Assembly: GCA_025455015.1 (NCBI GenBank)
Contig: JALONI010000004.1
Location: 62,001 to 126,000, forward strand
Source of the DNA: Cyclobacteriaceae bacterium
GTDB taxonomy: Bacteria > Bacteroidota > Bacteroidia > Cytophagales > Cyclobacteriaceae
Direction: 5' to 3'
DNA length: 64,000 nt
Shown: positions 1 through 64,000 of the stretch, one piece after another
Layout: every line of letters begins with the position of its first letter
How positions within the stretch are numbered: position 1 is the stretch's first letter
Position numbers and translations under genes: made by a program
Notes under the pieces: model-generated
The model's input: the letters and a program-made list of their open reading frames with translations, nothing else
What the model was told of the DNA's origin: nothing
The model's database searches: none

Positions 1-1188
1 GCCTCCCGTTTCTTCACCAATGATTACCGCTTGGCGCTTGTGTTTCAGATAACTCGCCACCAGGCTGGCCATGGAGAACGTTCCTCCGTTGGTCAGCACG
101 TACACCGAACCATGAAAATGATTGCGCGTGCGCTTTTTGAACAGGAATGCGTGATTCCACCCGTGCCTGCTCGGAAACTGAATAGGGTTGGCAGTAAACA
201 ATACCGGGGTGATTCTTTCCCAAAAAGAGGCTTTAAACCGAGGGTTAATGATGTGTAGGTTGGGTTTGCGCGTAATGACAAACGGGACGATGGCCTGCGG
301 AAGCAAGTGCGTGAGGAAGTAATTGCCTTTGAAAATGCTGCCGCCTCCATTATCGCGCAGGTCCAGCACGAGGTGGTGTACTTGTTCGTGGCGCAGGTGC
401 CGGAATGCCTGGCGAAACGCCCTTCGCTGTTTTTTACCATCAAAGTTGTCAATGTCCAGGATGCGGGTCAGCGAGTCAAAGGCAGGCTCGTAAAGCTGAA
501 GTCCATCGAACTGTTTCACCAGGCGCACCTGACGATAGCCCGCGATGGGCAATTTGGGCAGGTCTTTGGTCAAGGTAGGTCGCAAGGTCAGCGTATCCCG
601 CTCGCCTGCCATCGTTTGAACGGCCACCCGAAAATGGTCGGCCGCGCCAAACAGCCGGTAGTAGTTGATGTCGATGTCCTTTTCCAGCGTGCTGTACTTG
701 TGTGTTTCGTTGCGCCCATCGGAGAAGACGATCTCGCGCACTGCGCTGGCCACCGAGTCAATGGGATGGCCGTTGATGCTTATGATTTCGCTGCCGATGT
801 AGCGGGCAGTATCAGGCGCTTTATAGGAGCGCACGTAGAACTTCCCGGAATCTGCCCACAGCGTGAGCGGAAGTAAGCGAAGTGAGTCGTTTCTTGTTTT
901 AGCATACACGTACATGTGGCCACAGCCCACGTGGGCCACTACGCGCCTCACCACGTTGGTAAACTCACGCGGCAGCAAAGGAGTTTCGGTATCCTTTTTG
1001 GCGGCCCCAAAAATCGAGTCCCATGCGGCCCGGGGTGTGTAGTCATCGTATGCCGGGTGCCATTTGCGCAGGTATTTTTTCAAGTGGTCTAAGTCGCGCT
1101 GCATGTCGCTGGGTTGCAACCGCACCTGACCGTAGCCGAGGCCTGCCGAGGCCATCCAGAGAAAAAGGGCAAATAACGTTTTCCGCAT
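1..1188 (-). CDS. S41-family secreted serine peptidase (3' end cut by window edge)
   Basis: The frame is open for 396 codons from ATG 1188 to the left edge, so the C-terminus is missing. The N-terminus is a Sec signal peptide (LFALFLWMASAGLGYG), so the protein is exported. A PDZ-like segment (YIGSEIISINGHPIDS, about residues 128-143) precedes the tail-specific-protease fold. That fold shows LDLRDNGGGS (about 278-288), TNGGTFSMAS (about 365, its serine the expected nucleophile) and GEETGG at the edge. S41 enzymes cleave exported or periplasmic proteins; the substrate here is unknown. It lies downstream of dps on the same strand, 127 bp away. Family assignment is firm, the specific role is not. 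Confidence 0.85.
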   Translation of the reverse strand, partial: MRKTLFALFLWMASAGLGYGQVRLQPSDMQRDLDHLKKYLRKWHPAYDDYTPRAAWDSIFGAAKKDTETPLLPREFTNVVRRVVAHVGCGHMYVYAKTRNDSLRLLPLTLWADSGKFYVRSYKAPDTARYIGSEIISINGHPIDSVASAVREIVFSDGRNETHKYSTLEKDIDINYYRLFGAADHFRVAVQTMAGERDTLTLRPTLTKDLPKLPIAGYRQVRLVKQFDGLQLYEPAFDSLTRILDIDNFDGKKQRRAFRQAFRHLRHEQVHHLVLDLRDNGGGSIFKGNYFLTHLLPQAIVPFVITRKPNLHIINPRFKASFWERITPVLFTANPIQFPSRHGWNHAFLFKKRTRNHFHGSVYVLTNGGTFSMASLVASYLKHKRQAVIIGEETGG

Positions 1189-1196
1189 TTGCCGTA

Positions 1197-1234
1197 ATTC
1201 AACGCACGGGCCGCGCGTTTGTTTCGCGTTGAAT
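1197..1234. repeat. 9-bp inverted repeat before the S41 peptidase gene
   Basis: ATTCAACGC (1197-1205) is repeated in inverse as GCGTTGAAT (1226-1234) with 20 bases between. It sits 9 bp upstream of the S41 start codon. No T-run follows on either strand, so it is not a normal terminator. It could be a leader hairpin or an operator, or chance. Confidence 0.3.
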
Positions 1235-1315
1235 GACGTACCCGCTTAGGGCACTGGCCACACCACCCGGCCCTGCCCACACCACCGCTGTTTTCGGCTG
1301 AAGGTTCAGCGGCCG

Positions 1316-1789
1316 TCAGTGAAGGTGCGCACGCAGCATCCACGCCATCTTTTCGTGCGTCTCCATCAGGCCGGTGATAAAGTCGCTGGTGCCCGCATCG
1401 TGGTAGTCGGCAGCAAAGCGGTTGATGTTTTCGCGCAGGTGCATGATGATTTGTTCGTGATCGGTGAGCAGCTCGCTGACAAAGCCGCGACTGTCGTTTT
1501 TTTCGCGGCTGGCCTCCGTCAGGTGGGTGAGGGCCAAGTAGCTTTTGAGGGTGGCAGGGGCGTAATGACCCAGGGCGCGGATACGCTCGGCCACATCGTC
1601 CATGATTTCGTCCAGTTGCTCGTATTGGTTTTCAAAAAATACGTGCATGGCATGAAAGTCCGGGCCTTCTACATTCCAGTGGGCATTGCGCGTTTTGGTG
1701 TAAAGCAAGAATTCATCGGCCAGCAGCTTGCTTAACTCCGCGGCTACCGCTTGGCGGTTTTGGTCGCTGATTCCAGTTTGAATAGTCAT
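1316..1789 (-). CDS. dps: Dps-family DNA-binding ferritin-like protein
   Basis: This 157-residue protein has the length and four-helix pattern of Dps mini-ferritins, which oxidise Fe(II) with peroxide, store the iron in a dodecamer and protect DNA. The ferroxidase-type signature is visible: NAHWNVEGPDFHAMHVFFE (about residues 35-53), then DEIMDDVAERIRALG (about 60-74), which supply the His, Asp and Glu ligands. The family match is clear. There is no long basic N-terminal tail, so DNA binding is less certain than iron oxidation. The gene stands alone, 61 bp from the TSUP transporter gene upstream. Confidence 0.93.
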   Translation of the reverse strand: MTIQTGISDQNRQAVAAELSKLLADEFLLYTKTRNAHWNVEGPDFHAMHVFFENQYEQLDEIMDDVAERIRALGHYAPATLKSYLALTHLTEASREKNDSRGFVSELLTDHEQIIMHLRENINRFAADYHDAGTSDFITGLMETHEKMAWMLRAHLH

Positions 1790-1850
1790 GTGTACGAAGG
1801 GTTATAGCTATCAAACAAATTCGCTCCGAAGAGGTTCCCGGCAGCCGGAT

Positions 1851-2627
1851 TCAAGCGGAGGCGATATCCCACGCCAACCGGCCGATCAACAACAGCAGCA
1901 CCGCCAGAAACACGTAGCGCACAAAGACATTACCACGCCACATCGCTGCCTTGCTGCCCGCGTAGCTGCCCGCCATGTTGCACACCATCATCGGCAGCGC
2001 CAGTTTGTAAACGATCGACTTTGAGATAAAGAAACCGATGAGGGAAGCGAGATCGGCCACTACGTTGATGATTTTAGCGTTGGCAGACGACTGCAAAAAC
2101 CCCAACCCCAGCACCGATACAAACGCGAAGACCAGCAAGGTGCCCGTGCCCGGCCCGACAAAGCCATTGTAAAAACCCAGCACCGATCCGGTAGCGATGG
2201 CCGCGAAGACCAACGCCCTTCCGCGAAAGCGTGGTGCATGGTGCGCACCGAGATCCTTCTTGAAAAAACTGTATACAGCCAGGACAATGATGACCACGAG
2301 CAGCAGGGGCTTGAAAACTTCGGGAGGCATGAGTGCCATGGCAAACGTGCCTCCAAAAGAACTGACGGCTGCCGCGATGCCCGTGGCCCAGATCAACGTG
2401 GCGTCCACACCCAGGGTGCGTATGTATTGGGCGGAGGCCACGAGCGTACCGGCCACCGAGGCAAATCGATTGGTGGCAATGACTTGCACGTGCGTCAGTT
2501 GCGGAAAGAGGATGAATAAGAGCGGCACTTGCACCAGACCGCCTCCGCCCACCACGGCATCGATAAATCCCGCGAAAGCGGCACCCGCGCACAGCAGCCC
2601 ATAAAGCCAAACGTCCGTTATCTCCAT
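1851..2627 (-). CDS. TSUP-family permease (TauE/SafE type)
   Basis: The 258-residue product is almost entirely hydrophobic with about eight membrane segments and glycine-rich repeats (FIDAVVGGGGLVQVPLL near the N-terminus; GFYNGFVGPGTGTLL mid-protein), the two-fold repeated TSUP signature. TSUP proteins move sulfite, sulfoacetate or other organosulfur anions across the inner membrane; the substrate cannot be read from sequence. I chose ATG 2627 (MEITDVW) because the hydrophobic region begins immediately; an upstream ATG at 2660 would add 11 polar residues. A second, different TSUP gene lies at 13289. Confidence 0.88.
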   Translation of the reverse strand: MEITDVWLYGLLCAGAAFAGFIDAVVGGGGLVQVPLLFILFPQLTHVQVIATNRFASVAGTLVASAQYIRTLGVDATLIWATGIAAAVSSFGGTFAMALMPPEVFKPLLLVVIIVLAVYSFFKKDLGAHHAPRFRGRALVFAAIATGSVLGFYNGFVGPGTGTLLVFAFVSVLGLGFLQSSANAKIINVVADLASLIGFFISKSIVYKLALPMMVCNMAGSYAGSKAAMWRGNVFVRYVFLAVLLLLIGRLAWDIASA

Positions 2628-2729
2628 CAGGCGGCCGAAGATAACGCAAAAGCACCGCAAACTTTATTTTTGCGTTTCGTGTTGTCAACCCGCGGGCTCA
2701 AAATCCCGCTCCTTTTTGAATCTGAAATT

Positions 2730-2749
2730 TTGAATTTTGAATCTTGAAT
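2730..2749 (+). repeat. 20-bp TTGAAT-type leader repeat, copy 1
   Basis: TTGAATTTTGAATCTTGAAT ends 5 bases before the ATG of the pirin gene and contains three TTGAAT units. A near-identical copy (19 of 20 bases) lies 5 bases before the start of the pterin dehydratase gene at 54851-54870, in the same orientation relative to its gene. Confidence 0.6.
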
Positions 2750-2754
2750 TTCTT

Positions 2755-3624
2755 ATGACCATCCGCTCCGTAGCCCGCTTGCTGTATGCCCAGCCCGTAG
2801 ACATGGGCGGCATTCCCATCCGCCAGCCCTTGCCCACGCAGCAAGTACAGCAAATCGATCCTTTTTTGCTGTTGCACCATGCCAACATCAAAGCGCCCAC
2901 CCATATCGAGCCGCATGATGCCGGCATAGGCCCGCACCCTCACCGCGGCTTTTCGCCCGTCACGTTTATCTTTCAGGGCGGTGTGCACCACCGCGACAGC
3001 CGTGGCAACGACAGCGTGATCTATGCAGGGGGTGCCCAATGGATGAATGCCGGCATGGGCATCATTCACAGCGAACGCCCCCCGCATAACATCCACGAAA
3101 TAGGCGGCCGCCAGGAGATCATCCAACTCTGGATCAACACACCGGCCCAGCACAAAATGGATGTGCCCGCGTATTTTCCGCTGCGCGCGGACGAAGCCCC
3201 CGCCTTGCCAACCGATGACACGCGGGTGACGGGAAAAGTATTTTCGGGCGAAGTGTTGGGCGTGAAAGGTCCCATCCCCTCGCAGGCCGTGGTGAATGCC
3301 GCCACGCTGGAAGTGAAAGCGGGAGGCAAGCTCGCGATCCCCGTTCCGCCCTCGCACAACGCATTGCTGTATTTGCTGGATGGCGAAATCTCCGTGGAAG
3401 GATTTGGGTTGGTAGAGGGGCTGCACATCGCACACTTCAAAAACGATGGCGAGGGCCTGGCCTTCGAAGCCAAAAAAGATACGCGAATACTATTTTTGTC
3501 GGGCGAGCCGTTGAATGAGCCCGTGGTTTCGTATGGCCCGTTTGTCATGAACAGCCAAACGCAGATCATGGAGGCCATGCGCGACTACCAGATGGGAAAA
3601 ATGGGCGTGCTGATTGAAGGATGA
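2755..3624 (+). CDS. Pirin family protein
   Basis: This 289-residue bicupin starts at ATG 2755 (MTIRSVARL); the ATG at 2737 would translate the leader repeat. The N-terminal cupin carries the pirin metal motif PHPHRGF (about residues 60-66) followed by HRDSRGN and HSE (about 105), which bind one Fe or other metal. The C-terminal cupin is less conserved, as usual. Bacterial pirins act as quercetinases or as redox-responsive regulators of metabolic enzymes; which applies here is unknown. It heads a plus-strand run with nitroreductase, OsmC and CDGSH genes, which suggests a redox or detoxification role. Confidence 0.93.
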   Translation: MTIRSVARLLYAQPVDMGGIPIRQPLPTQQVQQIDPFLLLHHANIKAPTHIEPHDAGIGPHPHRGFSPVTFIFQGGVHHRDSRGNDSVIYAGGAQWMNAGMGIIHSERPPHNIHEIGGRQEIIQLWINTPAQHKMDVPAYFPLRADEAPALPTDDTRVTGKVFSGEVLGVKGPIPSQAVVNAATLEVKAGGKLAIPVPPSHNALLYLLDGEISVEGFGLVEGLHIAHFKNDGEGLAFEAKKDTRILFLSGEPLNEPVVSYGPFVMNSQTQIMEAMRDYQMGKMGVLIEG

Positions 3625-3652
3625 GCGACAATAGCAAAAATACAAGCATATC

Positions 3653-4045
3653 ATGGCGACACAACCTACCTTGGCCAATGCCTTGAAAGCCGGAGCGGTG
3701 GCAGGCTTCATGGGCGCGGGCCTCAATCACGTGTGGAGTTTTATTGCCCAAGCCCTGGGCAGCGTGCCGCCCCCCGGTTTTGCGTTGGCCGTAACCATAT
3801 CCAGCGTATTGTTGGTGGTGGTGGGCGCGGTGTTTTATTTTTTGCTGGCGCGATTTGTGCCCAAAGGCGCATTGATATGGACGGTGGTGGGCGTCATTTT
3901 TATGCTCGCCAGTTGTTACAGCCCCACGCTGCCCACCTTACCCGATGGCACCGCGGCCCCCGAAGGGTTCGCCTTGCTGACCATACCCATGCACCTGATT
4001 TCGGGCCTGATTGCCCTGTGGGGCATTCCGCGCTGGAGCAACTAA
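3653..4045 (+). CDS. Small four-helix membrane protein (DUF6069-like)
   Basis: The 130-residue protein has about four hydrophobic segments: about residues 9-35, 42-66, 72-88 and 106-125. It resembles the DUF6069 family of integral membrane proteins with unknown function. Between segments three and four there is a short outward loop with PTLPTLPDGTAAPEG. It lies 28 bp after the pirin gene and 44 bp before the nitroreductase gene on the same strand, so co-transcription is likely. No catalytic motif is visible. Assignment to DUF6069 is from memory of the pattern and should be treated as tentative. Confidence 0.7.
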   Translation: MATQPTLANALKAGAVAGFMGAGLNHVWSFIAQALGSVPPPGFALAVTISSVLLVVVGAVFYFLLARFVPKGALIWTVVGVIFMLASCYSPTLPTLPDGTAAPEGFALLTIPMHLISGLIALWGIPRWSN

Positions 4046-4089
4046 ACTGTTTGCCCTGTTTGTTTGTTATCCGGTCAATCATAGAAAAC

Positions 4090-4686
4090 ATGGAGACGCA
4101 CGCGACATTTCAAAAATCCACGCAAGTAGAAGCCCCCGTCTTGGAGCTGATTGGCAAACGAAAAAGCAGACGCGCCTATGCTGACCGATCCGTAAGCCAG
4201 GGCACAATTGACTCGCTCTTTGAGGCTGCGCGATGGGCACCGTCCAGCAACAACGAGCAACCGTGGTTTTACATCTACGCCACCAAAGAGCAACCCGAGT
4301 TGTGGAACAAATTGTTTGAAGCGGTGAACCCCTGGAACCAACTGTGGGCCAAAGAGGCACCGCTGTTGGTATTGGCGCTGGCGCGAAAAACATTTCATAA
4401 GAATGGCAAGATAAACCAGTCCGCACGGTATGACTTGGGTGCCGCCAATGCGTTTCTGAGTCTTCAAGCCACCGAGATGGGGTTAAATGTTCACCAAATG
4501 GGTGGATTTTATCCCGAGAAGGCCAAAGAGTTGTTGAATATCTCTGATGAATACGAACCCGTGGTAATGATGGCCATCGGCTATTTGGGCAGCGAAGACC
4601 AACTGCCACCGGAACTGAAGGCGCGCGAGAATGCCCCGCGCGAGCGCCACACGCGCGAAGCCTTTGTGATGAACAAGGGTTTTTGA
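4090..4686 (+). CDS. Nitroreductase family protein
   Basis: The 198-residue product belongs to the FMN-dependent nitroreductase family, which reduces nitro-aromatics, quinones or flavins with NAD(P)H as a homodimer. The signature RKSRRAYADRSVSQ (about residues 22-35) supplies FMN phosphate contacts, and ARWAPSSNNEQPW (about 47-59) is the classic second FMN-binding motif. MGLNVHQMGGF and the C-terminal MMAIGYLG complete the fold. The open frame extends upstream to 3733 through the previous gene in another frame; ATG 4090 is the start that fits the family length. It is part of the redox gene run from 2755 to 5542. Confidence 0.92.
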   Translation: METHATFQKSTQVEAPVLELIGKRKSRRAYADRSVSQGTIDSLFEAARWAPSSNNEQPWFYIYATKEQPELWNKLFEAVNPWNQLWAKEAPLLVLALARKTFHKNGKINQSARYDLGAANAFLSLQATEMGLNVHQMGGFYPEKAKELLNISDEYEPVVMMAIGYLGSEDQLPPELKARENAPRERHTREAFVMNKGF

Positions 4687-4724
4687 TCGCGGGGCGCCCC
4701 CTGGTGCATCGAACGGAATAACGC

Positions 4725-5105
4725 ATGATAACAGCTACGATTGGACGCGATCACTACCGCACCGAAATCATCGCCAGCGGCAAGACCCTATGGGCCGATG
4801 AACCCGAAGAACTGGGCGGCACCGATGTGGCCCCCGCGCCCGGGGAGTTTTTGATGGTGGCCTTGGCTTCGTGCACGGCCATTACCTTGCGCATGTATGC
4901 CGACCGAAAGCAATGGCCGGTGGAACAAATCCGGGTGGAGGTGGGGTTTGAAAAGGTCGAAACAAAAACCATCTTCAAGCGCGATGTGGCCTTGTATGGC
5001 GACCTGAGCGAAGAACAGCAGCAGCGGTTGCTGCAAATAGCCAACAGTTGTCCCGTGCACAAAACATTGATGCATCCCATCGAAATTATCACCCAACTCA
5101 TTTAA
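4725..5105 (+). CDS. OsmC family peroxiredoxin-like protein
   Basis: This 126-residue protein has the OsmC/Ohr fold with both reactive cysteines in their family contexts: ASCTAIT (about residue 46) and ANSCPVHKTL (about 110). OsmC/Ohr proteins reduce organic hydroperoxides with a thiol mechanism in the cytoplasm. The glutamate-free short sequence resembles the YhfA-like OsmC subgroup more than true Ohr, so the substrate is uncertain. The gene is 38 bp after the nitroreductase gene and 11 bp before the CDGSH gene, which supports a shared transcript. Confidence 0.92.
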   Translation: MITATIGRDHYRTEIIASGKTLWADEPEELGGTDVAPAPGEFLMVALASCTAITLRMYADRKQWPVEQIRVEVGFEKVETKTIFKRDVALYGDLSEEQQQRLLQIANSCPVHKTLMHPIEIITQLI

Positions 5106-5116
5106 CCGATCTACCC

Positions 5117-5542
5117 ATGGACATCACCAAGAAATACACCAACGGAGAAGTGACCATTGTGTGGAAGCAGGATATGTGCATCCACTCGGCCATTTGTTTT
5201 AAAGGTTTGGGAGAGGTGTTTGATCCCAAAAAACGGCCGTGGATTACCCCCGAAGGTGCCAGCACCGAACGTATCATCGACCAAATAAAAAAATGTCCTT
5301 CGGGAGCGTTGAGCTATTACCTCAATAAAGATGCGCCCAACGAAAAAGTAAATGTAGAGGCCGAGACGATTGTGGAAACTGCACCCAATGGGCCGTTGTT
5401 GGTGTATGGCAATGTGACGATTAAGGGAAAAGACGGCACGTTGACCAAGAAGAGCAATGTGACGGCCTTTTGCCGCTGTGGGGCCTCCGCCAACAAGCCG
5501 TATTGCGATGGCACCCATCAAAAAATTGGATTTCAGGGATAG
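5117..5542 (+). CDS. 4Fe-4S mono-cluster (YjdI-like) and CDGSH iron-sulfur fusion protein
   Basis: Two iron-sulfur modules occupy 141 residues. Residues about 1-70 form the divergent 4Fe-4S mono-cluster domain seen in YjdI, with cysteines in QDMCIHSAIC and KKCPSGAL. Residues about 110-141 form a CDGSH zinc-finger-like domain, CRCGASANKPYCDGTH, which binds a 2Fe-2S cluster through three Cys and one His. CDGSH proteins handle electron or cluster transfer. Start ATG 5117 is chosen because the frame upstream overlaps osmC. It ends the redox run; obgE converges 10 bp away. The partner enzyme is unknown. Confidence 0.92.
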   Translation: MDITKKYTNGEVTIVWKQDMCIHSAICFKGLGEVFDPKKRPWITPEGASTERIIDQIKKCPSGALSYYLNKDAPNEKVNVEAETIVETAPNGPLLVYGNVTIKGKDGTLTKKSNVTAFCRCGASANKPYCDGTHQKIGFQG

Positions 5543-5552
5543 GGCTGCCCGG

Positions 5553-6545
5553 TCAATCGTGCAGCGTGCGCCAGATCAAGTCTTTTAGCTCGGTAATTCC
5601 CTGTTGCGCGATGGACGAAATAAACACCACCGGTACATCGGCAGGCACTTCTTTTTCCAGTTCGGTTTTCAATTCCTCGTCCAGCATGTCGCACTTGGAA
5701 ATGGCCAGCAGTCTTTTTTTGTCCAGCAGTTCGGGGTTGTATTTTTTCAGTTCGTTGAGCAAAATGCGGTACTCTTCCCGGATGTCTTTCGCATCGGCCG
5801 GCACCAAAAACAACAGTAATGAGTTTCGCTCGATGTGTCGCAGAAAACGGATGCCAAGTCCGCGCCCTTCGGCTGCGCCTTCAATAATGCCCGGGATGTC
5901 GGCCATGACAAACGACTTGTCATTGCGGTAGGGCACCACACCCAGGTTGGGTGTGAGAGTAGTGAAAGGGTAGTCGGCAATTTTCGGCTTGGCAGCCGAT
6001 ACCACCGATAGCAAAGTGGACTTGCCGGCATTTGGAAATCCCACCAGACCTACATCGGCCAAGAGTTTTAATTCCAACACCACCCAGCTTTCTTGTCCGG
6101 CTTCGCCCGGCTGCGCGTGCGTGGGGGCTTGGTTGGTGGAGGTAGCAAAAAACGCATTGCCCTTGCCGCCCCGGCCTCCGGCCTTCAAAATCACTTCTTG
6201 CCCGTCATCATTGATTTCGGCCAGTGTTTTTCCGGTTTCGGCATCCTTGGCCACGGTGCCCAGCGGCACCTCCAGCACTTCGTCCTGGCCCATGGCACCG
6301 GTGCGGTTTTGTTCTTCGCCCGCGTGGCCATCATCGGCATGGATGTGTTTGCGGTATTTGAGGTGGAGCAGCGTCCACAGTTGGGCGTTTCCTTTCAGGA
6401 TGATGTGCCCGCCCCGGCCGCCATCGCCCCCATCGGGGCCACCCTTTTCAATAAACTTTTCGCGGTGAAAGTGCACAAAGCCTGCCCCGCCTTTGCCCGA
6501 ACGGCAAAAGAGTTTTACGTAGTCGATAAAGTTGGGGTTGGCCAT
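5553..6545 (-). CDS. obgE: GTPase ObgE/CgtA
   Basis: At 330 residues this is a standard Obg GTPase, needed for late assembly of the large ribosomal subunit and linked to stress control. The glycine-rich OBG domain fills residues 1-158 ([27 protein letters not shown]). The G domain follows: G1 GFPNAGKST (about 167), G3 DIPGI, G4 SKCD and G5 SSIAQQG. G4 is SKCD rather than the usual NKxD, a variant I believe is normal in this phylum. There is no long C-terminal OCT extension. It is the last gene of a minus-strand block after adk and the PIN remnant. Confidence 0.97.
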
Positions 6546-6583
6546 GCAATGGATTGTGTGCGGATGCTAGGATCGGAGGAATG

Positions 6584-6736
6584 CTACTTCAGCTTGCGGT
6601 TGAATTCCGCTGCTTTCTTTCGAAAATAGGCCATTTCTTGCCGGGGCGTCATGCCATCAATAGCAGCAGCAATCTCCTCTCTTCGCATTCGCATGAATGC
6701 AACCGCATCAAATGTTTTCTTGGTCTTCGTTTTCAT
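6584..6736 (-). CDS. Small antitoxin-like protein downstream of a broken PIN toxin
   Basis: Fifty codons from ATG 6736 to TAG 6584 encode a basic, helical protein (starts MKTKTKKTFDAVAFMRMRRE, later GMTPRQEMAYFRKKAAEF). The start codon overlaps the stop of the PIN fragment in an ATGA arrangement, the coupling typical of toxin-antitoxin pairs. I recognise this as the kind of small partner that follows PIN genes in Bacteroidota and cyanobacteria, but not as a named family. If so, it would bind and neutralise the PIN RNase. Its frame is intact although the toxin is truncated. Confidence 0.6.
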   Translation of the reverse strand: MKTKTKKTFDAVAFMRMRREEIAAAIDGMTPRQEMAYFRKKAAEFNRKLK

Positions 6737-6900
6737 TGCTCAATGACTTCTCGTGGTGTTCGTATCTCTAAAATCCGATGCCCATTTTTAATGTTTACCG
6801 CATTGTATCCGCGTATCCGATGGATGTTAACTATGTGTTTGAAATTCCAACTGACAAGTATGTCTGCATTAACCAGGGTGGCAAGCGCAATGTGTCGACA
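6733..6900 (-). pseudogene. C-terminal remnant of a PIN-domain (VapC-like) toxin
   Basis: Fifty-five codons ending in TGA at 6733 encode the last third of a PIN nuclease: HIALATLVNADILVSWNFKH, then HRIRGYNAVN and EIRTPREVI, with the acidic residue of the NADILVSWNF strand still present. VapC-like PIN toxins are about 130-150 residues. Here the 5' two thirds are missing and the frame runs directly into the 3' end of adk in a different frame, with no start codon. It is therefore a truncated, probably inactive toxin next to an intact small partner gene. Confidence 0.72.
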
Positions 6901-6901
6901 A

Positions 6902-7468
6902 TTACAACTTAATCAATTCGGCAATAGAGGCAAAAATCTCATCAATGTCGCCTATGCCGTTGACCGTGTTCAGCCTACCTTGTTTTTCATAATAGGGCAG
7001 CACGTGAATCGTTTTGGTAAAGTATTCGGTGATGCGTTTGTTGAGTTTCTCCTCTTCGTCATCGGCCCGGTTTTCCACCGTTCTGCGCTTGGCAATGCGG
7101 GCCCGCACTTCGGCTTCGGTCACGTTCAAGGCCACCACATAATGGATGGCAGAGCCCTGCTCTTTCATAAACTGGTCCAATGCTTCGGCCTGGGGCACCG
7201 TGCGCGGAAAACCGTCAAAAAGGAAACCCTTGGCCAGCGGATTTTTGTTCAACTCCTCCTGGAGCATGGCGATGGTAACTTCATCGGGCACCAAGGCCCC
7301 GCTGTTGATGATCTCTTTGACGCGTTGGCCGAGGGGCGTGTCGTTTTTGGTATGCCAGCGAAACAAGTTGCCCGTGGAAATATGGACGAACCCATACTTC
7401 TGGATCAGCTTTTCGCTTTGCGTTCCTTTGCCAGCCCCGGGTGGGCCAAAGAGTACTACGTTGGTCAT
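6902..7468 (-). CDS. adk: Adenylate kinase
   Basis: The 188-residue enzyme interconverts ATP + AMP and 2 ADP in the cytoplasm. The P-loop GPPGAGKGTQ (about residues 8-17), the AMP-site motifs STGNLFR and FDGFPRT, and the LID arginines (RRTVENRADD) are all present. The LID is the short form without the four-cysteine zinc insert, usual for this phylum. Its stop codon abuts the PIN remnant. hpt lies 94 bp upstream on the same strand, so the two purine-related genes may be transcribed together. Confidence 0.97.
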   Translation of the reverse strand: MTNVVLFGPPGAGKGTQSEKLIQKYGFVHISTGNLFRWHTKNDTPLGQRVKEIINSGALVPDEVTIAMLQEELNKNPLAKGFLFDGFPRTVPQAEALDQFMKEQGSAIHYVVALNVTEAEVRARIAKRRTVENRADDEEEKLNKRITEYFTKTIHVLPYYEKQGRLNTVNGIGDIDEIFASIAELIKL

Positions 7469-7562
7469 GTAAACGTGGGGTTAAGTAAACGGTCGCACAA
7501 AAAAAGAACCGGCAAGATACAGCTAAACGGGCATGCGGCCAAAGCGCCTGCCCGTCAGGCGG

Positions 7563-8096
7563 TTAGCCCTTTATGACTTGTTTGTAAATGTCCTGATGAT
7601 TGCGGCCCAAACCGTCATAGTCCAGGCCATACCCCAGCACAAATTCCTGCTCCAGATCGAAGCCTACGTATTTCACGTCAATGTCTTTTTCGCGCGCAGT
7701 TTTTTTGCGCAGCAGGGTTACCGCCTCCACGGATTTGGCCCCCAGGCCACGCAGTTCTTCTATGATTTTTTGCAACGTCAGCCCGGTGTCCACAATGTCC
7801 TCAATGATCAGGATGTCTTGGTTGAACAGACTTTCCTCATGGCCGATGAGGGTTTTCAATTGGCCTGTGCTGGCCGTGCCCGAGTAAGAAGCCACTTTTA
7901 CAAACGAAACACGGCAGGGTATTTTGATCTCTTTGAGCAAATCGCTGGCGAACATAAACGACCCATTCAGGATCGGTAAAAACAACGGGGTTTTGTCTTT
8001 GTAATCGCTGTTGATTTGGGTGGCCAGGTCATCTATTTTGGCGTGTATCTTTTCTGCGCTGATAAATTTTTTGAATTCCAGGTCTTTCAGTTTCAT
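7563..8096 (-). CDS. hpt: Hypoxanthine phosphoribosyltransferase
   Basis: This 177-residue protein salvages hypoxanthine (and usually guanine) by transfer to PRPP. The PRPP-binding motif of type I phosphoribosyltransferases is clear: ILIIEDIVDTGLTL (about residues 94-107). PILNGSFMFASDLL (about 41-54) provides the conserved flexible-loop neighbour, and YVGFDLEQEFVLGYGLDY near the C-terminus supplies the purine-binding aromatic and Asp residues. Length is normal for bacterial Hpt. It lies upstream of adk on the same strand. Confidence 0.96.
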   Translation of the reverse strand: MKLKDLEFKKFISAEKIHAKIDDLATQINSDYKDKTPLFLPILNGSFMFASDLLKEIKIPCRVSFVKVASYSGTASTGQLKTLIGHEESLFNQDILIIEDIVDTGLTLQKIIEELRGLGAKSVEAVTLLRKKTAREKDIDVKYVGFDLEQEFVLGYGLDYDGLGRNHQDIYKQVIKG

Positions 8097-8184
8097 CGCG
8101 GCAAAGATAAAATTTGGTTGTCAACTCGGCCGGATTAATTTCCGCAATCGAATGAGAATGGGGTTTGCATTGCCATTTATCGGC

Positions 8185-9567
8185 TCAGCCTCTCTTATCC
8201 AACCGCACGATATTTTCCACATGCATGGTGTGCGGAAACATATCCACCGGTTGTACGGCCGTGAGGTGGTAGGCGGGTGCCAGCAGTTGCAGATCGCGCG
8301 CTTGCGTGGCCGGGTTGCAACTCACGTAAATGATGCGCTCAGGCGCGGCCCGCAGCAAGGTTTGGCACACATCGGCATGCATGCCCGCGCGGGGCGGATC
8401 GGTGATGATCACATCAGCCGGGCCGTGTTGTTGTAAAAAGGCATCCGTGAGAATGTCTTTCATGTCGCCCGTATAAAATTCCGTGTTGCCAATACCGTTG
8501 ATTTGTGAATTGATTTTGGCGTCTTCGATGGCAGCCTCCACGTATTCCAATCCGATTACTTTCTTCGCGTGCCGTGCCACAAAGTTGGCAATGGTGCCCG
8601 TGCCGGTGTACAAATCATACACGTGCTCATGGCCGGTCAGTGCGGCCATTTTCCAGGCTGCCAGGTACAGTTCATACGCTTGCGCGGAATTGGTTTGGTA
8701 AAACGATTTGGGCCCCACGCGAAACGCCAGCTTGTTTTTGCCATCGGGCGCAGGCATGGTTTCCGTAATGTAGGGCTGCCCCTTCCAACATACAATGTCC
8801 AGGTCGTGGAAGGTGTCGTTGCGCTTGCCGTTGATGATGTAGTGGGCCGAAGTGATCTGCGGGAACGCCTCGGTGAGCGCCCCGAGCATCGTGTCAATCC
8901 ACCGCAATTCATCGTAGGTCACTTGCAAGATCACCATCGTCTCGCCTGTGGAGGCCGTGCGGATGGTGAGCGTGCGTAGAAAGCCCACTTGTTTGCGGAG
9001 GTCAAAAAACGGGATGTTGTTTTCGATGGCCGTTTTTCGGACCAGCAACCGGATGGCGTTGGAAGGATCGGCTTGCAGATAGCAATTGGCCACATCATCG
9101 TAGGGCAATGGCACCCGCTCGCCTGTGGGCGATTTTGTCACTGACGTCAGCCACTTATTGGCGGTGAAGGTGAAATCAAGTTTGTTGCGGTAATGGGTTG
9201 TTTGCCTTGATGCCAGAATGGGTTGCACGGGCGGAAGCGCCAGCCCGCCCAGGCGCTCCAGGTTGTCAATGACCTGCTGCTGCTTGTACTGAAGCTGCTG
9301 TTCGTATTGGATGTGCTGCCACGAGCACCCCCCGCAGAGGCCAAAGTGCTCGCAGAACGGCTGGGCCCGAAAAGCCGACATCTGCTCCACCGCCTCCACG
9401 GTTGCTTCCAAAAACGTGCTTTTGATTTTGGTGAGCGAAACGGTGACCACATCGCCCGGGGCACCACCCTGGATGAACACCACTTTGCCCTCGTGTCGGG
9501 CTACGCATTTACCCTCCGCGGCCATGGTCTCAATGCGCAAATGTTCAATCCGGTCGCCTTTTTTCAT
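8185..9567 (-). CDS. rlmD: 23S rRNA (uracil-C5)-methyltransferase RlmD-type
   Basis: The 460-residue enzyme is of the RumA/RlmD family, which methylates C5 of a uridine in 23S rRNA using SAM. An N-terminal TRAM domain (residues about 1-60) is followed by a cysteine cluster including CGGCSWQH (about 79-86) for an iron-sulfur cluster. The SAM motif is LYTGTGTIANF (about 318). The catalytic region has DPPRAGM and VSCNPATQARDL (about 420-432), where the Cys is the nucleophile. Which uridine (747 or 1939) cannot be decided by eye. It is divergent from the T9SS cargo gene at 9658. Confidence 0.94.
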   Translation of the reverse strand: MKKGDRIEHLRIETMAAEGKCVARHEGKVVFIQGGAPGDVVTVSLTKIKSTFLEATVEAVEQMSAFRAQPFCEHFGLCGGCSWQHIQYEQQLQYKQQQVIDNLERLGGLALPPVQPILASRQTTHYRNKLDFTFTANKWLTSVTKSPTGERVPLPYDDVANCYLQADPSNAIRLLVRKTAIENNIPFFDLRKQVGFLRTLTIRTASTGETMVILQVTYDELRWIDTMLGALTEAFPQITSAHYIINGKRNDTFHDLDIVCWKGQPYITETMPAPDGKNKLAFRVGPKSFYQTNSAQAYELYLAAWKMAALTGHEHVYDLYTGTGTIANFVARHAKKVIGLEYVEAAIEDAKINSQINGIGNTEFYTGDMKDILTDAFLQQHGPADVIITDPPRAGMHADVCQTLLRAAPERIIYVSCNPATQARDLQLLAPAYHLTAVQPVDMFPHTMHVENIVRLDKRG

Positions 9568-9657
9568 CTTGCCCAGCGGTCAGTCAGGCCGCGAATTTAA
9601 ACAGAAAAGCAAGTCTTCCGCATCGTCACAGGTTTTGCTATCTTTCCTGCCTTTGTC

Positions 9658-12366
9658 ATGAAAACGTTTTGGCTTGTTTTGTTGATTTGGTTGCCTGCGC
9701 AAGCCGTGGCCTCGCACATTGTGGGGGGCGAGTTTGAGTTGGTGCATGTGGCGGGCAGCACCTATAAGCTGCGCTTGATTTTGTATTTTGACAGCATTAA
9801 CGGCTTGCCGGGGGCCAAAGATGGCTCAGTGAGCGTGGCCATTTACCGCAAGCGCGACCATGCGTTGATCCGGAGCAGCGTGTTTTTGCCGCTCCTCTCC
9901 GAAACCCGCGTGCCCTACACGCAAATTGAATGTACCAACGGGGAACTGGTGACGTACCGATTGGTGTATGAAACCACGGTTACGTTGAGTGAGAGCACCT
10001 ACAACGATCCCCGCGGGTACTACGTCACGTGGCAGCGCTGTTGCCGAAACTATGCCATTGACAACATCTTCAGCCAAAACCCCAACCTGGGCCCCAACTA
10101 TGCGGGGCAAACGTTTTATCTGGAGTTTCCCCCGGTGGTAAAAGACGGCCAACCCTTCCGCAATAGTTCGCCCCGGTTGTTTCCTCCGCTGAGCGACTAC
10201 GCCTGTCCCGGCCGCTTTTATTATGTGGATTTTGGCGGCACCGATGACGATGGCGACTCGCTCGTCTATTCGTTGGCAGAACCGTTGAACACCTTAGCGG
10301 CCGATGCCTTGCCTCCGGGTAACGTTCCGCGGCCCGGACCTTACCCGCCCGTGCGGTGGAAATCCGGATTTGGGCCCGCCAACGTCATGGGGGGCGCGCC
10401 CGGACTGGCCATCAGCCGCGATGGGCTGCTCACCGTAACGCCCACCTTGCAAGGGCTTTTTGTGTTTGCAGTGAAATGCGAAGAGTATCGCCAGGGAGAA
10501 AAAATCGGGGAACTGCGGAGGGACTTTCAAATGCTGGTGCAAGACGCCTGCCCCGTGGCCGAGCCGCCCGTTATTGCCGGCAAACGCGCGGCCGATGTCG
10601 CGTTTCTTTTCCGTGACCGGATGAACGTGACCTTTGCGCCCAACACGCCCGATGCCGAGCGCTGCATTCAGGTGCGCGTGTCCGATCCTGACGCCAGCAA
10701 AGCCGATGACAATTTTACAGAGCGCATCCGGCTGCGGGTCGTGCCCCTTGGTTTTCGTGCACGCGATTTGAGTTCGGTCACCATCGGGCCTCAGTCCACC
10801 GCCATTTTGCAGAATGGCAGCACCCGCGAGTTCACAATTTGCTTTCCCGAGTGCTCGTTTGTTCCCGGAGGCGCGTATGAGATTGGCGTCATTGCCCAAG
10901 ACGATGCCTGCACCTTACCACTGTCGGATACGTTGCGCGTACGTGTAACGGTACTTTTGCCGCCCAATCAAAAACCTCAGTTTACGCCTGACGTGGTCGC
11001 AACCGTGGGCGAGCAGGCCGAAGTGATTCGATGGCCGTGGAGCGTCACCGATCCCGATGGCGACCCCCTGGTGTTTGCCTCATTGCCCACCAATTTCCTG
11101 CCGGATACCGTAGGCATGACCTTGCGCATCACCAACCAACAAAACGGCCGCCTTGAGGGCGTATTGGAGTGGCTGCCGCAATGCGATGTTTACAACTTTT
11201 CGCGGCAAAATAGTTTTGAGCTAACCTATCTTGCCAATGATCTTGATCGCTGTGACATCAACCTGGCCGATACGCTTACCTTTCGCTTGCGCATTGAGTT
11301 GCCTAACAATGTAGCGCCCATCATCGACTCCGACCTGCGCGCGGACGCGAGCGACCGGGCAGTGCTTGATGTAGAGCGAAAAATAAACGAGTCACTGGTG
11401 TTTACTGTCACGGGCAGCGATGCCAACAACGACCGGTTGGTGCTGGATGTGAAAGGCAAAGATTTTGCGTTGGCTGATTACGGCATGGCGTTTTCCCGAG
11501 CCGAGGGCAACGGCCGCATTTCTTCGCCCTTCCGGTGGGATATCCGGTGCGGCAATGTGAACCTGACCAGGCGCGATACGTTTGAGCTCCAATTTATTGT
11601 GGTGGACAACGTCAATAAATGCCGCTTTTACAAAGCCGACACGCTGGACGTGAAAGTGAAAGTGAAGCCCCCGGATAATCAACTGCCGCAGTTAACGCTG
11701 GAGGCCGAGCCCGGTGGGGGTGTGCTGTCACCTAACCTGAGTTACACCCTGGGAGAGCCCATCCGTTTCCGGCTGCGTGGCCGCGATGCCGATGTGTTTC
11801 CGCAACCCGACCGGCTTTCGCTCACGATGGCCGAAGGCACGGGCAATGTGGAGCCCCGTGGCTTCGTGTTTGAACCGGCTACCGGCCAAACCGAAGTCAG
11901 CTCCCTGTTTTCCTGGACACCCGACTGTTCCGTGTTTGAGAAAGGCGTGTATGAAAACCACTACGAATTTCTTTTCCGGGTGGAAGACGACAAATGCTTT
12001 CGGGCAGCCGCAGACAGTATTCGCGTGCAAGTGGTGTTAAAAGACGTGGACGGCAGCGATGCCGGCTTCCTGCCGCCCAACGTCATTACACCCAATGCCG
12101 ATGGCCGCAACGATTACTTTGCCATGGAAGGGTTTGATCCGGGCGAGGAAGGCGAAAGCTATGACGATAGAGTGAACTTGCCGAAAGACAACTGTACGAG
12201 CCGGTTTGAAGAAGTGCAGATTTTTAACCGTTGGGGCAACGTGGTCTTTCGCAGCCGCCAGCGAAACTTCCGGTGGTATGCCGCCAACCAGCCCGTAGGA
12301 GTTTACTACTACTTTTTGAAATACACGAGCAAAGAGTACAAGGGCTCCCTGTCCGTCCGCTACTAG
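9658..12366 (+). CDS. Large secreted protein with gliding-motility/T9SS type B C-terminal domain
   Basis: The 902-residue protein begins with a Sec signal peptide (TFWLVLLIWLPAQAVASHIVGG). The body consists of repeated beta-sandwich-like units with paired cysteines and recurring GSDANND/TDPDGDP-type Ca-binding phrases. The last about 100 residues are the CHU_C/T9SS type B sorting domain: LPPNVITPNADGRNDYF, IFNRWGNVVF, and PVGVYYYFLKYTS. The protein should pass the outer membrane through the type IX system and be surface-attached or released. The N-terminal ASHIVGGEFEL matches a common gliding-associated ectodomain family. The stop codon overlaps that of the convergent gene by 4 bp. Confidence 0.9.
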   Translation: MKTFWLVLLIWLPAQAVASHIVGGEFELVHVAGSTYKLRLILYFDSINGLPGAKDGSVSVAIYRKRDHALIRSSVFLPLLSETRVPYTQIECTNGELVTYRLVYETTVTLSESTYNDPRGYYVTWQRCCRNYAIDNIFSQNPNLGPNYAGQTFYLEFPPVVKDGQPFRNSSPRLFPPLSDYACPGRFYYVDFGGTDDDGDSLVYSLAEPLNTLAADALPPGNVPRPGPYPPVRWKSGFGPANVMGGAPGLAISRDGLLTVTPTLQGLFVFAVKCEEYRQGEKIGELRRDFQMLVQDACPVAEPPVIAGKRAADVAFLFRDRMNVTFAPNTPDAERCIQVRVSDPDASKADDNFTERIRLRVVPLGFRARDLSSVTIGPQSTAILQNGSTREFTICFPECSFVPGGAYEIGVIAQDDACTLPLSDTLRVRVTVLLPPNQKPQFTPDVVATVGEQAEVIRWPWSVTDPDGDPLVFASLPTNFLPDTVGMTLRITNQQNGRLEGVLEWLPQCDVYNFSRQNSFELTYLANDLDRCDINLADTLTFRLRIELPNNVAPIIDSDLRADASDRAVLDVERKINESLVFTVTGSDANNDRLVLDVKGKDFALADYGMAFSRAEGNGRISSPFRWDIRCGNVNLTRRDTFELQFIVVDNVNKCRFYKADTLDVKVKVKPPDNQLPQLTLEAEPGGGVLSPNLSYTLGEPIRFRLRGRDADVFPQPDRLSLTMAEGTGNVEPRGFVFEPATGQTEVSSLFSWTPDCSVFEKGVYENHYEFLFRVEDDKCFRAAADSIRVQVVLKDVDGSDAGFLPPNVITPNADGRNDYFAMEGFDPGEEGESYDDRVNLPKDNCTSRFEEVQIFNRWGNVVFRSRQRNFRWYAANQPVGVYYYFLKYTSKEYKGSLSVRY

Positions 12367-13091
12367 AGGGCTACCGCCAAAGCCTGCGTTTGGCGCACGT
12401 ACACCTCGCGATTGTCCCACACGGTCTTTATCCAAGCTTCGCGCGATTGTACCACCGCCAGCCTGTGCCCATCTTCCACGATGGCCACCAACTCGGCTCC
12501 GGCCGAGGGTTCACTCATCAAATACGTGACCGGCTGTGACGTGATGATCAGGCGGGCGGTGTGGGAGGTGATCCACGTGTAGGCAAACAAGCATCCCAAC
12601 ACCAGCAGCAAGAGCAACCCCGGGGCCAAGGCATTTTTTTTCCGACTTTTTTGATACGCCAGCCACCCAAAAAGAATCAGGGCCACTGGCGCCATAGAAG
12701 CAAACACCCACGATTCGCTGTTTTTTCCCAACTGCGCCCAACGCGCGGCCTCGTTTTGGGCATAACCCTGGCGCTGGTGACGGGCGGCCAGTTCTTCCAT
12801 CTTGTCGCGCGCCTGCTCATCGCCCGAGGCCAATTCGTACAGGTTTAAATAGTACAAACTGTGGCCTATGTGGCCCAGGCCCTCCTGGATGTAAGCCATT
12901 TTCAACAGCATGGCGGGCGAATATTTATCGTTGGCGAGCAGCACACGATAGAGTTCGAACGACTGGGTGTATTGGCGGGCCGCGAAGAGCGAGTCAGCTT
13001 GTTGAAGCACCCGCTCGTTGGAAAACGCGGTACACGGCAACGCTAGGCACAGGGCGAACATTTTTAAACTCGCGGTTTGTATATTTTTCAT
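12363..13091 (-). CDS. TPR/SH3 membrane protein (BatE-like)
   Basis: This 242-residue protein has a signal peptide, TPR-like helices at about residues 28-95 (ADSLFAARQYTQSFELYRVL), two membrane segments (about 130-145 and 157-174) and a C-terminal SH3-type domain (LMSEPSAGAELVAIVEDG, then VYVRQTQALAVAL). This order of TPR, membrane segments and SH3 matches BatE of the Bacteroidota aerotolerance gene group. No other bat gene is adjacent; a BatD-family gene lies at 29660. The function is unknown; it likely anchors a periplasmic complex. Confidence 0.7.
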   Translation of the reverse strand: MKNIQTASLKMFALCLALPCTAFSNERVLQQADSLFAARQYTQSFELYRVLLANDKYSPAMLLKMAYIQEGLGHIGHSLYYLNLYELASGDEQARDKMEELAARHQRQGYAQNEAARWAQLGKNSESWVFASMAPVALILFGWLAYQKSRKKNALAPGLLLLLVLGCLFAYTWITSHTARLIITSQPVTYLMSEPSAGAELVAIVEDGHRLAVVQSREAWIKTVWDNREVYVRQTQALAVAL

Positions 13092-13106
13092 ATTCGGTTA
13101 CCTTTG
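13077..13106 (+). promoter_or_regulatory. Bacteroidota-type promoter for tRNA-Lys
   Basis: TTG at 13077-13079 and TACCTTTG at 13099-13106 exactly match the phylum's -33 (TTG) and -7 (TAnnTTTG) elements, with a 19-base spacer. The predicted start is about 50 bases before the tRNA. Confidence 0.7.
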
Positions 13107-13161
13107 TGCCCTCAATTCAAAAAACCCTCAGCGGAGGTCAAAAATAGCGAATTGACGAGAA

Positions 13162-13234
13162 GATCTCGTAGCTCAGTCGGTAGAGCATTACACTTTTAAT
13201 GTAAGGGTCCTGGGTTCGAATCCCAGCGGGATCA
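13162..13234 (+). tRNA. tRNA-Lys (anticodon TTT)
   Basis: The 73-base cloverleaf is complete. The acceptor stem is GATCTCG paired with CGGGATC (one G-U pair), the D arm GCTC/GAGC, the anticodon stem TTACA/TGTAA with loop CTTTTAA (anticodon at 13195-13197), and the T arm contains GGTTCGAATCC. The discriminator is A. CC follows but the final A of CCA is not encoded. Confidence 0.97.
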
Positions 13235-13241
13235 CCTTTCG

Positions 13242-13271
13242 AAATCGCCTTCCACCCGGGGCGATTTTTTT
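13242..13271 (+). terminator. Rho-independent terminator after tRNA-Lys
   Basis: AAATCGCC (13242-13249) pairs with GGCGATTT (13260-13267) across a 10-base loop and is followed by a T-run. It begins 7 bases after the tRNA. Confidence 0.85.
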
Positions 13272-13288
13272 ATGCTGTACCTTTCGGG

Positions 13289-14032
13289 ATGGACTTCCAG
13301 CACCTGCTGCTTTTTCTGGCGCTTGCGTTGCTGGCCGAAGTGATCGGCACCGTGGGCGGCTTTGGCTCTTCGCTGCTCTTCGTGCCTGTGGCCAGTTACT
13401 TTTTTGACTTTCACGCGGTGTTGGGCATCACGGCTTTTTTTCACGTGGCCAGCAACCTGTCCAAGATCGCCCTGTTCCGAAAAGGGGTGGATAAAAAGCT
13501 CGTGCTACAACTCGGTGTGCCCGCGGTGGTGTGCGTTATTGCCGGGGCGTGGCTCAGCCAGAAGATGGACGTGCGCTGGCTGGAGTTGGCGCTGGCTGTG
13601 TTCTTGATTTCGCTTAGTATCCTTTTGCTGCTCACCCAACACCTGGCCCTTGCGCCCACGCGCACGAATTCTTTTTTGGGCGGTTCACTTTCGGGCCTTT
13701 TGGCCGGCCTGGTGGGCACCGGTGGGGCGGTTCGCGGGGCTACATTGGCTGCGTTTCAACTTGAAAAGGATGTGTTCATCGCTACTTCTGCCATCATTGA
13801 CCTGGGGGTGGATGTGAGCCGCAGTGCCGTTTATGCATGGCAGGGGTATGTGCAAACCGAACATCTTTATGTGGTTGGCGCACTGGTGGGGGTGAGCGTG
13901 GCCGGCACGTGGATGGGCAAAAAGATCGTGCACCGGTTTTCTGAGCGGCAGTTTCGCACAGCGGTATTGCTGCTCGTGTTGGCTACCGGGCTTTATACCT
14001 TGTGGCAGGTGTTGGTGTCCGGGTATCCATAA
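13289..14032 (+). CDS. TSUP-family permease (TauE/SafE type)
   Basis: The 247-residue protein has about eight membrane segments and the twin TSUP signatures: EVIGTVGGFGSSLLFVPV near residues 16-33 and GLLAGLVGTGGAVRGATL near 135-152. The family exports or imports sulfite and related sulfur anions; the substrate is unknown. It belongs to a different subgroup than the TSUP gene at 1851, since the sequences share only the signature glycines. Start ATG 13289 lies 18 bp after the tRNA terminator. A TACCTTTC element at 13278-13285 may be its -7 box. Confidence 0.88.
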   Translation: MDFQHLLLFLALALLAEVIGTVGGFGSSLLFVPVASYFFDFHAVLGITAFFHVASNLSKIALFRKGVDKKLVLQLGVPAVVCVIAGAWLSQKMDVRWLELALAVFLISLSILLLLTQHLALAPTRTNSFLGGSLSGLLAGLVGTGGAVRGATLAAFQLEKDVFIATSAIIDLGVDVSRSAVYAWQGYVQTEHLYVVGALVGVSVAGTWMGKKIVHRFSERQFRTAVLLLVLATGLYTLWQVLVSGYP

Positions 14033-14218
14033 GTTAGCAGACCGCGTTTTTTTCATCAAGATACGGCAGCATGCGAGTGTGGTCAGGTCTTCAAGAAAAA
14101 GCAAACGTTTACTGGCAAGAGGTTGTCTTGTTCCAGGTGGAGTACGCAATTCCGTTTTGATCAGGGGTACCTTTTTGATCGGCACATGTAAACAGAGACT
14201 TTCTGGCCACCCCCCACT

Positions 14219-14512
14219 TCACCGCTGCCGGGTGACTAAAAAAATATTTTTCTCGTCCAGCCCTCGCACTTCGTGAAATTCGTTTACCGGAATTGGAAAG
14301 AAATCATGTTCGGTAAGCGTATGGGAGGCCTGTTCGGATATAAAATGTACAGACCCTTTCAGCACCAGTAGGTGGGCGGGCTTTCGGGTGAGATGCCGCG
14401 CCAGCAACTGCCCCCTTTCAAGGCCCACGGCAAACTGTTCAAACGTTTCGGTCTTGATAAGCGGCAAGATGGCCGGGGTCTTACCCCACGACAACGCACG
14501 GAAGATGTTCAT
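14219..14512 (-). CDS. Cupin-domain small protein, last gene of the nos operon
   Basis: The 97-residue protein is a single small cupin barrel: PAHLLVLKGSVHFISE (about residues 45-60), EHDFFPIPVNEFHEVRGLD (about 68-86). It keeps only a few of the metal-binding positions (His 47, Glu/His around 80-83), so metal binding is uncertain. The start is 6 bases after the stop of the CopD-like gene, so it is very likely co-transcribed with nos genes. A sensor or metal-handling role for nitrous oxide reductase is possible but unproven. Confidence 0.75.
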   Translation of the reverse strand: MNIFRALSWGKTPAILPLIKTETFEQFAVGLERGQLLARHLTRKPAHLLVLKGSVHFISEQASHTLTEHDFFPIPVNEFHEVRGLDEKNIFLVTRQR

Positions 14513-14518
14513 GATGAC

Positions 14519-14950
14519 TCAATAGGTAAATCTGAAACTCAAACCCGTAATTACAAAGGTAACCGCCAGCAGCGTGGTGGCCAGTATATGCAGTGCCACG
14601 CTCGAAAGTTTTCCGCGCCTTACCTGAGGTAGTACCATCCAGCGAGCGTGCACTGCTAACAACACGGTACCCAGCAACAGGCCGAACTTAATCCATAACA
14701 GGCGGTGGTGGGGCGAGTGCATCGCCAACCAGTCGTCTACGGGTATATACCGCGAGGCCATCCACAGACCCGTTACCACTTGCAAAAGAAAAGCCGGAAT
14801 GCCCACGCGTTCATAGTATTTCTCAAACTCGAGGATAGGGCCCGTGCTTTTTGTGCGCAGTGCCATCGGCAGCCATGCCAGAGACAAGATTAGGTGTCCA
14901 CCCACCCATATCGCAGCGCCCAGCACATGAATTAATACCAACCACTTCAT
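14519..14950 (-). CDS. CopD-like four-helix membrane protein in the nos operon
   Basis: This 143-residue protein has four membrane segments. The first contains LVLIHVLGAAIWVGGHL with the conserved His and Gly of the CopD/copper-resistance D family; the third contains WIKFGLLLGTVLLAVHARW. CopD proteins are linked to copper uptake or to heme-type electron transfer across the inner membrane. The position directly after nosY with a 4-bp ATGA overlap suggests it supports copper supply or electron flow to NosZ. The family assignment is fair, the role is inferred from context. Confidence 0.75.
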   Translation of the reverse strand: MKWLVLIHVLGAAIWVGGHLILSLAWLPMALRTKSTGPILEFEKYYERVGIPAFLLQVVTGLWMASRYIPVDDWLAMHSPHHRLLWIKFGLLLGTVLLAVHARWMVLPQVRRGKLSSVALHILATTLLAVTFVITGLSFRFTY

Positions 14951-15714
14951 AGATCTTTTACAGCAAACAGCCTATATGCCGCGAACAGCGGCAGCGCAAT
15001 CCAAATCAGGAGCACCCCGGCTGAGAATACGAGGCCGAGTATGCTTCCAAAAAACTGTTGGTAAAATGCCCCGGTATATCCCATCAAGGCGGAAATATCC
15101 AGTTGCAACAGCAGAATAATGCGGGCCAGGTCAACGGGATTCATGGCGATGAGTACCAGCGTAATTTTCTCCAGCGGGTAGTCGCTGAAGGTATACACCA
15201 CCCATAGCAGGAGACCGTCATAGATCAGCGCAAAGTATATCCAGAAAAGCAAAGCCAAGCCAATGGCCCGGGCCTTGTCAGGGGTGAGTACGGCCGCCAA
15301 AAAGGCCAATGACACAAACACGAGCGTGAGCAATAAGCCAGACAAGAGCAGCGCCACCCCGGCAGCGCCTCCGCCAAACAGCATCACGGGCAGGCCCACC
15401 CCCACACCGAAGGCGGTGGCTAGCGAGGAAGCCACTCCCACATATTGGCTGAGGAAAACAACCTTGCGCGGGATTGGCTGAACCAGCATTAGTTCCATGA
15501 ACTCGTAGGAGTTGAAATAATGGATAGTGGAAAACACGATGCTGACCAGAGGCACCACCAGCAGTACCACGTTCATTAAACTCAAAATGACCTTGCCCGC
15601 ATCAGCATCAAATTGAAAAAGGACTGATGTAAGTACCCACAAAAAAAGTGTATAGGCGAGAATAAAGCGGTCGCGCAGCAAATCGTAGAAAACATATTTT
15701 AGGAGGCGGCTCAT
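14947..15714 (-). CDS. nosY: NosY-type ABC transporter permease
   Basis: The 255-residue membrane protein has about six hydrophobic segments and the ABC-2 permease layout of NosY, starting with a cytoplasmic MSRLLKYVFYDLLRDRF. With NosF and NosD it forms the NosDFY transporter that delivers sulfur or otherwise matures the CuZ centre of NosZ. The start codon overlaps nosF by 4 bp (ATGA), so translation is coupled. Middle motifs YFNSYEFMELMLVQPIPR match NosY proteins. Length is close to the family norm of about 275. Confidence 0.9.
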   Translation of the reverse strand: MSRLLKYVFYDLLRDRFILAYTLFLWVLTSVLFQFDADAGKVILSLMNVVLLVVPLVSIVFSTIHYFNSYEFMELMLVQPIPRKVVFLSQYVGVASSLATAFGVGVGLPVMLFGGGAAGVALLLSGLLLTLVFVSLAFLAAVLTPDKARAIGLALLFWIYFALIYDGLLLWVVYTFSDYPLEKITLVLIAMNPVDLARIILLLQLDISALMGYTGAFYQQFFGSILGLVFSAGVLLIWIALPLFAAYRLFAVKDL

Positions 15715-16442
15715 GCGGCAGGTAGTGGTTGCGCGGCTTGTTGCGCGCGTAACATATGGGCAATGGCGCGGCTCAAGCGCATCTCACCCGTGTCTTGCAT
15801 TAGTGTGGCAACCCTGTTTTGGTATCGCACGTACCCTTCGTGCAGGTACACGATGTCCGTGATCAATTCCTCGAGGTCGCTCAAGATGTGGCTCGTAATC
15901 ACAACAAGTTTTCCGTTTTCTTTTGCCCAGGCGATTTTTTCTTTCAACGCTTCGGAGGCGATGGGATCTAATCCAGCGGTGGGTTCGTCCAATATCAAGA
16001 TGGGCGGAGAAAACAGAAAAGCGAGGGCGGCACTTACTTTCTGGCGTGTACCACCTGAAAGCGTGCGCATGCGCTTGTTAGCCATGGCATCCAGGCGGAA
16101 GGCGCGGAGCAAATCTTCGTCAACATGCGTTACGTCAGGACGAATTGCCTTCATCATGTTGATGACCTGCCCAATGGTCATGTTGTCAGGGTAGCGCCCG
16201 ATTTGCGGCATATACCCGATTTTTTTTCGATAGACCTCCTGGTTTTTTATTACCTGGCCATCAACGTGAATGGTGCCCGCATCGGGAATGGCCAGCCCCA
16301 GGATGCACTTGATCAGGGTGGTTTTGCCGGAGCCGTTGGGGCCGATTAAGCCATAGCTGCTGCCCGCCCGCCATTCCAGTTGGATGTTGCGCAGTACCGG
16401 TAGTTTGCCAAAGTTTTTACTGATGTTTTGGAGGCAGATCAT
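15711..16442 (-). CDS. nosF: NosF-type ABC transporter ATP-binding protein
   Basis: The 243-residue ATPase has Walker A GPNGSGKTT (about residues 34-42), signature LSGGTRQKVSAAL (about 129-141), Walker B PILILDEPTAGLDP (about 150-163) and the H-loop in VVITSHILSDLEEL. It powers the NosDFY complex at the inner membrane, required for CuZ assembly in nitrous oxide reductase. It overlaps nosD upstream by 26 bp and nosY downstream by 4 bp. The last about 40 residues (MRLSRAIAHMLRAQ) are divergent, as is common. Confidence 0.93.
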   Translation of the reverse strand: MICLQNISKNFGKLPVLRNIQLEWRAGSSYGLIGPNGSGKTTLIKCILGLAIPDAGTIHVDGQVIKNQEVYRKKIGYMPQIGRYPDNMTIGQVINMMKAIRPDVTHVDEDLLRAFRLDAMANKRMRTLSGGTRQKVSAALAFLFSPPILILDEPTAGLDPIASEALKEKIAWAKENGKLVVITSHILSDLEELITDIVYLHEGYVRYQNRVATLMQDTGEMRLSRAIAHMLRAQQAAQPLPAA

Positions 16443-17664
16443 AGGGCTTCATCGCAGGCGTTGTGTCTTTCAGGTTTTCGGGTGTGATAGCCGGGGCAGC
16501 CCGCTCGGCTTTGTCGAGCAGTAGGACCAGAAAACTGCGCCACAACAAGACGGCCGTTGGCATGCGGTCAATCAGCGTACCGTATAGGCTCACCGGCCGG
16601 TAGGGTATGTCACCCACGCCATCCCGTGTCAGGTCGTACCCCTCGTAGCGATCCCAGTAATTGGATTCAATGCTATTCAACACCAGGCTGCCGTTGGTGA
16701 TGATGTCAAAGGTATTTTGCCGGAAGTTGTTTTGGCGAAAGCGGTTCTCGTCACAACTCGCCTGCAACCGAATGGCATAACCATTAGCCCGGAACTCGTT
16801 TTGGTAAAATTGGTTTCGGCTACTGCCTTCCATAAAGATACCGATCGAGTTTTCGATAAACTCATTGTGGCTGATGTCGCTATCGCGGATGTCTTTCAAC
16901 AACAACCCGTACGCGGAGGAGCCCCAGTTGTGCACAAAGCGGTTATGTGTCATCGTCACGCCCTTCGTGTACATGACCGCCACACCCGCCCCGTTGTTTA
17001 AAAAAGTATTGCCGTGGTAGGTGTCGTCATGCGAAAACATGAAGTGCAGGCCGTAGCGCATATTGCCTTCGCTATGATTTTCCGTTACGAGCGATTGGGT
17101 CACGAATTCAAAGTAGATGCCATCGCGATGACCGTGCACTCGGTTACTCCGCAAGGTAGCATGATGACATTTCCACAGGTGTATGCCGTTACCGATTTGA
17201 TGTTCAGCTGCAGCATCGGAGGTGAGTTGATTTTCTTCTATCAAAATGTGGCTGCTGTTAGCCAGATAGATTCCAAAAAAGCAATTAATAAACGTATTGC
17301 GGTATAGGTGAAGATTGGTCGACTCCAGCACTTTGATGGCAGCTAGGTCTTCAATGCTGGCGATGCCGGTGTTCTGAAACGTCAACCCCGAAATGCTGCC
17401 ACCGGGTGCGTGTACGGTGAATAGTTCATACTTATGATCCCCATCGATGACCGCTTGGCCTTCGCCCCGGATGACGATGCTTTTTTTGATGAGGATGTTG
17501 CCCTCGCGGTATAGGCCAGCGCGTATGAGCACGGTATCGCCAGCCGAAGCCAATGCAATACCCTCGCGGATTTTAGTTACCGTGCCACCCGCGCCCACCA
17601 CAATCGTCTTGGCGTGTGCTATGACCGTCAGTGCAAAGTAGCCCCATATAAAAAATAGGCGCAT
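16417..17664 (-). CDS. nosD: NosD periplasmic beta-helix protein
   Basis: The 415-residue protein has a Sec signal peptide (LFFIWGYFALTVIAHA) and a long right-handed beta-helix of NosD/CASH repeats, visible as recurring N-x-G/H-N-x-F units (HNRFVHNWGSSAYG, HNEFIENSIGIF). NosD works outside the inner membrane with NosFY and NosL in building the copper-sulfur CuZ centre of NosZ. The C-terminal YWDRYEGYDLTRDGVGDIPY is the family's hallmark, followed by a short hydrophobic tail segment. It overlaps nosF by 26 bp and follows nosL by 3 bp. Confidence 0.95.
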   Translation of the reverse strand: MRLFFIWGYFALTVIAHAKTIVVGAGGTVTKIREGIALASAGDTVLIRAGLYREGNILIKKSIVIRGEGQAVIDGDHKYELFTVHAPGGSISGLTFQNTGIASIEDLAAIKVLESTNLHLYRNTFINCFFGIYLANSSHILIEENQLTSDAAAEHQIGNGIHLWKCHHATLRSNRVHGHRDGIYFEFVTQSLVTENHSEGNMRYGLHFMFSHDDTYHGNTFLNNGAGVAVMYTKGVTMTHNRFVHNWGSSAYGLLLKDIRDSDISHNEFIENSIGIFMEGSSRNQFYQNEFRANGYAIRLQASCDENRFRQNNFRQNTFDIITNGSLVLNSIESNYWDRYEGYDLTRDGVGDIPYRPVSLYGTLIDRMPTAVLLWRSFLVLLLDKAERAAPAITPENLKDTTPAMKPYDLPPKHQ

Positions 17665-17667
17665 ATT

Positions 17668-18126
17668 TTACTTGTATTGCGTTAGCACCTCCTGCCAAGT
17701 CAGGTATATGCCGCCCCACTGGGCTTTAAATTTCGTCATGGTGGCCTCATCAGCAAAGGCCGCTATTTCACTGGCCATTGGGCTTCGTATTCGATCTGAC
17801 TTGACATAAAAGGCAGTTTCGGCTTCCAGGAAATGGCCAGGGTTGGCATAGTCGATTACCAACTTGTGTATAAAATCCTCGGTCGGTTCGTAGTCAGCAT
17901 GATAGAAGTGAGCGAGACAGTTTATGTCGTCAAACTTGTACACTTTGCCGCGCTTGGTAACAAGTTCGCCACCAAACTTATAGTCCATAATGGTCATTTT
18001 GCAGAAGTGGCAAGTATCGTTGCCAAACCGGATGGGCTCGGGTTTTACCTGACATGAAGCGACTGCCAGCAGGAGGCTGGCGGTCGCAAGTATTTTGGGT
18101 ATGGCTTCGAGCAGGTTGACTCTCAT
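17668..18126 (-). CDS. nosL: NosL copper chaperone lipoprotein
   Basis: The 152-residue protein has a lipoprotein signal with lipobox LAVASC (Cys about 25). The NosL motif DTCHFCKMTIMDYKFGGEL (about residues 37-55) provides the CxxCxM copper(I) site, and KVYKFDDINCLAHF (about 61-74) is the second conserved block. NosL delivers copper to apo-NosZ in the periplasm. It overlaps the upstream membrane-protein gene by 4 bp and is followed by nosD after 3 bp. Confidence 0.94.
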   Translation of the reverse strand: MRVNLLEAIPKILATASLLLAVASCQVKPEPIRFGNDTCHFCKMTIMDYKFGGELVTKRGKVYKFDDINCLAHFYHADYEPTEDFIHKLVIDYANPGHFLEAETAFYVKSDRIRSPMASEIAAFADEATMTKFKAQWGGIYLTWQEVLTQYK

Positions 18127-18704
18127 GGCTTTTGTTTTCGTATAAAGTGTTCATAAAGCAACGTGGCAGCCACCAAGGCTGTTGCCGTTATAAAAATCCA
18201 GCCCCCGATATCCGGTCCTGAGAACGCGGTGAAATTCAATAGTTGTTTGGTGCCGATCAACGGGGGTTGATACGACATGCCCGGAATAGTAATGGCAGCG
18301 GTAGGGTCAAGGTTGTGGCCGTAGTCGTATCCCCATAAATAGAAATCGACCAGGGCGCTCACGCCCGTGAGTAGGAGCAGCAGCAGGAATGTCCACAGCC
18401 CCATGCGCGTGCCCCACCACGCGGCCACCAAACCGGTGCCAATGATTGCGCCCACGATGTAGATCATGTAGCCGAATTCGGGAAACATGGCTACTTCGAT
18501 GTGTTTCATGCCGATGTAGTGGTTGAGCGCGCTGATGATTTTGACATCGCCCGTAAGAGTATTAATCCAGATTTTCATTTCAAGCCCCTCCGGGTACTGA
18601 GGGGCCCACATCAATATCTGCCAAAGAGGCACAAAATAGGCGCTGACCATCAGCAGTGAAGCGATGGCGATGACACCCCGGGATATGTTGGCAAGTTTTT
18701 TCAC
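18123..18704 (-). CDS. Conserved membrane protein between nosZ and nosL
   Basis: The 193-residue protein has four membrane segments (about residues 10-30, 77-95, 103-123, 164-184) and a distinctive loop after the first: GLEMKIWINTLTGDVKIIS, ALNHYIGMKHIEVAMFPEF. I recognise it as a protein that recurs with clade II nosZ in Bacteroidota, but it has no established function. The conserved His and Met residues in the loop (NHYIGMKH) could bind copper or quinone; that is inference. It follows nosZ after a 76-bp gap with a hairpin and overlaps nosL by 4 bp. NosB of other clade II clusters may be an analogue. Confidence 0.75.
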   Translation of the reverse strand: MKKLANISRGVIAIASLLMVSAYFVPLWQILMWAPQYPEGLEMKIWINTLTGDVKIISALNHYIGMKHIEVAMFPEFGYMIYIVGAIIGTGLVAAWWGTRMGLWTFLLLLLLTGVSALVDFYLWGYDYGHNLDPTAAITIPGMSYQPPLIGTKQLLNFTAFSGPDIGGWIFITATALVAATLLYEHFIRKQKP

Positions 18705-18722
18705 GCCATGTATTTTAAAGGA

Positions 18723-18751
18723 AGCCCCGGCCGGATGGCCAAACCGGGGCT
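18723..18751 (-). terminator. Intra-operon hairpin after nosZ
   Basis: AGCCCCGG (18723-18730) pairs with CCGGGGCT (18744-18751), with a 13-base loop that can pair further. On the minus strand it is followed by TCCTTTAAAA, which is only moderately T-rich, so it is more likely a partial terminator or an mRNA-stabilising hairpin that sets nosZ above the accessory genes. Confidence 0.55.
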
Positions 18752-18780
18752 GTCAACAGTAAGAAAACCATGAAAAACTA

Positions 18781-20775
18781 TTATCGACTGGCATCTATGG
18801 CCGCGTCTTCGATCTTACCGGTTGAGTATTTTAGGGGTACCGCGCTGCCGGCCGGAGATACGCGGATGTAACCTTGCATTTCCTGGTGCAGGGCTGAACA
18901 GAAGTCGGTACAATAGAATGGAAACACACCGATGTTTAGCGGCTTCCATTTCAAGGTGGCGGTTTCGCCTGGCATAATTAGCAATTCAGCGTTATTGGCA
19001 CCTTTGATGGCAAAGCCATGGGGTACATCCCAGTCTTGCTCCAGGTTGGTGACGTGGAAGTATACGTCATCTCCGAGTTTCACACCTTCGATGTTGTCGG
19101 GCGTTAAGTGCGAGCGGATGGCCGTCATGTATACGTGTACCTGATTACCCTTGCGCTCTACCTTCGCTTGTCCTTCGCCCAAGGCTGCGTAAGGATGCTT
19201 ATTTTCTTCCAGTTTGAATATCTTAACCGACTGGGGCATAATTATGGAAGCCGGTATCGCTTCGGCATAGTGCGGTTCGCCAATGGTTGGAAAGTCGAGG
19301 ATCAGTTTCATCTTGTCGCCAGTGATATCATAGATTTGTGCCGACTGTGTGAGCTCGGGGCCGGTGGGTAAGTATCGGTCTTTCGTGATTTTGTTGTAGG
19401 CAATCACATACTTGCCGTGCGGTTTGCGTGTAGGACCACCGGGTACGCACAGGTGTCCGATGGAGTAATACGTGGGCACTCGATCCAATACCTCCAGCGT
19501 TTTGACGTTCCACTTGACAATTTCTGACGACACAAAAAAGGACGTATAAGCGTTGCCCCGATCATCAAACTCGGTGTGCAGCGGGCCTAATCCCGGCTTC
19601 TTTACTTCGCCATGTAAGGCGGCTTCATATTTAATTACCGGTATGCCTGCAAATTCGCCCTCAAACTCCTTGTTGGCAATGGCTTGCTGGATTTTTGTAA
19701 ATGAAAACACGGGGATAAGTGCGGCCAGCTTTCCACTGCCCACGATGTATTCCCCCGTTGGATCGGTGTCACAGCCGTGGGGCGATTTGGGGCATGGGAT
19801 AAAGAAAATGATGTCCTTTAACTGTGCCGGGTCAAGCTGAAGTACTTCGGTCAGTATTTCTGATGTGGCGGTGTGCGTAGTTTCGTCATAGCGGTTGCGC
19901 GCATAGCGTGCTTTTACTTTTTCACCTTTACCGGCAGCGATGTACTCTTCGGCCTTCTTCCAGTTAACGGCCATAATGAAGTCTTTGTCTTTTTGTGAGG
20001 CATTCACTTCGAGGAGTGTATAGGCCTGTTCGGTATTGTAGCAAGAGAAGAAAAACCAACCGTGCGAAGGGCCCTTACCCGCGCGCGACAAGTCAAAACT
20101 CACACCCGGGGTCTTTAGTTGAAACGCGATATTCATCTTGCCGTCTTTCGGGTCTACCGAAATAAAACTGATATAGCCCTTGAAGTTTTCTTTGAATGAA
20201 CTGATGGGCACATCGGTTTTGTCGCCTATCGGTACACTGAAACGGGTACCGGCTACTACGTACTCCGTATTTTCAGTAATAAAGGGTGAAGAGTGGTTGC
20301 CTCCGCTATTGGGAAGTTCCAGAATTTCGGCTGTGCGAAATGTTTTCAGATCGATGCGGGCCACGCGGGGGGTGTTGTTGGCATTGCCAAAAACCCAACG
20401 GCCGTCATGCTCACCCCGAGTCGTAGAAATAGCCGGGTGGTGGAGATCATCCCACGGTACATACCCGTGTGACGTGTTGAGCATGGCTTTCGTTTCTTCG
20501 CTATAGCCGTAACCTGTGGTTGGGTCTTCTGAAAAAACAGGAATCACCCGAAATAGCCGACCTGACGGCAAACCGTACACGGTCATTTGCCCGCTGAAGC
20601 CGCCCGAGACGAAGTTGTAGAATTCATCATACTTACCCGGGGGTACATAGGCTTTGATGGCGGCATCGGTACCTGAGATCAATGTCGGGGCCTGTGGTTT
20701 GCACATCTGAAACACCGTGACGGCCAGCAGGGCGATGAGTACGGCAAGTGGGGTACGCATTGTGTTCTTATTCAT
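18781..20775 (-). CDS. nosZ: Nitrous oxide reductase, clade II type, lipoprotein-like signal
   Basis: The 664-residue enzyme reduces N2O to N2. After a signal peptide ending VTVFQMC (lipobox-like, Cys about 25) comes the seven-bladed propeller with CuZ histidines in WDDLHHPAIS, SGGNHSSPF, CPKSPHGCDTD, GLGPLHTEF, RKPHGKY and GEPHYAEAI. The C-terminal cupredoxin domain (about 545-650) has the full CuA set: VPHGF, then FYCTDFCSALHQEMQGY. All metal ligands are present, so it should be active. The signal is Sec-type without a twin-arginine, which marks clade II. It overlaps the fasciclin gene by 4 bp. Confidence 0.97.
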   Translation of the reverse strand: MNKNTMRTPLAVLIALLAVTVFQMCKPQAPTLISGTDAAIKAYVPPGKYDEFYNFVSGGFSGQMTVYGLPSGRLFRVIPVFSEDPTTGYGYSEETKAMLNTSHGYVPWDDLHHPAISTTRGEHDGRWVFGNANNTPRVARIDLKTFRTAEILELPNSGGNHSSPFITENTEYVVAGTRFSVPIGDKTDVPISSFKENFKGYISFISVDPKDGKMNIAFQLKTPGVSFDLSRAGKGPSHGWFFFSCYNTEQAYTLLEVNASQKDKDFIMAVNWKKAEEYIAAGKGEKVKARYARNRYDETTHTATSEILTEVLQLDPAQLKDIIFFIPCPKSPHGCDTDPTGEYIVGSGKLAALIPVFSFTKIQQAIANKEFEGEFAGIPVIKYEAALHGEVKKPGLGPLHTEFDDRGNAYTSFFVSSEIVKWNVKTLEVLDRVPTYYSIGHLCVPGGPTRKPHGKYVIAYNKITKDRYLPTGPELTQSAQIYDITGDKMKLILDFPTIGEPHYAEAIPASIIMPQSVKIFKLEENKHPYAALGEGQAKVERKGNQVHVYMTAIRSHLTPDNIEGVKLGDDVYFHVTNLEQDWDVPHGFAIKGANNAELLIMPGETATLKWKPLNIGVFPFYCTDFCSALHQEMQGYIRVSPAGSAVPLKYSTGKIEDAAIDASR

Positions 20776-21338
20776 AATGGAAATTTTAGATTACTTTTTT
20801 CGGGAAGCAGCAGGACAGAATCAATAATGTATACTATGCCGTTAGAGCCGCGGGCCGAGCCAAGCACAGCGGCACCGTTGATGGTGATTTTGCTGTCTTT
20901 CTTCGCCAAGGTGGCATTATCGAGGCTTACCATGTTAATGACCATGCCATCACGAATCATTGTTTCGGTCAGCACCCCTACGTATACGTGGTATTCCAAT
21001 AGGGTACGCAGTTGCTCCTTGTTTTCAGGGTTAGTCAGCATTTCCAGTGTGCCTGCCGGAAGTTTAGCGAAGGCAGCATTGGTTGGGGCAAATACGGTGA
21101 AGGGTCCTGCGTTGGCGAGCACGTCCAAATACTCCGCTGCCCTTAGTGCTGCTACCAATGTGGTATGGTCTGCTGAATTTGCAGCGATCTTCACCAAATC
21201 ATGTTGTGATTCATCGTCTTGCACAGAGGCTTGGCCCTCTTCCTGTGGCAGGTTGGCCACGGTTGTACTTGTTTCGTGCTTTGGTCGCTCACAGCCGCCC
21301 CACGCCAGGCAGGCAATTACGAAGAGAATGGTTTTCAT
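20772..21338 (-). CDS. Fasciclin-domain lipoprotein in the nos operon
   Basis: The 188-residue protein has a lipobox (LAWGGC, Cys about 16), a short polar linker and one FAS1 domain at about residues 48-185: H1 box GPFTVFAPTNAAF and H2-like YIIDSVLLLP. FAS1 domains mediate adhesion or protein contacts. A fasciclin gene next to nosZ recurs in Bacteroidota, which suggests it supports NosZ or its cytochrome at the membrane, but no role is established. It overlaps nosZ by 4 bp and follows the cytochrome gene by 18 bp. Confidence 0.9.
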   Translation of the reverse strand: MKTILFVIACLAWGGCERPKHETSTTVANLPQEEGQASVQDDESQHDLVKIAANSADHTTLVAALRAAEYLDVLANAGPFTVFAPTNAAFAKLPAGTLEMLTNPENKEQLRTLLEYHVYVGVLTETMIRDGMVINMVSLDNATLAKKDSKITINGAAVLGSARGSNGIVYIIDSVLLLPEKSNLKFPL

Positions 21339-21356
21339 ATGAGGTAGGCAGATAGT

Positions 21357-21827
21357 TTATTTTTCACCGTCATTTTGGCGCATGAACTCAAGAATGTCGC
21401 GTGCATCGCCAATGGACACGTTTTGGTTGGGCATGCGCATTAAGCAGAGCTCCAACAGCTTTTGTGCCTCCGGGTCTTTTTCAAGCATCACATCTACATT
21501 GGTGATCATGTTCATGATCCATTCGGGTTTTCGGTTTTTGGTTACTCCCGCCCAGCCTGGGCCTACCACACGTTGATCATTTAGTTTGTGGCAAGCGGCA
21601 CACTTCATTTCATAAATCGCAATTCCGCGCTTTACACGATCCTGCTCCAATGGGGTATTCAGGGTTACGTTTTTTATGGCGCCAATTCCTTTGGTCGGGT
21701 CCGTCATTACTTCTTCCACCGCGCTTGTCTCGGGTGTTCCGTATTCTTCGGGTTTTTGTTGTTTATCGGGTGCACACGCCCCCAGCCACAATAAAATGGC
21801 GCAATAGATGACTATGATTCGTTTCAT
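21357..21827 (-). CDS. Monoheme cytochrome c lipoprotein, first gene of the nos operon
   Basis: The 156-residue protein has a lipoprotein signal (LLWLGAC, Cys about 18) and a single class I cytochrome c domain. The heme motif is KCAACHK (about residues 75-81) and the likely sixth ligand is in LMRMPNQN (about 131-138). It should sit on the periplasmic face and pass electrons, most plausibly to the CuA centre of NosZ, since no other donor is encoded in the operon. Being the first gene, its 5' region carries the operon's control sites. Confidence 0.93.
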   Translation of the reverse strand: MKRIIVIYCAILLWLGACAPDKQQKPEEYGTPETSAVEEVMTDPTKGIGAIKNVTLNTPLEQDRVKRGIAIYEMKCAACHKLNDQRVVGPGWAGVTKNRKPEWIMNMITNVDVMLEKDPEAQKLLELCLMRMPNQNVSIGDARDILEFMRQNDGEK

Positions 21828-21859
21828 GGTTTTTGAATCGAGTTTCGTGTTTGATGACT

Positions 21860-21867
21860 CGAAAGTA
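21860..21867 (-). promoter_or_regulatory. Predicted -7 element of the nos operon
   Basis: On the minus strand the sequence is TACTTTCG, matching TAnnTTTG at all but one position. It implies a start near 21855, about 28 bases before the cytochrome ATG. There is no TTG -33 element at the normal spacing, as expected for an activator-dependent promoter. Confidence 0.5.
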
Positions 21868-21887
21868 CCTGCTTCGGCACTGTTGGC

Positions 21888-21905
21888 TTATGATTCGGAT
21901 CATAA
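21888..21905. promoter_or_regulatory. Crp/Fnr-type operator of the nos operon
   Basis: TTATGATTCGGATCATAA is a perfect 7+7 bp palindrome with a 4-base centre. Its core TGAT-N4-ATCA equals the Fnr/Dnr consensus core. Its centre (21896.5) is about 41 bases upstream of the start predicted from the TACTTTCG box, the classic class II activator spacing. The Crp/Fnr gene starts just beyond, at 22548. Confidence 0.75.
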
Positions 21906-21948
21906 AAACCGTATGATATTTATCAACTTTTTTGCGCGGCCCCGGCCG

Positions 21949-22548
21949 TCAAATCCTCACTTTGCCATTGACGATTTGGAGCCGTCCGGCAGCTTCCATT
22001 TTTTTAATATACCGAATCACCGTCTCAACTCGCAGGCCCGTCATATCTGCTAAAACCTGTCGGGTATAAGGGATTTCCACTTTCCCATTCGCGAGTGGCA
22101 GCATCCTTTTTAGATGGTTGAGTAACATACTGAGCCGATGCTCGGGATCATGAGACGATATTTCTGAAAGCATCATGCTTTTGTATCCGAGGCGTTGACA
22201 AAGAACCTGGTCAAACTTGATATGAATGTCGAAGTGATTTCGTAAGAGATCGAAAAACGATTCTTTTGGTATTTTCATCACTTCGCCATCCGTTAACGCA
22301 TAGGCCGTGGCAGGGTATGTTCCGCCACAAAATAGCGGAGGCTCCCCAAACGAATCGCCTACACCAAAAACACCTTGTATGAATTCGCGCCCGGCTTCAC
22401 TGCCCGTGACCATTTTTACCATGCCGCTTTGAAGTTGAAAGAAGAAAGCGGGCTTATCCCCTTCACGAAACAGACTTTCCGTTTTTCGAAAGCAGGCAAT
22501 TTGCGCGCCATAGCGGGCGCCCAATGCTTTGGGAATCAGTGCAGCCAT
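21949..22548 (-). CDS. Crp/Fnr-family transcription regulator, likely controls nos genes
   Basis: The 199-residue protein has an N-terminal cyclic-nucleotide-binding fold (about residues 15-115; FREGDKPAFFFQLQSGMVKM, GDSFGEPPLF) and a C-terminal winged helix (TRQVLADMTGLRVETVIRYI). The recognition helix VETVIR keeps the Glu and Arg that read TGA in Fnr, but has Ile where Fnr has Ser, which fits an operator with ATGAT instead of TTGAT half-sites. The four N-terminal cysteines of Fnr are absent, so it does not hold an Fnr 4Fe-4S cluster; an NO-sensing Dnr-like role is possible. It sits directly upstream of the nos operon on the same strand. Confidence 0.88.
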   Translation of the reverse strand: MAALIPKALGARYGAQIACFRKTESLFREGDKPAFFFQLQSGMVKMVTGSEAGREFIQGVFGVGDSFGEPPLFCGGTYPATAYALTDGEVMKIPKESFFDLLRNHFDIHIKFDQVLCQRLGYKSMMLSEISSHDPEHRLSMLLNHLKRMLPLANGKVEIPYTRQVLADMTGLRVETVIRYIKKMEAAGRLQIVNGKVRI

Positions 22549-22624
22549 GCGATACCCAAAGATGAAGCTCTGAGTACAGTTGAGAAATGACCTGTATTAG
22601 GCTGTCGGGTGACTTTTGTCAGTT

Positions 22625-22825
22625 TTAGTGACGCGCTCTGAAAATTCCAATCTTTCGGCCGCGCAAAAATTCAAGGCCGCTGTACAGCACGTAGGCGGCC
22701 AGCGCTTCGTCTACGTTTCCGATAAACGGGATGTTGTCGGGCAATAATTCAAACACTCCCCAGGTGGGGTTGAGCAAGTACAATCCGGACAGGAGCATCA
22801 ACAGAAGTACGCCTGTACGCTTCAT
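22625..22825 (-). CDS. Short DUF1232-like membrane protein
   Basis: The 66-residue protein has an N-terminal membrane segment (TGVLLLMLLSGLYLLNP) and then ELLPDNIPFIGNVDEALAAY, which matches the core of the DUF1232/YkvA family (usually P-x-D-x-I-P-x-x-G-x-x-D-D). It ends with a basic tail (FLRGRKIGIFRARH). Function is unknown. It begins 1 bp after the tex stop on the same strand, so it is probably co-transcribed with tex. Confidence 0.65.
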   Translation of the reverse strand: MKRTGVLLLMLLSGLYLLNPTWGVFELLPDNIPFIGNVDEALAAYVLYSGLEFLRGRKIGIFRARH

Positions 22826-22826
22826 G

Positions 22827-25085
22827 TTATTTCGCGAATTTCGCTTTTAGCTTGGCCAGCTTTTCTTCCAGGGTCTCCACCGGAGCTTGCGGCTTGCGTG
22901 CCTGCGGGCGATTTTCCGGTTTGCCTTTCGCGGCCGGCTTACCGCCCTGGGCAAACGGATCGCTCTTCATCGACAACGCAATCCGCTTGCGCGGAACGTC
23001 CACTTCGACTACCGTCACCTTTACTTTTTGTTGTACCGTGATGACGCGGTGCGGGTCTTTGACAAACGTATCGCCCAGGTGGCTGATGTGTACCAGCCCG
23101 TCTTGGTGCACGCCAATGTCCACAAAGGCCCCAAAAGCAGTCACATTGGTGACGATGCCGGGCAAAACCATGCCTGTTTTCAGGTCTTTGATTTCAGTGA
23201 CCCCGTCTTGAAAACTGAAAGCCTCAAATTTCTCGCGCGGGTCGCGACCGGGTTTTTCTAGTTCCGAGAGAATGTCGGTGAGCGTAGGCAGCCCCACGGT
23301 GTCGGTCACATATTTTTGCAGGTCGAGTTGCTGGCGCAGTTCGGCCCGGCTCATCAAGTCCTTGACGGTGCAGCCCAGGTCTTTGGCAAATGTTTCCACC
23401 AGCTCATAGCGCTCCGGATGCACCGCGCTGGCATCTAGCGGATTGGCCGCATCGCGGATGCGCAAAAAACCTGCGCATTGCTCAAAAGCTTTGTCGCCCA
23501 GGCGCGGTACGTTACGCAACGATTCGCGGTCTTTGAAGGCGCCATTCTTATTTCGGTATTCCACGATGCTCTTGGCCAGCGAGGGCCCCAGCCCCGACAC
23601 GTAGGCCAGCAGCTCTTTGCTGGCGGTGTTTACTTCCACGCCCACGGAGTTCACACAGCTCATCACCACATCGTCCAACCCTGCTTTCAGCTTCAGTTGG
23701 TCTACATCGTGTTGGTATTGGCCCACGCCTATGGATTTTGGATCGATCTTCACCAACTCGGCCAAGGGGTCGGTAAGCCTGCGGCCAATGGAAATGGCCC
23801 CGCGCACGGTGAGGTCGTGGTTTGGAAACTCCTCGCGCGCGACCTCGCTGGCGGAATACACCGATGCCCCGCTTTCGTTCACCATCACGATCACTATATT
23901 TTTTGGCAGGCCAATCGTGCGCACAAAGGCTTCCGTTTCGCGGCTGGCCGTACCGTTGCCAATAGCGATGGCTTCGATCTGAAACCGCTCGCACAATCCT
24001 GCCACCACCGTGGCTGATTGTGGTACTTCCTTTTGTGGCGGATTCGGATAGATGACGGTGTCAAACAGCAATTCGCCCTGTGCGCCCAGGCACACGAGCT
24101 TGGTACCCGTGCGAAAACCGGGATCCAACGCCAACACGCGCTTTTGACCCAGCGGGGCCGCCAGCAACAGTTTTTTCAGATTGGCGGCAAACACGTTGAT
24201 GGCTTCGGCATCGGCTTTCATTTTTGACTCCACGCGCACTTCCGTCTCGATGGAGGTTTTGATCAGGCGTTTGTAGCTGTCTTTGATGGCCCCCCGTACG
24301 TGTTCGGCTGCAGCCGGATTCTTGATAAACTGTTTTTCCAAGGTGACAATGGCCTGCTCTTCGGGCGGCAGGATGTCCAACGTGAGGATGCCCTCCTTTT
24401 CGCCTCTGCGCATGGCCAGCAACCGGTGCGAAGGTGTTTTGGCGATGGGTTCTTTCCAATCAAAATAGTCTTTGAACTTTTGCGCGTCCTCGGTTTCGGC
24501 CTTTGACTTGATCACGGCCGATTGGGCCAAGCCGTCCTGCCAAAACAATTCGCGAATGGCCTTTCGGGCGTCTTGGTTTTCACTGATCCACTCGGCCATG
24601 ATGTCGCGTGCTCCTTCGAGTGCTTCTTCTTCCGAGGCCACGCCTACTTCCGCATTGACAAAGTTCGCGGCTTGGGCGGCTGCCCGGGCATCCGTTTGTT
24701 CAAAAAGCAACACGGCCAACGGCTCAAGCCCTTTTTCTTTGGCTACGCTGGCACGGGTCTTTCGTTTTGGCTTGTAGGGGAGGTAGATGTCTTCCAACTC
24801 AGCCAACGTGGAGGCCGACACGATGGCTCCGGTAAGCTCGGTGGTTAGTTTCCCCTGTTTTTCGATGGATGACAAAATGGCCTCCCTGCGTTTGTCCAAC
24901 TCCACCAATTGCTCATGCCGATCGCGGATGGCGGTCAGTTGCACTTCATCCAAGCTGCCGGTCAATTCTTTGCGGTAACGGGCGATGAAGGGGATGGTGG
25001 ACCCTTCGGCCAATAAGTTTACCACCGTTTCGATTTGACGGCTCGTGAGCGAAAGTTCGGTGGCGATGCGGGTGAGGTTGTTCAT
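22827..25085 (-). CDS. tex: Tex-family RNA-binding transcription accessory protein
   Basis: ATG 25085 (MNNLTRIATELSL) gives 752 residues, the normal Tex length; the frame extends further upstream without support. Domains in order: N-terminal helical Tex region, YqgF/RNase H-like fold with ALDPGFRTGTKLV (about residues 332-344), helix-hairpin-helix repeats (GLGPSLAKSIVEYRNKNGAF, about 500), and an S1 RNA-binding domain (VTAFGAFVDIGVHQDGLVHI, about 645-665). The C-terminus is a basic Lys/Pro-rich tail. Tex proteins bind nucleic acid and influence transcription and toxin expression. The gene is divergent from the AsmA-like gene. Confidence 0.95.
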   Translation of the reverse strand: MNNLTRIATELSLTSRQIETVVNLLAEGSTIPFIARYRKELTGSLDEVQLTAIRDRHEQLVELDKRREAILSSIEKQGKLTTELTGAIVSASTLAELEDIYLPYKPKRKTRASVAKEKGLEPLAVLLFEQTDARAAAQAANFVNAEVGVASEEEALEGARDIMAEWISENQDARKAIRELFWQDGLAQSAVIKSKAETEDAQKFKDYFDWKEPIAKTPSHRLLAMRRGEKEGILTLDILPPEEQAIVTLEKQFIKNPAAAEHVRGAIKDSYKRLIKTSIETEVRVESKMKADAEAINVFAANLKKLLLAAPLGQKRVLALDPGFRTGTKLVCLGAQGELLFDTVIYPNPPQKEVPQSATVVAGLCERFQIEAIAIGNGTASRETEAFVRTIGLPKNIVIVMVNESGASVYSASEVAREEFPNHDLTVRGAISIGRRLTDPLAELVKIDPKSIGVGQYQHDVDQLKLKAGLDDVVMSCVNSVGVEVNTASKELLAYVSGLGPSLAKSIVEYRNKNGAFKDRESLRNVPRLGDKAFEQCAGFLRIRDAANPLDASAVHPERYELVETFAKDLGCTVKDLMSRAELRQQLDLQKYVTDTVGLPTLTDILSELEKPGRDPREKFEAFSFQDGVTEIKDLKTGMVLPGIVTNVTAFGAFVDIGVHQDGLVHISHLGDTFVKDPHRVITVQQKVKVTVVEVDVPRKRIALSMKSDPFAQGGKPAAKGKPENRPQARKPQAPVETLEEKLAKLKAKFAK

Positions 25086-25224
25086 GTACAATGCGGGCTC
25101 AATAAATCGGGGGCGAAAAATAGCACAAGAATGTTGCGCCAAGGCCATCCCCCCGCGATTTTTTGTCCACAAAAAAGTAAGTGCCGGGGCCGGGAAATTC
25201 GCGTATCTTCCTCCCACCAATACG

Positions 25225-27669
25225 ATGGGTCAGACACAACGGAAATCGCGAAAACGAATCGGCTGGTGGGTGTTGCTAACGATGGTTATGCTTGTGCCCG
25301 TGAGCCTTTGGCTTTTTTTCTATCTCCATCGCGATGCCCTGTACGCGGAGTTGCGCAGGGGCATTGGCCAATATGTAAACGGGGAGGTATCCGTTGAAAA
25401 AATACGGCTCACCTTTTTAGATGATTTCCCGAACCCTTCCCTCACCTTGCGCGGGGTTTCGTGCCGAAGCACCAATTACAATCAATTTCCCCACGAGTTG
25501 TTCCGCGCCAGGCGAATCCATTTGCACGTGGCCCTGCGGCCGCTGCTGCAAAATAAAATCAGCGTGAAATCGGTGGAGGTGGAGGAGGCCCAGGTTTTCC
25601 TATTCAAAAGCCGAAACGGGGCCACGAACTTGTCTTTTTTCAAAACGCCAACGGCCGATTCGGTATCGACCCCGCGCATGCCCCTGGAAATTAACGACCT
25701 GCGGTTGCGCCAGGTGGCACTGCATTACCTCGACTCGGTGCGCGAAAAAAGCTTGGGGTTGCGGATAGAACAGGGGCAAGCGCAACTGCAAGACCATGAC
25801 TCGCTGCGCACATGGCACCTGGTGGGCGAGGTGTATTTTGACAGCCTTTGCTTTAATGCCGACAGAGGCAGCTTTGTGAAACAGCAACGGGTGGGCATTG
25901 ATTTGACCGTTCATCAACATTTTTTTGATTCCTCCATCCATGTCTTACCCAGTCGGTTGTCATTTGCCCGTGCCGAGGTAACGGCCAGTGGCGTTTTTCA
26001 CCGGGCAGACACCACCTTTCGCCTTCGGTTCCAGACTGCGGGCGCTCCGCAAAAGGATATCCAAGCCTGGCTACCCACCCCCATTGGCCGCGCCATCGGT
26101 CGCTTTCAGGTGAGCAACGTCATCGCTGCCGATGCGCAGATTCAAGGCAGTCTGTTGCCGGGACGCCAGCCAACGGTACACGTTCAGTTTGGGTTGAAGG
26201 ACGCCTCGGTGCAGTCGCGCAACCTGAGCATGACCGAGGTAACAACGGAGGCTTTTTTTACCAACGCGTGGGATAGCACCCGAACCCGTGACGATCAGAA
26301 CTCGGCCATTGTATTGCAGCCCTTTCGGGGAAGAATACGGGACGTGCCGTTTTCAGGCAAAGCATCAATCGTTGATTTCATCGATCCGGTACTCACCCTC
26401 CATGCCACCGTGGACATGCCGCTGACAGACGCCAACCGGCAGGTGGACACCACCCAACTTCGGTTTTTATCAGGCCGATTTTTGTCCGACTTCACCTATC
26501 AGGGCCATCTCAACGAGTATTTGGATTCGGCCGCCACGCGCTACACCGGTATACTCGCGGGCTATGCACGGGTAGAAGAAGGTTCCTTGCTGTGGGTGCC
26601 CAAAAACCAGTCGCTCACATCTATTCGGGCGCACACCTCGTTCGATCAACGGTCGTTCCGCATCGACACCCTGCGGCTGCGCGACCGCGACAACATCATT
26701 CACCTGACGGGGCGCATGGACGACTATGTTCCTTTTTTTGTAGCACCCGCCACCAAGGGAAAGGTAACCCTCACCATCGCCTCCGACTTCCTGAACCTGA
26801 GCCAATGGTTGGCCCGCCCCGCGCGCAAGGCAAAATCCAAGACAGCCCAACGCGCTTCGCGCCAGCGATTGTCAAACCAGTTTGACAAAATTTATGACCT
26901 GCTGGAATTTGACCTGACACTGGACATCCGTGAATTTCAATACCGCAAGTTGGCGGGCCGAAACTTCAACACCCGCGTGCAGCTCTCCAACAATAAACTC
27001 ACGGCACAACCCACCCTTACGTTTGCGGGCGGGCGCGTTCAATTTTCGATTACGGCTTCCCACCTGGATCGCGCACTCAACCCCATCTCCATCCAAGCCA
27101 AGATCAGCCAGGTGGATGTGCAAAAACTCCTTCACGCATTCGCGGATTTTGGTCAGAAAACTATTCAGGCGCGGCATCTGCGCGGGCAGGTATACGCCAC
27201 CGCCCAGTTTCGCGGCACCATCAACGACAACCTGGATGTGTCAGTGCCCTCGTTGCGTGGCGACATCCGGATGAACATCCGCAACGGCCGGCTGCTTGAT
27301 TTTGCCCCGTTGGAAAAGCTGGGCACCTTTTTGTTTCGCAAGCGCGATTTCTCGGACGTGCGTTTTGCCGAGATCAAAACGCGCTTCGGGTTGAAGGGAA
27401 CAGAAATTGACGTGGCGCGCATGGAGATTGAATCCACTGTGTTGCAATTGTTTTTGGAGGGCCGCTACAGTTTGGCCAACGACACTGACTTGAGTATTCA
27501 AATCCCCCTCAGCAACCTGAAGAAGCGCGACAAAAATTTTAACCCTAAAAACGTGGGCGTTGACAAAAAGATGGGGCCCAGCGTGTACCTGCGTGCCCGC
27601 GAGGACGAAGCCGGTGAAATGCACATCACCTACGACCCCTTCAAAAAAGCCTTGAAGGAAAAAGATTGA
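25225..27669 (+). CDS. AsmA-family membrane-anchored protein
   Basis: From ATG 25225 the product is 814 residues. A basic N-terminus and one membrane segment (about residues 12-33, WWVLLTMVMLVPVSLWLFFY) are followed by an AsmA N-terminal domain (YVNGEVSVEKIRLTFLDDFP) and a long beta-rich groove, ending in the AsmA_2-type C-terminal region (LRGDIRMNIRNGRLLDFAPL). Such proteins are inner-membrane anchored and bridge the periplasm, thought to move phospholipid to the outer membrane. It shares a 139-bp intergenic region with tex. The upstream ATG at 25045 lies inside tex and is not preferred. Confidence 0.88.
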   Translation: MGQTQRKSRKRIGWWVLLTMVMLVPVSLWLFFYLHRDALYAELRRGIGQYVNGEVSVEKIRLTFLDDFPNPSLTLRGVSCRSTNYNQFPHELFRARRIHLHVALRPLLQNKISVKSVEVEEAQVFLFKSRNGATNLSFFKTPTADSVSTPRMPLEINDLRLRQVALHYLDSVREKSLGLRIEQGQAQLQDHDSLRTWHLVGEVYFDSLCFNADRGSFVKQQRVGIDLTVHQHFFDSSIHVLPSRLSFARAEVTASGVFHRADTTFRLRFQTAGAPQKDIQAWLPTPIGRAIGRFQVSNVIAADAQIQGSLLPGRQPTVHVQFGLKDASVQSRNLSMTEVTTEAFFTNAWDSTRTRDDQNSAIVLQPFRGRIRDVPFSGKASIVDFIDPVLTLHATVDMPLTDANRQVDTTQLRFLSGRFLSDFTYQGHLNEYLDSAATRYTGILAGYARVEEGSLLWVPKNQSLTSIRAHTSFDQRSFRIDTLRLRDRDNIIHLTGRMDDYVPFFVAPATKGKVTLTIASDFLNLSQWLARPARKAKSKTAQRASRQRLSNQFDKIYDLLEFDLTLDIREFQYRKLAGRNFNTRVQLSNNKLTAQPTLTFAGGRVQFSITASHLDRALNPISIQAKISQVDVQKLLHAFADFGQKTIQARHLRGQVYATAQFRGTINDNLDVSVPSLRGDIRMNIRNGRLLDFAPLEKLGTFLFRKRDFSDVRFAEIKTRFGLKGTEIDVARMEIESTVLQLFLEGRYSLANDTDLSIQIPLSNLKKRDKNFNPKNVGVDKKMGPSVYLRAREDEAGEMHITYDPFKKALKEKD

Positions 27670-27701
27670 TCCACTGCGCGGTGGGGCAGACCGATGCGCT
27701 G

Positions 27702-29330
27702 CTATCGCTTGCTTTTCTTCGCCTTGCTTATTTTCTCTGCGAGTAACAACGCTTCGTAGCTATTAACGATGCCCCCGGTGGTGCTCAAGTCGCTAAACCG
27801 GGCGCGGCCACCTCCGGGCTTCACAATTTCCAGGTTGTCAAATTGGCGGCTGGAATCGAGGATGACCTTGCGCAGGTCAACGGCCGTGAGCTCGGGATAG
27901 TAGGCGAGCACCAGGGCGGCCACGCCCGCCACCACGGGGCTGGCCATGCTGGTACCTTGCAAAACCTCATATTGGCTGCCGGGTATGGTGGAATACATCT
28001 CCACCCCCGGGGCAAAAATGTTCACGCTCTTTTTGCCGTAGTTGCTGAAGCTGGCTACAAAGTCTTCATCCGCACCCCACGAACTGGCCCCCACTTCAAT
28101 CCAGTTTTTGGCTACCTGGCCATTGAGCAGGAAGGGGTTGGGGTAGTTTTTGTCCACGTCATTGTTGTCGCCATCATTGCCCGCGGCATGAATGAGCAAC
28201 ACGTTTTTACTTTCGGCATACTGTACGGCTGCGTCCACCGCTTCTTTTTGAGGCGAGTAGGATTTGCCAAAACTCATGTTGATGATGCGCGCACCGTTGT
28301 CCACCGCATAGCGGATGGCGTTGGCCACGTCTTTGTCGCGCTCATCGCCATTGGGTACGGCACGCACCGGCATGATGATCACGGGATCGGCTATCCCTTT
28401 TATGCCCGCGTCATTCTGCCGATTGGCCGCAATGATACCCGCCACGTGGGTTCCATGTTGGGCATCGGGGCCGCGCACATCGTTGTTTCCATAGCCGCGC
28501 TCGTTTAGGTTGGCGGGGTCATCGCCCACAATAGCGCGCGGGTCAAACTGGTCGTTGTAGGCGTACTCTGCAATCGGTTGGTAGTATTCCGCGCCCGCGC
28601 GCAACTGCTCCAGGTGTTCCATCAACCCGGCTTCGCTGCCCGTTTGAGTCAGAAAATGATTCACATAGCCTTTGGCAAACTTCAACTCGATCGACTCGGG
28701 TGTGTACGCTTTCAACGCTTCGGCCGTCAACTCCTCGGTTTGCAGTTCGTGCCGGAGGGTGTCAATGCTCTTTTTCAGATTTGCGTAGGCATTGGCATAC
28801 AACTGATACTGTTCGCGGTTTTTGTCGCGCAGGGCTTCAAACTTTCGTTTCAACGCCACAAACGACTGATAGTCGGCCACCTGGTTTTTTTCCAACCGCG
28901 TGGTATCTACCGCCCCCCACTTTTTTTTGAGGCGATTGTACTCGCGCGTTAGCTCATGCGTGTCCACGCTTACGTTGCCATTTTTTCCGCCAATAAAATT
29001 CCACCCGTGCACATCGTCCACATATCCGTTTTGGTCGTCATCCATGCCGTTGCCCGCAATTTCTTTCTCGTTTTTCCAGATTTTCCCCTGTAGGTCTTCG
29101 TGCTCGATGTCCACCCCCGAGTCGATGACTGCCACAATCACTTTTTTGGCCGGGCGGTCTTTTAGGAGTTGCGTGTACGCTTTTTCGGTGCTTGTTCCCT
29201 GAACATTGTCCGTTTCTGGGTCAAGCAGAAACCAATCGCGCGGAGGGCCGGCCGGTTCCGCCTGTTGCGCAAAAGCCTGGAAAAAGGGGAAAATGCCAGC
29301 GAAAAAGAGGGTTTTGGTGAGAATTCTCAT
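27702..29330 (-). CDS. Secreted subtilisin-like S8 peptidase
   Basis: The 542-residue enzyme starts at ATG 29330 with a Sec signal (TLFFAGIFPFFQAFAQ). The catalytic triad is complete: Asp in VIAVIDSGVDIEHEDL (about residue 64), His in HGTHVAGIIAANRQN (about 296) and Ser in LQGTSMASPVVAG (about 470). Between Asp and His lies an unusually long insert of about 200 residues, including an alpha-helical segment (about 120-210), a pattern seen in Bacteroidota S8 proteins. No T9SS C-terminal domain is visible, so it probably remains periplasmic or is released otherwise. Confidence 0.94.
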   Translation of the reverse strand: MRILTKTLFFAGIFPFFQAFAQQAEPAGPPRDWFLLDPETDNVQGTSTEKAYTQLLKDRPAKKVIVAVIDSGVDIEHEDLQGKIWKNEKEIAGNGMDDDQNGYVDDVHGWNFIGGKNGNVSVDTHELTREYNRLKKKWGAVDTTRLEKNQVADYQSFVALKRKFEALRDKNREQYQLYANAYANLKKSIDTLRHELQTEELTAEALKAYTPESIELKFAKGYVNHFLTQTGSEAGLMEHLEQLRAGAEYYQPIAEYAYNDQFDPRAIVGDDPANLNERGYGNNDVRGPDAQHGTHVAGIIAANRQNDAGIKGIADPVIIMPVRAVPNGDERDKDVANAIRYAVDNGARIINMSFGKSYSPQKEAVDAAVQYAESKNVLLIHAAGNDGDNNDVDKNYPNPFLLNGQVAKNWIEVGASSWGADEDFVASFSNYGKKSVNIFAPGVEMYSTIPGSQYEVLQGTSMASPVVAGVAALVLAYYPELTAVDLRKVILDSSRQFDNLEIVKPGGGRARFSDLSTTGGIVNSYEALLLAEKISKAKKSKR

Positions 29331-29491
29331 GGGTAAGTAAGGCACAACCGTTGGCCCGGTGCCTACCGGGATTTCAAAATAAGGCCCAAAATGCAAAGAA
29401 TCTTACACCTGTCGAAGTAAGTTGTGATTTTGGCCTGTGGCGCGGGGGGCGCGGAGCGACCTTTACATCATACAACTAAACCCTGCGCGTT

Positions 29492-29602
29492 ATGATCCTG
29501 TGTTTTGTATCCGTTGTTGGCTTCTTCCTGTTGTTTTTCGGGTTTGTGGCAAAGTTGCATACCAGCCGTGGGTGGCGCCCACTGCGTATGACGTGGGCGT
29601 AA
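29492..29602 (+). CDS. Possible 36-residue membrane peptide in a 329-bp gap
   Basis: The gap from 29331 to 29659 contains no long gene. On the plus strand ATG 29492 to TAA 29602 encodes a peptide with one hydrophobic segment (FVSVVGFFLLFFGFVA) and a basic C-terminal tail (LHTSRGWRPLRM). A hairpin with T-run follows 32 bases later on the same strand, which supports a short transcript here. I see no strong promoter. It could also be noncoding. Confidence 0.4.
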   Translation: MILCFVSVVGFFLLFFGFVAKLHTSRGWRPLRMTWA

Positions 29603-29633
29603 TTTTTCATCGCCCGTAAGGAGCGATGCAAGG

Positions 29634-29669
29634 GCCATTCTGCCGGGGCAGGATGGCTTTTATTTTTTG
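29634..29669 (+). terminator. Plus-strand terminator between the small ORF and batD
   Basis: GCCATTCTGCC (29634-29644) pairs with GGCAGGATGGC (29647-29657), one T-G pair, and is followed by TTTTATTTTTT. The tail overlaps the 3' end of the opposite-strand batD gene. Confidence 0.65.
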
Positions 29670-31096
29670 ATCAACAGCGCTGCGGTGCCCGCCATGAGGG
29701 CCAGCAACACAACCAGCAGCCACGTGCTGCCGCCCCGCCCCCCCGCGGTAGAGTGCAGCGTGTTGGAAACCGAATCCAGACGGTCGTAAAATGATCCATG
29801 ATCGTTGCTTTCAATGGCTTGGTTGCGTTGGCTCTCGCCTGTGACCGCCAGGGCCAACTCCGATCGCAACGTGTCGTAGGTTTTCGTTTTGGTGTTGAAA
29901 TAAATCCACTGGAAGAAATCGCCCAACGCATATTGCCCCGGTTCTTTGGGGATGATGAAATAGCTAAATGTCTTGTTGCCGGTCACCCGGCCCTTTTCGC
30001 GGTTGATGCTTTGTCGGATGTTGGGCTCGTAAAAGTCGAACCGCGTGTCTTTGGCTACGTGCGGTTTTTCAATGGCCGATACGTTTCCTTCGCCCACCAG
30101 CGTAAAATCATAGCCCACGCTCATGCCGGTGGGTGCCGTGGGCGTGGAGAGCTTTTCGGCCAACCGATAGTTGCCCACCGCCACCGAGCCCTTGAGCGGA
30201 TGGGGCGGAAGGTCTTTGACCACCACCGTTTTGGCTTTGCTGTAAAACGTTTTGAAATCTTCTTGGCGGTTCTGCCCAAAGAAAGACGGATTTTTCGCCA
30301 CCTTATACTTGATCATCTCCAAGCCGACCGAAGGAAACACAATGGGCTGGGTGTTGAGCGGGTAGTAGGTGGCTTGATAGATTTTGTATTGCGTGTATCC
30401 CTTGCCGTTGATGTCAATCGATTCGCCTTCAATGTTTTCAATGTTGAAGTTTTCTTCCCAGCAGTTGGCCGGCTTTAGTTTTTTCAAAATGGTCGATAGC
30501 TGGTTGCCCAGGTCATGAAACTGCATCGGTGCGCGGTTATCCTCCGACACCAGGAAAGACAGCGTCACACCCACGCCCTCGCCTACGAACACCTCGTTTT
30601 GAGACGTGGTCAACGCCAGCAGGGCATCTTCTTTCACATCCACAAACTCCGTGCTTTCGCGGCCAAACATATCGTCAAAAGGGTCGCGCCCAAACAGACT
30701 TTGAAACGGATCGCGCGCTTGCGGCTGCGCGGGGGCACCTACTTTGATCTTCTTTCCCGTAGCCGAAACGATTTGATCGTTCACCTTCATCTTAAAAGAG
30801 GGCAACGTGAACGTACCCTGGCCGGTAGGCGTGTAGGTCATCACCATGCTTTGCTGCGAACTCACTTGTCCGTTGATGATGGTGGTTTGCGATTGGTTGG
30901 AGGTGCCACGTTTGCGAAAGCCGGTGATATCCGGAAAGTTTTCAGCCGATTTGAGGGTGCCGTTTTTGACGGTGACGGTGATGGTCCACGCCTGATTTTC
31001 GCCAATCTCGTCCGGGCCCAGTGCGATTTCGATCTCTTGTCCGCCAGCGACCAGCGCTCCGAGGCAACACATACTCGCCAAAAATGCCTTAATCAT
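29660..31096 (-). CDS. batD: BatD-family protein
   Basis: The 478-residue protein has a signal peptide (FLASMCCLGALVAGG), several beta-sandwich domains and a C-terminal membrane segment (TWLLVVLLALMAGTAALLI). The BatD signature is seen in IALGPDEIGENQAWTITVTV near the N-terminus and the glycine-rich DPFQSLFGRDPFDDMFG linker (about residues 130-147). BatD is tied to oxygen or stress tolerance with BatA/B and MoxR, but those genes are not next to it here. Its role is therefore open. It is divergent from the small conserved gene at 31237. Confidence 0.88.
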   Translation of the reverse strand: MIKAFLASMCCLGALVAGGQEIEIALGPDEIGENQAWTITVTVKNGTLKSAENFPDITGFRKRGTSNQSQTTIINGQVSSQQSMVMTYTPTGQGTFTLPSFKMKVNDQIVSATGKKIKVGAPAQPQARDPFQSLFGRDPFDDMFGRESTEFVDVKEDALLALTTSQNEVFVGEGVGVTLSFLVSEDNRAPMQFHDLGNQLSTILKKLKPANCWEENFNIENIEGESIDINGKGYTQYKIYQATYYPLNTQPIVFPSVGLEMIKYKVAKNPSFFGQNRQEDFKTFYSKAKTVVVKDLPPHPLKGSVAVGNYRLAEKLSTPTAPTGMSVGYDFTLVGEGNVSAIEKPHVAKDTRFDFYEPNIRQSINREKGRVTGNKTFSYFIIPKEPGQYALGDFFQWIYFNTKTKTYDTLRSELALAVTGESQRNQAIESNDHGSFYDRLDSVSNTLHSTAGGRGGSTWLLVVLLALMAGTAALLIKK

Positions 31097-31236
31097 ATCG
31101 TATTTCTAACGCAACAAGTTGTGCAACAGGTTGCAGAGCGCAAATGTAATTTCTTTCTTTTTTCTGACGCAGTGCTTTTGTACTTTCAGCCCGGCAAATT
31201 CGTTGAATAGGCACACGTACTTTAATTTTTTTCGTG

Positions 31237-31428
31237 ATGAAGATGCTTACTTACGTCAAGACCATACTCACCCGTGTGAGTTTTGATGCGCGGCTCTTTG
31301 AGAAGGAGCTGCGGAAGGCGATCAAAACGTTGATTGCCGAAGAGATCCAGGAACTCCGCCAGTGGTGTTACGCCCACTACGGAAGTCAGCACCGGGCGAT
31401 ATTAAATCGCTGCTTTGTGAGCCACTGA
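31237..31428 (+). CDS. Small conserved protein of unknown function
   Basis: Sixty-three residues from ATG 31237; a GTG at 31234 is also possible. The sequence is basic and amphipathic (LTYVKTILTRVSFDARLFEK, LIAEEIQELRQWCYAHYG, ILNRCFVSH). I recognise the pattern as a small protein recurring in Cytophagales-type genomes, without a known role. It has no membrane segment, with two Cys in the C-terminal half (WCY and RCF). It is divergent from batD and ends at a strong terminator, so it is its own transcript. Confidence 0.65.
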   Translation: MKMLTYVKTILTRVSFDARLFEKELRKAIKTLIAEEIQELRQWCYAHYGSQHRAILNRCFVSH

Positions 31429-31444
31429 AAGAAATCCCTTAACA

Positions 31445-31468
31445 AGCCCCACCATGTGGGGCTTTTTT
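31445..31468 (+). terminator. Strong Rho-independent terminator
   Basis: AGCCCCAC (31445-31452) pairs perfectly with GTGGGGCT (31456-31463) over a 3-base loop and runs into six T. It closes the small-gene transcript ending at 31428. The ATG at 31454 falls inside this hairpin and is unlikely to be used. Confidence 0.9.
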
Positions 31469-31507
31469 ATGCGCACCAAAATGAGATTTGGCGTAGTTTT
31501 GCCAACG

Positions 31508-31816
31508 ATGCACGTAAGCCGCGACAGACCCATTCCGTGGGAAGCCTTTTTTTGGCTGGCTGCCTTGGTGGCTTTGTTTGTCTATGACGGCCATACGCAA
31601 AGCCATGTGTCGCTGTGCCCCTTTCGCGCCATGGGGTTCTCGTTTTGCCCCGGCTGCGGGCTGGGGCGGTCCATCTCGCTGGCGCTGCACGGTGAGTTAC
31701 TTTTGTCATTCAGAATGCATCCTTTCGGTATCCTGGCCGTTGTAGTACTAACCGCCCGAATCATCAAACTCCTAAAAACCTACCTATATGGCCAAAGTCC
31801 TGGACGTACTTCCTGA
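31508..31816 (+). CDS. DUF2752 small membrane protein
   Basis: From ATG 31508 the product is 102 residues. It carries the DUF2752 hallmark CPFRAMGFSFCPGCGLGRS (about residues 37-55) between membrane segments (about 8-26 and 72-88). The cysteine pair and glycine suggest a metal or redox site, but the family has no assigned function. It overlaps the TM2-domain gene by 29 bp, a pairing that is frequent in Bacteroidota. The frame's upstream ATG at 31454 lies in the terminator hairpin. Confidence 0.88.
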   Translation: MHVSRDRPIPWEAFFWLAALVALFVYDGHTQSHVSLCPFRAMGFSFCPGCGLGRSISLALHGELLLSFRMHPFGILAVVVLTARIIKLLKTYLYGQSPGRTS

Positions 31817-32132
31817 GCTCACAGGCGAAGAAATGCTCTTCATCCAAAATATCATCAACGACTGGCCGGACGAAAAAGCCAGGTCGTTTGCCACGGTGTA
31901 TCGCGCCCGCAGAAAAGATCCTCAGTTGATTTTGTTCACAACGTTGGTTGGGTTTGTCGGTATTGCGGGCATTCAGCGCTTTATCACAGGTCAGGTTGGC
32001 ATGGGTATCTTGTACCTGTTTACTCTTGGGCTTTGTTACATCGGCACCATCGTTGATTTGGTTAACCACCAGCGGTTGGCGTTTGAAGCGAACGAGAAGA
32101 CTGCGCGCGAGGTGGCCATGTTGGTTCGTTAG
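31788..32132 (+). CDS. TM2-domain membrane protein
   Basis: The 114-residue protein has a polar N-terminal half and a TM2 domain at about residues 45-95: [40 protein letters not shown] and VDLV. TM2 proteins have two membrane helices joined by a short turn and no known biochemical role. It overlaps the DUF2752 gene by 29 bp, so the two proteins are translationally coupled and may work together. Its stop overlaps the convergent queG stop (TTAG at 32129-32132). Confidence 0.92.
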
Positions 32133-33061
32133 CCGGGCTGCGCGGTCACAACCGAAACATTGCGTTTCAACCCGCGGAGTTTGCTGCGTTGTAAGGCCGA
32201 CTTGCCAAAACGCTTTGTAAACACTTCTTGTGTGATTTCCTGCCACTCGCGTGTGGTCATGGCTTGAAATTCGGCTGAAGGCTCAAACCGGGGTTCTTGA
32301 TGCGGCTTGGCAAAGCGATTCCACGGGCATACATCCTGGCAGATATCGCACCCAAAAATCCAATTCTCAAACTTGCCGGCTGCGCTTGCCGGTATTTCCT
32401 CTTTCAATTCGATGGTGAAGTACGAGATGCACCGGCTTCCGTCTACGACATACGGCTCGGGAATCGCCTGGGTGGGGCAGGCGTCCATGCATGCGGTGCA
32501 GGTGCCACAGTAGTCTTGGATGGGCCCGTCCGGTACCAGCTCCAGGTCAAGGATTAGTTCGGCCAAAAAAAAGAAACTGCCCATCTGGCGGTTAAGCAGC
32601 AATGAATTTTTGCCAATCCACCCTTGGCCGCTGCGCTGGGCCCAGGCCCGTTCCATGACCGGGGCCGAGTCGACAAAGGCGCGCCCCTCGATGGCACCGA
32701 TCTGTTCGCGCATACGGCTGAGCAGCGTCTGTAATTTTTCTTTGACCACCACATGGTAGTCTTCGCCATAGGCATATTTGGCCACTTTTAGCTCGTGGGT
32801 GGCGGCCAAATCGTTTGCCGGAAAGTAGTTGTAGCCCAACGTGATGACCGACTGAGCTCCTGGTACCAGCAGTCGGGGGTCCAAACGTTTATCGAAATGA
32901 TTTTCGAGGTAGCGCATGGTGCCGTGGTAGCCACGTTGTAGCCATTCTTCCAGGCGAGGTGCCTCTTGGTCTAAAAATTCCGCTTTGGAGATGCCGCAAA
33001 AACTGAAACCGATTTCCCGTGCCAGGGATTTGATCAACGCGGTGCGGTCGCTAACCAACAC
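32129..33061 (-). CDS. queG: Epoxyqueuosine reductase QueG
   Basis: The 310-residue enzyme performs the last step of queuosine synthesis in tRNA, reducing epoxyqueuosine with cobalamin and two 4Fe-4S clusters. Cluster motifs are [13 protein letters not shown] (about residues 182-194) and [11 protein letters not shown] (about 234-244). The catalytic Asp and cobalamin-binding segment lie in [20 protein letters not shown] (about 125-144). The only start available after the upstream stop is GTG 33061 (or TTG 33058). It follows DUF4926 by 2 bp. Confidence 0.95.
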
Positions 33062-33063
33062 AG

Positions 33064-33270
33064 CTAAGCTTTTTCAAGTTCAAAGTGCAAAACCATCAAG
33101 TCCTTTTCTCCCAATGTTTCAATGGACAACGTCTCACCGGTTTTTGCATCAATAAACTCTACCTCATAGGCATTGTCATCCAATTGCTCCACAATGGTTC
33201 CAACCTGACCTTTTATGAGGTGGTGCTCGGGAATGTCGCTCAACAACGCTACTGTATCAAGAATTTTCAT
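33064..33270 (-). CDS. DUF4926 small protein
   Basis: The 68-residue protein shows the DUF4926 pattern: [38 protein letters not shown] and GETLSIETL. It is a small beta-barrel-like (SH3-like) cytoplasmic protein. DUF4926 genes commonly sit next to DUF6883 genes, and the pair has the look of a toxin-antitoxin or immunity pair, though this is not established. Here it is intact, 4 bp downstream of a frameshifted DUF6883 gene. Confidence 0.85.
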
Positions 33271-33274
33271 GCCC

Positions 33275-33608
33275 TCAAATTATGTATGCCGAAATCAGCC
33301 GAGGCCGTACCGAGTCTTTCGAAACGATCCAGACCGTTCGCACCACAGCGGCCTTGTCAAAGTTAATAATTTTTATATCCGGCCACGTGACGTGTTCCAT
33401 AAGGGTCCGTTTTAGTGGCAACCGGGGAAGTGTTTTTGCTGCCGTCAATGATTTGCTGCTTTAACCAATTGGCATCATGCCGGGTCAATCGTAATGTTTG
33501 ATGGAACCGCCTTGCTTTATGTTTGCCTAGCGGATGATCCGGATTCAAACAGTAATCGCGTAGTTTTGAGATATCAATAACACCGGTGGAAAAATCGGGC
33601 CTGCCCAT
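33275..33608 (-). pseudogene. DUF6883 gene broken by a single-base frameshift
   Basis: From ATG 33608 the frame encodes MGRPDFSTGVIDISKLRDYC and HKARRFHQTL, the N-terminal half of DUF6883, and stops at 33363 with an unrelated tail. The next frame continues with DIKIINFDKAAVVRTVWIV and RPRLISAYII and stops at 33275, exactly the family's C-terminal half. Removing one G of the GTGGCC at about 33381-33386 restores a 110-residue ORF. It is therefore a recent frameshift, a sequencing error or a programmed site. TTG 33626, overlapping ruvB's stop, is an alternative start. Confidence 0.8.
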
Positions 33609-33622
33609 GGTGGCAAAAACAG

Positions 33623-34654
33623 TCAATTAAATAACCCCGCGGCCCGGCTGGGAGGTGGCGGTACCTTCAGGTGTTTGTAGGCACGCTCGGTGCATTCGCG
33701 CCCACGCGAGGTGCGCTTGATGTATCCTTCCTGTATCAAAAACGGCTCGTACACTTCTTCAATGGTTTCGGCTTCCTCACCCACCGCGGTGGCAATCGTG
33801 GTAAGCCCCACGGGCCCACCCTTGAATTTATCAATGATGGTCATCAAGATTCGGTTGTCCATGTCGTCCAGGCCGTTAACGTCAACATCCAATGCCGCCA
33901 ATGCCAGTTGGGCAATTTTCAGGTTGATGTTTCCATCCCCTTTGATTTGCGCAAAGTCGCGCGTGCGCCTGAGCAAGTTGTTGGCAATGCGTGGTGTGCC
34001 GCGGCTTCTGCGGGCTATTTCAAAGGCTGCTTCCTCTGCGATGGGAGTGTTTAAAATACCGGCCGACCGCTTAACGATGGTGGACAGCAGGGTGGCATCG
34101 TAGTATTCCAATCGGGCATTGATGCCAAAACGTGCGCGCAAGGGCGAAGTCAACAGTCCCGCGCGCGTGGTAGCCCCGATCAGCGTGAATGGGTTGAGAC
34201 TGATCTGCACCGAACGCGCATTGGGTCCGGAATCCAACATGATGTCGATGCGGAAGTCCTCCATGGCGGAATACAGGTACTCTTCCACAATGGGATTGAG
34301 GCGATGTATTTCATCGATAAACAATACATCGTTGGGCTCCAGGTTGGTCAATAGGCCGGCCAGGTCGCTGGGTTTGTCCAGCACGGGGCCAGAGGTGATT
34401 TTGATGGTCGAACCCAGTTCCTGGGCGATGATGAACGACAGCGTGGTTTTGCCCAACCCGGGAGGGCCGTGCAGCAAGACGTGGTCCAGCGATTCGGCCC
34501 GCTGCTTGGCCGCTTGTACAAACACTTTGATATTATCCACCACTTTGTGCTGTCCGGTAAAGTCGGAAAACGACAACGGACGCAGGGCCCTTTCCACGTC
34601 TTTTTCCGAAGCACCCAGGTTTTCGTCATCCGCACGCAAGTAGTCTTCACGCAT
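33623..34654 (-). CDS. ruvB: Holliday junction branch migration helicase RuvB
   Basis: The 343-residue AAA+ ATPase drives branch migration with RuvA during recombination. Walker [10 protein letters not shown] (about residues 64-72), Walker [11 protein letters not shown] (about 115-124), sensor 1 [11 protein letters not shown] (about 158) and the C-terminal winged helix ([20 protein letters not shown], about 305-325) are all in place. Length is normal. It is transcribed toward the DUF6883 and DUF4926 genes and queG, which may form an operon with it. Confidence 0.98.
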
Positions 34655-34819
34655 CGTAATAAAAATTGCCTTGCAAGGTACTCAAATTGGCGGTTCGCAC
34701 GGGGTGCCGCGACCTCGGGGCTCCACGGGGGCCTCGCGAAGTTTTGCCTTGGCGGCAAATAATTGGTCGTTCGTATTTCGAAGCTAGCGCAAGCCACCTA
34801 AATTGCAACACTTTTGCCC

Positions 34820-35851
34820 ATGAGCAACCGCGTCAAGAACTCCCTCTATTCCATCGTGTTGGTGGCAGCCGTAGCCATCGTTTGGTGGTGGCGCAACCGG
34901 GGCGAGGAGGGGCCCATTCGCATAGAAGGTGCCACCATGGGCACCACGTATAACATCACCTACTTTGATAACCAAGGGCGTGATTTCAAACCGGCTGTCG
35001 ACTCGCTGCTGGCGGTGGTCAACCAAGCCATCAACACGTACGACATCGAGTCGGAGATTTCGCGGTTTAACCAGGCGGAGAGGGGGTTGCGGCTCTCGTT
35101 GCCCTACCTTTTACCTCCGTTGCGCAAAGCACAAGAGATCGCCCTGGCTACCCAGGGTGCCTTTGACCCTACCGTGATGCCCTTGGTGAACCACTGGGGC
35201 TTTGGTTACCAGAAAGCAACACGACCGGACAGCTCAAAATTGGATTCCATACGGGCCTTTGTCGGTTTTGAGAAGATTCAATTCAGCCCGGACAGCCTTT
35301 GGAAGAGCGACCCACGCGTACAATTGGATTTTGGCGGCATCGGCCAGGGTTATGGGGCCGATGTGGTCACAGCCTTTCTGCGCCAGAAGGGCATCGCCAA
35401 CATGCTGGTAGAAATTGGTGGGGAGGGCATGGCCGTTGGCATCAATCTGTCTTCGGGCAAGCCGTGGGAGATTGGCATTTTGGATCCCAACTCCACGCGT
35501 GACTCGTTGTTTTTCAAAGCGTATGTGGCCTTGGAAAACCAATCGTTCACCACCTCAGGCAACTACTTCAACTACCGGGTGGTGGATGGCAAAAAATACT
35601 CTCATACCATCCATCCCCAAACGGGCTTTCCGGTGGAGCACTCGCTGCTTAGCGCCTCGGTGTTCGCTCAAGATGCCACCACGGCCGATGGGTGGGCTAC
35701 GGCCCTGATGGTGATGGGAACGGAGAAAGCCATTGCCAAAGTGAAGGCGACCCCTTCGCTGGAGGCATTCTTGATTTATTCCGACAGCACCGGCAGGCTA
35801 CGCACCTTTGCCACCGAAAAAATATCCTCTCGTCTGAAAATTAATCCGTAG
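34820..35851 (+). CDS. apbE: FAD:protein FMN transferase (ApbE)
   Basis: The 343-residue protein starts at ATG 34820 and has an N-terminal membrane anchor (about residues 8-25), so it faces the periplasm. ApbE motifs: GATMGTTYNITY (about 37-48), DFGGIGQGYGADVV (about 172-185), MLVEIGGEGMAVG, and the Mg/FAD site HTIHPQTGFP with ASVFAQDATTADGWATALMV (about 282-301). It attaches FMN covalently to Thr or Ser of flavoproteins such as RnfG/NqrB/NqrC or NosR. None of these targets lies in the window. Confidence 0.95.
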   Translation: MSNRVKNSLYSIVLVAAVAIVWWWRNRGEEGPIRIEGATMGTTYNITYFDNQGRDFKPAVDSLLAVVNQAINTYDIESEISRFNQAERGLRLSLPYLLPPLRKAQEIALATQGAFDPTVMPLVNHWGFGYQKATRPDSSKLDSIRAFVGFEKIQFSPDSLWKSDPRVQLDFGGIGQGYGADVVTAFLRQKGIANMLVEIGGEGMAVGINLSSGKPWEIGILDPNSTRDSLFFKAYVALENQSFTTSGNYFNYRVVDGKKYSHTIHPQTGFPVEHSLLSASVFAQDATTADGWATALMVMGTEKAIAKVKATPSLEAFLIYSDSTGRLRTFATEKISSRLKINP

Positions 35852-35871
35852 GCAATCTTGTTGTTCCCGGC

Positions 35872-36612
35872 ATGCTGTTAAAACTTTCCGTACTCTTTCT
35901 CACACCGCTTGTTTCGGGGTTGTTGATCTATTTGCTGCCCAAAGGCCGAAAGCAAAGCTTCCGGCTGTTGCTGGTTTTTGCGGGCTCGTACCTGTTTGCC
36001 ATTACCATCACCCACATCCTTCCCGAGCTTTACGTAAGCCATGGCGAGGTACACGGCATCGGGGTGTTTGTTCTGCTCGGTTTTTTCTTGCAGCAGGTGC
36101 TCGAGTATTTTTCGGCCGGGGTCGAACATGGGCACATCCATGCACACGAAGGGCATGCCCACAAGCCGTTGTCGTCCATCATGTTATTGGTGGCCCTGTG
36201 CATTCATGCTTTTTTAGAGGGCGGCTTGCTGGCCCAACCGGCTACCATGGGGCCGGTGTATGACCTGAACGCGATTTTGTTGGGTATCGTGTTGCATCGG
36301 GCCCCGGCAGCCTTTGCGCTGATGGCTGTGCTTACTGCGCAATTGGGCACACGTAAATTGGCCACCCTGTACCTGCTGGTGTTTTCGGTAGCCGCGCCTG
36401 TGGGCCTGCTGATCAGCACGTATTTTGTAGAGACCTCGGTACTGTCTGAAAATGGCCTGATGTATTTGTATGCGCTGGTGAGCGGCAATTTTTTACATAT
36501 CTCAACGACCATCGTTTTTGAGAGCAGCCCCGATCACCGGTTTAATGCACGCAAACTGGCCGTGGCCATGGCCGGGGCCGCCAGCGCGCTGGCCATCGAG
36601 TATGTGGTTTGA
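35872..36612 (+). CDS. ZIP-family metal transporter
   Basis: The 246-residue protein has about eight membrane segments. A histidine-rich loop between segments three and four (EHGHIHAHEGHAHK, about residues 83-96) and conserved metal residues in segment four (CIHAFLEGG, about 110-118) and five (IVLHRAPAAFAL, about 141-152) mark it as a ZIP protein. ZIP carriers bring Zn, Fe or Mn into the cytoplasm. It follows apbE by 20 bp on the same strand and may be co-transcribed. The substrate is not determined. Confidence 0.9.
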   Translation: MLLKLSVLFLTPLVSGLLIYLLPKGRKQSFRLLLVFAGSYLFAITITHILPELYVSHGEVHGIGVFVLLGFFLQQVLEYFSAGVEHGHIHAHEGHAHKPLSSIMLLVALCIHAFLEGGLLAQPATMGPVYDLNAILLGIVLHRAPAAFALMAVLTAQLGTRKLATLYLLVFSVAAPVGLLISTYFVETSVLSENGLMYLYALVSGNFLHISTTIVFESSPDHRFNARKLAVAMAGAASALAIEYVV

Positions 36613-36638
36613 TTTTCGCACGTACCCCCGTACCTTTC
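36609..36638 (+). promoter_or_regulatory. Predicted promoter of acs
   Basis: TTG at 36609-36611 and TACCTTTC at 36631-36638 (7 of 8 matches to TAnnTTTG) with a 19-base spacer give a Bacteroidota-type promoter. The start is expected about 18 bases before the acs ATG at 36661. Confidence 0.55.
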
Positions 36639-36660
36639 TTCGCTAAAAGAACGTACGGTT

Positions 36661-38577
36661 ATGTCGGCAATTCATTCTTGGCAATCTTACCAATCGGCTT
36701 ATCAACGCAGTGTAGAGGCCCCCGAGTCTTTTTGGGATTCGGTCGCCAGCGAGCTGGTGTGGCATCAACGCTGGACGCAAACCTTGAAGTGGGACTTTCA
36801 GACTCCCGAGGTGAAGTGGTTCCTGAACGGGAAAATGAACATCACCGAGAATTGCATCGACCGGCATTTGCCCCACCGCGCCCGGCAAACCGCCCTCATT
36901 TGGGAACCCAACGATCCCGCCAAGGAAGCCAGGCACATTACCTATCAGCAGTTGCATGACGAAGTATGCCGGGTGGCCCAGGCGTTGCGGTCTTGGGGTG
37001 TCAAAAAGGGCGACCGCGTATGCATTTACATGCCCATGGTTCCGGAGTTGGCCTATGCCGTGCTCGGTTGCGCGCGGGTAGGGGCCGTGCACTCAGTGGT
37101 GTTTGCAGGCTTTTCGGCCGGCTCGTTGGCCGACCGCATCAATGACTCGGGTTGCAACGTGGTGCTGACGGCAGACGGTGCCTACCGGGGCGATAAAGTC
37201 ATCGACCTTAAAGCCATCGTAGATCAAGCCTTGGAAAAGACGCCCACCGTTAAAACGTGTGTAGTGCTCAAGCATACGCACGGGCCCGTGGTCTTGAAAG
37301 CGGGCCGCGATGTGTGGTGGCATGACACCGTAAGCGGTATGCCCTCTGATTGTAAGGCGGAGGTCATGGATGCCGAGGACATGTTGTTTATTTTGTACAC
37401 CTCGGGCTCCACCGGCAAACCCAAAGGGATGGTGCATACCGCTGGCGGCTATATGGTGTACACCCACTACACCTTCCGTACCGTGTTCCAATACGATGCC
37501 ACGCTGGCGCACGACAAGCCCAAAAGCGGGGTGTATTGGTGTACGGCTGACATCGGCTGGATTACCGGTCACTCGTATATTTTGTACGGGCCGCTATCGG
37601 CAGGAGCCACCACGCTCCTGTTCGAGGGCGTACCCTCATGGCCCGATTGGGGTCGATTTTGGCAGGTGATTGAGCGCCATGGTGTCTCGATTTTTTATAC
37701 GGCCCCCACGGCTATCCGCTCGTTGCAGCAGGCCCCGCTTTCATTTGTTCAGAAGCATGATTTGTCTTCGCTGCGATTGTTGGGCACTGTGGGCGAGCCC
37801 ATCAACGAAGAGGCGTGGCACTGGTATCACGAGCACATTGGCAACGGCAACTGCCCCATTGTAGACACCTGGTGGCAGACAGAAACGGGTGGCTTTATGA
37901 TTTCGCCCATTGCCCACGTCACTCCGTTAAAGCCTGCTCATGCCACATTTCCTCTGCCCGGAGTTCAGCCGGTGGTCATGGATGAAAAAGGCCACGAGTT
38001 AACCGGCCACGCGGTAGAGGGACGATTGGCCATCAAGTTTCCGTGGCCTGCGATGGCCCGCACCATTTATGGCGATCATCAGCGATTCAAGGACACGTAT
38101 TTCTCCACATTTCCGGGTCTGTATTTCACGGGCGATGGCTGCAAGCGTGATGCCGAAGGAAATTATCGGATTACCGGTCGCGTGGACGATATCATCATTG
38201 TGAGCGGCCATAATTTGGGTACAGCCGAAATTGAAAGCGCCATTGATGAACACAGTGCCGTGTGCGAGTCGGCCGTGGTGGGCTATCCGCACGACATCAA
38301 GGGGCAGGCGGTGTATGCCTATGTGGTCACGTACGATGCCGTGCACGAGCCCGATCACCTGCGTGCCGAAATACGCGACCTGGTTGCAAAGATCATCGGC
38401 CCTATTGCCAAGCCCGACAAAATCCAGTTTGTCAGTGGCCTGCCCAAAACGCGCAGCGGAAAAATTATGCGAAGAATTTTGCGCAAAGTAGCCGAAGGCG
38501 ACACCTCGCAGTTGGGCGATACCACCACGTTGTTGGATCCCGCGGTGGTAGAGGAGATCAAAAGGGGAGCGATATAA
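36661..38577 (+). CDS. acs: Acetyl-CoA synthetase
   Basis: The 638-residue enzyme activates acetate to acetyl-CoA through acetyl-AMP. The adenylation motif is YTSGSTGKPKGMVHT (about residues 246-260); the acetate pocket tryptophan lies in TWWQTETGG (about 401-409). Hinge and core motifs are YFTGDGCKRDAEGNYRITGR (about 485-505) and VDDIIIVSGHNLGTAEIES. The regulatory C-terminal lysine is in LPKTRSGKIMRR (about 597-608), which protein acetylation could silence. It stands 49 bp after the ZIP gene with its own promoter. Confidence 0.97.
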   Translation: MSAIHSWQSYQSAYQRSVEAPESFWDSVASELVWHQRWTQTLKWDFQTPEVKWFLNGKMNITENCIDRHLPHRARQTALIWEPNDPAKEARHITYQQLHDEVCRVAQALRSWGVKKGDRVCIYMPMVPELAYAVLGCARVGAVHSVVFAGFSAGSLADRINDSGCNVVLTADGAYRGDKVIDLKAIVDQALEKTPTVKTCVVLKHTHGPVVLKAGRDVWWHDTVSGMPSDCKAEVMDAEDMLFILYTSGSTGKPKGMVHTAGGYMVYTHYTFRTVFQYDATLAHDKPKSGVYWCTADIGWITGHSYILYGPLSAGATTLLFEGVPSWPDWGRFWQVIERHGVSIFYTAPTAIRSLQQAPLSFVQKHDLSSLRLLGTVGEPINEEAWHWYHEHIGNGNCPIVDTWWQTETGGFMISPIAHVTPLKPAHATFPLPGVQPVVMDEKGHELTGHAVEGRLAIKFPWPAMARTIYGDHQRFKDTYFSTFPGLYFTGDGCKRDAEGNYRITGRVDDIIIVSGHNLGTAEIESAIDEHSAVCESAVVGYPHDIKGQAVYAYVVTYDAVHEPDHLRAEIRDLVAKIIGPIAKPDKIQFVSGLPKTRSGKIMRRILRKVAEGDTSQLGDTTTLLDPAVVEEIKRGAI

Positions 38578-38595
38578 GCGCAGTTTGCTAACTTT

Positions 38596-39177
38596 ATGCC
38601 GATGGAACGACTTAGCCTCATTTTTCCTCCGACCGTACAATTTAGTGACGATGAGTTGTTTGACTTTTGCGTGGCAAATGCGGGATTGGAAATTGAGCGC
38701 GATGTAAACGGAAAACTATTGATTATGTCACCTTCCGGTGGGTTTTCGGCCCAAGTTCACCTTAAAGTTTATCATCAGTTTGCAAACTGGATTTTTTCAA
38801 ATGAGTCGTTGGGCTACGGCTTTGATGCCTCCGGAGGGTTTCGTTTGCCAGATCGTTCTATGAGATCGCCTGATGCAGCGTTTGTCTCAAAGATGCGATG
38901 GGACGCGCTGTCTATTGAAGAGAAAGAGAAGTTTCCGCCACTGTGCCCCGATTTTGTAATCGAGGTTCGGTCACAAACGGATTCGTTGATACAATTAAAG
39001 GCAAAAATGGAGGACTGGCTCGCCAACGGTTGTCGATTGGCGTGGCTGATTGATCCGATTGAGAGGCAAGCATACCTGTATCGCCCCGCTGCTGAGACCG
39101 AGAGCATGGATTTTTCGTGCACTCTCTCTGGTGAGGATGTTTTACCGGGATTCGTGTTGGACCTCAAGAAAATCTAA
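38596..39177 (+). CDS. Uma2-family (DUF820) PD-(D/E)XK nuclease-like protein
   Basis: The 193-residue protein is a Uma2/DUF820 protein, a restriction-endonuclease-like fold found in many copies in cyanobacteria and sporadically elsewhere. The catalytic pattern is visible as MRSPDAAFVSKMRW (about residues 91-104, D), CPDFVIEVRSQTDSL (about 117-131, D-x-x-x-E-V) and the following Lys of KAKMEDWLANGC. Its biological role is unknown. The gene is 18 bp after acs. It is probably accessory and horizontally mobile. Confidence 0.88.
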   Translation: MPMERLSLIFPPTVQFSDDELFDFCVANAGLEIERDVNGKLLIMSPSGGFSAQVHLKVYHQFANWIFSNESLGYGFDASGGFRLPDRSMRSPDAAFVSKMRWDALSIEEKEKFPPLCPDFVIEVRSQTDSLIQLKAKMEDWLANGCRLAWLIDPIERQAYLYRPAAETESMDFSCTLSGEDVLPGFVLDLKKI

Positions 39178-39284
39178 ATCAGGGTTGGTTGTCGCCCACG
39201 TTGCGACAGCATTTGTTTGTCGCCAACCTATCGTAAAATAGGCGATGCGCCTCGCGCCAGGGAGTTTTGTCACTCGCGGCAAAG

Positions 39285-41552
39285 CTATTTTTCCCGCCCC
39301 TGTGCATCCACCACGGCAATGGCGGCTATGTTCACAATCTCCCGGATGCTACTGCCCAATTGCAGCACGTGCACGGGCTTATTCATGCCCATAAGGATAG
39401 GTCCGATGTTTTCGGCACCGCCTATTTCAAGCATGAGTTTGTAGGCGATATTGCCCGCAGCTAGGTTAGGGAAGATGAGCGTGTTGGCACCCGTTTTCGC
39501 CAAGGCACTAAACGGATAGGTTTCCTGCTGGATCTCGGTATTCAGTGCCACATTGGCCTGAATGTCTCCATCAATCACCAAGTCGGGGAATTTCGCTTTC
39601 GCCAGCCGTACTGCTTCGCGGGTTTTGGAGGGAATTTCTCCTTTGCTGCTGCCAAAATTGGAATAGGAGAGCACGGCTACGCGCGGCTCAATGCCAAAGA
39701 AGCGCGCGCCACGGGCCGTAAGCCCGATGATCTCCACCAGGTCGTTGGCATCGGGCTCTACGTTTACGGTGCAATCGGCAAAAAAGTAATTGCCTTTTTT
39801 GTTCATGATCACGTACATGCCCGCTACCCGATTGACCCCCGGGGCGGTGCCAATGATTTGCAACGCAGGCAGAATGGTTTTGGGGTAGTCTTTCGTCAGT
39901 CCGGACACCATCGCGTCAGCGTCTCCATGCTCCACCATCATGGCGGCATAGTAGTTGCGGTCTTGCAGCAGCTTCAAACAGTCTTTGAATGCCAGCCCTT
40001 TTCGCTGGCGTTTTTTGTACAGCACTTCGGCATACTTTTCTACCAGCTCTTTTTCTTCGCGCGGGTAGATGATGGGGCAGTCGGCCAGATCAAGCCGATG
40101 TTCTTCCATCAACTTCTGAATTTCTTCCTTGTTGCCCAGCAGGATGGGATGGGCGATCCCTTCGTCTTTCAGGATCTGCGCAGCCTTGAGTATCTTATGA
40201 TGATTGGCCTCGGCAAAGACCACGCGCTTGGGATTCTTCTGCGCGCTTTCAATGATTTGCGAGATGAGTTTTTCATCGATGCCAATTCTGCGCTGCAAGG
40301 CTACGTGATACGCACCCCAGTCAGTGATTGGCTGCGCGGCCATACCGGAGTCCATGGCTGCCTTTGCTACGGCCGGAGAAACCGTAGTAATCAACCGCGG
40401 GTCCATCGGCTTGGGGATCAGGTAATCCCTTCCAAACTCAAGCTTGTCAATGCCATAGGCTTTCTTCACACTGTCGGGCACAGGCTCTTTGGTGAGGGCC
40501 GCCAGCGCCTGTACGGCCGCCAGTTTCATGGCTTCGTTGATTTCAGTGGCGCGTACGTCCAGTGCTCCGCGGAAGATGTAGGGAAAGCCAAGTACGTTGT
40601 TCACTTGGTTCGGATGGTCGCTGCGGCCGGTGGCCATGATGATGTCCGGGCGCGTTCGTTTGGCCAGGTCGTAGTTGATTTCCGGAGTCGGGTTTGCCAG
40701 CGCAAACACGATGGGGTCGTTGGCCATGCCCAGGATGTCTGCGGGGGTGAGGATGTCGGCCACCGAAAGGCCCACGAACACATCGGCCCCGCGGATGGCT
40801 TCTTGCAGCGTGGTGATGTTGCGCGAGGTGGCAAATTCTTTTTTGGTGTCATCGAGGTGGGTGCGCGAGGTGGTGATAACGCCTTTGCTATCGCACATAA
40901 TCAGGTTCTCTTTCTTCAGCCCTAACGCGAGGTACAACCGCGAACACGATACGGCCGCGGCACCGGCTCCGTTCACCACCAATATGACTTCTTCCATCTT
41001 TTTGCCGATCAATGTCAACGCATTCAACAACGCAGCGGATGAAATAATGGCCGTACCGTGTTGGTCATCGTGCATGATGGGGATGGTCATCTTCTCGCGC
41101 AGGGTGGCTTCAATCTTAAAGCATTCCGGTGCCTTGATGTCCTCGAGGTTGATGCCGCCAAACGTGGGTTCGAGCGACTTGACGATTTTGATGAATTCGT
41201 CCGGATCTTCTTCGTTGATCTCAATGTCAAAGCTGTCGATGCCGGCATATTTTTTGAACAGCACGGCCTTTCCTTCCATCACGGGTTTAGCCGCATCGGG
41301 GCCAATGTTTCCCAAACCCAAGACGGCCGTGCCATTGGAAATGACCGCGACCAGATTTCCTTTGCTGGTATATTTGTAAACGTTCTCCTTGTTGGCGGCA
41401 ATTTCTTTGCAGGGCTCGGCTACGCCAGGGGAATAAGCCAATGCCAAGTCCAGTTGCGTGGCCAGGGGCTTGGTGGGCTGTACTTCCACCTTGCCGGGCT
41501 GTCCTTGCTGGTGATAATTGAGTGCGTCTTCTCTCCGGATTTTCAGTGACAT
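39285..41552 (-). CDS. maeB: NADP-dependent malic enzyme with phosphotransacetylase-like domain
   Basis: ATG 41552 (MSLKIRREDALNYH) gives 755 residues, the normal length for MaeB. The N-terminal malic enzyme unit (about residues 1-425) contains AYSPGVAEPCKEIA, GNIGPDAAKPVMEGKAVLFK and the dinucleotide site VVNGAGAAAVSC (about 187-198). The C-terminal half (about 430-755) resembles phosphotransacetylase, ending with the LGSSIREIVNIAAIAV segment, and serves as an acetyl-CoA-sensing regulatory domain. The enzyme converts malate to pyruvate with NADPH. It converges on the acs-Uma2 transcript. Confidence 0.96.
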   Translation of the reverse strand: MSLKIRREDALNYHQQGQPGKVEVQPTKPLATQLDLALAYSPGVAEPCKEIAANKENVYKYTSKGNLVAVISNGTAVLGLGNIGPDAAKPVMEGKAVLFKKYAGIDSFDIEINEEDPDEFIKIVKSLEPTFGGINLEDIKAPECFKIEATLREKMTIPIMHDDQHGTAIISSAALLNALTLIGKKMEEVILVVNGAGAAAVSCSRLYLALGLKKENLIMCDSKGVITTSRTHLDDTKKEFATSRNITTLQEAIRGADVFVGLSVADILTPADILGMANDPIVFALANPTPEINYDLAKRTRPDIIMATGRSDHPNQVNNVLGFPYIFRGALDVRATEINEAMKLAAVQALAALTKEPVPDSVKKAYGIDKLEFGRDYLIPKPMDPRLITTVSPAVAKAAMDSGMAAQPITDWGAYHVALQRRIGIDEKLISQIIESAQKNPKRVVFAEANHHKILKAAQILKDEGIAHPILLGNKEEIQKLMEEHRLDLADCPIIYPREEKELVEKYAEVLYKKRQRKGLAFKDCLKLLQDRNYYAAMMVEHGDADAMVSGLTKDYPKTILPALQIIGTAPGVNRVAGMYVIMNKKGNYFFADCTVNVEPDANDLVEIIGLTARGARFFGIEPRVAVLSYSNFGSSKGEIPSKTREAVRLAKAKFPDLVIDGDIQANVALNTEIQQETYPFSALAKTGANTLIFPNLAAGNIAYKLMLEIGGAENIGPILMGMNKPVHVLQLGSSIREIVNIAAIAVVDAQGREK

Positions 41553-41661
41553 GTGAAACAATTGAATGGGGCAAGTTACTGTGCGCCACACAGCTTCGGA
41601 AATTTTTCGGGCTGTTATTTGGGGCGTGGAGGCCTGCCGTCCGCACCTCTTGGGTGCTGCC

Positions 41662-43530
41662 TTATCCGGGGTGGTCGCTGGCTTGTGCGCGGGAAGCTGC
41701 GCGATAGGGAATCACTACGATGAGGGTGGTGCCTTGGCCCATGCCCGAACTTAGTTCCAATCGACCGCCCGCACTTTCGGCACGCATGCGCATATTGGTC
41801 AGTCCAATGCCCTCGCGTACGGTGTTTGCCAAAAATCCCTTACCGTTATCTTCAATGGTGACGGTGAGGTCTTGTTCATGCAAGAATAGTTGAATGTAGG
41901 CTTCGGTGGCCTGCGCGTGTTTGACGATGTTTTCGATCGCCTCTTGTACAATGCGGTACACCTCGGCCTCCACCGTGGGCGAAAGCTGTTTGGGGAAATC
42001 GAATGACTGTACGTAAAGCAGGGTGCCGGTAGCGGCTTGGGTTTCGGCCGCCAGCGCTTGCAGGCGGGGTACGAGCCCATCCCCCAACAAGGGCGGGGCA
42101 GCCAACCGGTGCGCCATGGTGCGCACATCCCCCACCAGCTTTTCCAACTGCGCTTGCAGCGCCTCCCGGTCGGGCACGGCTGCCTGCAACAGTCGTTTTA
42201 CATGGCTCATGCGGCTGCCGATGTCGTCATGCAACTCGCGCGACACGCGCTGCCGCTCGCGCTCCGAGCCGTCAACATACGATTGGATCAGTTCGCGTTG
42301 GTGCCGCGCAATGCGCAGGGCTAATTCATTTCGCTCCTGGTACACGCCCCGCATCAAGAAGGTAAGCGCCACGGAGAATACGATGACCTCCACCACCGCC
42401 CCAATGAACATCAGGTTGAACGGCAGCGGGTCAATCCAACCGTAGTCTTCCATGATCGTGACCGCGCTCGTAATAACCATGGTGGAGTAAGCGCACAAAT
42501 AGAAAACGGAAATTTGTTTTTGGTTGCGATAGGTGCGAATAGCCGCAAAAACCAGCACGGCATTTACCGCCACGGCCAGCGTCAAAATAAGAGGGACAAA
42601 AAAAGCGCTGTGAGCCGAATAAAATCGATGCAGAAACGGGGTGCCGATCAGGATGATCAAAAACACCGCCATCGCCATCATCACCATCCGGTAAATGGGG
42701 TGCTGCCTCGTTTTCAGATTTAGAAAGAGTACCGAGAAGTTGGCCAGCGCCAGCGTGGAAACCCCCGTGATAGACGGCCGAAGAAGGCTGTTAAGACCGC
42801 CCTGGCCGGGATACAGAAATTGAAAACTCAGGCCTTCGCCTGTGGCCAAAAACAAAATAGCCATGAGCACAAAAAATAAATACGCAAAATAGATGGCCGA
42901 GCGCAAAAAGAGACCTGCCAACAGACTGTATATGGCAGCCAGCAGCATCATGCCAAAGGCCACGCCATACAACAAGGTGGTGCGTGCGTTTTGCTGCTGG
43001 AAATGTTCGGGATTCCAGAGGTGAACGGGAATGTTCAGAGAGGAGTTTCGCTTGTCGATGCGCAGCAGCAACGTGGCGCCTCTTACCTCTTCGCAGCGCA
43101 GGGGCCACACAAAGTTGCGGTGGATAAAGCCACGCGAAGCAAAGGGGTGGTTATCGCCCGTGCGGTTACCGATTTGCCGGATGGTGTCCGGTTCAAGCAG
43201 GTAAAGGGCGATGTCATCGAGGTGGGGGTTGGGTACTTCCAACAAAAAGTTGCCCGTGAGGTATTCATTTTTCAGGGGCAGCGCCAACCAGGCAATGGCA
43301 TCCAGGTAGCCGATGTTAAAGTGGGATATCCGGGTAAATCGTTCGGGCGATGACTGCCAGGCAGCCACCACCTGTGCCACGGACTCCTCAGGCGAACCGG
43401 TGGCCATGTAGGCATACGGCACAGGCCGGTGGCCCCCCAAAAAAGTAAGTGAGGTGCTGTCGCGCACGGGCTGGGCCGCCAGGTGGAAACTGCCGGCCAG
43501 CGCGAGCAGGCTAAACCAACTTGTTTTCAT
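41662..43530 (-). CDS. Sensor histidine kinase with 7TM (DISM-like) sensor region
   Basis: From ATG 43530, 622 residues. A signal peptide and an extracytoplasmic 7TMR-DISM extracellular-type domain (about residues 25-180) are followed by about seven membrane helices (about 185-385). The cytoplasmic part is a coiled linker, a HisKA_3 dimerisation helix with the phosphorylated His in SRELHDDIGSRMSHVKR (about 430) and an HATPase with NIVKHAQA, EDNGKGF and GIGLTNMRMRAESAGG. It belongs to the NarL/LuxR-linked HPK7 group. The response regulator gene upstream overlaps it by 20 bp. The signal is unknown. Confidence 0.92.
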   Translation of the reverse strand: MKTSWFSLLALAGSFHLAAQPVRDSTSLTFLGGHRPVPYAYMATGSPEESVAQVVAAWQSSPERFTRISHFNIGYLDAIAWLALPLKNEYLTGNFLLEVPNPHLDDIALYLLEPDTIRQIGNRTGDNHPFASRGFIHRNFVWPLRCEEVRGATLLLRIDKRNSSLNIPVHLWNPEHFQQQNARTTLLYGVAFGMMLLAAIYSLLAGLFLRSAIYFAYLFFVLMAILFLATGEGLSFQFLYPGQGGLNSLLRPSITGVSTLALANFSVLFLNLKTRQHPIYRMVMMAMAVFLIILIGTPFLHRFYSAHSAFFVPLILTLAVAVNAVLVFAAIRTYRNQKQISVFYLCAYSTMVITSAVTIMEDYGWIDPLPFNLMFIGAVVEVIVFSVALTFLMRGVYQERNELALRIARHQRELIQSYVDGSERERQRVSRELHDDIGSRMSHVKRLLQAAVPDREALQAQLEKLVGDVRTMAHRLAAPPLLGDGLVPRLQALAAETQAATGTLLYVQSFDFPKQLSPTVEAEVYRIVQEAIENIVKHAQATEAYIQLFLHEQDLTVTIEDNGKGFLANTVREGIGLTNMRMRAESAGGRLELSSGMGQGTTLIVVIPYRAASRAQASDHPG

Positions 43531-44140
43531 GGGCAAAATTCACCAGGTCTACTACGTTGCCGATGTTTAGTTTCCGGAAGATATTTTTCCGGTGGGTATC
43601 CACCGTAAGGGGGCTCAGAAAAAGAGCCTCGGCAATTTCATGCGTGGTTTTACCATGCGCCAGCAAAGGTATTACGTCCATCTCGCGCTTGGTCAATTTC
43701 ATTTTTCCGGCAAATTGATCTCGGTAGTGTTGCCGTTGTTGCTGCTCGCGCGAAAGCGTGGCAGACAAGTAAAAAGGCTCGTCCCGGTGGCGGCCCAACA
43801 CACGCAGCAGTTCTTCGTTGTCAATGTCCTTTTCCAAAAAGCCGTTGGCGCCTTGTGTCCGAACACGCTCGATCAAAAACTCATCGCGGTACATGGTCAA
43901 GATGAAGATCAGCAGCTCCGGAAACTTCGCCCGCGCCTCCGCCAACGCGGGTAAGCTGTCATCGCCTTTCAGGTTGAGATCAAGCAATACGATATCCGGC
44001 TTCGCTTCCGCGATCAATGCGACCAACCCGGGCACGGTGGCTGTATGGCCGGCCCACACAAACCCGTGCTGTTGCAGTAGCAGTTTCAGCCCATCTACCA
44101 CCAGGGTATGGTCTTCGCACACCAATACGCGTTTTGGCAT
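43511..44140 (-). CDS. NarL/LuxR-type response regulator
   Basis: ATG 44140 (MPKRVLVCEDHTLV) gives 209 residues. The receiver domain has the acidic pair in CEDH, the phospho-acceptor Asp in IVLLDLNLKGDD (about residue 54) and the conserved Lys in GFLEKDIDN. The LuxR helix-turn-helix is LTKREMDVIPLLAHGKTTHE, followed by LSPLTVDTHRKNIFRKL (about 176-192). It overlaps the histidine kinase gene by 20 bp, so the two form a cognate pair. Target genes are not evident. Confidence 0.95.
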   Translation of the reverse strand: MPKRVLVCEDHTLVVDGLKLLLQQHGFVWAGHTATVPGLVALIAEAKPDIVLLDLNLKGDDSLPALAEARAKFPELLIFILTMYRDEFLIERVRTQGANGFLEKDIDNEELLRVLGRHRDEPFYLSATLSREQQQRQHYRDQFAGKMKLTKREMDVIPLLAHGKTTHEIAEALFLSPLTVDTHRKNIFRKLNIGNVVDLVNFAHENKLV

Positions 44141-44226
44141 TTTTCGATTGTCCAATCAATGATACAAAAATCACGGGTATGCCGCCAGTTAAGTTTTAGT
44201 GACGGCTGCGGTGAAGGTTGCCAGGC

Positions 44227-45177
44227 CTATCGCTTGAACAACGCCTCCACAAAGGCATGGCGGTCAAAAGGCTGAAGATCCTCGGCTTTTTCGCCCACGC
44301 CAATAAATCGCACCGGCACGTTGAACTCATCGGAAATGCCAATGACCACCCCGCCTTTGGCGGTGCCATCCAGTTTAGTGATGGCCAGGCAAGTCACCTC
44401 CGTGGCTTTCGTAAACTCGCGCGCCTGAATTACAGCGTTTTGTCCGGTGCTGCCGTCCAGCACCAGCATGACATCGTGCGGAGCATCGGCCACAACTTTT
44501 TGCATCACGCGTTTGATTTTAGACAGCTCCGCCATCAGGTTCACTTTGGTGTGCAGGCGCCCGGCTGTATCCAAAATGATGATGTCAGCGTTTTCCTTTA
44601 CGCCCGCTTCGATCGTTTCATACGCCACGGCCGAGGGATCGGTGTTCATGCCTTTGGAAATGACCGTGGCCCCCGTGCGCTCGCCCCAGCGCTTGAGTTG
44701 GTCCACCGCGGCCGCACGAAAGGTATCGCCCGCGCCCAGCACCACTTTTTTTCCGTTTTTGATGTATTGGGCTGCCAGCTTGCCAATGGTGGTGGTTTTG
44801 CCCACGCCATTGACGCCCACGACCATCAATACATACGGCTTGTGGTTTTCGGGCAGGGCAAACGGCCGGTCGGTGGAGTCGGTCTCGACCAATAGCGCAG
44901 CTACTTCTTCTTTGAGAATGCGGTCCAATTCGGCTGTGCCCAGGTATTTGTCGCGGGCCACGCGGGCTTTGATGCGGTCAATGATTTTCACAGTCGTTTG
45001 GATGCCCACATCGGAGCTCACCAGAATTTCCTCCAGGTTGTCGAGCACGTCATCATCCACGGTGGATTTGCCCGCGATGGCCTTCCCCAGTTTGGAAAAG
45101 AAGTTCTCCTTCGACTTCTCCAGTCCTTTGTCCAATTGTTCTTTTTTCCCCGAAAGGAAGCTGTCCAAAAAGCCCAT
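44227..45177 (-). CDS. ftsY: Signal recognition particle receptor FtsY
   Basis: The 316-residue GTPase docks SRP-ribosome complexes at the inner membrane. The short N domain (about residues 20-95) is followed by the G domain with VVGVNGVGKTTTIGKLAAQ (about 117-135), LDTAGRLHTKVNLMAEL (about 198-214) and TKLDGTAKGG (about 258-267). No long acidic A domain is present, as is common in this phylum. It lies downstream of rpmB, rpmG and a DUF4295 gene, a Bacteroidota gene order, but a terminator separates it from them. Confidence 0.98.
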   Translation of the reverse strand: MGFLDSFLSGKKEQLDKGLEKSKENFFSKLGKAIAGKSTVDDDVLDNLEEILVSSDVGIQTTVKIIDRIKARVARDKYLGTAELDRILKEEVAALLVETDSTDRPFALPENHKPYVLMVVGVNGVGKTTTIGKLAAQYIKNGKKVVLGAGDTFRAAAVDQLKRWGERTGATVISKGMNTDPSAVAYETIEAGVKENADIIILDTAGRLHTKVNLMAELSKIKRVMQKVVADAPHDVMLVLDGSTGQNAVIQAREFTKATEVTCLAITKLDGTAKGGVVIGISDEFNVPVRFIGVGEKAEDLQPFDRHAFVEALFKR

Positions 45178-45201
45178 GGCGTGGTTGATAGTGGGTGGAA
45201 C

Positions 45202-45224
45202 AAAAAAGTCCCGCGAGGGGACTT
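45202..45224 (-). terminator. Terminator of the rpmB-rpmG-DUF4295 transcript
   Basis: On the minus strand AAGTCCC (45224-45218), a 5-base loop and GGGACTT (45212-45206) are followed by T residues. It lies between the DUF4295 stop and the ftsY start. Confidence 0.85.
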
Positions 45225-45249
45225 CTTATCAGGTTGACGGCACAGCCGC

Positions 45250-45405
45250 TTACTTTTTGGCGAGCGTTTCTTTCACCAAATCGTTGGGCACAATTTCTTC
45301 CTTGAACGTATAGGCACCGGTCTTTTCAGACTTGACGGCACGAATCACCTTGGCAAAGCTCTTGCCATCGGTTTTCTTCAGGGTTGCAACAACTTTCTTT
45401 GCCAT
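45250..45405 (-). CDS. DUF4295 small basic protein
   Basis: The 51-residue protein (starts MAKKVVATLKKTDGKSFAKV, ends LVKETLAKK) is the DUF4295 family, found almost only in Bacteroidota directly after rpmG. It is strongly basic and its position suggests a ribosome-associated protein. Its start is 1 bp from the rpmG stop, so it is co-translated with the ribosomal genes. It is very short but clearly coding. Confidence 0.93.
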   Translation of the reverse strand: MAKKVVATLKKTDGKSFAKVIRAVKSEKTGAYTFKEEIVPNDLVKETLAKK

Positions 45406-45406
45406 G

Positions 45407-45589
45407 TTACTTTATTTCTTTGTGTACGGTGTATTTCTTCAGTACCGGATTGAACTTCTTCAGTTCGATGCGCTCCGTAGTGTTTTTACGGTTTTTGGTG
45501 GTGATGTAGCGGCTCATGCCGGGCATGCCGGTAGTTTTGTGCTCGGTACACTCTAAGATCACCTGGATGCGGTTGCCTTTCTTTGCCAT
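45407..45589 (-). CDS. rpmG: 50S ribosomal protein L33
   Basis: The 60-residue protein has the L33 pattern: [34 protein letters not shown] and [15 protein letters not shown]. The zinc-ribbon form would have four Cys; here only one Cys (ECTEH) remains, so this is the Cys-minus type. It lies 12 bp after rpmB and 1 bp before the DUF4295 gene in one transcript. Confidence 0.97.
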
Positions 45590-45601
45590 GGTGCGTGGGG
45601 A

Positions 45602-45841
45602 TTAAATAGCCAACGTGCCTTTTAGTTTTGCCTCTTTCAATACAGCCTCCAGACCTTTGGCGTTGATCGTTTTGATGGCTTTGGTCGATACTTTCAACGT
45701 CATCCACCGACCCTCAGAGGCCAAATAGAACCGTTTCGTTTGCAAATTCGGATAAAACCTGCGTTTGGTTTTATTGTTTGCGTGCGATACGTTGTTGCCC
45801 ACTTGGGGTCTTTTTCCGGTTATTTGACAAACACGTGCCAT
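45602..45841 (-). CDS. rpmB: 50S ribosomal protein L28
   Basis: From ATG 45841 the product is 79 residues, starting [20 protein letters not shown] and containing [18 protein letters not shown] and [14 protein letters not shown], the standard L28 signature. The frame continues upstream to 45910 but only ATG 45841 fits the family. It is the first gene of the rpmB-rpmG-DUF4295 transcript. Confidence 0.98.
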
Positions 45842-46049
45842 AATTCTGGTTGATTTCGCCCTTTTTAAAAAGGGACTGCAAATATCGGCAAAAGGCAGGC
45901 AATAATCCAAACAACGTCCAAAATTCGCTCGCTCAGCCGCCCGATTTCGTAATCATTTGAAAATCATGATGTTGTTTATCGGCAGGATTGCTGAAAATAC
46001 CCAATACCGGGTATTTCCTGACTGGTGTAGCCGGCCTTACCTTCGAATC

Positions 46050-46586
46050 ATGGAATACAACTACAAAAACTCGGTATCGGCTCCGGCCAGCACGGTGGTG
46101 CTGGGAGAGCTCAACCTGGTGATCAAAAAAGGCGACCATGAACGGGTGGTACCCTACGCGCGCATTACTTCGGTTCGCCTCGATTGTTCGCAGGGGTTGT
46201 ATCAGGTCTTTCTTGCCATCGATGATCAGCCCGAGCTGATGATTTCCAATCGGTTTTATTTTAGCAACGGCACATTTGAGGATCGCTCGCGCACCTACGC
46301 CACGTTTGTGCGCGTGCTGCATTTCCATCTGAAGGAAAAGAGCCACAGTCAATTTCGGGCAGGCTGGAGCCGCGCGCGCATTCAACTCACGTTGGGCCTT
46401 GCCCTGTTGGTGGCTGTGAATGCGGCTTTGATGCTGGCATTGCTCAACGTGTCGCTGCTGCCGGGCGCTTGGCAGCCCATGGCCATTGTCTTGCTGGCAC
46501 TGGGTGTGGCGTACCTGCGTATTCAACCCCGGCTGCCCCGGTCGTATGCCCCGCCCGAAATTCCGTTTCAGTTTTTGCCAGCCTAA
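46050..46586 (+). CDS. Membrane-tethered hypothetical protein
   Basis: From ATG 46050 the product is 178 residues. The N-terminal half is soluble and beta-rich (STVVLGELNLVIKKGDHERV, RITSVRLDCSQGLYQVFLAI), resembling a PH-like domain. Two hydrophobic segments follow at about residues 113-132 and 137-155. I do not recognise the family. It is divergent from rpmB and converges on the Cys-rich protein gene 6 bp away. Confidence 0.65.
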   Translation: MEYNYKNSVSAPASTVVLGELNLVIKKGDHERVVPYARITSVRLDCSQGLYQVFLAIDDQPELMISNRFYFSNGTFEDRSRTYATFVRVLHFHLKEKSHSQFRAGWSRARIQLTLGLALLVAVNAALMLALLNVSLLPGAWQPMAIVLLALGVAYLRIQPRLPRSYAPPEIPFQFLPA

Positions 46587-46592
46587 AAAAGT

Positions 46593-46754
46593 CTATTTGT
46601 CTCGTGCCGGGGCGGTTTCGTTCAAGGGCTGCACCGCGCATTTGGAACAGCCGGAAGCACAGCCGCGGTCGGCACGAAACGCCCGATACGCCAACCCGCC
46701 CAGGTAACCGGTGGCAGCCAGGGCAAGCAGTAGCACGATCAGGTGTTGTAGCAT
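46593..46754 (-). CDS. FeoB-associated Cys-rich membrane protein
   Basis: The 53-residue protein has one membrane helix (QHLIVLLLALAATGYLGGLA) followed by a short cytoplasmic tail with the Cys motif DRGCASGCSKCAV. This is the pattern of the FeoB-associated Cys-rich membrane protein family. No feoA or feoB is near, so a role in iron uptake is only inferred. The start ATG 46754 is chosen since the frame above is a shadow. Confidence 0.8.
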   Translation of the reverse strand: MLQHLIVLLLALAATGYLGGLAYRAFRADRGCASGCSKCAVQPLNETAPARDK

Positions 46755-46943
46755 GCGCGCAAAGATAGGGAAAGGCGTTGGCTCCGGAGGGGCGTCCGCC
46801 TGCGGACGCCCCGTTTCCTTTTTGAACACCTGGCGTTGGTCAAAACCCCTTGGCACCCCGTTTCGGCCCGCCCGCAGAAATGGCATTGCAATTGGAACCT
46901 GCCAGCCATCAAACTTTTTGACTGACGATTCCATCGCACCGCT

Positions 46944-49346
46944 ATGTTCAAAAACTACCTCACCACCGCCCTGCGCAACCTGTGGCGTTCAAAAGCAAGC
47001 ACCCTGATCAACGTGCTGGGCTTGACCTTAGGCATTGCCACCAGCCTCATCCTTTTTTTGATTGTTCGGTACCATACGAGCTTTGACACCAACCACTCCA
47101 AACGCGATCGCATCTACCGCGTGGTGGGGCAGAGCTATGGCAACCAAAGCCGGTTTTATTCCACCGGTGTAGCCCCTGCGCTGCCCGATGCCTTCCGCAC
47201 CGACTTTCCCGAGGTGGAGGCGTTGATTTTTTCTTCGTACCGGGCGGGCGGCTTAGTTACCGTGCCGCAACGCGATGGAGACCTGAGAAAATTTGCCGTA
47301 GAGCGCGGAATAACCTATGTGCAGCCTGAATACTTTTCCATTTTTGACCGTGGCGTGTTGATCGGAGATCCCGTAAAAGGACTGGACGAACCCAACGAAG
47401 CGGTGATATCCGCCCAATCGGCTATCACGTATTTTGGAAAAGAGGACGCGGTTGGCGAGGTGTTTCAGTACGATGGCCATGAGTTTAAGGTAACGGCCAT
47501 CATTGATAACGTGCCCACCAACACCGATCTCCCCTTCGATGTGCTGCTGTCGTTTGTCACCATCAAAAAGGAGAAAGACGAGGTGGGGTGGAATGGAATA
47601 TGGAGCGATGAACATTGCTATTTTCTGCTGAAAGAAGGCGTGGACATAGCCGAGCTGGAAAGGCGCCTGCCGGATTTTGTGACCAAGCATTACGGGGCAG
47701 AAAACCCCGATCAGGTGTCGTACGAATTGCAGCCGTTGAGCGCGATTCACTTTGACGACCGCTATTCCAATTACAACTACGCCACCGTAACCTGGCCCAT
47801 GATTACCGCCTTCTCGGTGATTGGAATTTTTCTGATCATCACCGCATGCATCAATTTTATCAATTTGGTAACGGCCGAGGCGATCAAGCGATCGAAGGAA
47901 GTAGGCATTCGCAAAACGTTGGGCAGTTCACGCGTGCAACTGATTCTGCAGTTTTTGGGCGAGTCTACGCTGGTAACAGTTGTTTCCGTTGTTTTGGCCA
48001 TTGCGGTGGCCACGGTGGCACTCGGGTTTCTGAACTCTTTTTTGGACTTGACGCTGACGCTCAATTTGCTTGATCCCGCCATACTTGTCTTTTTGGTTGG
48101 CATTACTTTTTTCGTGTCGCTGTTATCGGGTCTTTACCCGGCCTTTGTCGTGTCGGGCTTTAGGCCGGTGTTTGCCATTAAAAACCAAATGAACAACCGC
48201 CACTCGTCCGGTTTTCTGCTGCGCAGGGTGTTGGTGGTGATTCAGTTTATTATTTCGCAGTGGTTGATTATCTGCACGATCGTGCTGGTGGCGCAGATGA
48301 GTTACTTCCGCCAGCAGAATTTGGGCTTCCGGCAAGATGCCATTGTCACGTTTCCAATACCGGAAAATGAACGGCTCGGCTTTTCGGATGGCACCAGCAA
48401 GATGCGTGCGCTGCGCGAAGATGTGGCCAAGATACCGGGCGTGGAGTTGGCAAGCTTAAGCAGCCGCCCGCCTTCCTCGGGCAGCGTTCAGAGTACAGAC
48501 TTTGGCATCGAAGGAAAGGAAGAGCGCTTTGGCACGCAGGTAAAAACCATCGATGGACACTACGTAGCCCTCTATGACCTGAAGGTGGTGGCCGGCAGCA
48601 ATGTGGCCGACCTCGATACCGCGCAAGGTTACCTGGTCAATGAAAAGCTTGTGCAACTGGTGGGTTTCGCGAATTCCGAGGAGATCATCGGCAAAACGAT
48701 GGAGGTAAACAAGAAGAAGTTGCCCGTGGTAGGCGTAGTCAAAGATTTTCATACCATGTCCTTGCACGAAGAAGTGGATGCGACCGTGTTGTTCAACCGC
48801 GCCCGAACCTACCAGACATTGTCACTGAAGTTGAACCCGCAAAATAGGCAAGAAACCATACGCGAGGTGCAGAAGCGATGGGAACAGGCCTATCCCGAGC
48901 ACATCTTTTCGTATCAGTTTTATGACGAAGAAATTGCCGAGTTTTACCAAAGCGAGGAACGCACCTCCACGATGCTTACGGTCTTTACGTCCATCGCTAT
49001 TTTTATTGGGTGCTTGGGATTATTCGGGTTGGCGACCTTCATGGCCAATCGGAAAACAAAGGAGATTGGCGTTCGAAAAGTACTGGGCGCATCGGTGGAG
49101 AGCATCATCCTTTCCTTTTCGAAAGAGTATGTGATCCTCATTTTAGTGGGTTTTGCATTTGCTGCCCCCCTGGGTTGGTACGTGATGAGCCATTGGCTGA
49201 ACGACTTTGCCTATAAAATTGAGATCGGGCCCATGATTTTTGCGACCTGCCTGGCGGCTTCGATGCTTCTGGCACTGGTTACCGTGGGGTACCGATCTTT
49301 CCGGGCGGCTGTGGCCAATCCTGCGCAGGCATTGCGGTCAGAGTAA
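46944..49346 (+). CDS. FtsX/MacB-type ABC transporter permease
   Basis: The 800-residue protein has the double-repeat layout of large Bacteroidota ABC permeases: membrane helix (about residues 21-42), periplasmic MacB_PCD domain, FtsX core with three helices (about 285-400), a second helix and periplasmic domain (about 435-650) and a second FtsX core (about 680-790). The C-terminal motif NPAQALRSE is the family hallmark. No ATPase gene is adjacent, so the partner must be elsewhere. Such systems export small molecules or lipoproteins, or signal mechanically. It ends at a bidirectional terminator. Confidence 0.93.
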   Translation: MFKNYLTTALRNLWRSKASTLINVLGLTLGIATSLILFLIVRYHTSFDTNHSKRDRIYRVVGQSYGNQSRFYSTGVAPALPDAFRTDFPEVEALIFSSYRAGGLVTVPQRDGDLRKFAVERGITYVQPEYFSIFDRGVLIGDPVKGLDEPNEAVISAQSAITYFGKEDAVGEVFQYDGHEFKVTAIIDNVPTNTDLPFDVLLSFVTIKKEKDEVGWNGIWSDEHCYFLLKEGVDIAELERRLPDFVTKHYGAENPDQVSYELQPLSAIHFDDRYSNYNYATVTWPMITAFSVIGIFLIITACINFINLVTAEAIKRSKEVGIRKTLGSSRVQLILQFLGESTLVTVVSVVLAIAVATVALGFLNSFLDLTLTLNLLDPAILVFLVGITFFVSLLSGLYPAFVVSGFRPVFAIKNQMNNRHSSGFLLRRVLVVIQFIISQWLIICTIVLVAQMSYFRQQNLGFRQDAIVTFPIPENERLGFSDGTSKMRALREDVAKIPGVELASLSSRPPSSGSVQSTDFGIEGKEERFGTQVKTIDGHYVALYDLKVVAGSNVADLDTAQGYLVNEKLVQLVGFANSEEIIGKTMEVNKKKLPVVGVVKDFHTMSLHEEVDATVLFNRARTYQTLSLKLNPQNRQETIREVQKRWEQAYPEHIFSYQFYDEEIAEFYQSEERTSTMLTVFTSIAIFIGCLGLFGLATFMANRKTKEIGVRKVLGASVESIILSFSKEYVILILVGFAFAAPLGWYVMSHWLNDFAYKIEIGPMIFATCLAASMLLALVTVGYRSFRAAVANPAQALRSE

Positions 49347-49350
49347 GCAT

Positions 49351-49388
49351 AAAAAAAGGGCGGTTGACAACCGCCCTTTCGTTTTTTG
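49351..49388. terminator. Bidirectional terminator between convergent genes
   Basis: AAAGGGCGGTT (49355-49365) pairs perfectly with AACCGCCCTTT (49369-49379) over a 3-base loop. An A-run precedes and a T-run follows, so it can stop both the ABC permease transcript and the convergent M16 transcript. Confidence 0.92.
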
Positions 49389-49398
49389 AGTCACGTAG

Positions 49399-52218
49399 TT
49401 ACTTTTCCGGGTTCAGCACTACTTGAATGTAGTTTTTCATATCCAGGTATTTATTGGCTGCGGCTTTTAGGTCCGCCACCGTGATGGCATCCACCCGGCT
49501 TTCGTACGTGAGGATGTCCGCGGGGTTAAGCCCGTTTTCCACTGAACTCTGCAACTGGCGCATCCAATAGTTGTTGTCCTTCAGGTTCTCTTGGTATTGC
49601 TTTTTCCAGTTTTCTTTCACCTTGGCCAGGTCAGCCGCGGTAGGGCCGTTCTTGCGCACTTTGTCAAGTTCCTCCAACGTAGCCGCAATCAACTTGTCCA
49701 CGTTTTCAGGGCCACATGGGATAAACCCATTAACGGTGTACCCTTCGTAAGGATATTTGCTCAAGGAGCCGCTCATGCCGCCCGTGTACGTGCCACTCAT
49801 TTTTTCGCGCAGCGTTTCGATCAGTTTGATGTTGATCGTCTCAATCAATGCCTGCAGTTTCAGTTGCTCGGCAGCGCTGTAGGCAGCTTCGCCCGTGAAC
49901 TGCATGGCAATAAAGCTCTTGGCTTCGGTTCCCTTTTTCACCTCTTTTTTAACCACCCCGCGCACGGGCCGCAAGCCAATGTCTTTATAGGTGGATGTTT
50001 TGGTCTTGTCAGAGGGAAGCGATGCCAGGTAGTTCGCAATCAGCGGCTTTATTTTGTCCAGTTGGAACGCCCCAATGATCACGAACGTAAATCCATTGGC
50101 ATTGCTGAAGCGTTCGCGGTAAATCTCCAGCGCGCGGTCTACGTTCACCTGATTGTAATCCTCGGCCCGCGGTACCCGCGGAGCCCGTGGATGATTTTTG
50201 TACACCGTGCGCAACAGACTGTCCTGAAATACCATCTGCGGATCGCTCAGCATGTTTTGCACCATGGCCTGCTGTTTGGACACAAAGGATTTGTAAAGCT
50301 CTTCGTCTTTGCGGGGTTGGGTGAAATACAAATGAACGAGTTGCAGCAGTGTTTCTACGTCTTCTGCGCTGCTGCTTCCGTTGATGCCCTCGGTGGTAGC
50401 CGAGATGCGGGGTGAGGCGCTGACGGTTTTGCCCGCCAGCGTTTTACGTAAGTCGTTGGGCGAAAACTTTCCTACGCCCATTTGGCTTACCAGCGTGGCG
50501 GCATTTTCAGCATTGAAGCGGTCTTTCGTATCGTAATTGTACTGGCCCCCAAAGCGGAAGCCGCTCAGCACTACCTGGTCGTTCTTGTAGTCGGTGGGCT
50601 TTAGTAATACTTTTACTCCGTTGCTCAAGGTCAATTCATAGAATCCGGCTTCTTTGTTTTCCTTTTGAAAGCCAATGCGCCCCGCGGCCGGAAGTTCTTC
50701 CATCAAACTGGCGGCCACGGCTTTTTCTTCGTACGGCTTGATCTCTTGCTTGGTCGCGGCATCGGCATAGGCCAATAGCTTTTCGTTGGTGGGCAACTCG
50801 TAGTCGGGTTTTTCGGGGGCGAGCAAAACAATCAATTTGCTTTCGGCTGATGGAATGTTGGCCGCGGCAAACTTGTTTACTTCGTCCAACGTAATACCAT
50901 CCAAAAACTGTTTGTAGTAATTGTACTCATTCTCAATGCCGGGGATGGGCTCCTTTTGCAGAAAATTCCGGACATACTCGTTCACCAATTGTTCTGACTC
51001 GGTTTTGTCGCGCTCGTTGTACGAACGTTCAATGCCCTTCATCAATGTCTTTTTGGTGCGGTCTAGCTCGGATTGCGTAAAGCCAAACTTGCGCGCGCGT
51101 TCGTTTTCAGTTACCAGTGCCGTGATAGCGCCCTCGGGGCCGGATTTACCGATAAGAGCAAAGCAAAAAAAGCTCTCATAGCCACGTACAAAGCCGCCCA
51201 AGTTGCTACCCCCAAAAACAAAAGGCGGTTCCGGCTTTTGTGTCAATTCTTGCAAACGTCCTGAAAGCATTTGCGTAAACAAACTCTGGACAATGGATTC
51301 GCGATAGTCTTTGAGCGTGGTTTGCACCGCTGCCTTTTTGGGCGAATAGAATACTTGCACGATGGAATTGGGGTTCTCTTTGTCAGTCACCACGAGCCCT
51401 TCACTTTTCGTGCGCGGGGGCACCAAGGCATCGGCTCGCTTGCGTTCCTTGCCCGGGTTTTTCAGTTTCTCGAAATGCTTTTTTACCAACGCCTCGGCTT
51501 CGGCCGGTTCAAGATCACCCACCACGGCCACAGCCATCTGGTTGGGGCGGTACCAGTCGCGATAGAAGCGCTTGATCACATCGTACTTGAAGTTTTGGAT
51601 GATATCGTCCTTGCCAATGGGCAGGCGCTCGGCATATTTGGAGCCCGCCAGTATTTTGGGCAGGTATTGTTTTTGCATCCGGTCTTGGGCGCCCTTGCCC
51701 AAGCGCGATTCCTCCAGGATCACCCCGCGCTCTTTGTCAATTTCCTCGTGTTCAAAAGCGATGGTACTGGCCCAGTCTTCCAGCACCTGAAAGCCCTTTT
51801 CTACGTTTTCTTTGTTCTCGGTCGGGATGGGCAGTATATACACCGTTTCATCAAAGCTGGTGTAGGCATTCAAATCATTGCCAAACTTCACTCCGATGCT
51901 TTGCAGATATGACACCAGATCGTTTTTCTTGAAGTTTTTGGTGCCATTAAAAGCCATGTGCTCCACAAAGTGGGCCAGGCCTTGCTGGTCATCGTCCTCC
52001 AGGATGGAGCCGGCATTGACCACCAGCCGTAGTTCTACCTTCTTTTCAGGTTTGGTGTTTTTGCGGATGTAATAGGTGAGGCCGTTGGATAATTTGCCCA
52101 CTTTCACGTTGGGATCAACGGGTAGGGGGTCTGCCAGCGGACCTTGCGCCCAGACGACTTGCGCGAGCGCCAAGCAGGCAATTAGCCAGTACATTTTTTT
52201 GTTGGATGCTACCTTCAT
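49399..52218 (-). CDS. M16-family zinc metallopeptidase (two-unit)
   Basis: The 939-residue protein has a Sec signal (YWLIACLALAQVVWAQ) and two M16 peptidase pairs. The active N-terminal unit has the inverted zinc motif GLAHFVEHMAFNG (HxxEH, about residues 82-94) with the downstream Glu in DKERGVILEESR (about 159-170). The C-terminal half (about 500-939) is the catalytically inactive clamp partner, with a second SFIAMQFTGEAAYS region. Such enzymes degrade peptides in the periplasm or at the surface. It converges with the ABC permease gene. Confidence 0.95.
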   Translation of the reverse strand: MKVASNKKMYWLIACLALAQVVWAQGPLADPLPVDPNVKVGKLSNGLTYYIRKNTKPEKKVELRLVVNAGSILEDDDQQGLAHFVEHMAFNGTKNFKKNDLVSYLQSIGVKFGNDLNAYTSFDETVYILPIPTENKENVEKGFQVLEDWASTIAFEHEEIDKERGVILEESRLGKGAQDRMQKQYLPKILAGSKYAERLPIGKDDIIQNFKYDVIKRFYRDWYRPNQMAVAVVGDLEPAEAEALVKKHFEKLKNPGKERKRADALVPPRTKSEGLVVTDKENPNSIVQVFYSPKKAAVQTTLKDYRESIVQSLFTQMLSGRLQELTQKPEPPFVFGGSNLGGFVRGYESFFCFALIGKSGPEGAITALVTENERARKFGFTQSELDRTKKTLMKGIERSYNERDKTESEQLVNEYVRNFLQKEPIPGIENEYNYYKQFLDGITLDEVNKFAAANIPSAESKLIVLLAPEKPDYELPTNEKLLAYADAATKQEIKPYEEKAVAASLMEELPAAGRIGFQKENKEAGFYELTLSNGVKVLLKPTDYKNDQVVLSGFRFGGQYNYDTKDRFNAENAATLVSQMGVGKFSPNDLRKTLAGKTVSASPRISATTEGINGSSSAEDVETLLQLVHLYFTQPRKDEELYKSFVSKQQAMVQNMLSDPQMVFQDSLLRTVYKNHPRAPRVPRAEDYNQVNVDRALEIYRERFSNANGFTFVIIGAFQLDKIKPLIANYLASLPSDKTKTSTYKDIGLRPVRGVVKKEVKKGTEAKSFIAMQFTGEAAYSAAEQLKLQALIETINIKLIETLREKMSGTYTGGMSGSLSKYPYEGYTVNGFIPCGPENVDKLIAATLEELDKVRKNGPTAADLAKVKENWKKQYQENLKDNNYWMRQLQSSVENGLNPADILTYESRVDAITVADLKAAANKYLDMKNYIQVVLNPEK

Positions 52219-52372
52219 AAACTGGTGGTGTTAAAATTAGGTCGGTGAAGGTACACAGAAACCAGGGATTGCCCCCGCCCGGGTGCATTAATTTTCCTTC
52301 ACAGCCGATAAACAAACCGGCTGTTGCGTGCCGCAGTCACTCACCCACAGGAACACAGCGGGAAACGCAGCG

Positions 52373-53179
52373 CTACGATTTCTGTTGCACCCCCCAATGG
52401 GCTTGGATGATCGGCAACATGTCATGATGGATTTGGCCACTGGCGCAGAGCTCACCGCCAAACAAAAAGTTATTGCCGCCTTGAAAGTCGGTGACCGTGC
52501 CGCCTGCCTGCTGCACGAGAAAGCCCCCCGCGGCCACATCCCAGGCGTTCAGGTTGTACTCAAAAAATCCTTCCAGTCGCCCGCAGGCTACATAGGCCAG
52601 ATCAATGGCTGCGCTGCCGAGTCTTCGAATGCCATGTGATTGTTCCAAAAAGGATTTGATGATCTCCAGGTAGGCGTCTTTCTTATCGGTATGATAATAG
52701 GGAAAACCAGTAGCGAGCAGACTCTGCGACAGTGAGCGTATGTTTGACACACGGATTTCGCGGCCATTGCAAAAAGCCGGCTGCCCCTCCCGCGAGTAGA
52801 AGCACTCGCCATGGCTTACTTCGTGCACCACGCCCAAAATCATCTTGTCTTCCTTTGCCAAGCCGATGCTGATGGAGTAAATCGGCAGGCCATGCAAAAA
52901 GTTAGTGGTGCCGTCCAGCGGGTCAATGATCCACTGATACCCGTTGACACTGGGGGTATTGGTGCCTTCTTCACCCATAAACCCCGAGCCGGGCAGCAAT
53001 CGGCTCAGGCGCGTCACCAGGCGCCTCTCAGACTCTTTGTCCACATACGAAACCAAATTGTTGAACGAGGTCTTCTGTTCAATTTTGCTCAGGTCAAAGG
53101 TGGCCTGTTCCGCTTTCATAAACTCGCCCACCTCGCGGCACAGGGTAATGACGTTTTCTTGGAGATCTTTCAGGTTCAT
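52373..53179 (-). CDS. Inositol monophosphatase family protein
   Basis: From ATG 53179 (MNLKDLQENVITLCREVGEF) the product is 268 residues. The metal-binding motifs are complete: MGEEG (about residue 75), WIIDPLDGTTNFLHGL (about 90-105) and NAWDVAAGGFLVQQAGG (about 217-233). IMPases hydrolyse inositol-1-phosphate or related sugar phosphates using Mg; the specific substrate (inositol or a nucleotide as in CysQ) is not fixed. The start overlaps the upstream membrane-protein gene by 4 bp. Confidence 0.94.
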   Translation of the reverse strand: MNLKDLQENVITLCREVGEFMKAEQATFDLSKIEQKTSFNNLVSYVDKESERRLVTRLSRLLPGSGFMGEEGTNTPSVNGYQWIIDPLDGTTNFLHGLPIYSISIGLAKEDKMILGVVHEVSHGECFYSREGQPAFCNGREIRVSNIRSLSQSLLATGFPYYHTDKKDAYLEIIKSFLEQSHGIRRLGSAAIDLAYVACGRLEGFFEYNLNAWDVAAGGFLVQQAGGTVTDFQGGNNFLFGGELCASGQIHHDMLPIIQAHWGVQQKS

Positions 53180-53949
53180 TTTTTCTTCACTTTGTGTCGC
53201 ACGAAACCCACCAGTAACACTAGCACCGAAAGCCATGCGGCTGTACGCGCCACCACTTCGCCTTGATGGGCGTAGCGATCTACGGGGGGTACACCCACGG
53301 TATGCCACGCGATCATCTGTGCCCGGTCGATGCCTTGTCCACCGGCCGCGTAGGCCCACCCGATGGGCACGCTCACCAGCAGGAGCCAACAGATGGCCCA
53401 GCCCCAGCGCATCTTACTGGGTGTTAACACGGCTTCGTAGGCGGCTAAGTTGCAAAGCCATATCCACAGGCTGATGGCCAAATAACCCACGGCCACAGTC
53501 CAGTTGGTCCAGGTGGGCCATAACGCGATCGCATCAGCCAGAAAAATAAAATGATGGCGCCAGGGCAGACTTACCAACACATACTCGGCCGCCAGCCAAA
53601 ATAGGATTACCGTTGCCTTGCCTAAACGTGGGCCGAGCGACTCCCGGCAAAACGAGTACGCCACAAACACCAAGGTGCCGATGATGGCTTGCACAAATCC
53701 GAGGTAGAGCCAGCCCTCACGAGGCCATCCTGCTGCCAGGAAGCCGCAAGCCAGGGGAATGAGTATCCATTCAAAGTGCTCCCACGCAGGCTTTTGGTCG
53801 CTCTTTTTGTCGAGGATGACAAACACGGGCGCATAGGCCACAAAAACGATTGCGGGAAAGGATTGCATCAGCCATGCCAACACCAGCAGCACACCGGCTA
53901 AGGCGGCCCAGGCAGGTGCCCCCCACGGGCTATTGCTCTTCTTTGCCAT
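53176..53949 (-). CDS. Lnt-like membrane protein lacking the nitrilase domain
   Basis: The 257-residue protein is a membrane protein with about seven helices. Its pattern resembles the membrane scaffold of apolipoprotein N-acyltransferase: SFPAIVFVAYAPVFVILDK near the N-terminus, WLAAEYVLVSLPWRHH mid-protein and GYLAISLWIWLCNLAAYE. The carbon-nitrogen hydrolase domain of Lnt (with Glu, Lys, Cys) is missing, so it cannot perform acylation in the Lnt way. It overlaps IMPase by 4 bp and rsmI by 20 bp, a tight operon. Function unknown; the Lnt similarity is an inference from pattern. Confidence 0.6.
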   Translation of the reverse strand: MAKKSNSPWGAPAWAALAGVLLVLAWLMQSFPAIVFVAYAPVFVILDKKSDQKPAWEHFEWILIPLACGFLAAGWPREGWLYLGFVQAIIGTLVFVAYSFCRESLGPRLGKATVILFWLAAEYVLVSLPWRHHFIFLADAIALWPTWTNWTVAVGYLAISLWIWLCNLAAYEAVLTPSKMRWGWAICWLLLVSVPIGWAYAAGGQGIDRAQMIAWHTVGVPPVDRYAHQGEVVARTAAWLSVLVLLVGFVRHKVKKK

Positions 53950-54604
53950 GCAGTGTCACTACAATTTCGCCCTTTACGTCCTTTTGTTGAAAATAGGTCA
54001 ACACCTCTGCCAGCGCTCCGGTTTTTGTCTCTTCAAACATTTTTGTCAGCTCGCGCGAAACCGATACCAGCCGATCGGCACCCATGTATTCCACACATTG
54101 CTCCAGTAGCTTCACCAGCCGGTGGGGCGATTCATACAAGACCACCGTCCGCTCTTCTTCGGCTAGTTGCTTAAGCCGCGTTTGGCGCCCTTTCTTGTGT
54201 GGCAAAAATCCTTCAAACACAAACCGATCGGTCGGAAACCCCGACTTGATGAGCGCAGGTACGAGGGCCGTGGGGCCGGGCAGGCACTCCACAGCAATGT
54301 TTTCGCGCAGGCATTCGCGCACCAGCAGAAAGCCGGGATCGGAAATGCCGGGCGTACCCGCATCCGACACCAACGCGAGGGTCTCGCCCTTTTTCAGACG
54401 TTCTATCCACACGGCCCAGGTACGATGCTCGTTGTGGATGTGAAAACGCTGCAAGGGTTTGGCGATGTGGTAGTGCTTGAGTAAAACAGCGCTGGTGCGG
54501 GTGTCTTCCGCTAAAATCACATCCACGGTTTTCAGTACCTCCAGGGCCCGCAGGGTGATGTCGGCCAGGTTGCCGATGGGGGTGGGGACAAGGTATAGCT
54601 TCAC
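53930..54604 (-). CDS. rsmI: 16S rRNA 2'-O-methyltransferase RsmI
   Basis: The 224-residue SAM enzyme methylates the ribose of C1402 in 16S rRNA. RsmI motifs are clear: YLVPTPIGNLADITLRAL (about residues 4-21), AEDTRTSAVLLKHY (about 32-45), LVSDAGTPGISDPGF (about 78-92), CLPGPTALVPAL (about 106-117) and GFLPHKKG (about 131). The family usually has about 270-290 residues with a C-terminal helical part; this protein ends sooner, as in many Bacteroidota. It overlaps the membrane-protein gene by 20 bp. Confidence 0.96.
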   Translation of the reverse strand: MKLYLVPTPIGNLADITLRALEVLKTVDVILAEDTRTSAVLLKHYHIAKPLQRFHIHNEHRTWAVWIERLKKGETLALVSDAGTPGISDPGFLLVRECLRENIAVECLPGPTALVPALIKSGFPTDRFVFEGFLPHKKGRQTRLKQLAEEERTVVLYESPHRLVKLLEQCVEYMGADRLVSVSRELTKMFEETKTGALAEVLTYFQQKDVKGEIVVTLHGKEEQ

Positions 54605-54614
54605 CGGCCGCGCG

Positions 54615-54845
54615 TTACACCAATGAATCGATCACCTTGGCCAGCGCACGGTCTTTGTCGGTCACGATGTCTCCCGCATCATGGGTGGACAACTCGATAG
54701 ACACGGTGTTGTACACATTGCTCCACCACGGGTGATGATCCATTTTTTCGGCTGCCAGCGCCACGCGTGTCATAAACGCAAATGCCTGTGAAAAGTCAGC
54801 AAAGCGAAACGTGCGCTTTAGTCGGTTGTTTTCTTCGTGCCACAT
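54615..54845 (-). CDS. Pterin-4a-carbinolamine dehydratase
   Basis: The 76-residue protein belongs to the PCD/DCoH family, which recycles 4a-hydroxytetrahydropterin. The signature is [20 protein letters not shown] (about residues 34-53), where the paired His residues and Trp form the active site, then [14 protein letters not shown]. The start ATG 54845 is preceded, after 5 bases, by a copy of the leader repeat also found before the pirin gene. It is 10 bp upstream of rsmI on the same strand. Confidence 0.94.
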
Positions 54846-54850
54846 AGTCC

Positions 54851-54870
54851 ATTCAAGATTGAAAATTCAA
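54851..54870 (-). repeat. 20-bp TTGAAT-type leader repeat, copy 2
   Basis: On the minus strand it reads TTGAATTTTCAATCTTGAAT and ends 5 bases before the pterin dehydratase ATG. It differs by one base from the copy at 2730-2749, which has the same 5-base distance to its start codon. Confidence 0.6.
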
Positions 54871-54954
54871 GGTCTGCATCGGGGCCTGCCTGCCCATGGT
54901 GGTACCCCGGTTTAAAGATAGGCGTAATGGGCGGCACTTGGAAACGCCCAACCT

Positions 54955-55224
54955 TCACAAGGCAATGATGCCCTCTACCACCGAGGCTTTTTCATACACC
55001 GCCACGATGGCCGCGCTGGAGGAAACGGTCATCTCGAAGGTAAGGCTTGTGTACTTGCCTTGTTTCGATTCCTTGGTGGAAATGGCGTGCAGCGGGAATA
55101 AATCGCGGAATTGCTGCTCGGCCCCGTGGGGCACAATGAACTTAAAGGTGTAAACGGCTGGCCACGTGTAGTGCCGGTCAAGTTTTTCCTGGAACGAGGC
55201 AAGCCAAGCGGGGTCGATGGGCAT
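54955..55224 (-). CDS. DUF493 family protein
   Basis: The 89-residue protein has the DUF493/YbeD ferredoxin-like fold pattern: WLASFQEKLDRHYTWPAVYT, FKFIVPHG, and YTSLTFEMTVSSSAAIVAVY (about residues 57-76). YbeD-like proteins may sense small molecules and, in E. coli, sit beside lipB; no lip gene is near here. Function unknown. It lies 109 bp upstream of the pterin dehydratase gene and downstream of ppiD with a terminator between. Confidence 0.88.
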   Translation of the reverse strand: MPIDPAWLASFQEKLDRHYTWPAVYTFKFIVPHGAEQQFRDLFPLHAISTKESKQGKYTSLTFEMTVSSSAAIVAVYEKASVVEGIIAL

Positions 55225-55228
55225 ACAA

Positions 55229-55253
55229 CAAAACAGGCACCTTGCGGTGCCTG
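55229..55253 (-). terminator. Rho-independent terminator after ppiD
   Basis: On the minus strand CAGGCACC (55253-55246), loop GCAA and GGTGCCTG (55241-55234) are followed by TTTTG. It closes the ppiD transcript 10 bases after its stop. Confidence 0.88.
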
Positions 55254-55263
55254 TGCATTACGG

Positions 55264-57405
55264 TTAGTTTACGTTAAATCGCCTGTCTTCTATTTTGGCG
55301 TTCTGCCGAATCGCCTCGGCAATGCCAAAGCTGGATCGGTTGTTGGCCGACTGCAGCAGTTGATTGGCAAACATAGTATAGTCGCCCACGGCCGGAGCGA
55401 TGGTTTTGTTTTGCAATTCTGCCACCAATACGCCCCCTTCCACGGCTACCGGCTTGGAGCGTTTTCCATTTTCGAGGCTGAAGATCACCCCAACGGCTTT
55501 CGGATCAAACCCTACTCCTTGCAGTGAGCTGCTGTTGAACTTCAGGTCGTTTACGCTGTTCACGGTGCCATCAGTGCCAAAAAGTTTGGCAATTTCTTCC
55601 AAGGAGCCGGTGGCAGCACCCATTTTTTCAATGATCTTCTTGCCCTTTAGTTCGTTCATGACGGTCGGGCGTATTTCGTCTTTTACTTTTTCAAAGGGCT
55701 TGTATCCCTCTTTGGTTTCGCCCGTCATGATGGCCACCACGTAGCTCTCGCCCAGTTCAAAAATAGAGGATACCTTGTTCTTTTTTGCTTCGCGGAAGAG
55801 CCAAACCACCATCGATCGGGCATCGTCCAGGTTGTCTACCCTGCGGTCGGCTGCTTTCAGGTCTTTCGCTTCCGACACCAGCAGGTTCATTTCTTTTGCC
55901 CGTGCCTTAAACGATTCCACATCGCCCAGGCCATCGGCAAACTGCTCGGCTTTCAAATAGGCATTGTTGGTCGTCTCTTCGCTGGCCACAATGGGCATGG
56001 AAATGGATGCCAGCGTATACACCGTGTTGTTTTTCACCTCCGTCACTTCGATAATGTGGTAACCAAACTGCGTTTCCACCAGTTGATTGATCAAGCCTTT
56101 GGTTTTGGTGCCAAACACGGCATCCTGAAAAGGTTTAACCATCTGGCCTGACACAAACCAGCCCAAATCGCCCCCGCGCTGTGCGGTGCCATCGGTGCCA
56201 AACTCACGCGCCTGGGCGGCAAAGTCGGCTCCCCCTTTGATGTCGTTCAAAATCTTTTGTGCCTTGTCTTTAGCGGCCTTCTTGCCTTCGGGCGTTTCGT
56301 TGTCCCAACGGATCAGGATATGACTTGCCTTGGCATTGTAGGTGGTGTCCGAGCCGACTTTAGACACCTTCATCACCTTGTAGGCACCGTTGGCGAGTGT
56401 GGGGCCAAACACGCTGCCGGGAGTGAGGGTGTTGAGTTGCGCACTCAGCTCTGAGGGCAAAGACGCGATGGTGTAGTTCGTGTACTCGCCTTGCCAATCA
56501 GCGCTGGCATATACCAGCGAAGAGTCTTGGGTGGATTCCTTCAACAGCGTGGCCGCGCGATTGATTTCCTCCCGGGCCGCGGCTGAGTCGGCCGCAGACG
56601 GCAGGATGCTGATGGATACATACTGCAGGTCGCGCGAGGCCTCGGTTTTGTAGCGCTCCTTGGTTTTGTTGTAGTAGGCCTGCAAGTCGGCATCTTTCAC
56701 TTCCACATCGGTGTCGCTGATGGCGAAAAAGGGGACAAAGGCGTACCGGGCTTCGGCCACATCGTTTTGGTTATGGTAGTCTTTTTCGGCCTCGGCTTTG
56801 GTGACGTAGTTGGTCTTGAGCAACAGGTTTTCGTATTTGATGCGCTCGCGGCCCAATTTCAGGTTGGCGATGTAGTTTTCAAATTGTGCTTTTTGTGCCT
56901 GCTGCATGGCCAGCATCTGTTCGTTGCCCACCGCGGGTGGGGTGTTGATGCTTTGCAGATACGACACGAGTCGGCCGCGGTCGAAGTTGCCGGCCGAGTC
57001 CAGAAACGAATTTTTGATGCCTTCGTCAATGTTTTTGCCTTGCACCATGTCTTGCAACTCGGTTTGCGTTACCGTGATGCCCAGCTTTTCAAACTCGGGC
57101 TGGATGGCATATCGGGCGATGAGCAGATCCCAGGCTTGCTGGCGCAGGGTGGCCATTTCGCGCTCGCCCGGCTGGCGTTGCATCCGGTTGGTGTAATCGG
57201 CCTCGCGTTCTTGTACCGCTGCATTATACTCGTCCATGCTAATGCTGTATCCGGCTATGCTGCCCACATCGTTGCTGCCGCCAAAGAGGGAGCCATTGCC
57301 TCCGGTGAGCAAATCGCTGCCCACAATAAAAGCGGCCAAAGCCACCATGATGAACCCGACTACCCATTTCGTCAGTTTTTCCCTCAGCGTTCCTATTAAT
57401 GCCAT
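55264..57405 (-). CDS. ppiD: PpiD/SurA-type peptidyl-prolyl isomerase
   Basis: The 713-residue protein has one N-terminal membrane anchor (about residues 13-32, WVVGFIMVALAAFIVGSDLL), a SurA_N-like helical chaperone region (about 40-225) and a parvulin rotamase domain at about 345-450 (KASHILIRWDNETPEGKK, GGDLGWFVSGQMVKPFQD, FGYHIIEV). The second half continues as a chaperone-like helical region. PpiD assists folding of outer-membrane and secreted proteins at the periplasmic side of the inner membrane. It ends a conserved minus-strand cluster with lptC. Confidence 0.94.
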   Translation of the reverse strand: MALIGTLREKLTKWVVGFIMVALAAFIVGSDLLTGGNGSLFGGSNDVGSIAGYSISMDEYNAAVQEREADYTNRMQRQPGEREMATLRQQAWDLLIARYAIQPEFEKLGITVTQTELQDMVQGKNIDEGIKNSFLDSAGNFDRGRLVSYLQSINTPPAVGNEQMLAMQQAQKAQFENYIANLKLGRERIKYENLLLKTNYVTKAEAEKDYHNQNDVAEARYAFVPFFAISDTDVEVKDADLQAYYNKTKERYKTEASRDLQYVSISILPSAADSAAAREEINRAATLLKESTQDSSLVYASADWQGEYTNYTIASLPSELSAQLNTLTPGSVFGPTLANGAYKVMKVSKVGSDTTYNAKASHILIRWDNETPEGKKAAKDKAQKILNDIKGGADFAAQAREFGTDGTAQRGGDLGWFVSGQMVKPFQDAVFGTKTKGLINQLVETQFGYHIIEVTEVKNNTVYTLASISMPIVASEETTNNAYLKAEQFADGLGDVESFKARAKEMNLLVSEAKDLKAADRRVDNLDDARSMVVWLFREAKKNKVSSIFELGESYVVAIMTGETKEGYKPFEKVKDEIRPTVMNELKGKKIIEKMGAATGSLEEIAKLFGTDGTVNSVNDLKFNSSSLQGVGFDPKAVGVIFSLENGKRSKPVAVEGGVLVAELQNKTIAPAVGDYTMFANQLLQSANNRSSFGIAEAIRQNAKIEDRRFNVN

Positions 57406-57596
57406 ACTGGTTTTTGATTGCGATGCGCCCTTGGCGGGCAGGTGTAATGATTAATTTTGTTCTTTGCTTTTTAAAGAACCGCAAATTTAACCGGAACCGA
57501 CCATTCGGCAAAAGGCTGATTTGAATTTATCCGTTTGGAAATGAGTGGGTTAGGAGCCTGCCGGCAAACCCATCCGAGCTTGTGTGTGGCGGGCGG

Positions 57597-57761
57597 TTAC
57601 TCTTTTCGCCCGCGCTTGCGCAGGGTGTAGGCAAAAAAACAGATCACGGCCAGCATGATTACCGCGTAGGCCTCGCCAATGCCACGCGTCATCACTTCGT
57701 AAATGCCAATGATGATGAGCGCAGCGGCCAGCGAGAGCAAAATCACATCTGCCAATTTCAT
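57597..57761 (-). CDS. Small two-helix membrane protein between lptC and ppiD
   Basis: The 54-residue protein (MKLADVILLSLAAALIIIGI, then YEVMTRGIGEAYAVIMLAVI, ends with basic LRKRGRKE) has two membrane helices separated by a short turn. I recognise it as a common small Bacteroidota membrane protein without a named function. It sits where a CorC/HlyC-type gene usually lies in this cluster. The frame upstream of ATG 57761 is not supported. Confidence 0.75.
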   Translation of the reverse strand: MKLADVILLSLAAALIIIGIYEVMTRGIGEAYAVIMLAVICFFAYTLRKRGRKE

Positions 57762-57861
57762 GGCCGAAAGATACAGATCGGCCCATGGAAACCACGATCC
57801 GGTTATGCCAGGCGCTGATTTTTTATTTGAACAGACGGCTGGGAGCCGCGACTGCCAGCGG

Positions 57862-58428
57862 CTATTCTTGGTATTCGAGATCGCCCGAGATGTTGCGCAG
57901 TTGGTAGTTGGACAAATCCTGCAGGGCGTCCAAACCGGTGCCGTACAAGATGTCACCGCCATCCCGCAGCGTCACAAACTTATCGGTAAAGATTTTTTTG
58001 GTGTCGGGCTTCCAAAAAAGCTCTTCGGTGTTCAACTGTTGATCTTTCTCCAGGTTTTTCACCTCCACTTTTCCGCGGCCGCGCCATTTGTTTTCGGTCT
58101 TGAAAAAGTAGGCCGTGTTGGCGCTGAGCGTAGACGAGAGCTTGCCAAACTCATCGTAGAATTCGAGGTAGATGCCTTCCGGGAATTCATAGTCGCCATT
58201 GACGTATTCGATGATCTTGGCTGCCTTCAGGCGACTTTTGAGCAGGTCGCGCTCGGTCTCGATGCGGTCTACCTGTTCCATCACGCGCAAAGGCCCATCG
58301 TACACCGCGGGTTTGGTGTTGTCCGCGGGTGTGCAGGCCGGCAGCAGCCACACCAGTAGCCAAACGAGGGCAAGGGGTTTGATGCCCGCCTGCTTGTACG
58401 CGTGCGCAAAAACAAAAGGCTGACGCAT
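57862..58428 (-). CDS. lptC: LptC-family lipopolysaccharide export lipoprotein
   Basis: From ATG 58428 the product is 188 residues with a lipoprotein signal (lipobox LLPAC) and the LptC beta-jellyroll (GIYLEFYDEFGKLSSTLSAN, ending LSNYQLRNISGDLEY). LptC passes LPS from LptBFG to LptA. The start is uncertain: ATG 58428 lies in the loop of a terminator-like hairpin, and a GTG at 58470 overlaps the stop of the TPR gene (GTGACTAA) but gives a long N-region. The family's position after coaX and a TPR gene is conserved. Confidence 0.88.
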   Translation of the reverse strand: MRQPFVFAHAYKQAGIKPLALVWLLVWLLPACTPADNTKPAVYDGPLRVMEQVDRIETERDLLKSRLKAAKIIEYVNGDYEFPEGIYLEFYDEFGKLSSTLSANTAYFFKTENKWRGRGKVEVKNLEKDQQLNTEELFWKPDTKKIFTDKFVTLRDGGDILYGTGLDALQDLSNYQLRNISGDLEYQE

Positions 58429-58441
58429 GGCCAGCCTTTTG
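58407..58441 (-). terminator. Terminator-like hairpin with the lptC start codon in its loop
   Basis: On the minus strand CAAAAGGCTG (58441-58432) pairs perfectly with CAGCCTTTTG (58422-58413), loop of nine bases, followed by TTTTTG. It follows the TPR gene stop by 21 bases. The ATG of lptC (58428-58426) lies within the loop, so it may act as an attenuator. Confidence 0.7.
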
Positions 58442-58462
58442 CGTATTGCCGCTTGTCGCGAG

Positions 58463-59821
58463 TTAGTCACGGGTGCGAATGGTGACCACTTCGGATACCC
58501 AGCAGCCCGTGGGCTTGCTTTCGCCCGTCTTCCAGTTCACTTCAAAAATCTCCTCCTTGGCGGGGAAGTTAGACTTGGCCACGCCCATCTTTTGGGCATT
58601 GCCCGCGCGCTGGTACATTTCGTAAGCCGCCAGGTACACGAGGCGGTCTTCGGCTTTGCTCACCAGCTTGGCGCAATCCTTACCCGAAGCCATGTACAAG
58701 TCACCGATTTTTTCATAGGCCTCTTTGCCTTCCTTGCCCGAAGGATCGAGCGCAATCACCTTGCGGTAGGCTTCGCGCGCAGCGGCTTTGCTGCCCCGTG
58801 TGGATGCCAGGTCCCCCGCAGTCATTTGCACTTTCAGTTTATCCTCGTTGTTGGTGGCCAGTTTTTCGGCTTCCTCCAGCAGGGTTTGGGCGCGGTCTAA
58901 GTTGCCATTTTTGGCGTACACTTTGGCCATGTTGATGGCCAGCCCAAAGTCGGGGCTCGTTTCGTGCACCTTCTCGGCTGCTTTCAACCACAGCGGGTCG
59001 TCAATACACTTGCCATCTTTGGTCATGAAGATGAAGATGCGCTTGGCGAGACCCAGGTCATTGGGATTGGCGTTGAATTTGGGCTCGAGTTTTTCTTTCA
59101 CAAACGCGCAGTCAAACTTCAAGCCTTCAATGTTCACCAGAATGTCATCCACCTGGGCTCTCGTTTTGATGAACTTGTCCACCTCTTGCTGTTTGTTTTC
59201 GCCACGCGCCTTCGCGATTTTGGCATCCAACACGGCAATTACGCGGTCGTAGCGTTCCAGAATCTGGTCTTCGGTCAGGTTCTTGTTGTATTTTTGGTTT
59301 AGCTGAATCACCGTCATGTACACGGTCAGGTTGCCATCCAATACGTTGTTGCCGCTTTTTTCAAAAACCTGGTCGAACAGCGTGAGCACACCGCCTACCT
59401 TTTCTTTGTTCTGGGCATTGTACTTGGCCGAGTAGATGGCCTTGCGGTTGAGCACGTTGATCTCATCGCCACAGTTTTGGATGCGCAAGTCGTGCAGGAT
59501 GTCCAGCGAATCCACGTACACGGCTTTTTTCTTAGGGTCTTTTTCGGAAGAGGCCAACCAATCGTAGACCGTTACGCCATCCACATACAAGCGGGTGTTC
59601 CACTTGGGCGCGGTTTTCAGCATCCACTGCAAAGCCGGCACTGCGGCAGCATAATTTTTCTGTGTGACGGCATCGGTGTAAATGGCCACTTTTTCTTCGG
59701 CCCTGGCCCGGTCTTCAATGCCTTCAAAGCCCTGTTTGCATTGCGCACCGGCCATAAAACCAGTGGTCAATAACGCGGAGGCTACCGCCCATCCTGTCCA
59801 ACGTTTCATTGTTCTTTTCAT
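58463..59821 (-). CDS. Secreted TPR-repeat protein
   Basis: ATG 59821 gives 452 residues; a TTG at 59854 would overlap the outer-membrane-protein gene upstream. A signal peptide (WAVASALLTTGFMAGAQ) precedes TPR-type helical repeats, clearest in the second half (FGLAINMAKVYAKNGNLDRA, AREAYRKVIALDPSGKEGKE). TPR proteins are scaffolds. The gene recurs in Bacteroidota between an outer-membrane protein and lptC, so it may help envelope assembly. The function is not known. Confidence 0.85.
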   Translation of the reverse strand: MKRTMKRWTGWAVASALLTTGFMAGAQCKQGFEGIEDRARAEEKVAIYTDAVTQKNYAAAVPALQWMLKTAPKWNTRLYVDGVTVYDWLASSEKDPKKKAVYVDSLDILHDLRIQNCGDEINVLNRKAIYSAKYNAQNKEKVGGVLTLFDQVFEKSGNNVLDGNLTVYMTVIQLNQKYNKNLTEDQILERYDRVIAVLDAKIAKARGENKQQEVDKFIKTRAQVDDILVNIEGLKFDCAFVKEKLEPKFNANPNDLGLAKRIFIFMTKDGKCIDDPLWLKAAEKVHETSPDFGLAINMAKVYAKNGNLDRAQTLLEEAEKLATNNEDKLKVQMTAGDLASTRGSKAAAREAYRKVIALDPSGKEGKEAYEKIGDLYMASGKDCAKLVSKAEDRLVYLAAYEMYQRAGNAQKMGVAKSNFPAKEEIFEVNWKTGESKPTGCWVSEVVTIRTRD

Positions 59822-59846
59822 TTTCTCGTTTAGGTCTTTCTCTTTG

Positions 59847-61121
59847 TTAGTCAAACTTTCGCTTAATAAACCATTGGTCGTTAAACGTCACGCCCATGTA
59901 CATCTTAAAATAGTTCTCCGTTATCAAGTTCTCTGCCAAACTGCCTCTGCGGCCTGTTCTAAACCCAAAGTCAAGGCTTGACGAGCGGCTGACGGGTAGC
60001 GAGAGTCCAAAATTAATGCCAAAATCCTGAATTGCGCTGCCGTTTACCAGATAGGGGTATTTTTCGATGCTGGCGCCTGTGCGGTAGGTGATGCGCTTCA
60101 AATAGCTGCCCAGGGCGGTCGGGTCAGGGGTAAACTCGCCCCCGATAACCAAACGCCAGGCCGCATCCGTTTGCGCGGGCCGGTTGGCAAACCCTTTGAA
60201 CGAGCGATAGTCGTAGTAGTAAAAGTCGGCACCCACCAGCCATTTGTCGCCTTTGCCCAGCGAAATGCCCATGCCGATGGACGAGGGCAGGGTGATTTGG
60301 TCAGGCACATCCGTCACCAGCGAGTCGGTCTGGATGGTTCCTTGAAAGTTGCTGGTTTTGCGCAAGATGGCCGAGCGCGTAGCACTCAGGTCGGCCTGAA
60401 AGTCGTACACGATGCCGGCATTGAACTTGAGCCGTCTGTTAAAAAGCGAATCGGTATGGTACGCCAGCCCCAAGGTAAAATCAAAGTCGCGCACATAGTA
60501 GTCTTCGGAAATGATGGGGATGAAGGTGACGGGCTGCCCTGCTGCGATCAGCTCGTTTCGGTACAACGTTTCGATGGAGCCAAAAAGGTAGGTGGCACGC
60601 ATGCCCACGGATACGTTTTTGGTCAAACTCACGCCATTGGCCCAATAAAACTGATTGATGCCGCCCGTGCCGCTTTCTTGCACCAGTGTGCGGGCGGTGC
60701 TGTTATTCACCTCATCCTCATACTGAAACTGGTAATTGACCGAAGAGAGCGGTGACAGTCCCAACGCGGTAGACCAGCGGTTGCGCATGACAGGAAACCC
60801 CAGTGCCAGGTAATTTAAGTTGGCATCGCTGTTTCGCTCCGACACGGTGTTGTCGCGCACGGTTCTGCGCTCGGCCAGCAGGCCGCCTTCAAACACCGTC
60901 CAGCGGTTGTAGATCAGCAACGCGGGGTTTACATTATTCAAATACCAATACGATCCGTTGCTGATGCCCAAACCCGCCATGCCTTGCTGATGAGCCAGGG
61001 CGTTGCCGTAATAATCGCCAATGCCCAGAGAGCTCATGGGCGTTTTGGCCGCTTGCCCGGCCGCCAGAATAGAACACCCGATACAGTAGAGCAGTGCTGA
61101 CGTCTTCTTAAAATCCCACAT
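59847..61121 (-). CDS. Outer-membrane beta-barrel protein
   Basis: The 424-residue protein has a signal peptide (ALLYCIGCSILAAGQ) and many amphipathic beta strands that alternate aromatic and polar residues (e.g. RWSTALGLSPLSSVNYQFQY, KWLVGADFYYYDYRSFKG), ending in a strand with a Phe-Asp terminus (FIKRKFD). It fits a FadL/OmpP1-like barrel as found after coaX in this phylum. A transport role is likely but its substrate is unknown. It overlaps coaX by 14 bp, so translation is coupled. Confidence 0.85.
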   Translation of the reverse strand: MWDFKKTSALLYCIGCSILAAGQAAKTPMSSLGIGDYYGNALAHQQGMAGLGISNGSYWYLNNVNPALLIYNRWTVFEGGLLAERRTVRDNTVSERNSDANLNYLALGFPVMRNRWSTALGLSPLSSVNYQFQYEDEVNNSTARTLVQESGTGGINQFYWANGVSLTKNVSVGMRATYLFGSIETLYRNELIAAGQPVTFIPIISEDYYVRDFDFTLGLAYHTDSLFNRRLKFNAGIVYDFQADLSATRSAILRKTSNFQGTIQTDSLVTDVPDQITLPSSIGMGISLGKGDKWLVGADFYYYDYRSFKGFANRPAQTDAAWRLVIGGEFTPDPTALGSYLKRITYRTGASIEKYPYLVNGSAIQDFGINFGLSLPVSRSSSLDFGFRTGRRGSLAENLITENYFKMYMGVTFNDQWFIKRKFD

Positions 61122-61830
61122 GATGTGTCAAAATCCTGTTTAAGCCCAACAAAACCAGATCGGGGGCTGCAAATATGGGCGGTTTCACTTGGTTTTCAAA
61201 AAGTTGGGCATCGCCTCCGGTTAAAAGCACGTGCAGGTTCGCAGTTTGGTTCCGATGTTGTTCAATCATGCCGTTTATTTCTGCGGTCATGCCGCGGAGC
61301 GCACCACTCTGCATAGCTGCCTGCGTACTCTTGCCCAGCAACGGTGCCGTGCCGGCTATTTCTACTAACGGCAATCGCGCGGTAAACGTATGCATGGCCT
61401 TCAACCGCATGGCCAACCCGGGGGCAATGCTGCCGCCCCGAAACACGTGTTGGTCGTCTACATAATCATAGGTAATGCACGTGCCCGCATCAACAATCAG
61501 GCAAGGGGTATGCGGGAAAAGGTGAATGGCCCCGCAGGCCGCAGCGAGGCGGTCCACGCCCAGCGTCTGAGGCGTTTCGTAGTCGAGTGTAATCGGTAGT
61601 GAAAGCGCGGGCGATAAAACAAGTTTTTCGCCCGGTACCGAAATTTCTTGCAACAAGGCCTCGGCCTCCTCATTGACCGAGCTGATGATGACGTGCGTAG
61701 CGGTATGTTGAAGCGTGTGCGCCACTGCCTCGGCCACCGAGGCAGCCGTTTCCTTTCGAATCAGCATGCCTTGGCGAAACCACCCCATTTTGATGCGCGT
61801 ATTGCCCCAGTCGATGGCGAGTGAAATCAT
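61108..61830 (-). CDS. coaX: Type III pantothenate kinase
   Basis: The 240-residue enzyme phosphorylates pantothenate, the first step of CoA synthesis. CoaX motifs: SLAIDWGNTRIKMGWF at the N-terminus (phosphate-1, Asp 7), GVDRLAAACGA (about residues 93-103) and LIVDAGTCITYDYVD (about 113-127). Length is normal for type III. It starts a coupled run with the outer-membrane protein gene, TPR and lptC genes. Confidence 0.97.
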   Translation of the reverse strand: MISLAIDWGNTRIKMGWFRQGMLIRKETAASVAEAVAHTLQHTATHVIISSVNEEAEALLQEISVPGEKLVLSPALSLPITLDYETPQTLGVDRLAAACGAIHLFPHTPCLIVDAGTCITYDYVDDQHVFRGGSIAPGLAMRLKAMHTFTARLPLVEIAGTAPLLGKSTQAAMQSGALRGMTAEINGMIEQHRNQTANLHVLLTGGDAQLFENQVKPPIFAAPDLVLLGLNRILTHHVGF

Positions 61831-61833
61831 GAT

Positions 61834-62148
61834 TCAGAAAAGTGCTTTTTTTAGCTCCGGGATATCCAACGTAGCAATTTCCCAAATGAGGTGAACGTCT
61901 ACCCCCAAATACTCGTGCACCAACACGTTGCGTAAACCGGCAATTTGTTGCCACGGAACCTGCGGATACCGCTCACGCGTTTCGGGGGTTACACTCTTGG
62001 CAGCTTCTCCCATGATCTCAAGCTGTTTGATCGTGGCAAAACGCATCATCGAGTTATTCAGAAAAACGGCTCGATGTGCAACCGAAAGATAGGCTTCGAT
62101 TTCCGCCATGGCCTCCCGGATGTGCGCCAGTCGTTGCTCGTCATCCAT
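61834..62148 (-). CDS. HepT-family (DUF86) toxin RNase of a MNT/HepT pair
   Basis: The 104-residue protein is a HepT/DUF86 helical-bundle protein. The catalytic motif R-x4-H-x-Y is present as RNVLVHEY (about residues 77-84). HepT acts as an mRNA-cleaving toxin and is silenced by its partner nucleotidyltransferase, MntA, through AMP addition at the Tyr of this motif. The start overlaps the MNT gene by 8 bp, so the two are coupled. All key residues are in place, so the system should be active. It ends 3 bp before coaX. Confidence 0.93.
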   Translation of the reverse strand: MDDEQRLAHIREAMAEIEAYLSVAHRAVFLNNSMMRFATIKQLEIMGEAAKSVTPETRERYPQVPWQQIAGLRNVLVHEYLGVDVHLIWEIATLDIPELKKALF

Positions 62149-62446
62149 GCAATATCCTGGAATAAATCAACTGCTTATCGCGTTCAATAAATGGGGGGAG
62201 GTGAGAGGAAACGGCTTGGTCCGATAGCAGGTCGACTTTTCGATTTAACCTTTGCTCCAGTTCTTGTTGCAGGGCTATGTACGTAAGGCCGATACGCTGT
62301 GTGTAGTCGAATTCCACGAAAATGTCCACATCGCTGGATATGTGCGCGTCACCCCGCGAAAAGGAGCCGAATAAATAGGCCTTTTTAACGGGGTTGTTGC
62401 ACAAGGTTTGTCTGATCAAATCAATATCTTGACCACTTAATCGCAT
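62141..62446 (-). CDS. MntA-type nucleotidyltransferase antitoxin of a MNT/HepT pair
   Basis: The 101-residue protein has the minimal nucleotidyltransferase motif GS-x10-D-x-D as GSFSRGDAHISSDVD (about residues 27-41), the active site of MntA. It should neutralise HepT by adding AMP to the Tyr of the RNVLVHEY motif. It overlaps HepT by 8 bp on the same strand. The frame continues far upstream across the dehydrogenase gene on the opposite strand, but ATG 62446 fits the family length. Confidence 0.93.
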   Translation of the reverse strand: MRLSGQDIDLIRQTLCNNPVKKAYLFGSFSRGDAHISSDVDIFVEFDYTQRIGLTYIALQQELEQRLNRKVDLLSDQAVSSHLPPFIERDKQLIYSRILHG

Positions 62447-62551
62447 GGGACAAAGATATGACTTTTGCAAACCGGATGACTTTTGACGCCCTTTGGATAA
62501 CACCGCTGCTGCTCTGGTACGTTTCTTCCCCATTCGCAAACAACCATCCCC

Positions 62552-63772
62552 ATGAAAACCCTTCTTCAAAAATTCGAATCCAAACGGCCCGAAATTGTTT
62601 TTGAATGGAAAGACAGCGAGACGGAAGCCGAGGGCTGGGTGGTCATCAACTCGCTGCGCGGAGGGGCCGCGGGCGGAGGCACACGCATGCGGTTGGGGCT
62701 CGACAAGCGCGAAGTGGAGTCGCTGGCCAAAACCATGGAAGTGAAATTCACGGTGTCGGGTCCACCCATCGGAGGGGCCAAGTCGGGCATTAACTTTGAT
62801 CCGGCCGATCCGCGCAAAGCGGGCGTGCTGCAGCGCTGGTATGCAGCGGTGATGCCGCTGCTCAAATACTATTACGGCACCGGTGGCGATCTGAACATCG
62901 ATGAAATCCACGAGGTGATACCCATTACCGAAGACGTGGGCATCTGGCATCCGCAGGAAGGGGTTTTCACGGGCCACTATAAACCGACCGAACCACAAAA
63001 GGTAAACCGCATTGGGCAACTGCGCAGGGGCGTCATCAAAGTCATTGAAGATGAACAATACACACCGGCCCTGGGCAAGAAATACACGGTGGCGGATATG
63101 TGCACGGGCTATGGGGTGGCCCAGGCCGTGAAACATTTTTATCAACTGTGGGGAGGCAACCTACGCGATAAACGGGCCGTCATCCAAGGCTGGGGCAACG
63201 TGGGCGCGGCCGCAGGATTTTATTTGGCCCAACTGGGCGTGACCATCGTGGGCATTGTGAGTCACGAGGGAGGCCTCATCAACCAAAAAGGATTTTCGTT
63301 GGAGGAGGTAAAAGCATTGGTAGCCGGACGCCAGGGAAATAAACTCGTGTCGGATGACATGCTGCCGTTTGCCGTGGTCAACGAAAAAATCTGGGACTTA
63401 GATTTTGAGATATTTATTCCTGCGGCTGCCTCGCGCCTCATGACGCGCGCGCAAATCGACCGGATGGATAAACTCGAAGTGGTGGCCAGCGGGGCCAACG
63501 TGCCGTTTGCCGACCCTGAAATCTTTTTCGGCCCCACCGGGCTGTATGCCGATGAAAAGGTGTCGGTGATCCCTGACTTTATTGCCAACTGCGGCATGGC
63601 CCGCGTGTTTGCGTACTTCATGGAGAAGGAAGTGCCCATGACCGATGCCGCTATTTTTGACGACATCTCACAAACCATCGGCCGCGCGCTGCGGCATACC
63701 CATGCCGTCAATCCGGGCAAAACCCGCCTGGCACAGGCTTCCTTTGAGCTGGCGTTGAAGCAGTTGGTTTAG
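62552..63772 (+). CDS. Glu/Leu/Phe/Val dehydrogenase family protein
   Basis: The 406-residue enzyme oxidatively deaminates an amino acid with NAD(P). The substrate domain has GPPIGGAKSGINFDP (about residues 70-84, with the catalytic Lys) and TGGDLNIDE (about 110). The Rossmann domain shows QGWGNVGAAAGFYLAQLG (about 212-229). The C-terminal ANVPFADPEIFFGPTG is typical. Whether the substrate is glutamate, leucine or valine is unresolved. Its stop overlaps that of the convergent antiporter gene by 4 bp. Confidence 0.93.
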   Translation: MKTLLQKFESKRPEIVFEWKDSETEAEGWVVINSLRGGAAGGGTRMRLGLDKREVESLAKTMEVKFTVSGPPIGGAKSGINFDPADPRKAGVLQRWYAAVMPLLKYYYGTGGDLNIDEIHEVIPITEDVGIWHPQEGVFTGHYKPTEPQKVNRIGQLRRGVIKVIEDEQYTPALGKKYTVADMCTGYGVAQAVKHFYQLWGGNLRDKRAVIQGWGNVGAAAGFYLAQLGVTIVGIVSHEGGLINQKGFSLEEVKALVAGRQGNKLVSDDMLPFAVVNEKIWDLDFEIFIPAAASRLMTRAQIDRMDKLEVVASGANVPFADPEIFFGPTGLYADEKVSVIPDFIANCGMARVFAYFMEKEVPMTDAAIFDDISQTIGRALRHTHAVNPGKTRLAQASFELALKQLV

Positions 63773-64000
63773 GGCACCACGGGCGGATGCACCGCCAGGT
63801 ACGGCTGGATGATCAGATACACGATGGCGCCCGCAAAATAACCGAGCGCAGCCAGCAGTGAAATGCGCTTCACGTACCAGAGAAAGTCAATTTTTTCCAT
63901 GCCCATTACCGCCACGCCCGCGGCTGATCCGATAATCAAAATACTGCCGCCCGTACCGGCACAGTAGGCCAGGTATTCCCAAATGAGATGGTCAGGATAG
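63769..64000 (-). CDS. nhaD: NhaD-type Na+/H+ antiporter, C-terminal part
   Basis: The last 76 codons of a minus-strand gene are visible; the 5' part is beyond the right edge. The peptide has CAGTGGSILIIGSAAGVAVM and WYVKRISLLAALGYFAGAIV, followed by a hydrophobic end (YLIIQPYLAVHPPVVP). The TGGSILIIGSAAG segment is typical of NhaD sodium/proton antiporters. Its stop codon overlaps that of the dehydrogenase gene (TTAG). Function is inferred from this segment only. Confidence 0.85.
   Translation of the reverse strand, partial: YPDHLIWEYLAYCAGTGGSILIIGSAAGVAVMGMEKIDFLWYVKRISLLAALGYFAGAIVYLIIQPYLAVHPPVVP

Follow-up and report, generated by a model that had tools for sequence, protein, structure and literature searches.

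The perfect palindrome TTATGATTCGGATCATAA, which lies 5' of a cytochrome c-fasciclin-nosZ operon in the window (hereafter, the whole stretch of 64,000 nucleotides analysed, from a Cyclobacteriaceae bacterium), co-occurs in related genomes with the gene for a Crp/Fnr-type regulator and stands at a conserved distance from a promoter box. We consider it probable, taking the reading as a whole, that the palindrome serves as operator in a class II promoter, dependent on an activator, of the operon that comprises the cytochrome c, fasciclin, nosZ and NosLDFY genes, controlled by a Dnr-like regulator with NO as the most likely signal, and with a second site for tuning. A homodimer of the neighbouring regulator would bind the palindrome through its LRVETVIR segment, about 41.5 bp before the start of transcription; once bound, it would replace the missing -33 element and recruit the sigmaA RNA polymerase to the -7 box TACTTTCG. 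The regulator would be Dnr-like in role, sensing NO, most likely, perhaps via haem on a near-invariant His109, and the weaker site, 23 bp upstream, would tune the nos promoter specifically. One part of this reading taken separately, the pairing of regulator and site together with the class II placement, is highly probable from the sequence comparisons. The features concerned, in the order in which they run on the minus strand, are:

21949-22548, minus strand: Crp/Fnr-type regulator of 199 aa without a Cys cluster, the probable activator at the site (from domains, conservation and a structural model)
22012-22029, minus strand: recognition-helix codons for VETVIR, residues 174-179 (position computed from the translation)
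21911-21928, minus strand: weaker palindrome AGTTGATAAATATCATAC, with 8 of 8 positions of the TGAT-N4-ATCA core; centre 21919.5, about -64.5, 23 bp upstream of the main site
21888-21905, no strand assigned: main putative regulator site (arms TTATGAT and ATCATAA, spacer TCGG), a perfect palindrome; centre 21896.5, about -41.5
21860-21867, minus strand: -7 box TACTTTCG, TAnnTTTG type, 5 of 6 positions, starting 21 nt after the end of the main site
21855, minus strand: predicted transcription start, placed from the position of the box
21357-21827, minus strand: cytochrome c, 156 aa, first gene of the nos operon (PF00034)
20772-21338, minus strand: fasciclin-domain protein (PF02469)
18781-20775, minus strand: NosZ, Sec-dependent nitrous oxide reductase (TIGR04246, 950 bits)
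18123-18704, minus strand: 193-aa protein, conserved after nosZ, with no family match (from domain searches and the loci of relatives)
17668-18126, minus strand: NosL (PF05573)
16417-17664, minus strand: NosD (TIGR04247)
15711-16442, minus strand: NosF-type ABC ATPase (ABC family matches; named from operon position)
14947-15714, minus strand: NosY-type ABC permease (PF12679; named from operon position)

The Sec-dependent type of NosZ is the one that we take to be called clade II. The fasciclin gene lies between those for cytochrome c and NosZ in the window, and in some relatives site-bearing fasciclin genes are found apart from the cytochrome gene. In ten nosZ operons with neither regulator nor site (L055-L058 and L060-L065), the cytochrome c-matching ORF before nosZ codes for 600-634 aa, against about 160 elsewhere, and the electron-donor gene is therefore of a different architecture there.

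The initial annotation had described a perfect 7+7 palindrome with a 4-nt spacer, and the sequence bears this out. When TTATGAT-N4-ATCATAA was searched for at zero mismatches, TTATGATTCGGATCATAA was the sole match both in the window and in the source genome (a 3.42-Mb draft in 154 contigs, of 96% completeness); the genome-wide search that had been proposed thus returned one perfect copy, before the nos operon. Eight other genomic places matched with one or two mismatches, seven of them inside predicted ORFs and one (C4:26265) between ORFs. Because perfect 7+4+7 palindromes of any sequence are not rare (seven in the window), the case for the site rests on conservation and not on palindromy.

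Conservation was assessed in a family survey of 148 genomes, 81 of which have NosZ; 80 nosZ genomes were read. An orthologue of the regulator (117 bits or more, the next proteins scoring 85 or less) was found in 34 of the 148 genomes, including 27 with NosZ. With up to two mismatches allowed, 23 of these 27 have a site in the roughly 2 kb upstream of nosZ, against 3 of the 53 genomes without an orthologue, one of which (L122) had no usable upstream DNA (Fisher's test, 5e-13); at no more than one mismatch the figures were 16/27 and 3/53. Related genomes are not independent, and kinship was corrected through a single table, collapsed by genus and regulator status, in which the site accompanied 18 of 21 entries with the regulator and 3 of 36 without. 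Five scrambled palindromes each gave 0/27 with the regulator and 0-2/53 without it. The exceptions run both ways: four of the 27 regulator genomes have no site with two or fewer mismatches near nosZ, and three genomes (G005, G093 and G112) have a site without a detected orthologue. G094, a nosZ-bearing genome of the window's genus, has neither regulator nor site. Some of the 23 have their site in front of the regulator gene or a RIC gene upstream of the cytochrome gene (G033; G063 and G120), and a few of the two-mismatch matches, for example in G090 and G027, may not be promoter sites. Between -300 and +60 of the first start codon of the cytochrome gene, 17 of 77 operons have a site with at most one mismatch, compared with 0.02 in shuffles (three loci with no cytochrome gene as anchor were left out). 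The match between regulator and site, put forward earlier as an inference, therefore has comparative support.

A second sample, from the named collection, consisted of the best 80 of at least 476 regulator-bearing places, picked with two peptide patterns; conservation within those patterns is biased because the loci were selected by them, and both LRVETVIR and His109 fall outside them. These best 80 of at least 476 places belong mainly to Cyclobacteriaceae and other Cytophagales, and also to Flavobacteriaceae, Pedobacter and a few Chlorobi-type records. They hold 79 intergenic sites at up to two mismatches, against 2.2 per scrambled palindrome of the same composition. A ranking free of any assumed motif (6-base arms, spacers of 0-14, the two best arms kept per spacer) gave TATGAT-N4-ATCATA as the commonest perfect intergenic palindrome, in 38 of the same 80 loci; the palindromes ranked just below it are the same one shifted or changed at one base, and the first that is unrelated was found in six. 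Close relatives of the regulator also occur in records titled Armatimonadetes and Acidobacteria (L270 and L297), by transfer or in mis-binned contigs; over the first 25 residues, L270 and the Chlorobiota record L266 differ at one.

Counting the 12-base core across whole genomes was tried as a regulon marker by itself and rejected: there were 75 places in the 34 regulator genomes and 61 in 34 nosZ genomes without an orthologue (forward sums). The reversed pattern (12 and 10 places, respectively) is a poor control because it contains TAG, which is likely avoided in genes; intergenic position, gene identity and scrambled palindromes were used instead.

The neighbouring protein is assigned to the Crp/Fnr superfamily by its domains (PF00027, 75.5 bits; PF13545, 37.2 bits), and its AlphaFold2 (AF2) model (pLDDT 93) is consistent with this, Crp/Fnr chains ranking top in fold comparison. 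That comparison does not tell CRP, FNR and CooA apart, and no row labelled DNR occurs among the 50 matches listed in either comparison, which excludes nothing. The VETVIR recognition helix noted in the initial annotation is indeed found at residues 174-179. It is present in 29 of 30 orthologues, and in a wider set Val174 and Glu175 are each found in 81/81 sequences and Arg179 in 80/81; the whole LRVETVIR segment and His109 are nearly invariant. The N-terminal Cys cluster of Fnr, whose lack had likewise been noted, is missing from the window protein, and any Cys at all occurs within the first 30 aligned positions in 6 of 81 sequences. His109 (80/81) lies near the start of a long helix, 106-132, in the model (pLDDT 93); it is a candidate haem ligand, and may instead be structural.

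Several residues separate the protein from other members of the superfamily. Pro79 (80/81) occupies what is presumably the place of Arg82 in the CRP phosphate cassette, which does not fit a cAMP-sensing CRP, and neither does Val174, found where CRP has Arg at position 180. Glu175 stands at CRP position 181, and none of the Pro, Ser or Gln of HcpR2 is found there. FNR has Ser where the regulator has Ile178. The initial annotation called this Ile consistent with ATGAT half-sites; the half-sites are compatible with the proposal, but the effect of the residue is not isolated, and Ile178 may contribute to their reading. Bases 3 and 6 of the box reportedly vary with the residues at CRP positions 180 and 181, so that it is the residue at 180, here Val, that is said to correlate with the base in question (PMC1274295). 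With Val at 180 and Glu at 181, base 3 of the box is A, and neither T nor G.

Among the known systems with which the regulator may be compared, DNR of Pseudomonas, with its beta-proteobacterial regulon, is also of the Crp/Fnr type, has a regulon linked to nos and nor, and has an N4 palindrome with a TGAT/ATCA core (PMC1274295). The box here, however, is (T/A)TATGAT-N4-ATCATA(A/T), whereas that of DNR is CTTGAT-N4-ATCAAG (PMC1274295); the helix LRVETVIR and the TAnnTTTG promoter also set the present system apart. The base before TGAT is A, and not the T of the DNR box, in 93% of 95 sites, which were picked with A in the consensus, and the assumption-free ranking agrees. The DNR chain 3dkw is the top solved chain by family profile, with 87 bits against 83.5 for CRP, a lead of about 4 bits, and other chains lead when the single sequence is used. 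FNR is alike in fold, N4 palindrome and, as predicted here, class II geometry, but the regulator here has no N-terminal Cys cluster, and a separate FNR-like paralogue is present in the genome (see below). The NnrR box, TTGCG-N4-CGCAA (PMC1274295), differs from the TATGAT-N4-ATCATA found here. Nss of Wolinella and NssR of Campylobacter are Crp/Fnr proteins for which control of clade II nosZ has been proposed and, for NssR, that of nitrosative-stress globins as well (PMC11539149; PMC1274295); compared by description, they belong instead to Campylobacterota, with boxes TTGA-N6-TCAA and TTAAC-N4-GTTAA (PMC11539149; PMC1274295). HcpR of Bacteroides and Porphyromonas is a Crp/Fnr regulator of nitrosative stress within Bacteroidota (PMC6955866), but HcpR2 has a GTAAC-N4-GTTAC motif and Pro at CRP position 181 (PMC1274295), where the regulator here has Glu. 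By all signs the regulator works like Dnr, as an FNR-family protein without a Cys cluster that would act on nos through an N4 palindrome. Because the DNR box does not fit and DNR leads by profile but not by single sequence, it is best filed as a Dnr-like regulator and regulon with its own box, in a Bacteroidota promoter context.

Genes with the site before them in relatives are that of the regulator itself, nos, and those for RIC/YtfE (TIGR03652, 252 bits), truncated globins and a NorB-type reductase (PF22085 and COX1). It is also found before a blue-copper protein beside a NorB-type gene (in Pedobacter), before lone fasciclin proteins and before a 600-aa protein of no known family. Two single cases, an NO-inducible flavohaemoprotein (PRK13289, 508 bits; in G010, which has no NosZ hit) and hemN (in G066), weigh less because they have no box at the usual distance (see also below). 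RIC, NorB-type reductases and truncated globins are standard NO-response genes. Since the site-bearing genes of relatives are on the whole what an NO regulon contains, NO is the likeliest signal, read from gene content; an NO-type signal had been suggested at the outset, and the sites before RIC/YtfE, truncated globin and NorB-type genes lend it support.

Three groups of genes in these loci deserve mention in their own right. A protein of roughly 600 aa, with no Pfam or NCBIfam family (L182:7160-8980, in the same genome as L267), has homologues in 10 of the best 80 of at least 476 loci; it has its own site in L245, L262 and L267, is beside a NorB-type gene in L245 and L267, and is a candidate for a new NO- or denitrification-linked protein. 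In Flavobacteriaceae, a 96-aa protein with no Pfam family (two members tested) is encoded beside the regulator with a site before it (L247:7637-7927, L288:8721-9011, L291 and L293). Genes for an adenosylcobalamin-type ribonucleotide reductase adjoin the regulator at L182:4200-6050, L193:3354-5204, L215:2617-5169 and L217:1353-3935; NrdJ is over the cut-off in L215 and L217, the L182 protein is RTPR-like and below the cut-off, and RTPR homologues occur in 13 of the best 80 of at least 476 loci. In some relatives the reductase gene lies between the regulator and RIC. An NO-type regulator thus has as its neighbour a route to DNA precursors that needs no oxygen.

The alternative that survives best keeps the same site and regulator and makes the signal low oxygen, N2O or redox state, the NO genes being needed under the same conditions; we regard it as a real, if minority, possibility. 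The search of the source genome found no nirK, no qNor (with a qNor query) and no RIC over the cut-off, and for the nirS model an 18-bit match alone; nirK was over the cut-off in 2 of the 27 regulator genomes. Genes linked to anaerobiosis have the site or adjoin the regulator (hemN in one relative, the B12-dependent ribonucleotide reductase in several), and N2O has been reported as a possible signal for the Crp/Fnr proteins of Wolinella (PMC11539149). Against this, the Cys cluster is lacking, and the NO-response genes named above carry the site. With no nirK, nirS or qNor found in its genome, the source bacterium is probably a non-denitrifying N2O reducer, and NO, if it is the signal, would therefore come from neighbours. 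Across genomes, nir was found in 2/27 with the regulator and 12/53 without (P 0.12) and qNor in 5/27 and 13/53 (P 0.78), with no significant link for either, and having the regulator is therefore no mark of a denitrifier; for nirS, G052 alone was counted (371 bits), other matches over the Pfam cut-off being partial or marginal.

The site might also belong to another protein. The source genome has five Crp/Fnr-type HTH matches, four of them over the cut-off, and one is an FNR-like paralogue (of the L302 type, helix TATETVIR) with N-terminal Cys at positions 10, 13 and 38, which shares the ETVIR of the regulator; were this oxygen sensor the one to read the site, the neighbouring regulator would be incidental. 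A TATGAT-N4-ATCATA site beside an FNR-like gene in G086 (L319; L167) speaks for this. However, among nosZ genomes with an FNR-like protein (200 bits or more) and without an orthologue of the regulator, none of 29 has the site upstream of nosZ, whereas it is present in 16 of 18 with the regulator and without the FNR-like protein, in 7 of 9 with both and in 3 of 24 with neither, which makes the paralogue a very unlikely owner of the site. In G086 itself the spacer is constant across several (A/T)TATGAT-TTAT-ATCATAT sites (L167:578, L206:2454 and L210:2467), one of which separates the FNR-like gene (L319) from a UspA-like gene, labelled by eye; these sites may belong to a second regulon, of FNR type, whose box is almost identical.

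As to the promoter, the sigmaA boxes of Flavobacterium psychrophilum are reported at -12 to -5 (PMC9723704). When the box TACTTTCG is taken as -12 to -5 on this basis, +1 falls at 21855 and the centre of the palindrome at -41.5. The initial annotation had described the box as lacking a -33 TTG, and the 20 nt that separate it from the site, GCCAACAGTGCCGAAGCAGG, contain none. A set of 95 non-redundant promoters with the site was then scored for TAnnTTTG at five or more of six positions. Counted from the site, the box began at 21 nt in 44, at 22 nt in 18 and at 20 nt in one, which makes 63 of the 95, against 1.6 boxes on average, and four at most, in other three-offset windows of the same promoters. 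By target, a box at 20-22 nt was found for cytochrome c in 20/29, RIC in 12/13, the regulator in 9/13, truncated globins in 3/3, fasciclin in 2/5, the NorB-type reductase in 1/3, the 600-aa protein in 1/3 and unnamed targets in 15/26, counts that are diluted because they combine both sides of divergent gene pairs; 32 of the 95, including two of the three NorB-type promoters, have no such box. No base is conserved between site and box in the 95 promoters, and hence no -33 TTG. A scan for sigma70-type promoters, which is uninformative for this phylum, found 10 against 9.7 expected.

The class II placement suggested earlier has comparative support, the gap of 21-22 nt from site to box being kept across many promoters, with the start itself predicted. 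The spacing is that of class II activation, and we infer activation and not repression. A repressor lying over -50 to -33 would block RNA polymerase until the signal released it, and the site does overlap the -33 region; the lack of a conserved -33 TTG, and a site-to-box distance of mostly 21-22 nt, as expected of an activator that touches the polymerase, make repression quite improbable. That TTATGATTCGGATCATAA is a chance palindrome without regulatory role in an AT-rich gap is hardly credible, for although the window has seven perfect 7+4+7 palindromes of any sequence, the comparative data on conservation, co-occurrence and spacing contradict it.

The operator of a class II promoter remains our preferred reading, and to it belongs the weaker palindrome AGTTGATAAATATCATAC, which the initial annotation did not mention. 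Of 36 nos promoters, 18 have a TGAT-N4-ATCA core (7 of 8 positions) whose centre lies 22-23 bp upstream of that of the main site, and none of 67 promoters of other targets has one; in nos promoters, core matches at 6 of 8 positions averaged 0.36 per offset at other distances, with two at most. In the 18 upstream sites, TGAT is preceded by C in 10 cases and by A in two, against A in 93% of the 95 main sites. The upstream palindrome could be a poorer site that takes a second dimer of the regulator, or it could be occupied by another Crp/Fnr protein. A more doubtful proposal is that of a two-site, two-input switch in a bacterium unable to make NO: the site at -41.5 would be read by the Dnr-like NO sensor and that at -64.5 by the second dimer or a second Crp/Fnr protein, for example an oxygen sensor, so that NO leaked by neighbours under low oxygen would give early warning of N2O, itself a difficult molecule to sense directly.

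Among the carriers of clade II nosZ, the Bacteroidota are a major group. The open-access literature covered gave no account of the control of nosZ in this phylum and no description of the box or the regulator, which is weak evidence of novelty, most subscription papers being outside that scope. The defined box, regulator and promoter geometry make the control of nosZ testable in named strains, and regulator and nosZ occur together in Chryseolinea serpens DSM 24574 and Pedobacter nyackensis DSM 19625. If NO is indeed the signal in a bacterium without a nitrite reductase, then the activity of neighbouring denitrifiers would be the cue for N2O consumption, which would bear on when soils and sludge act as N2O sinks.
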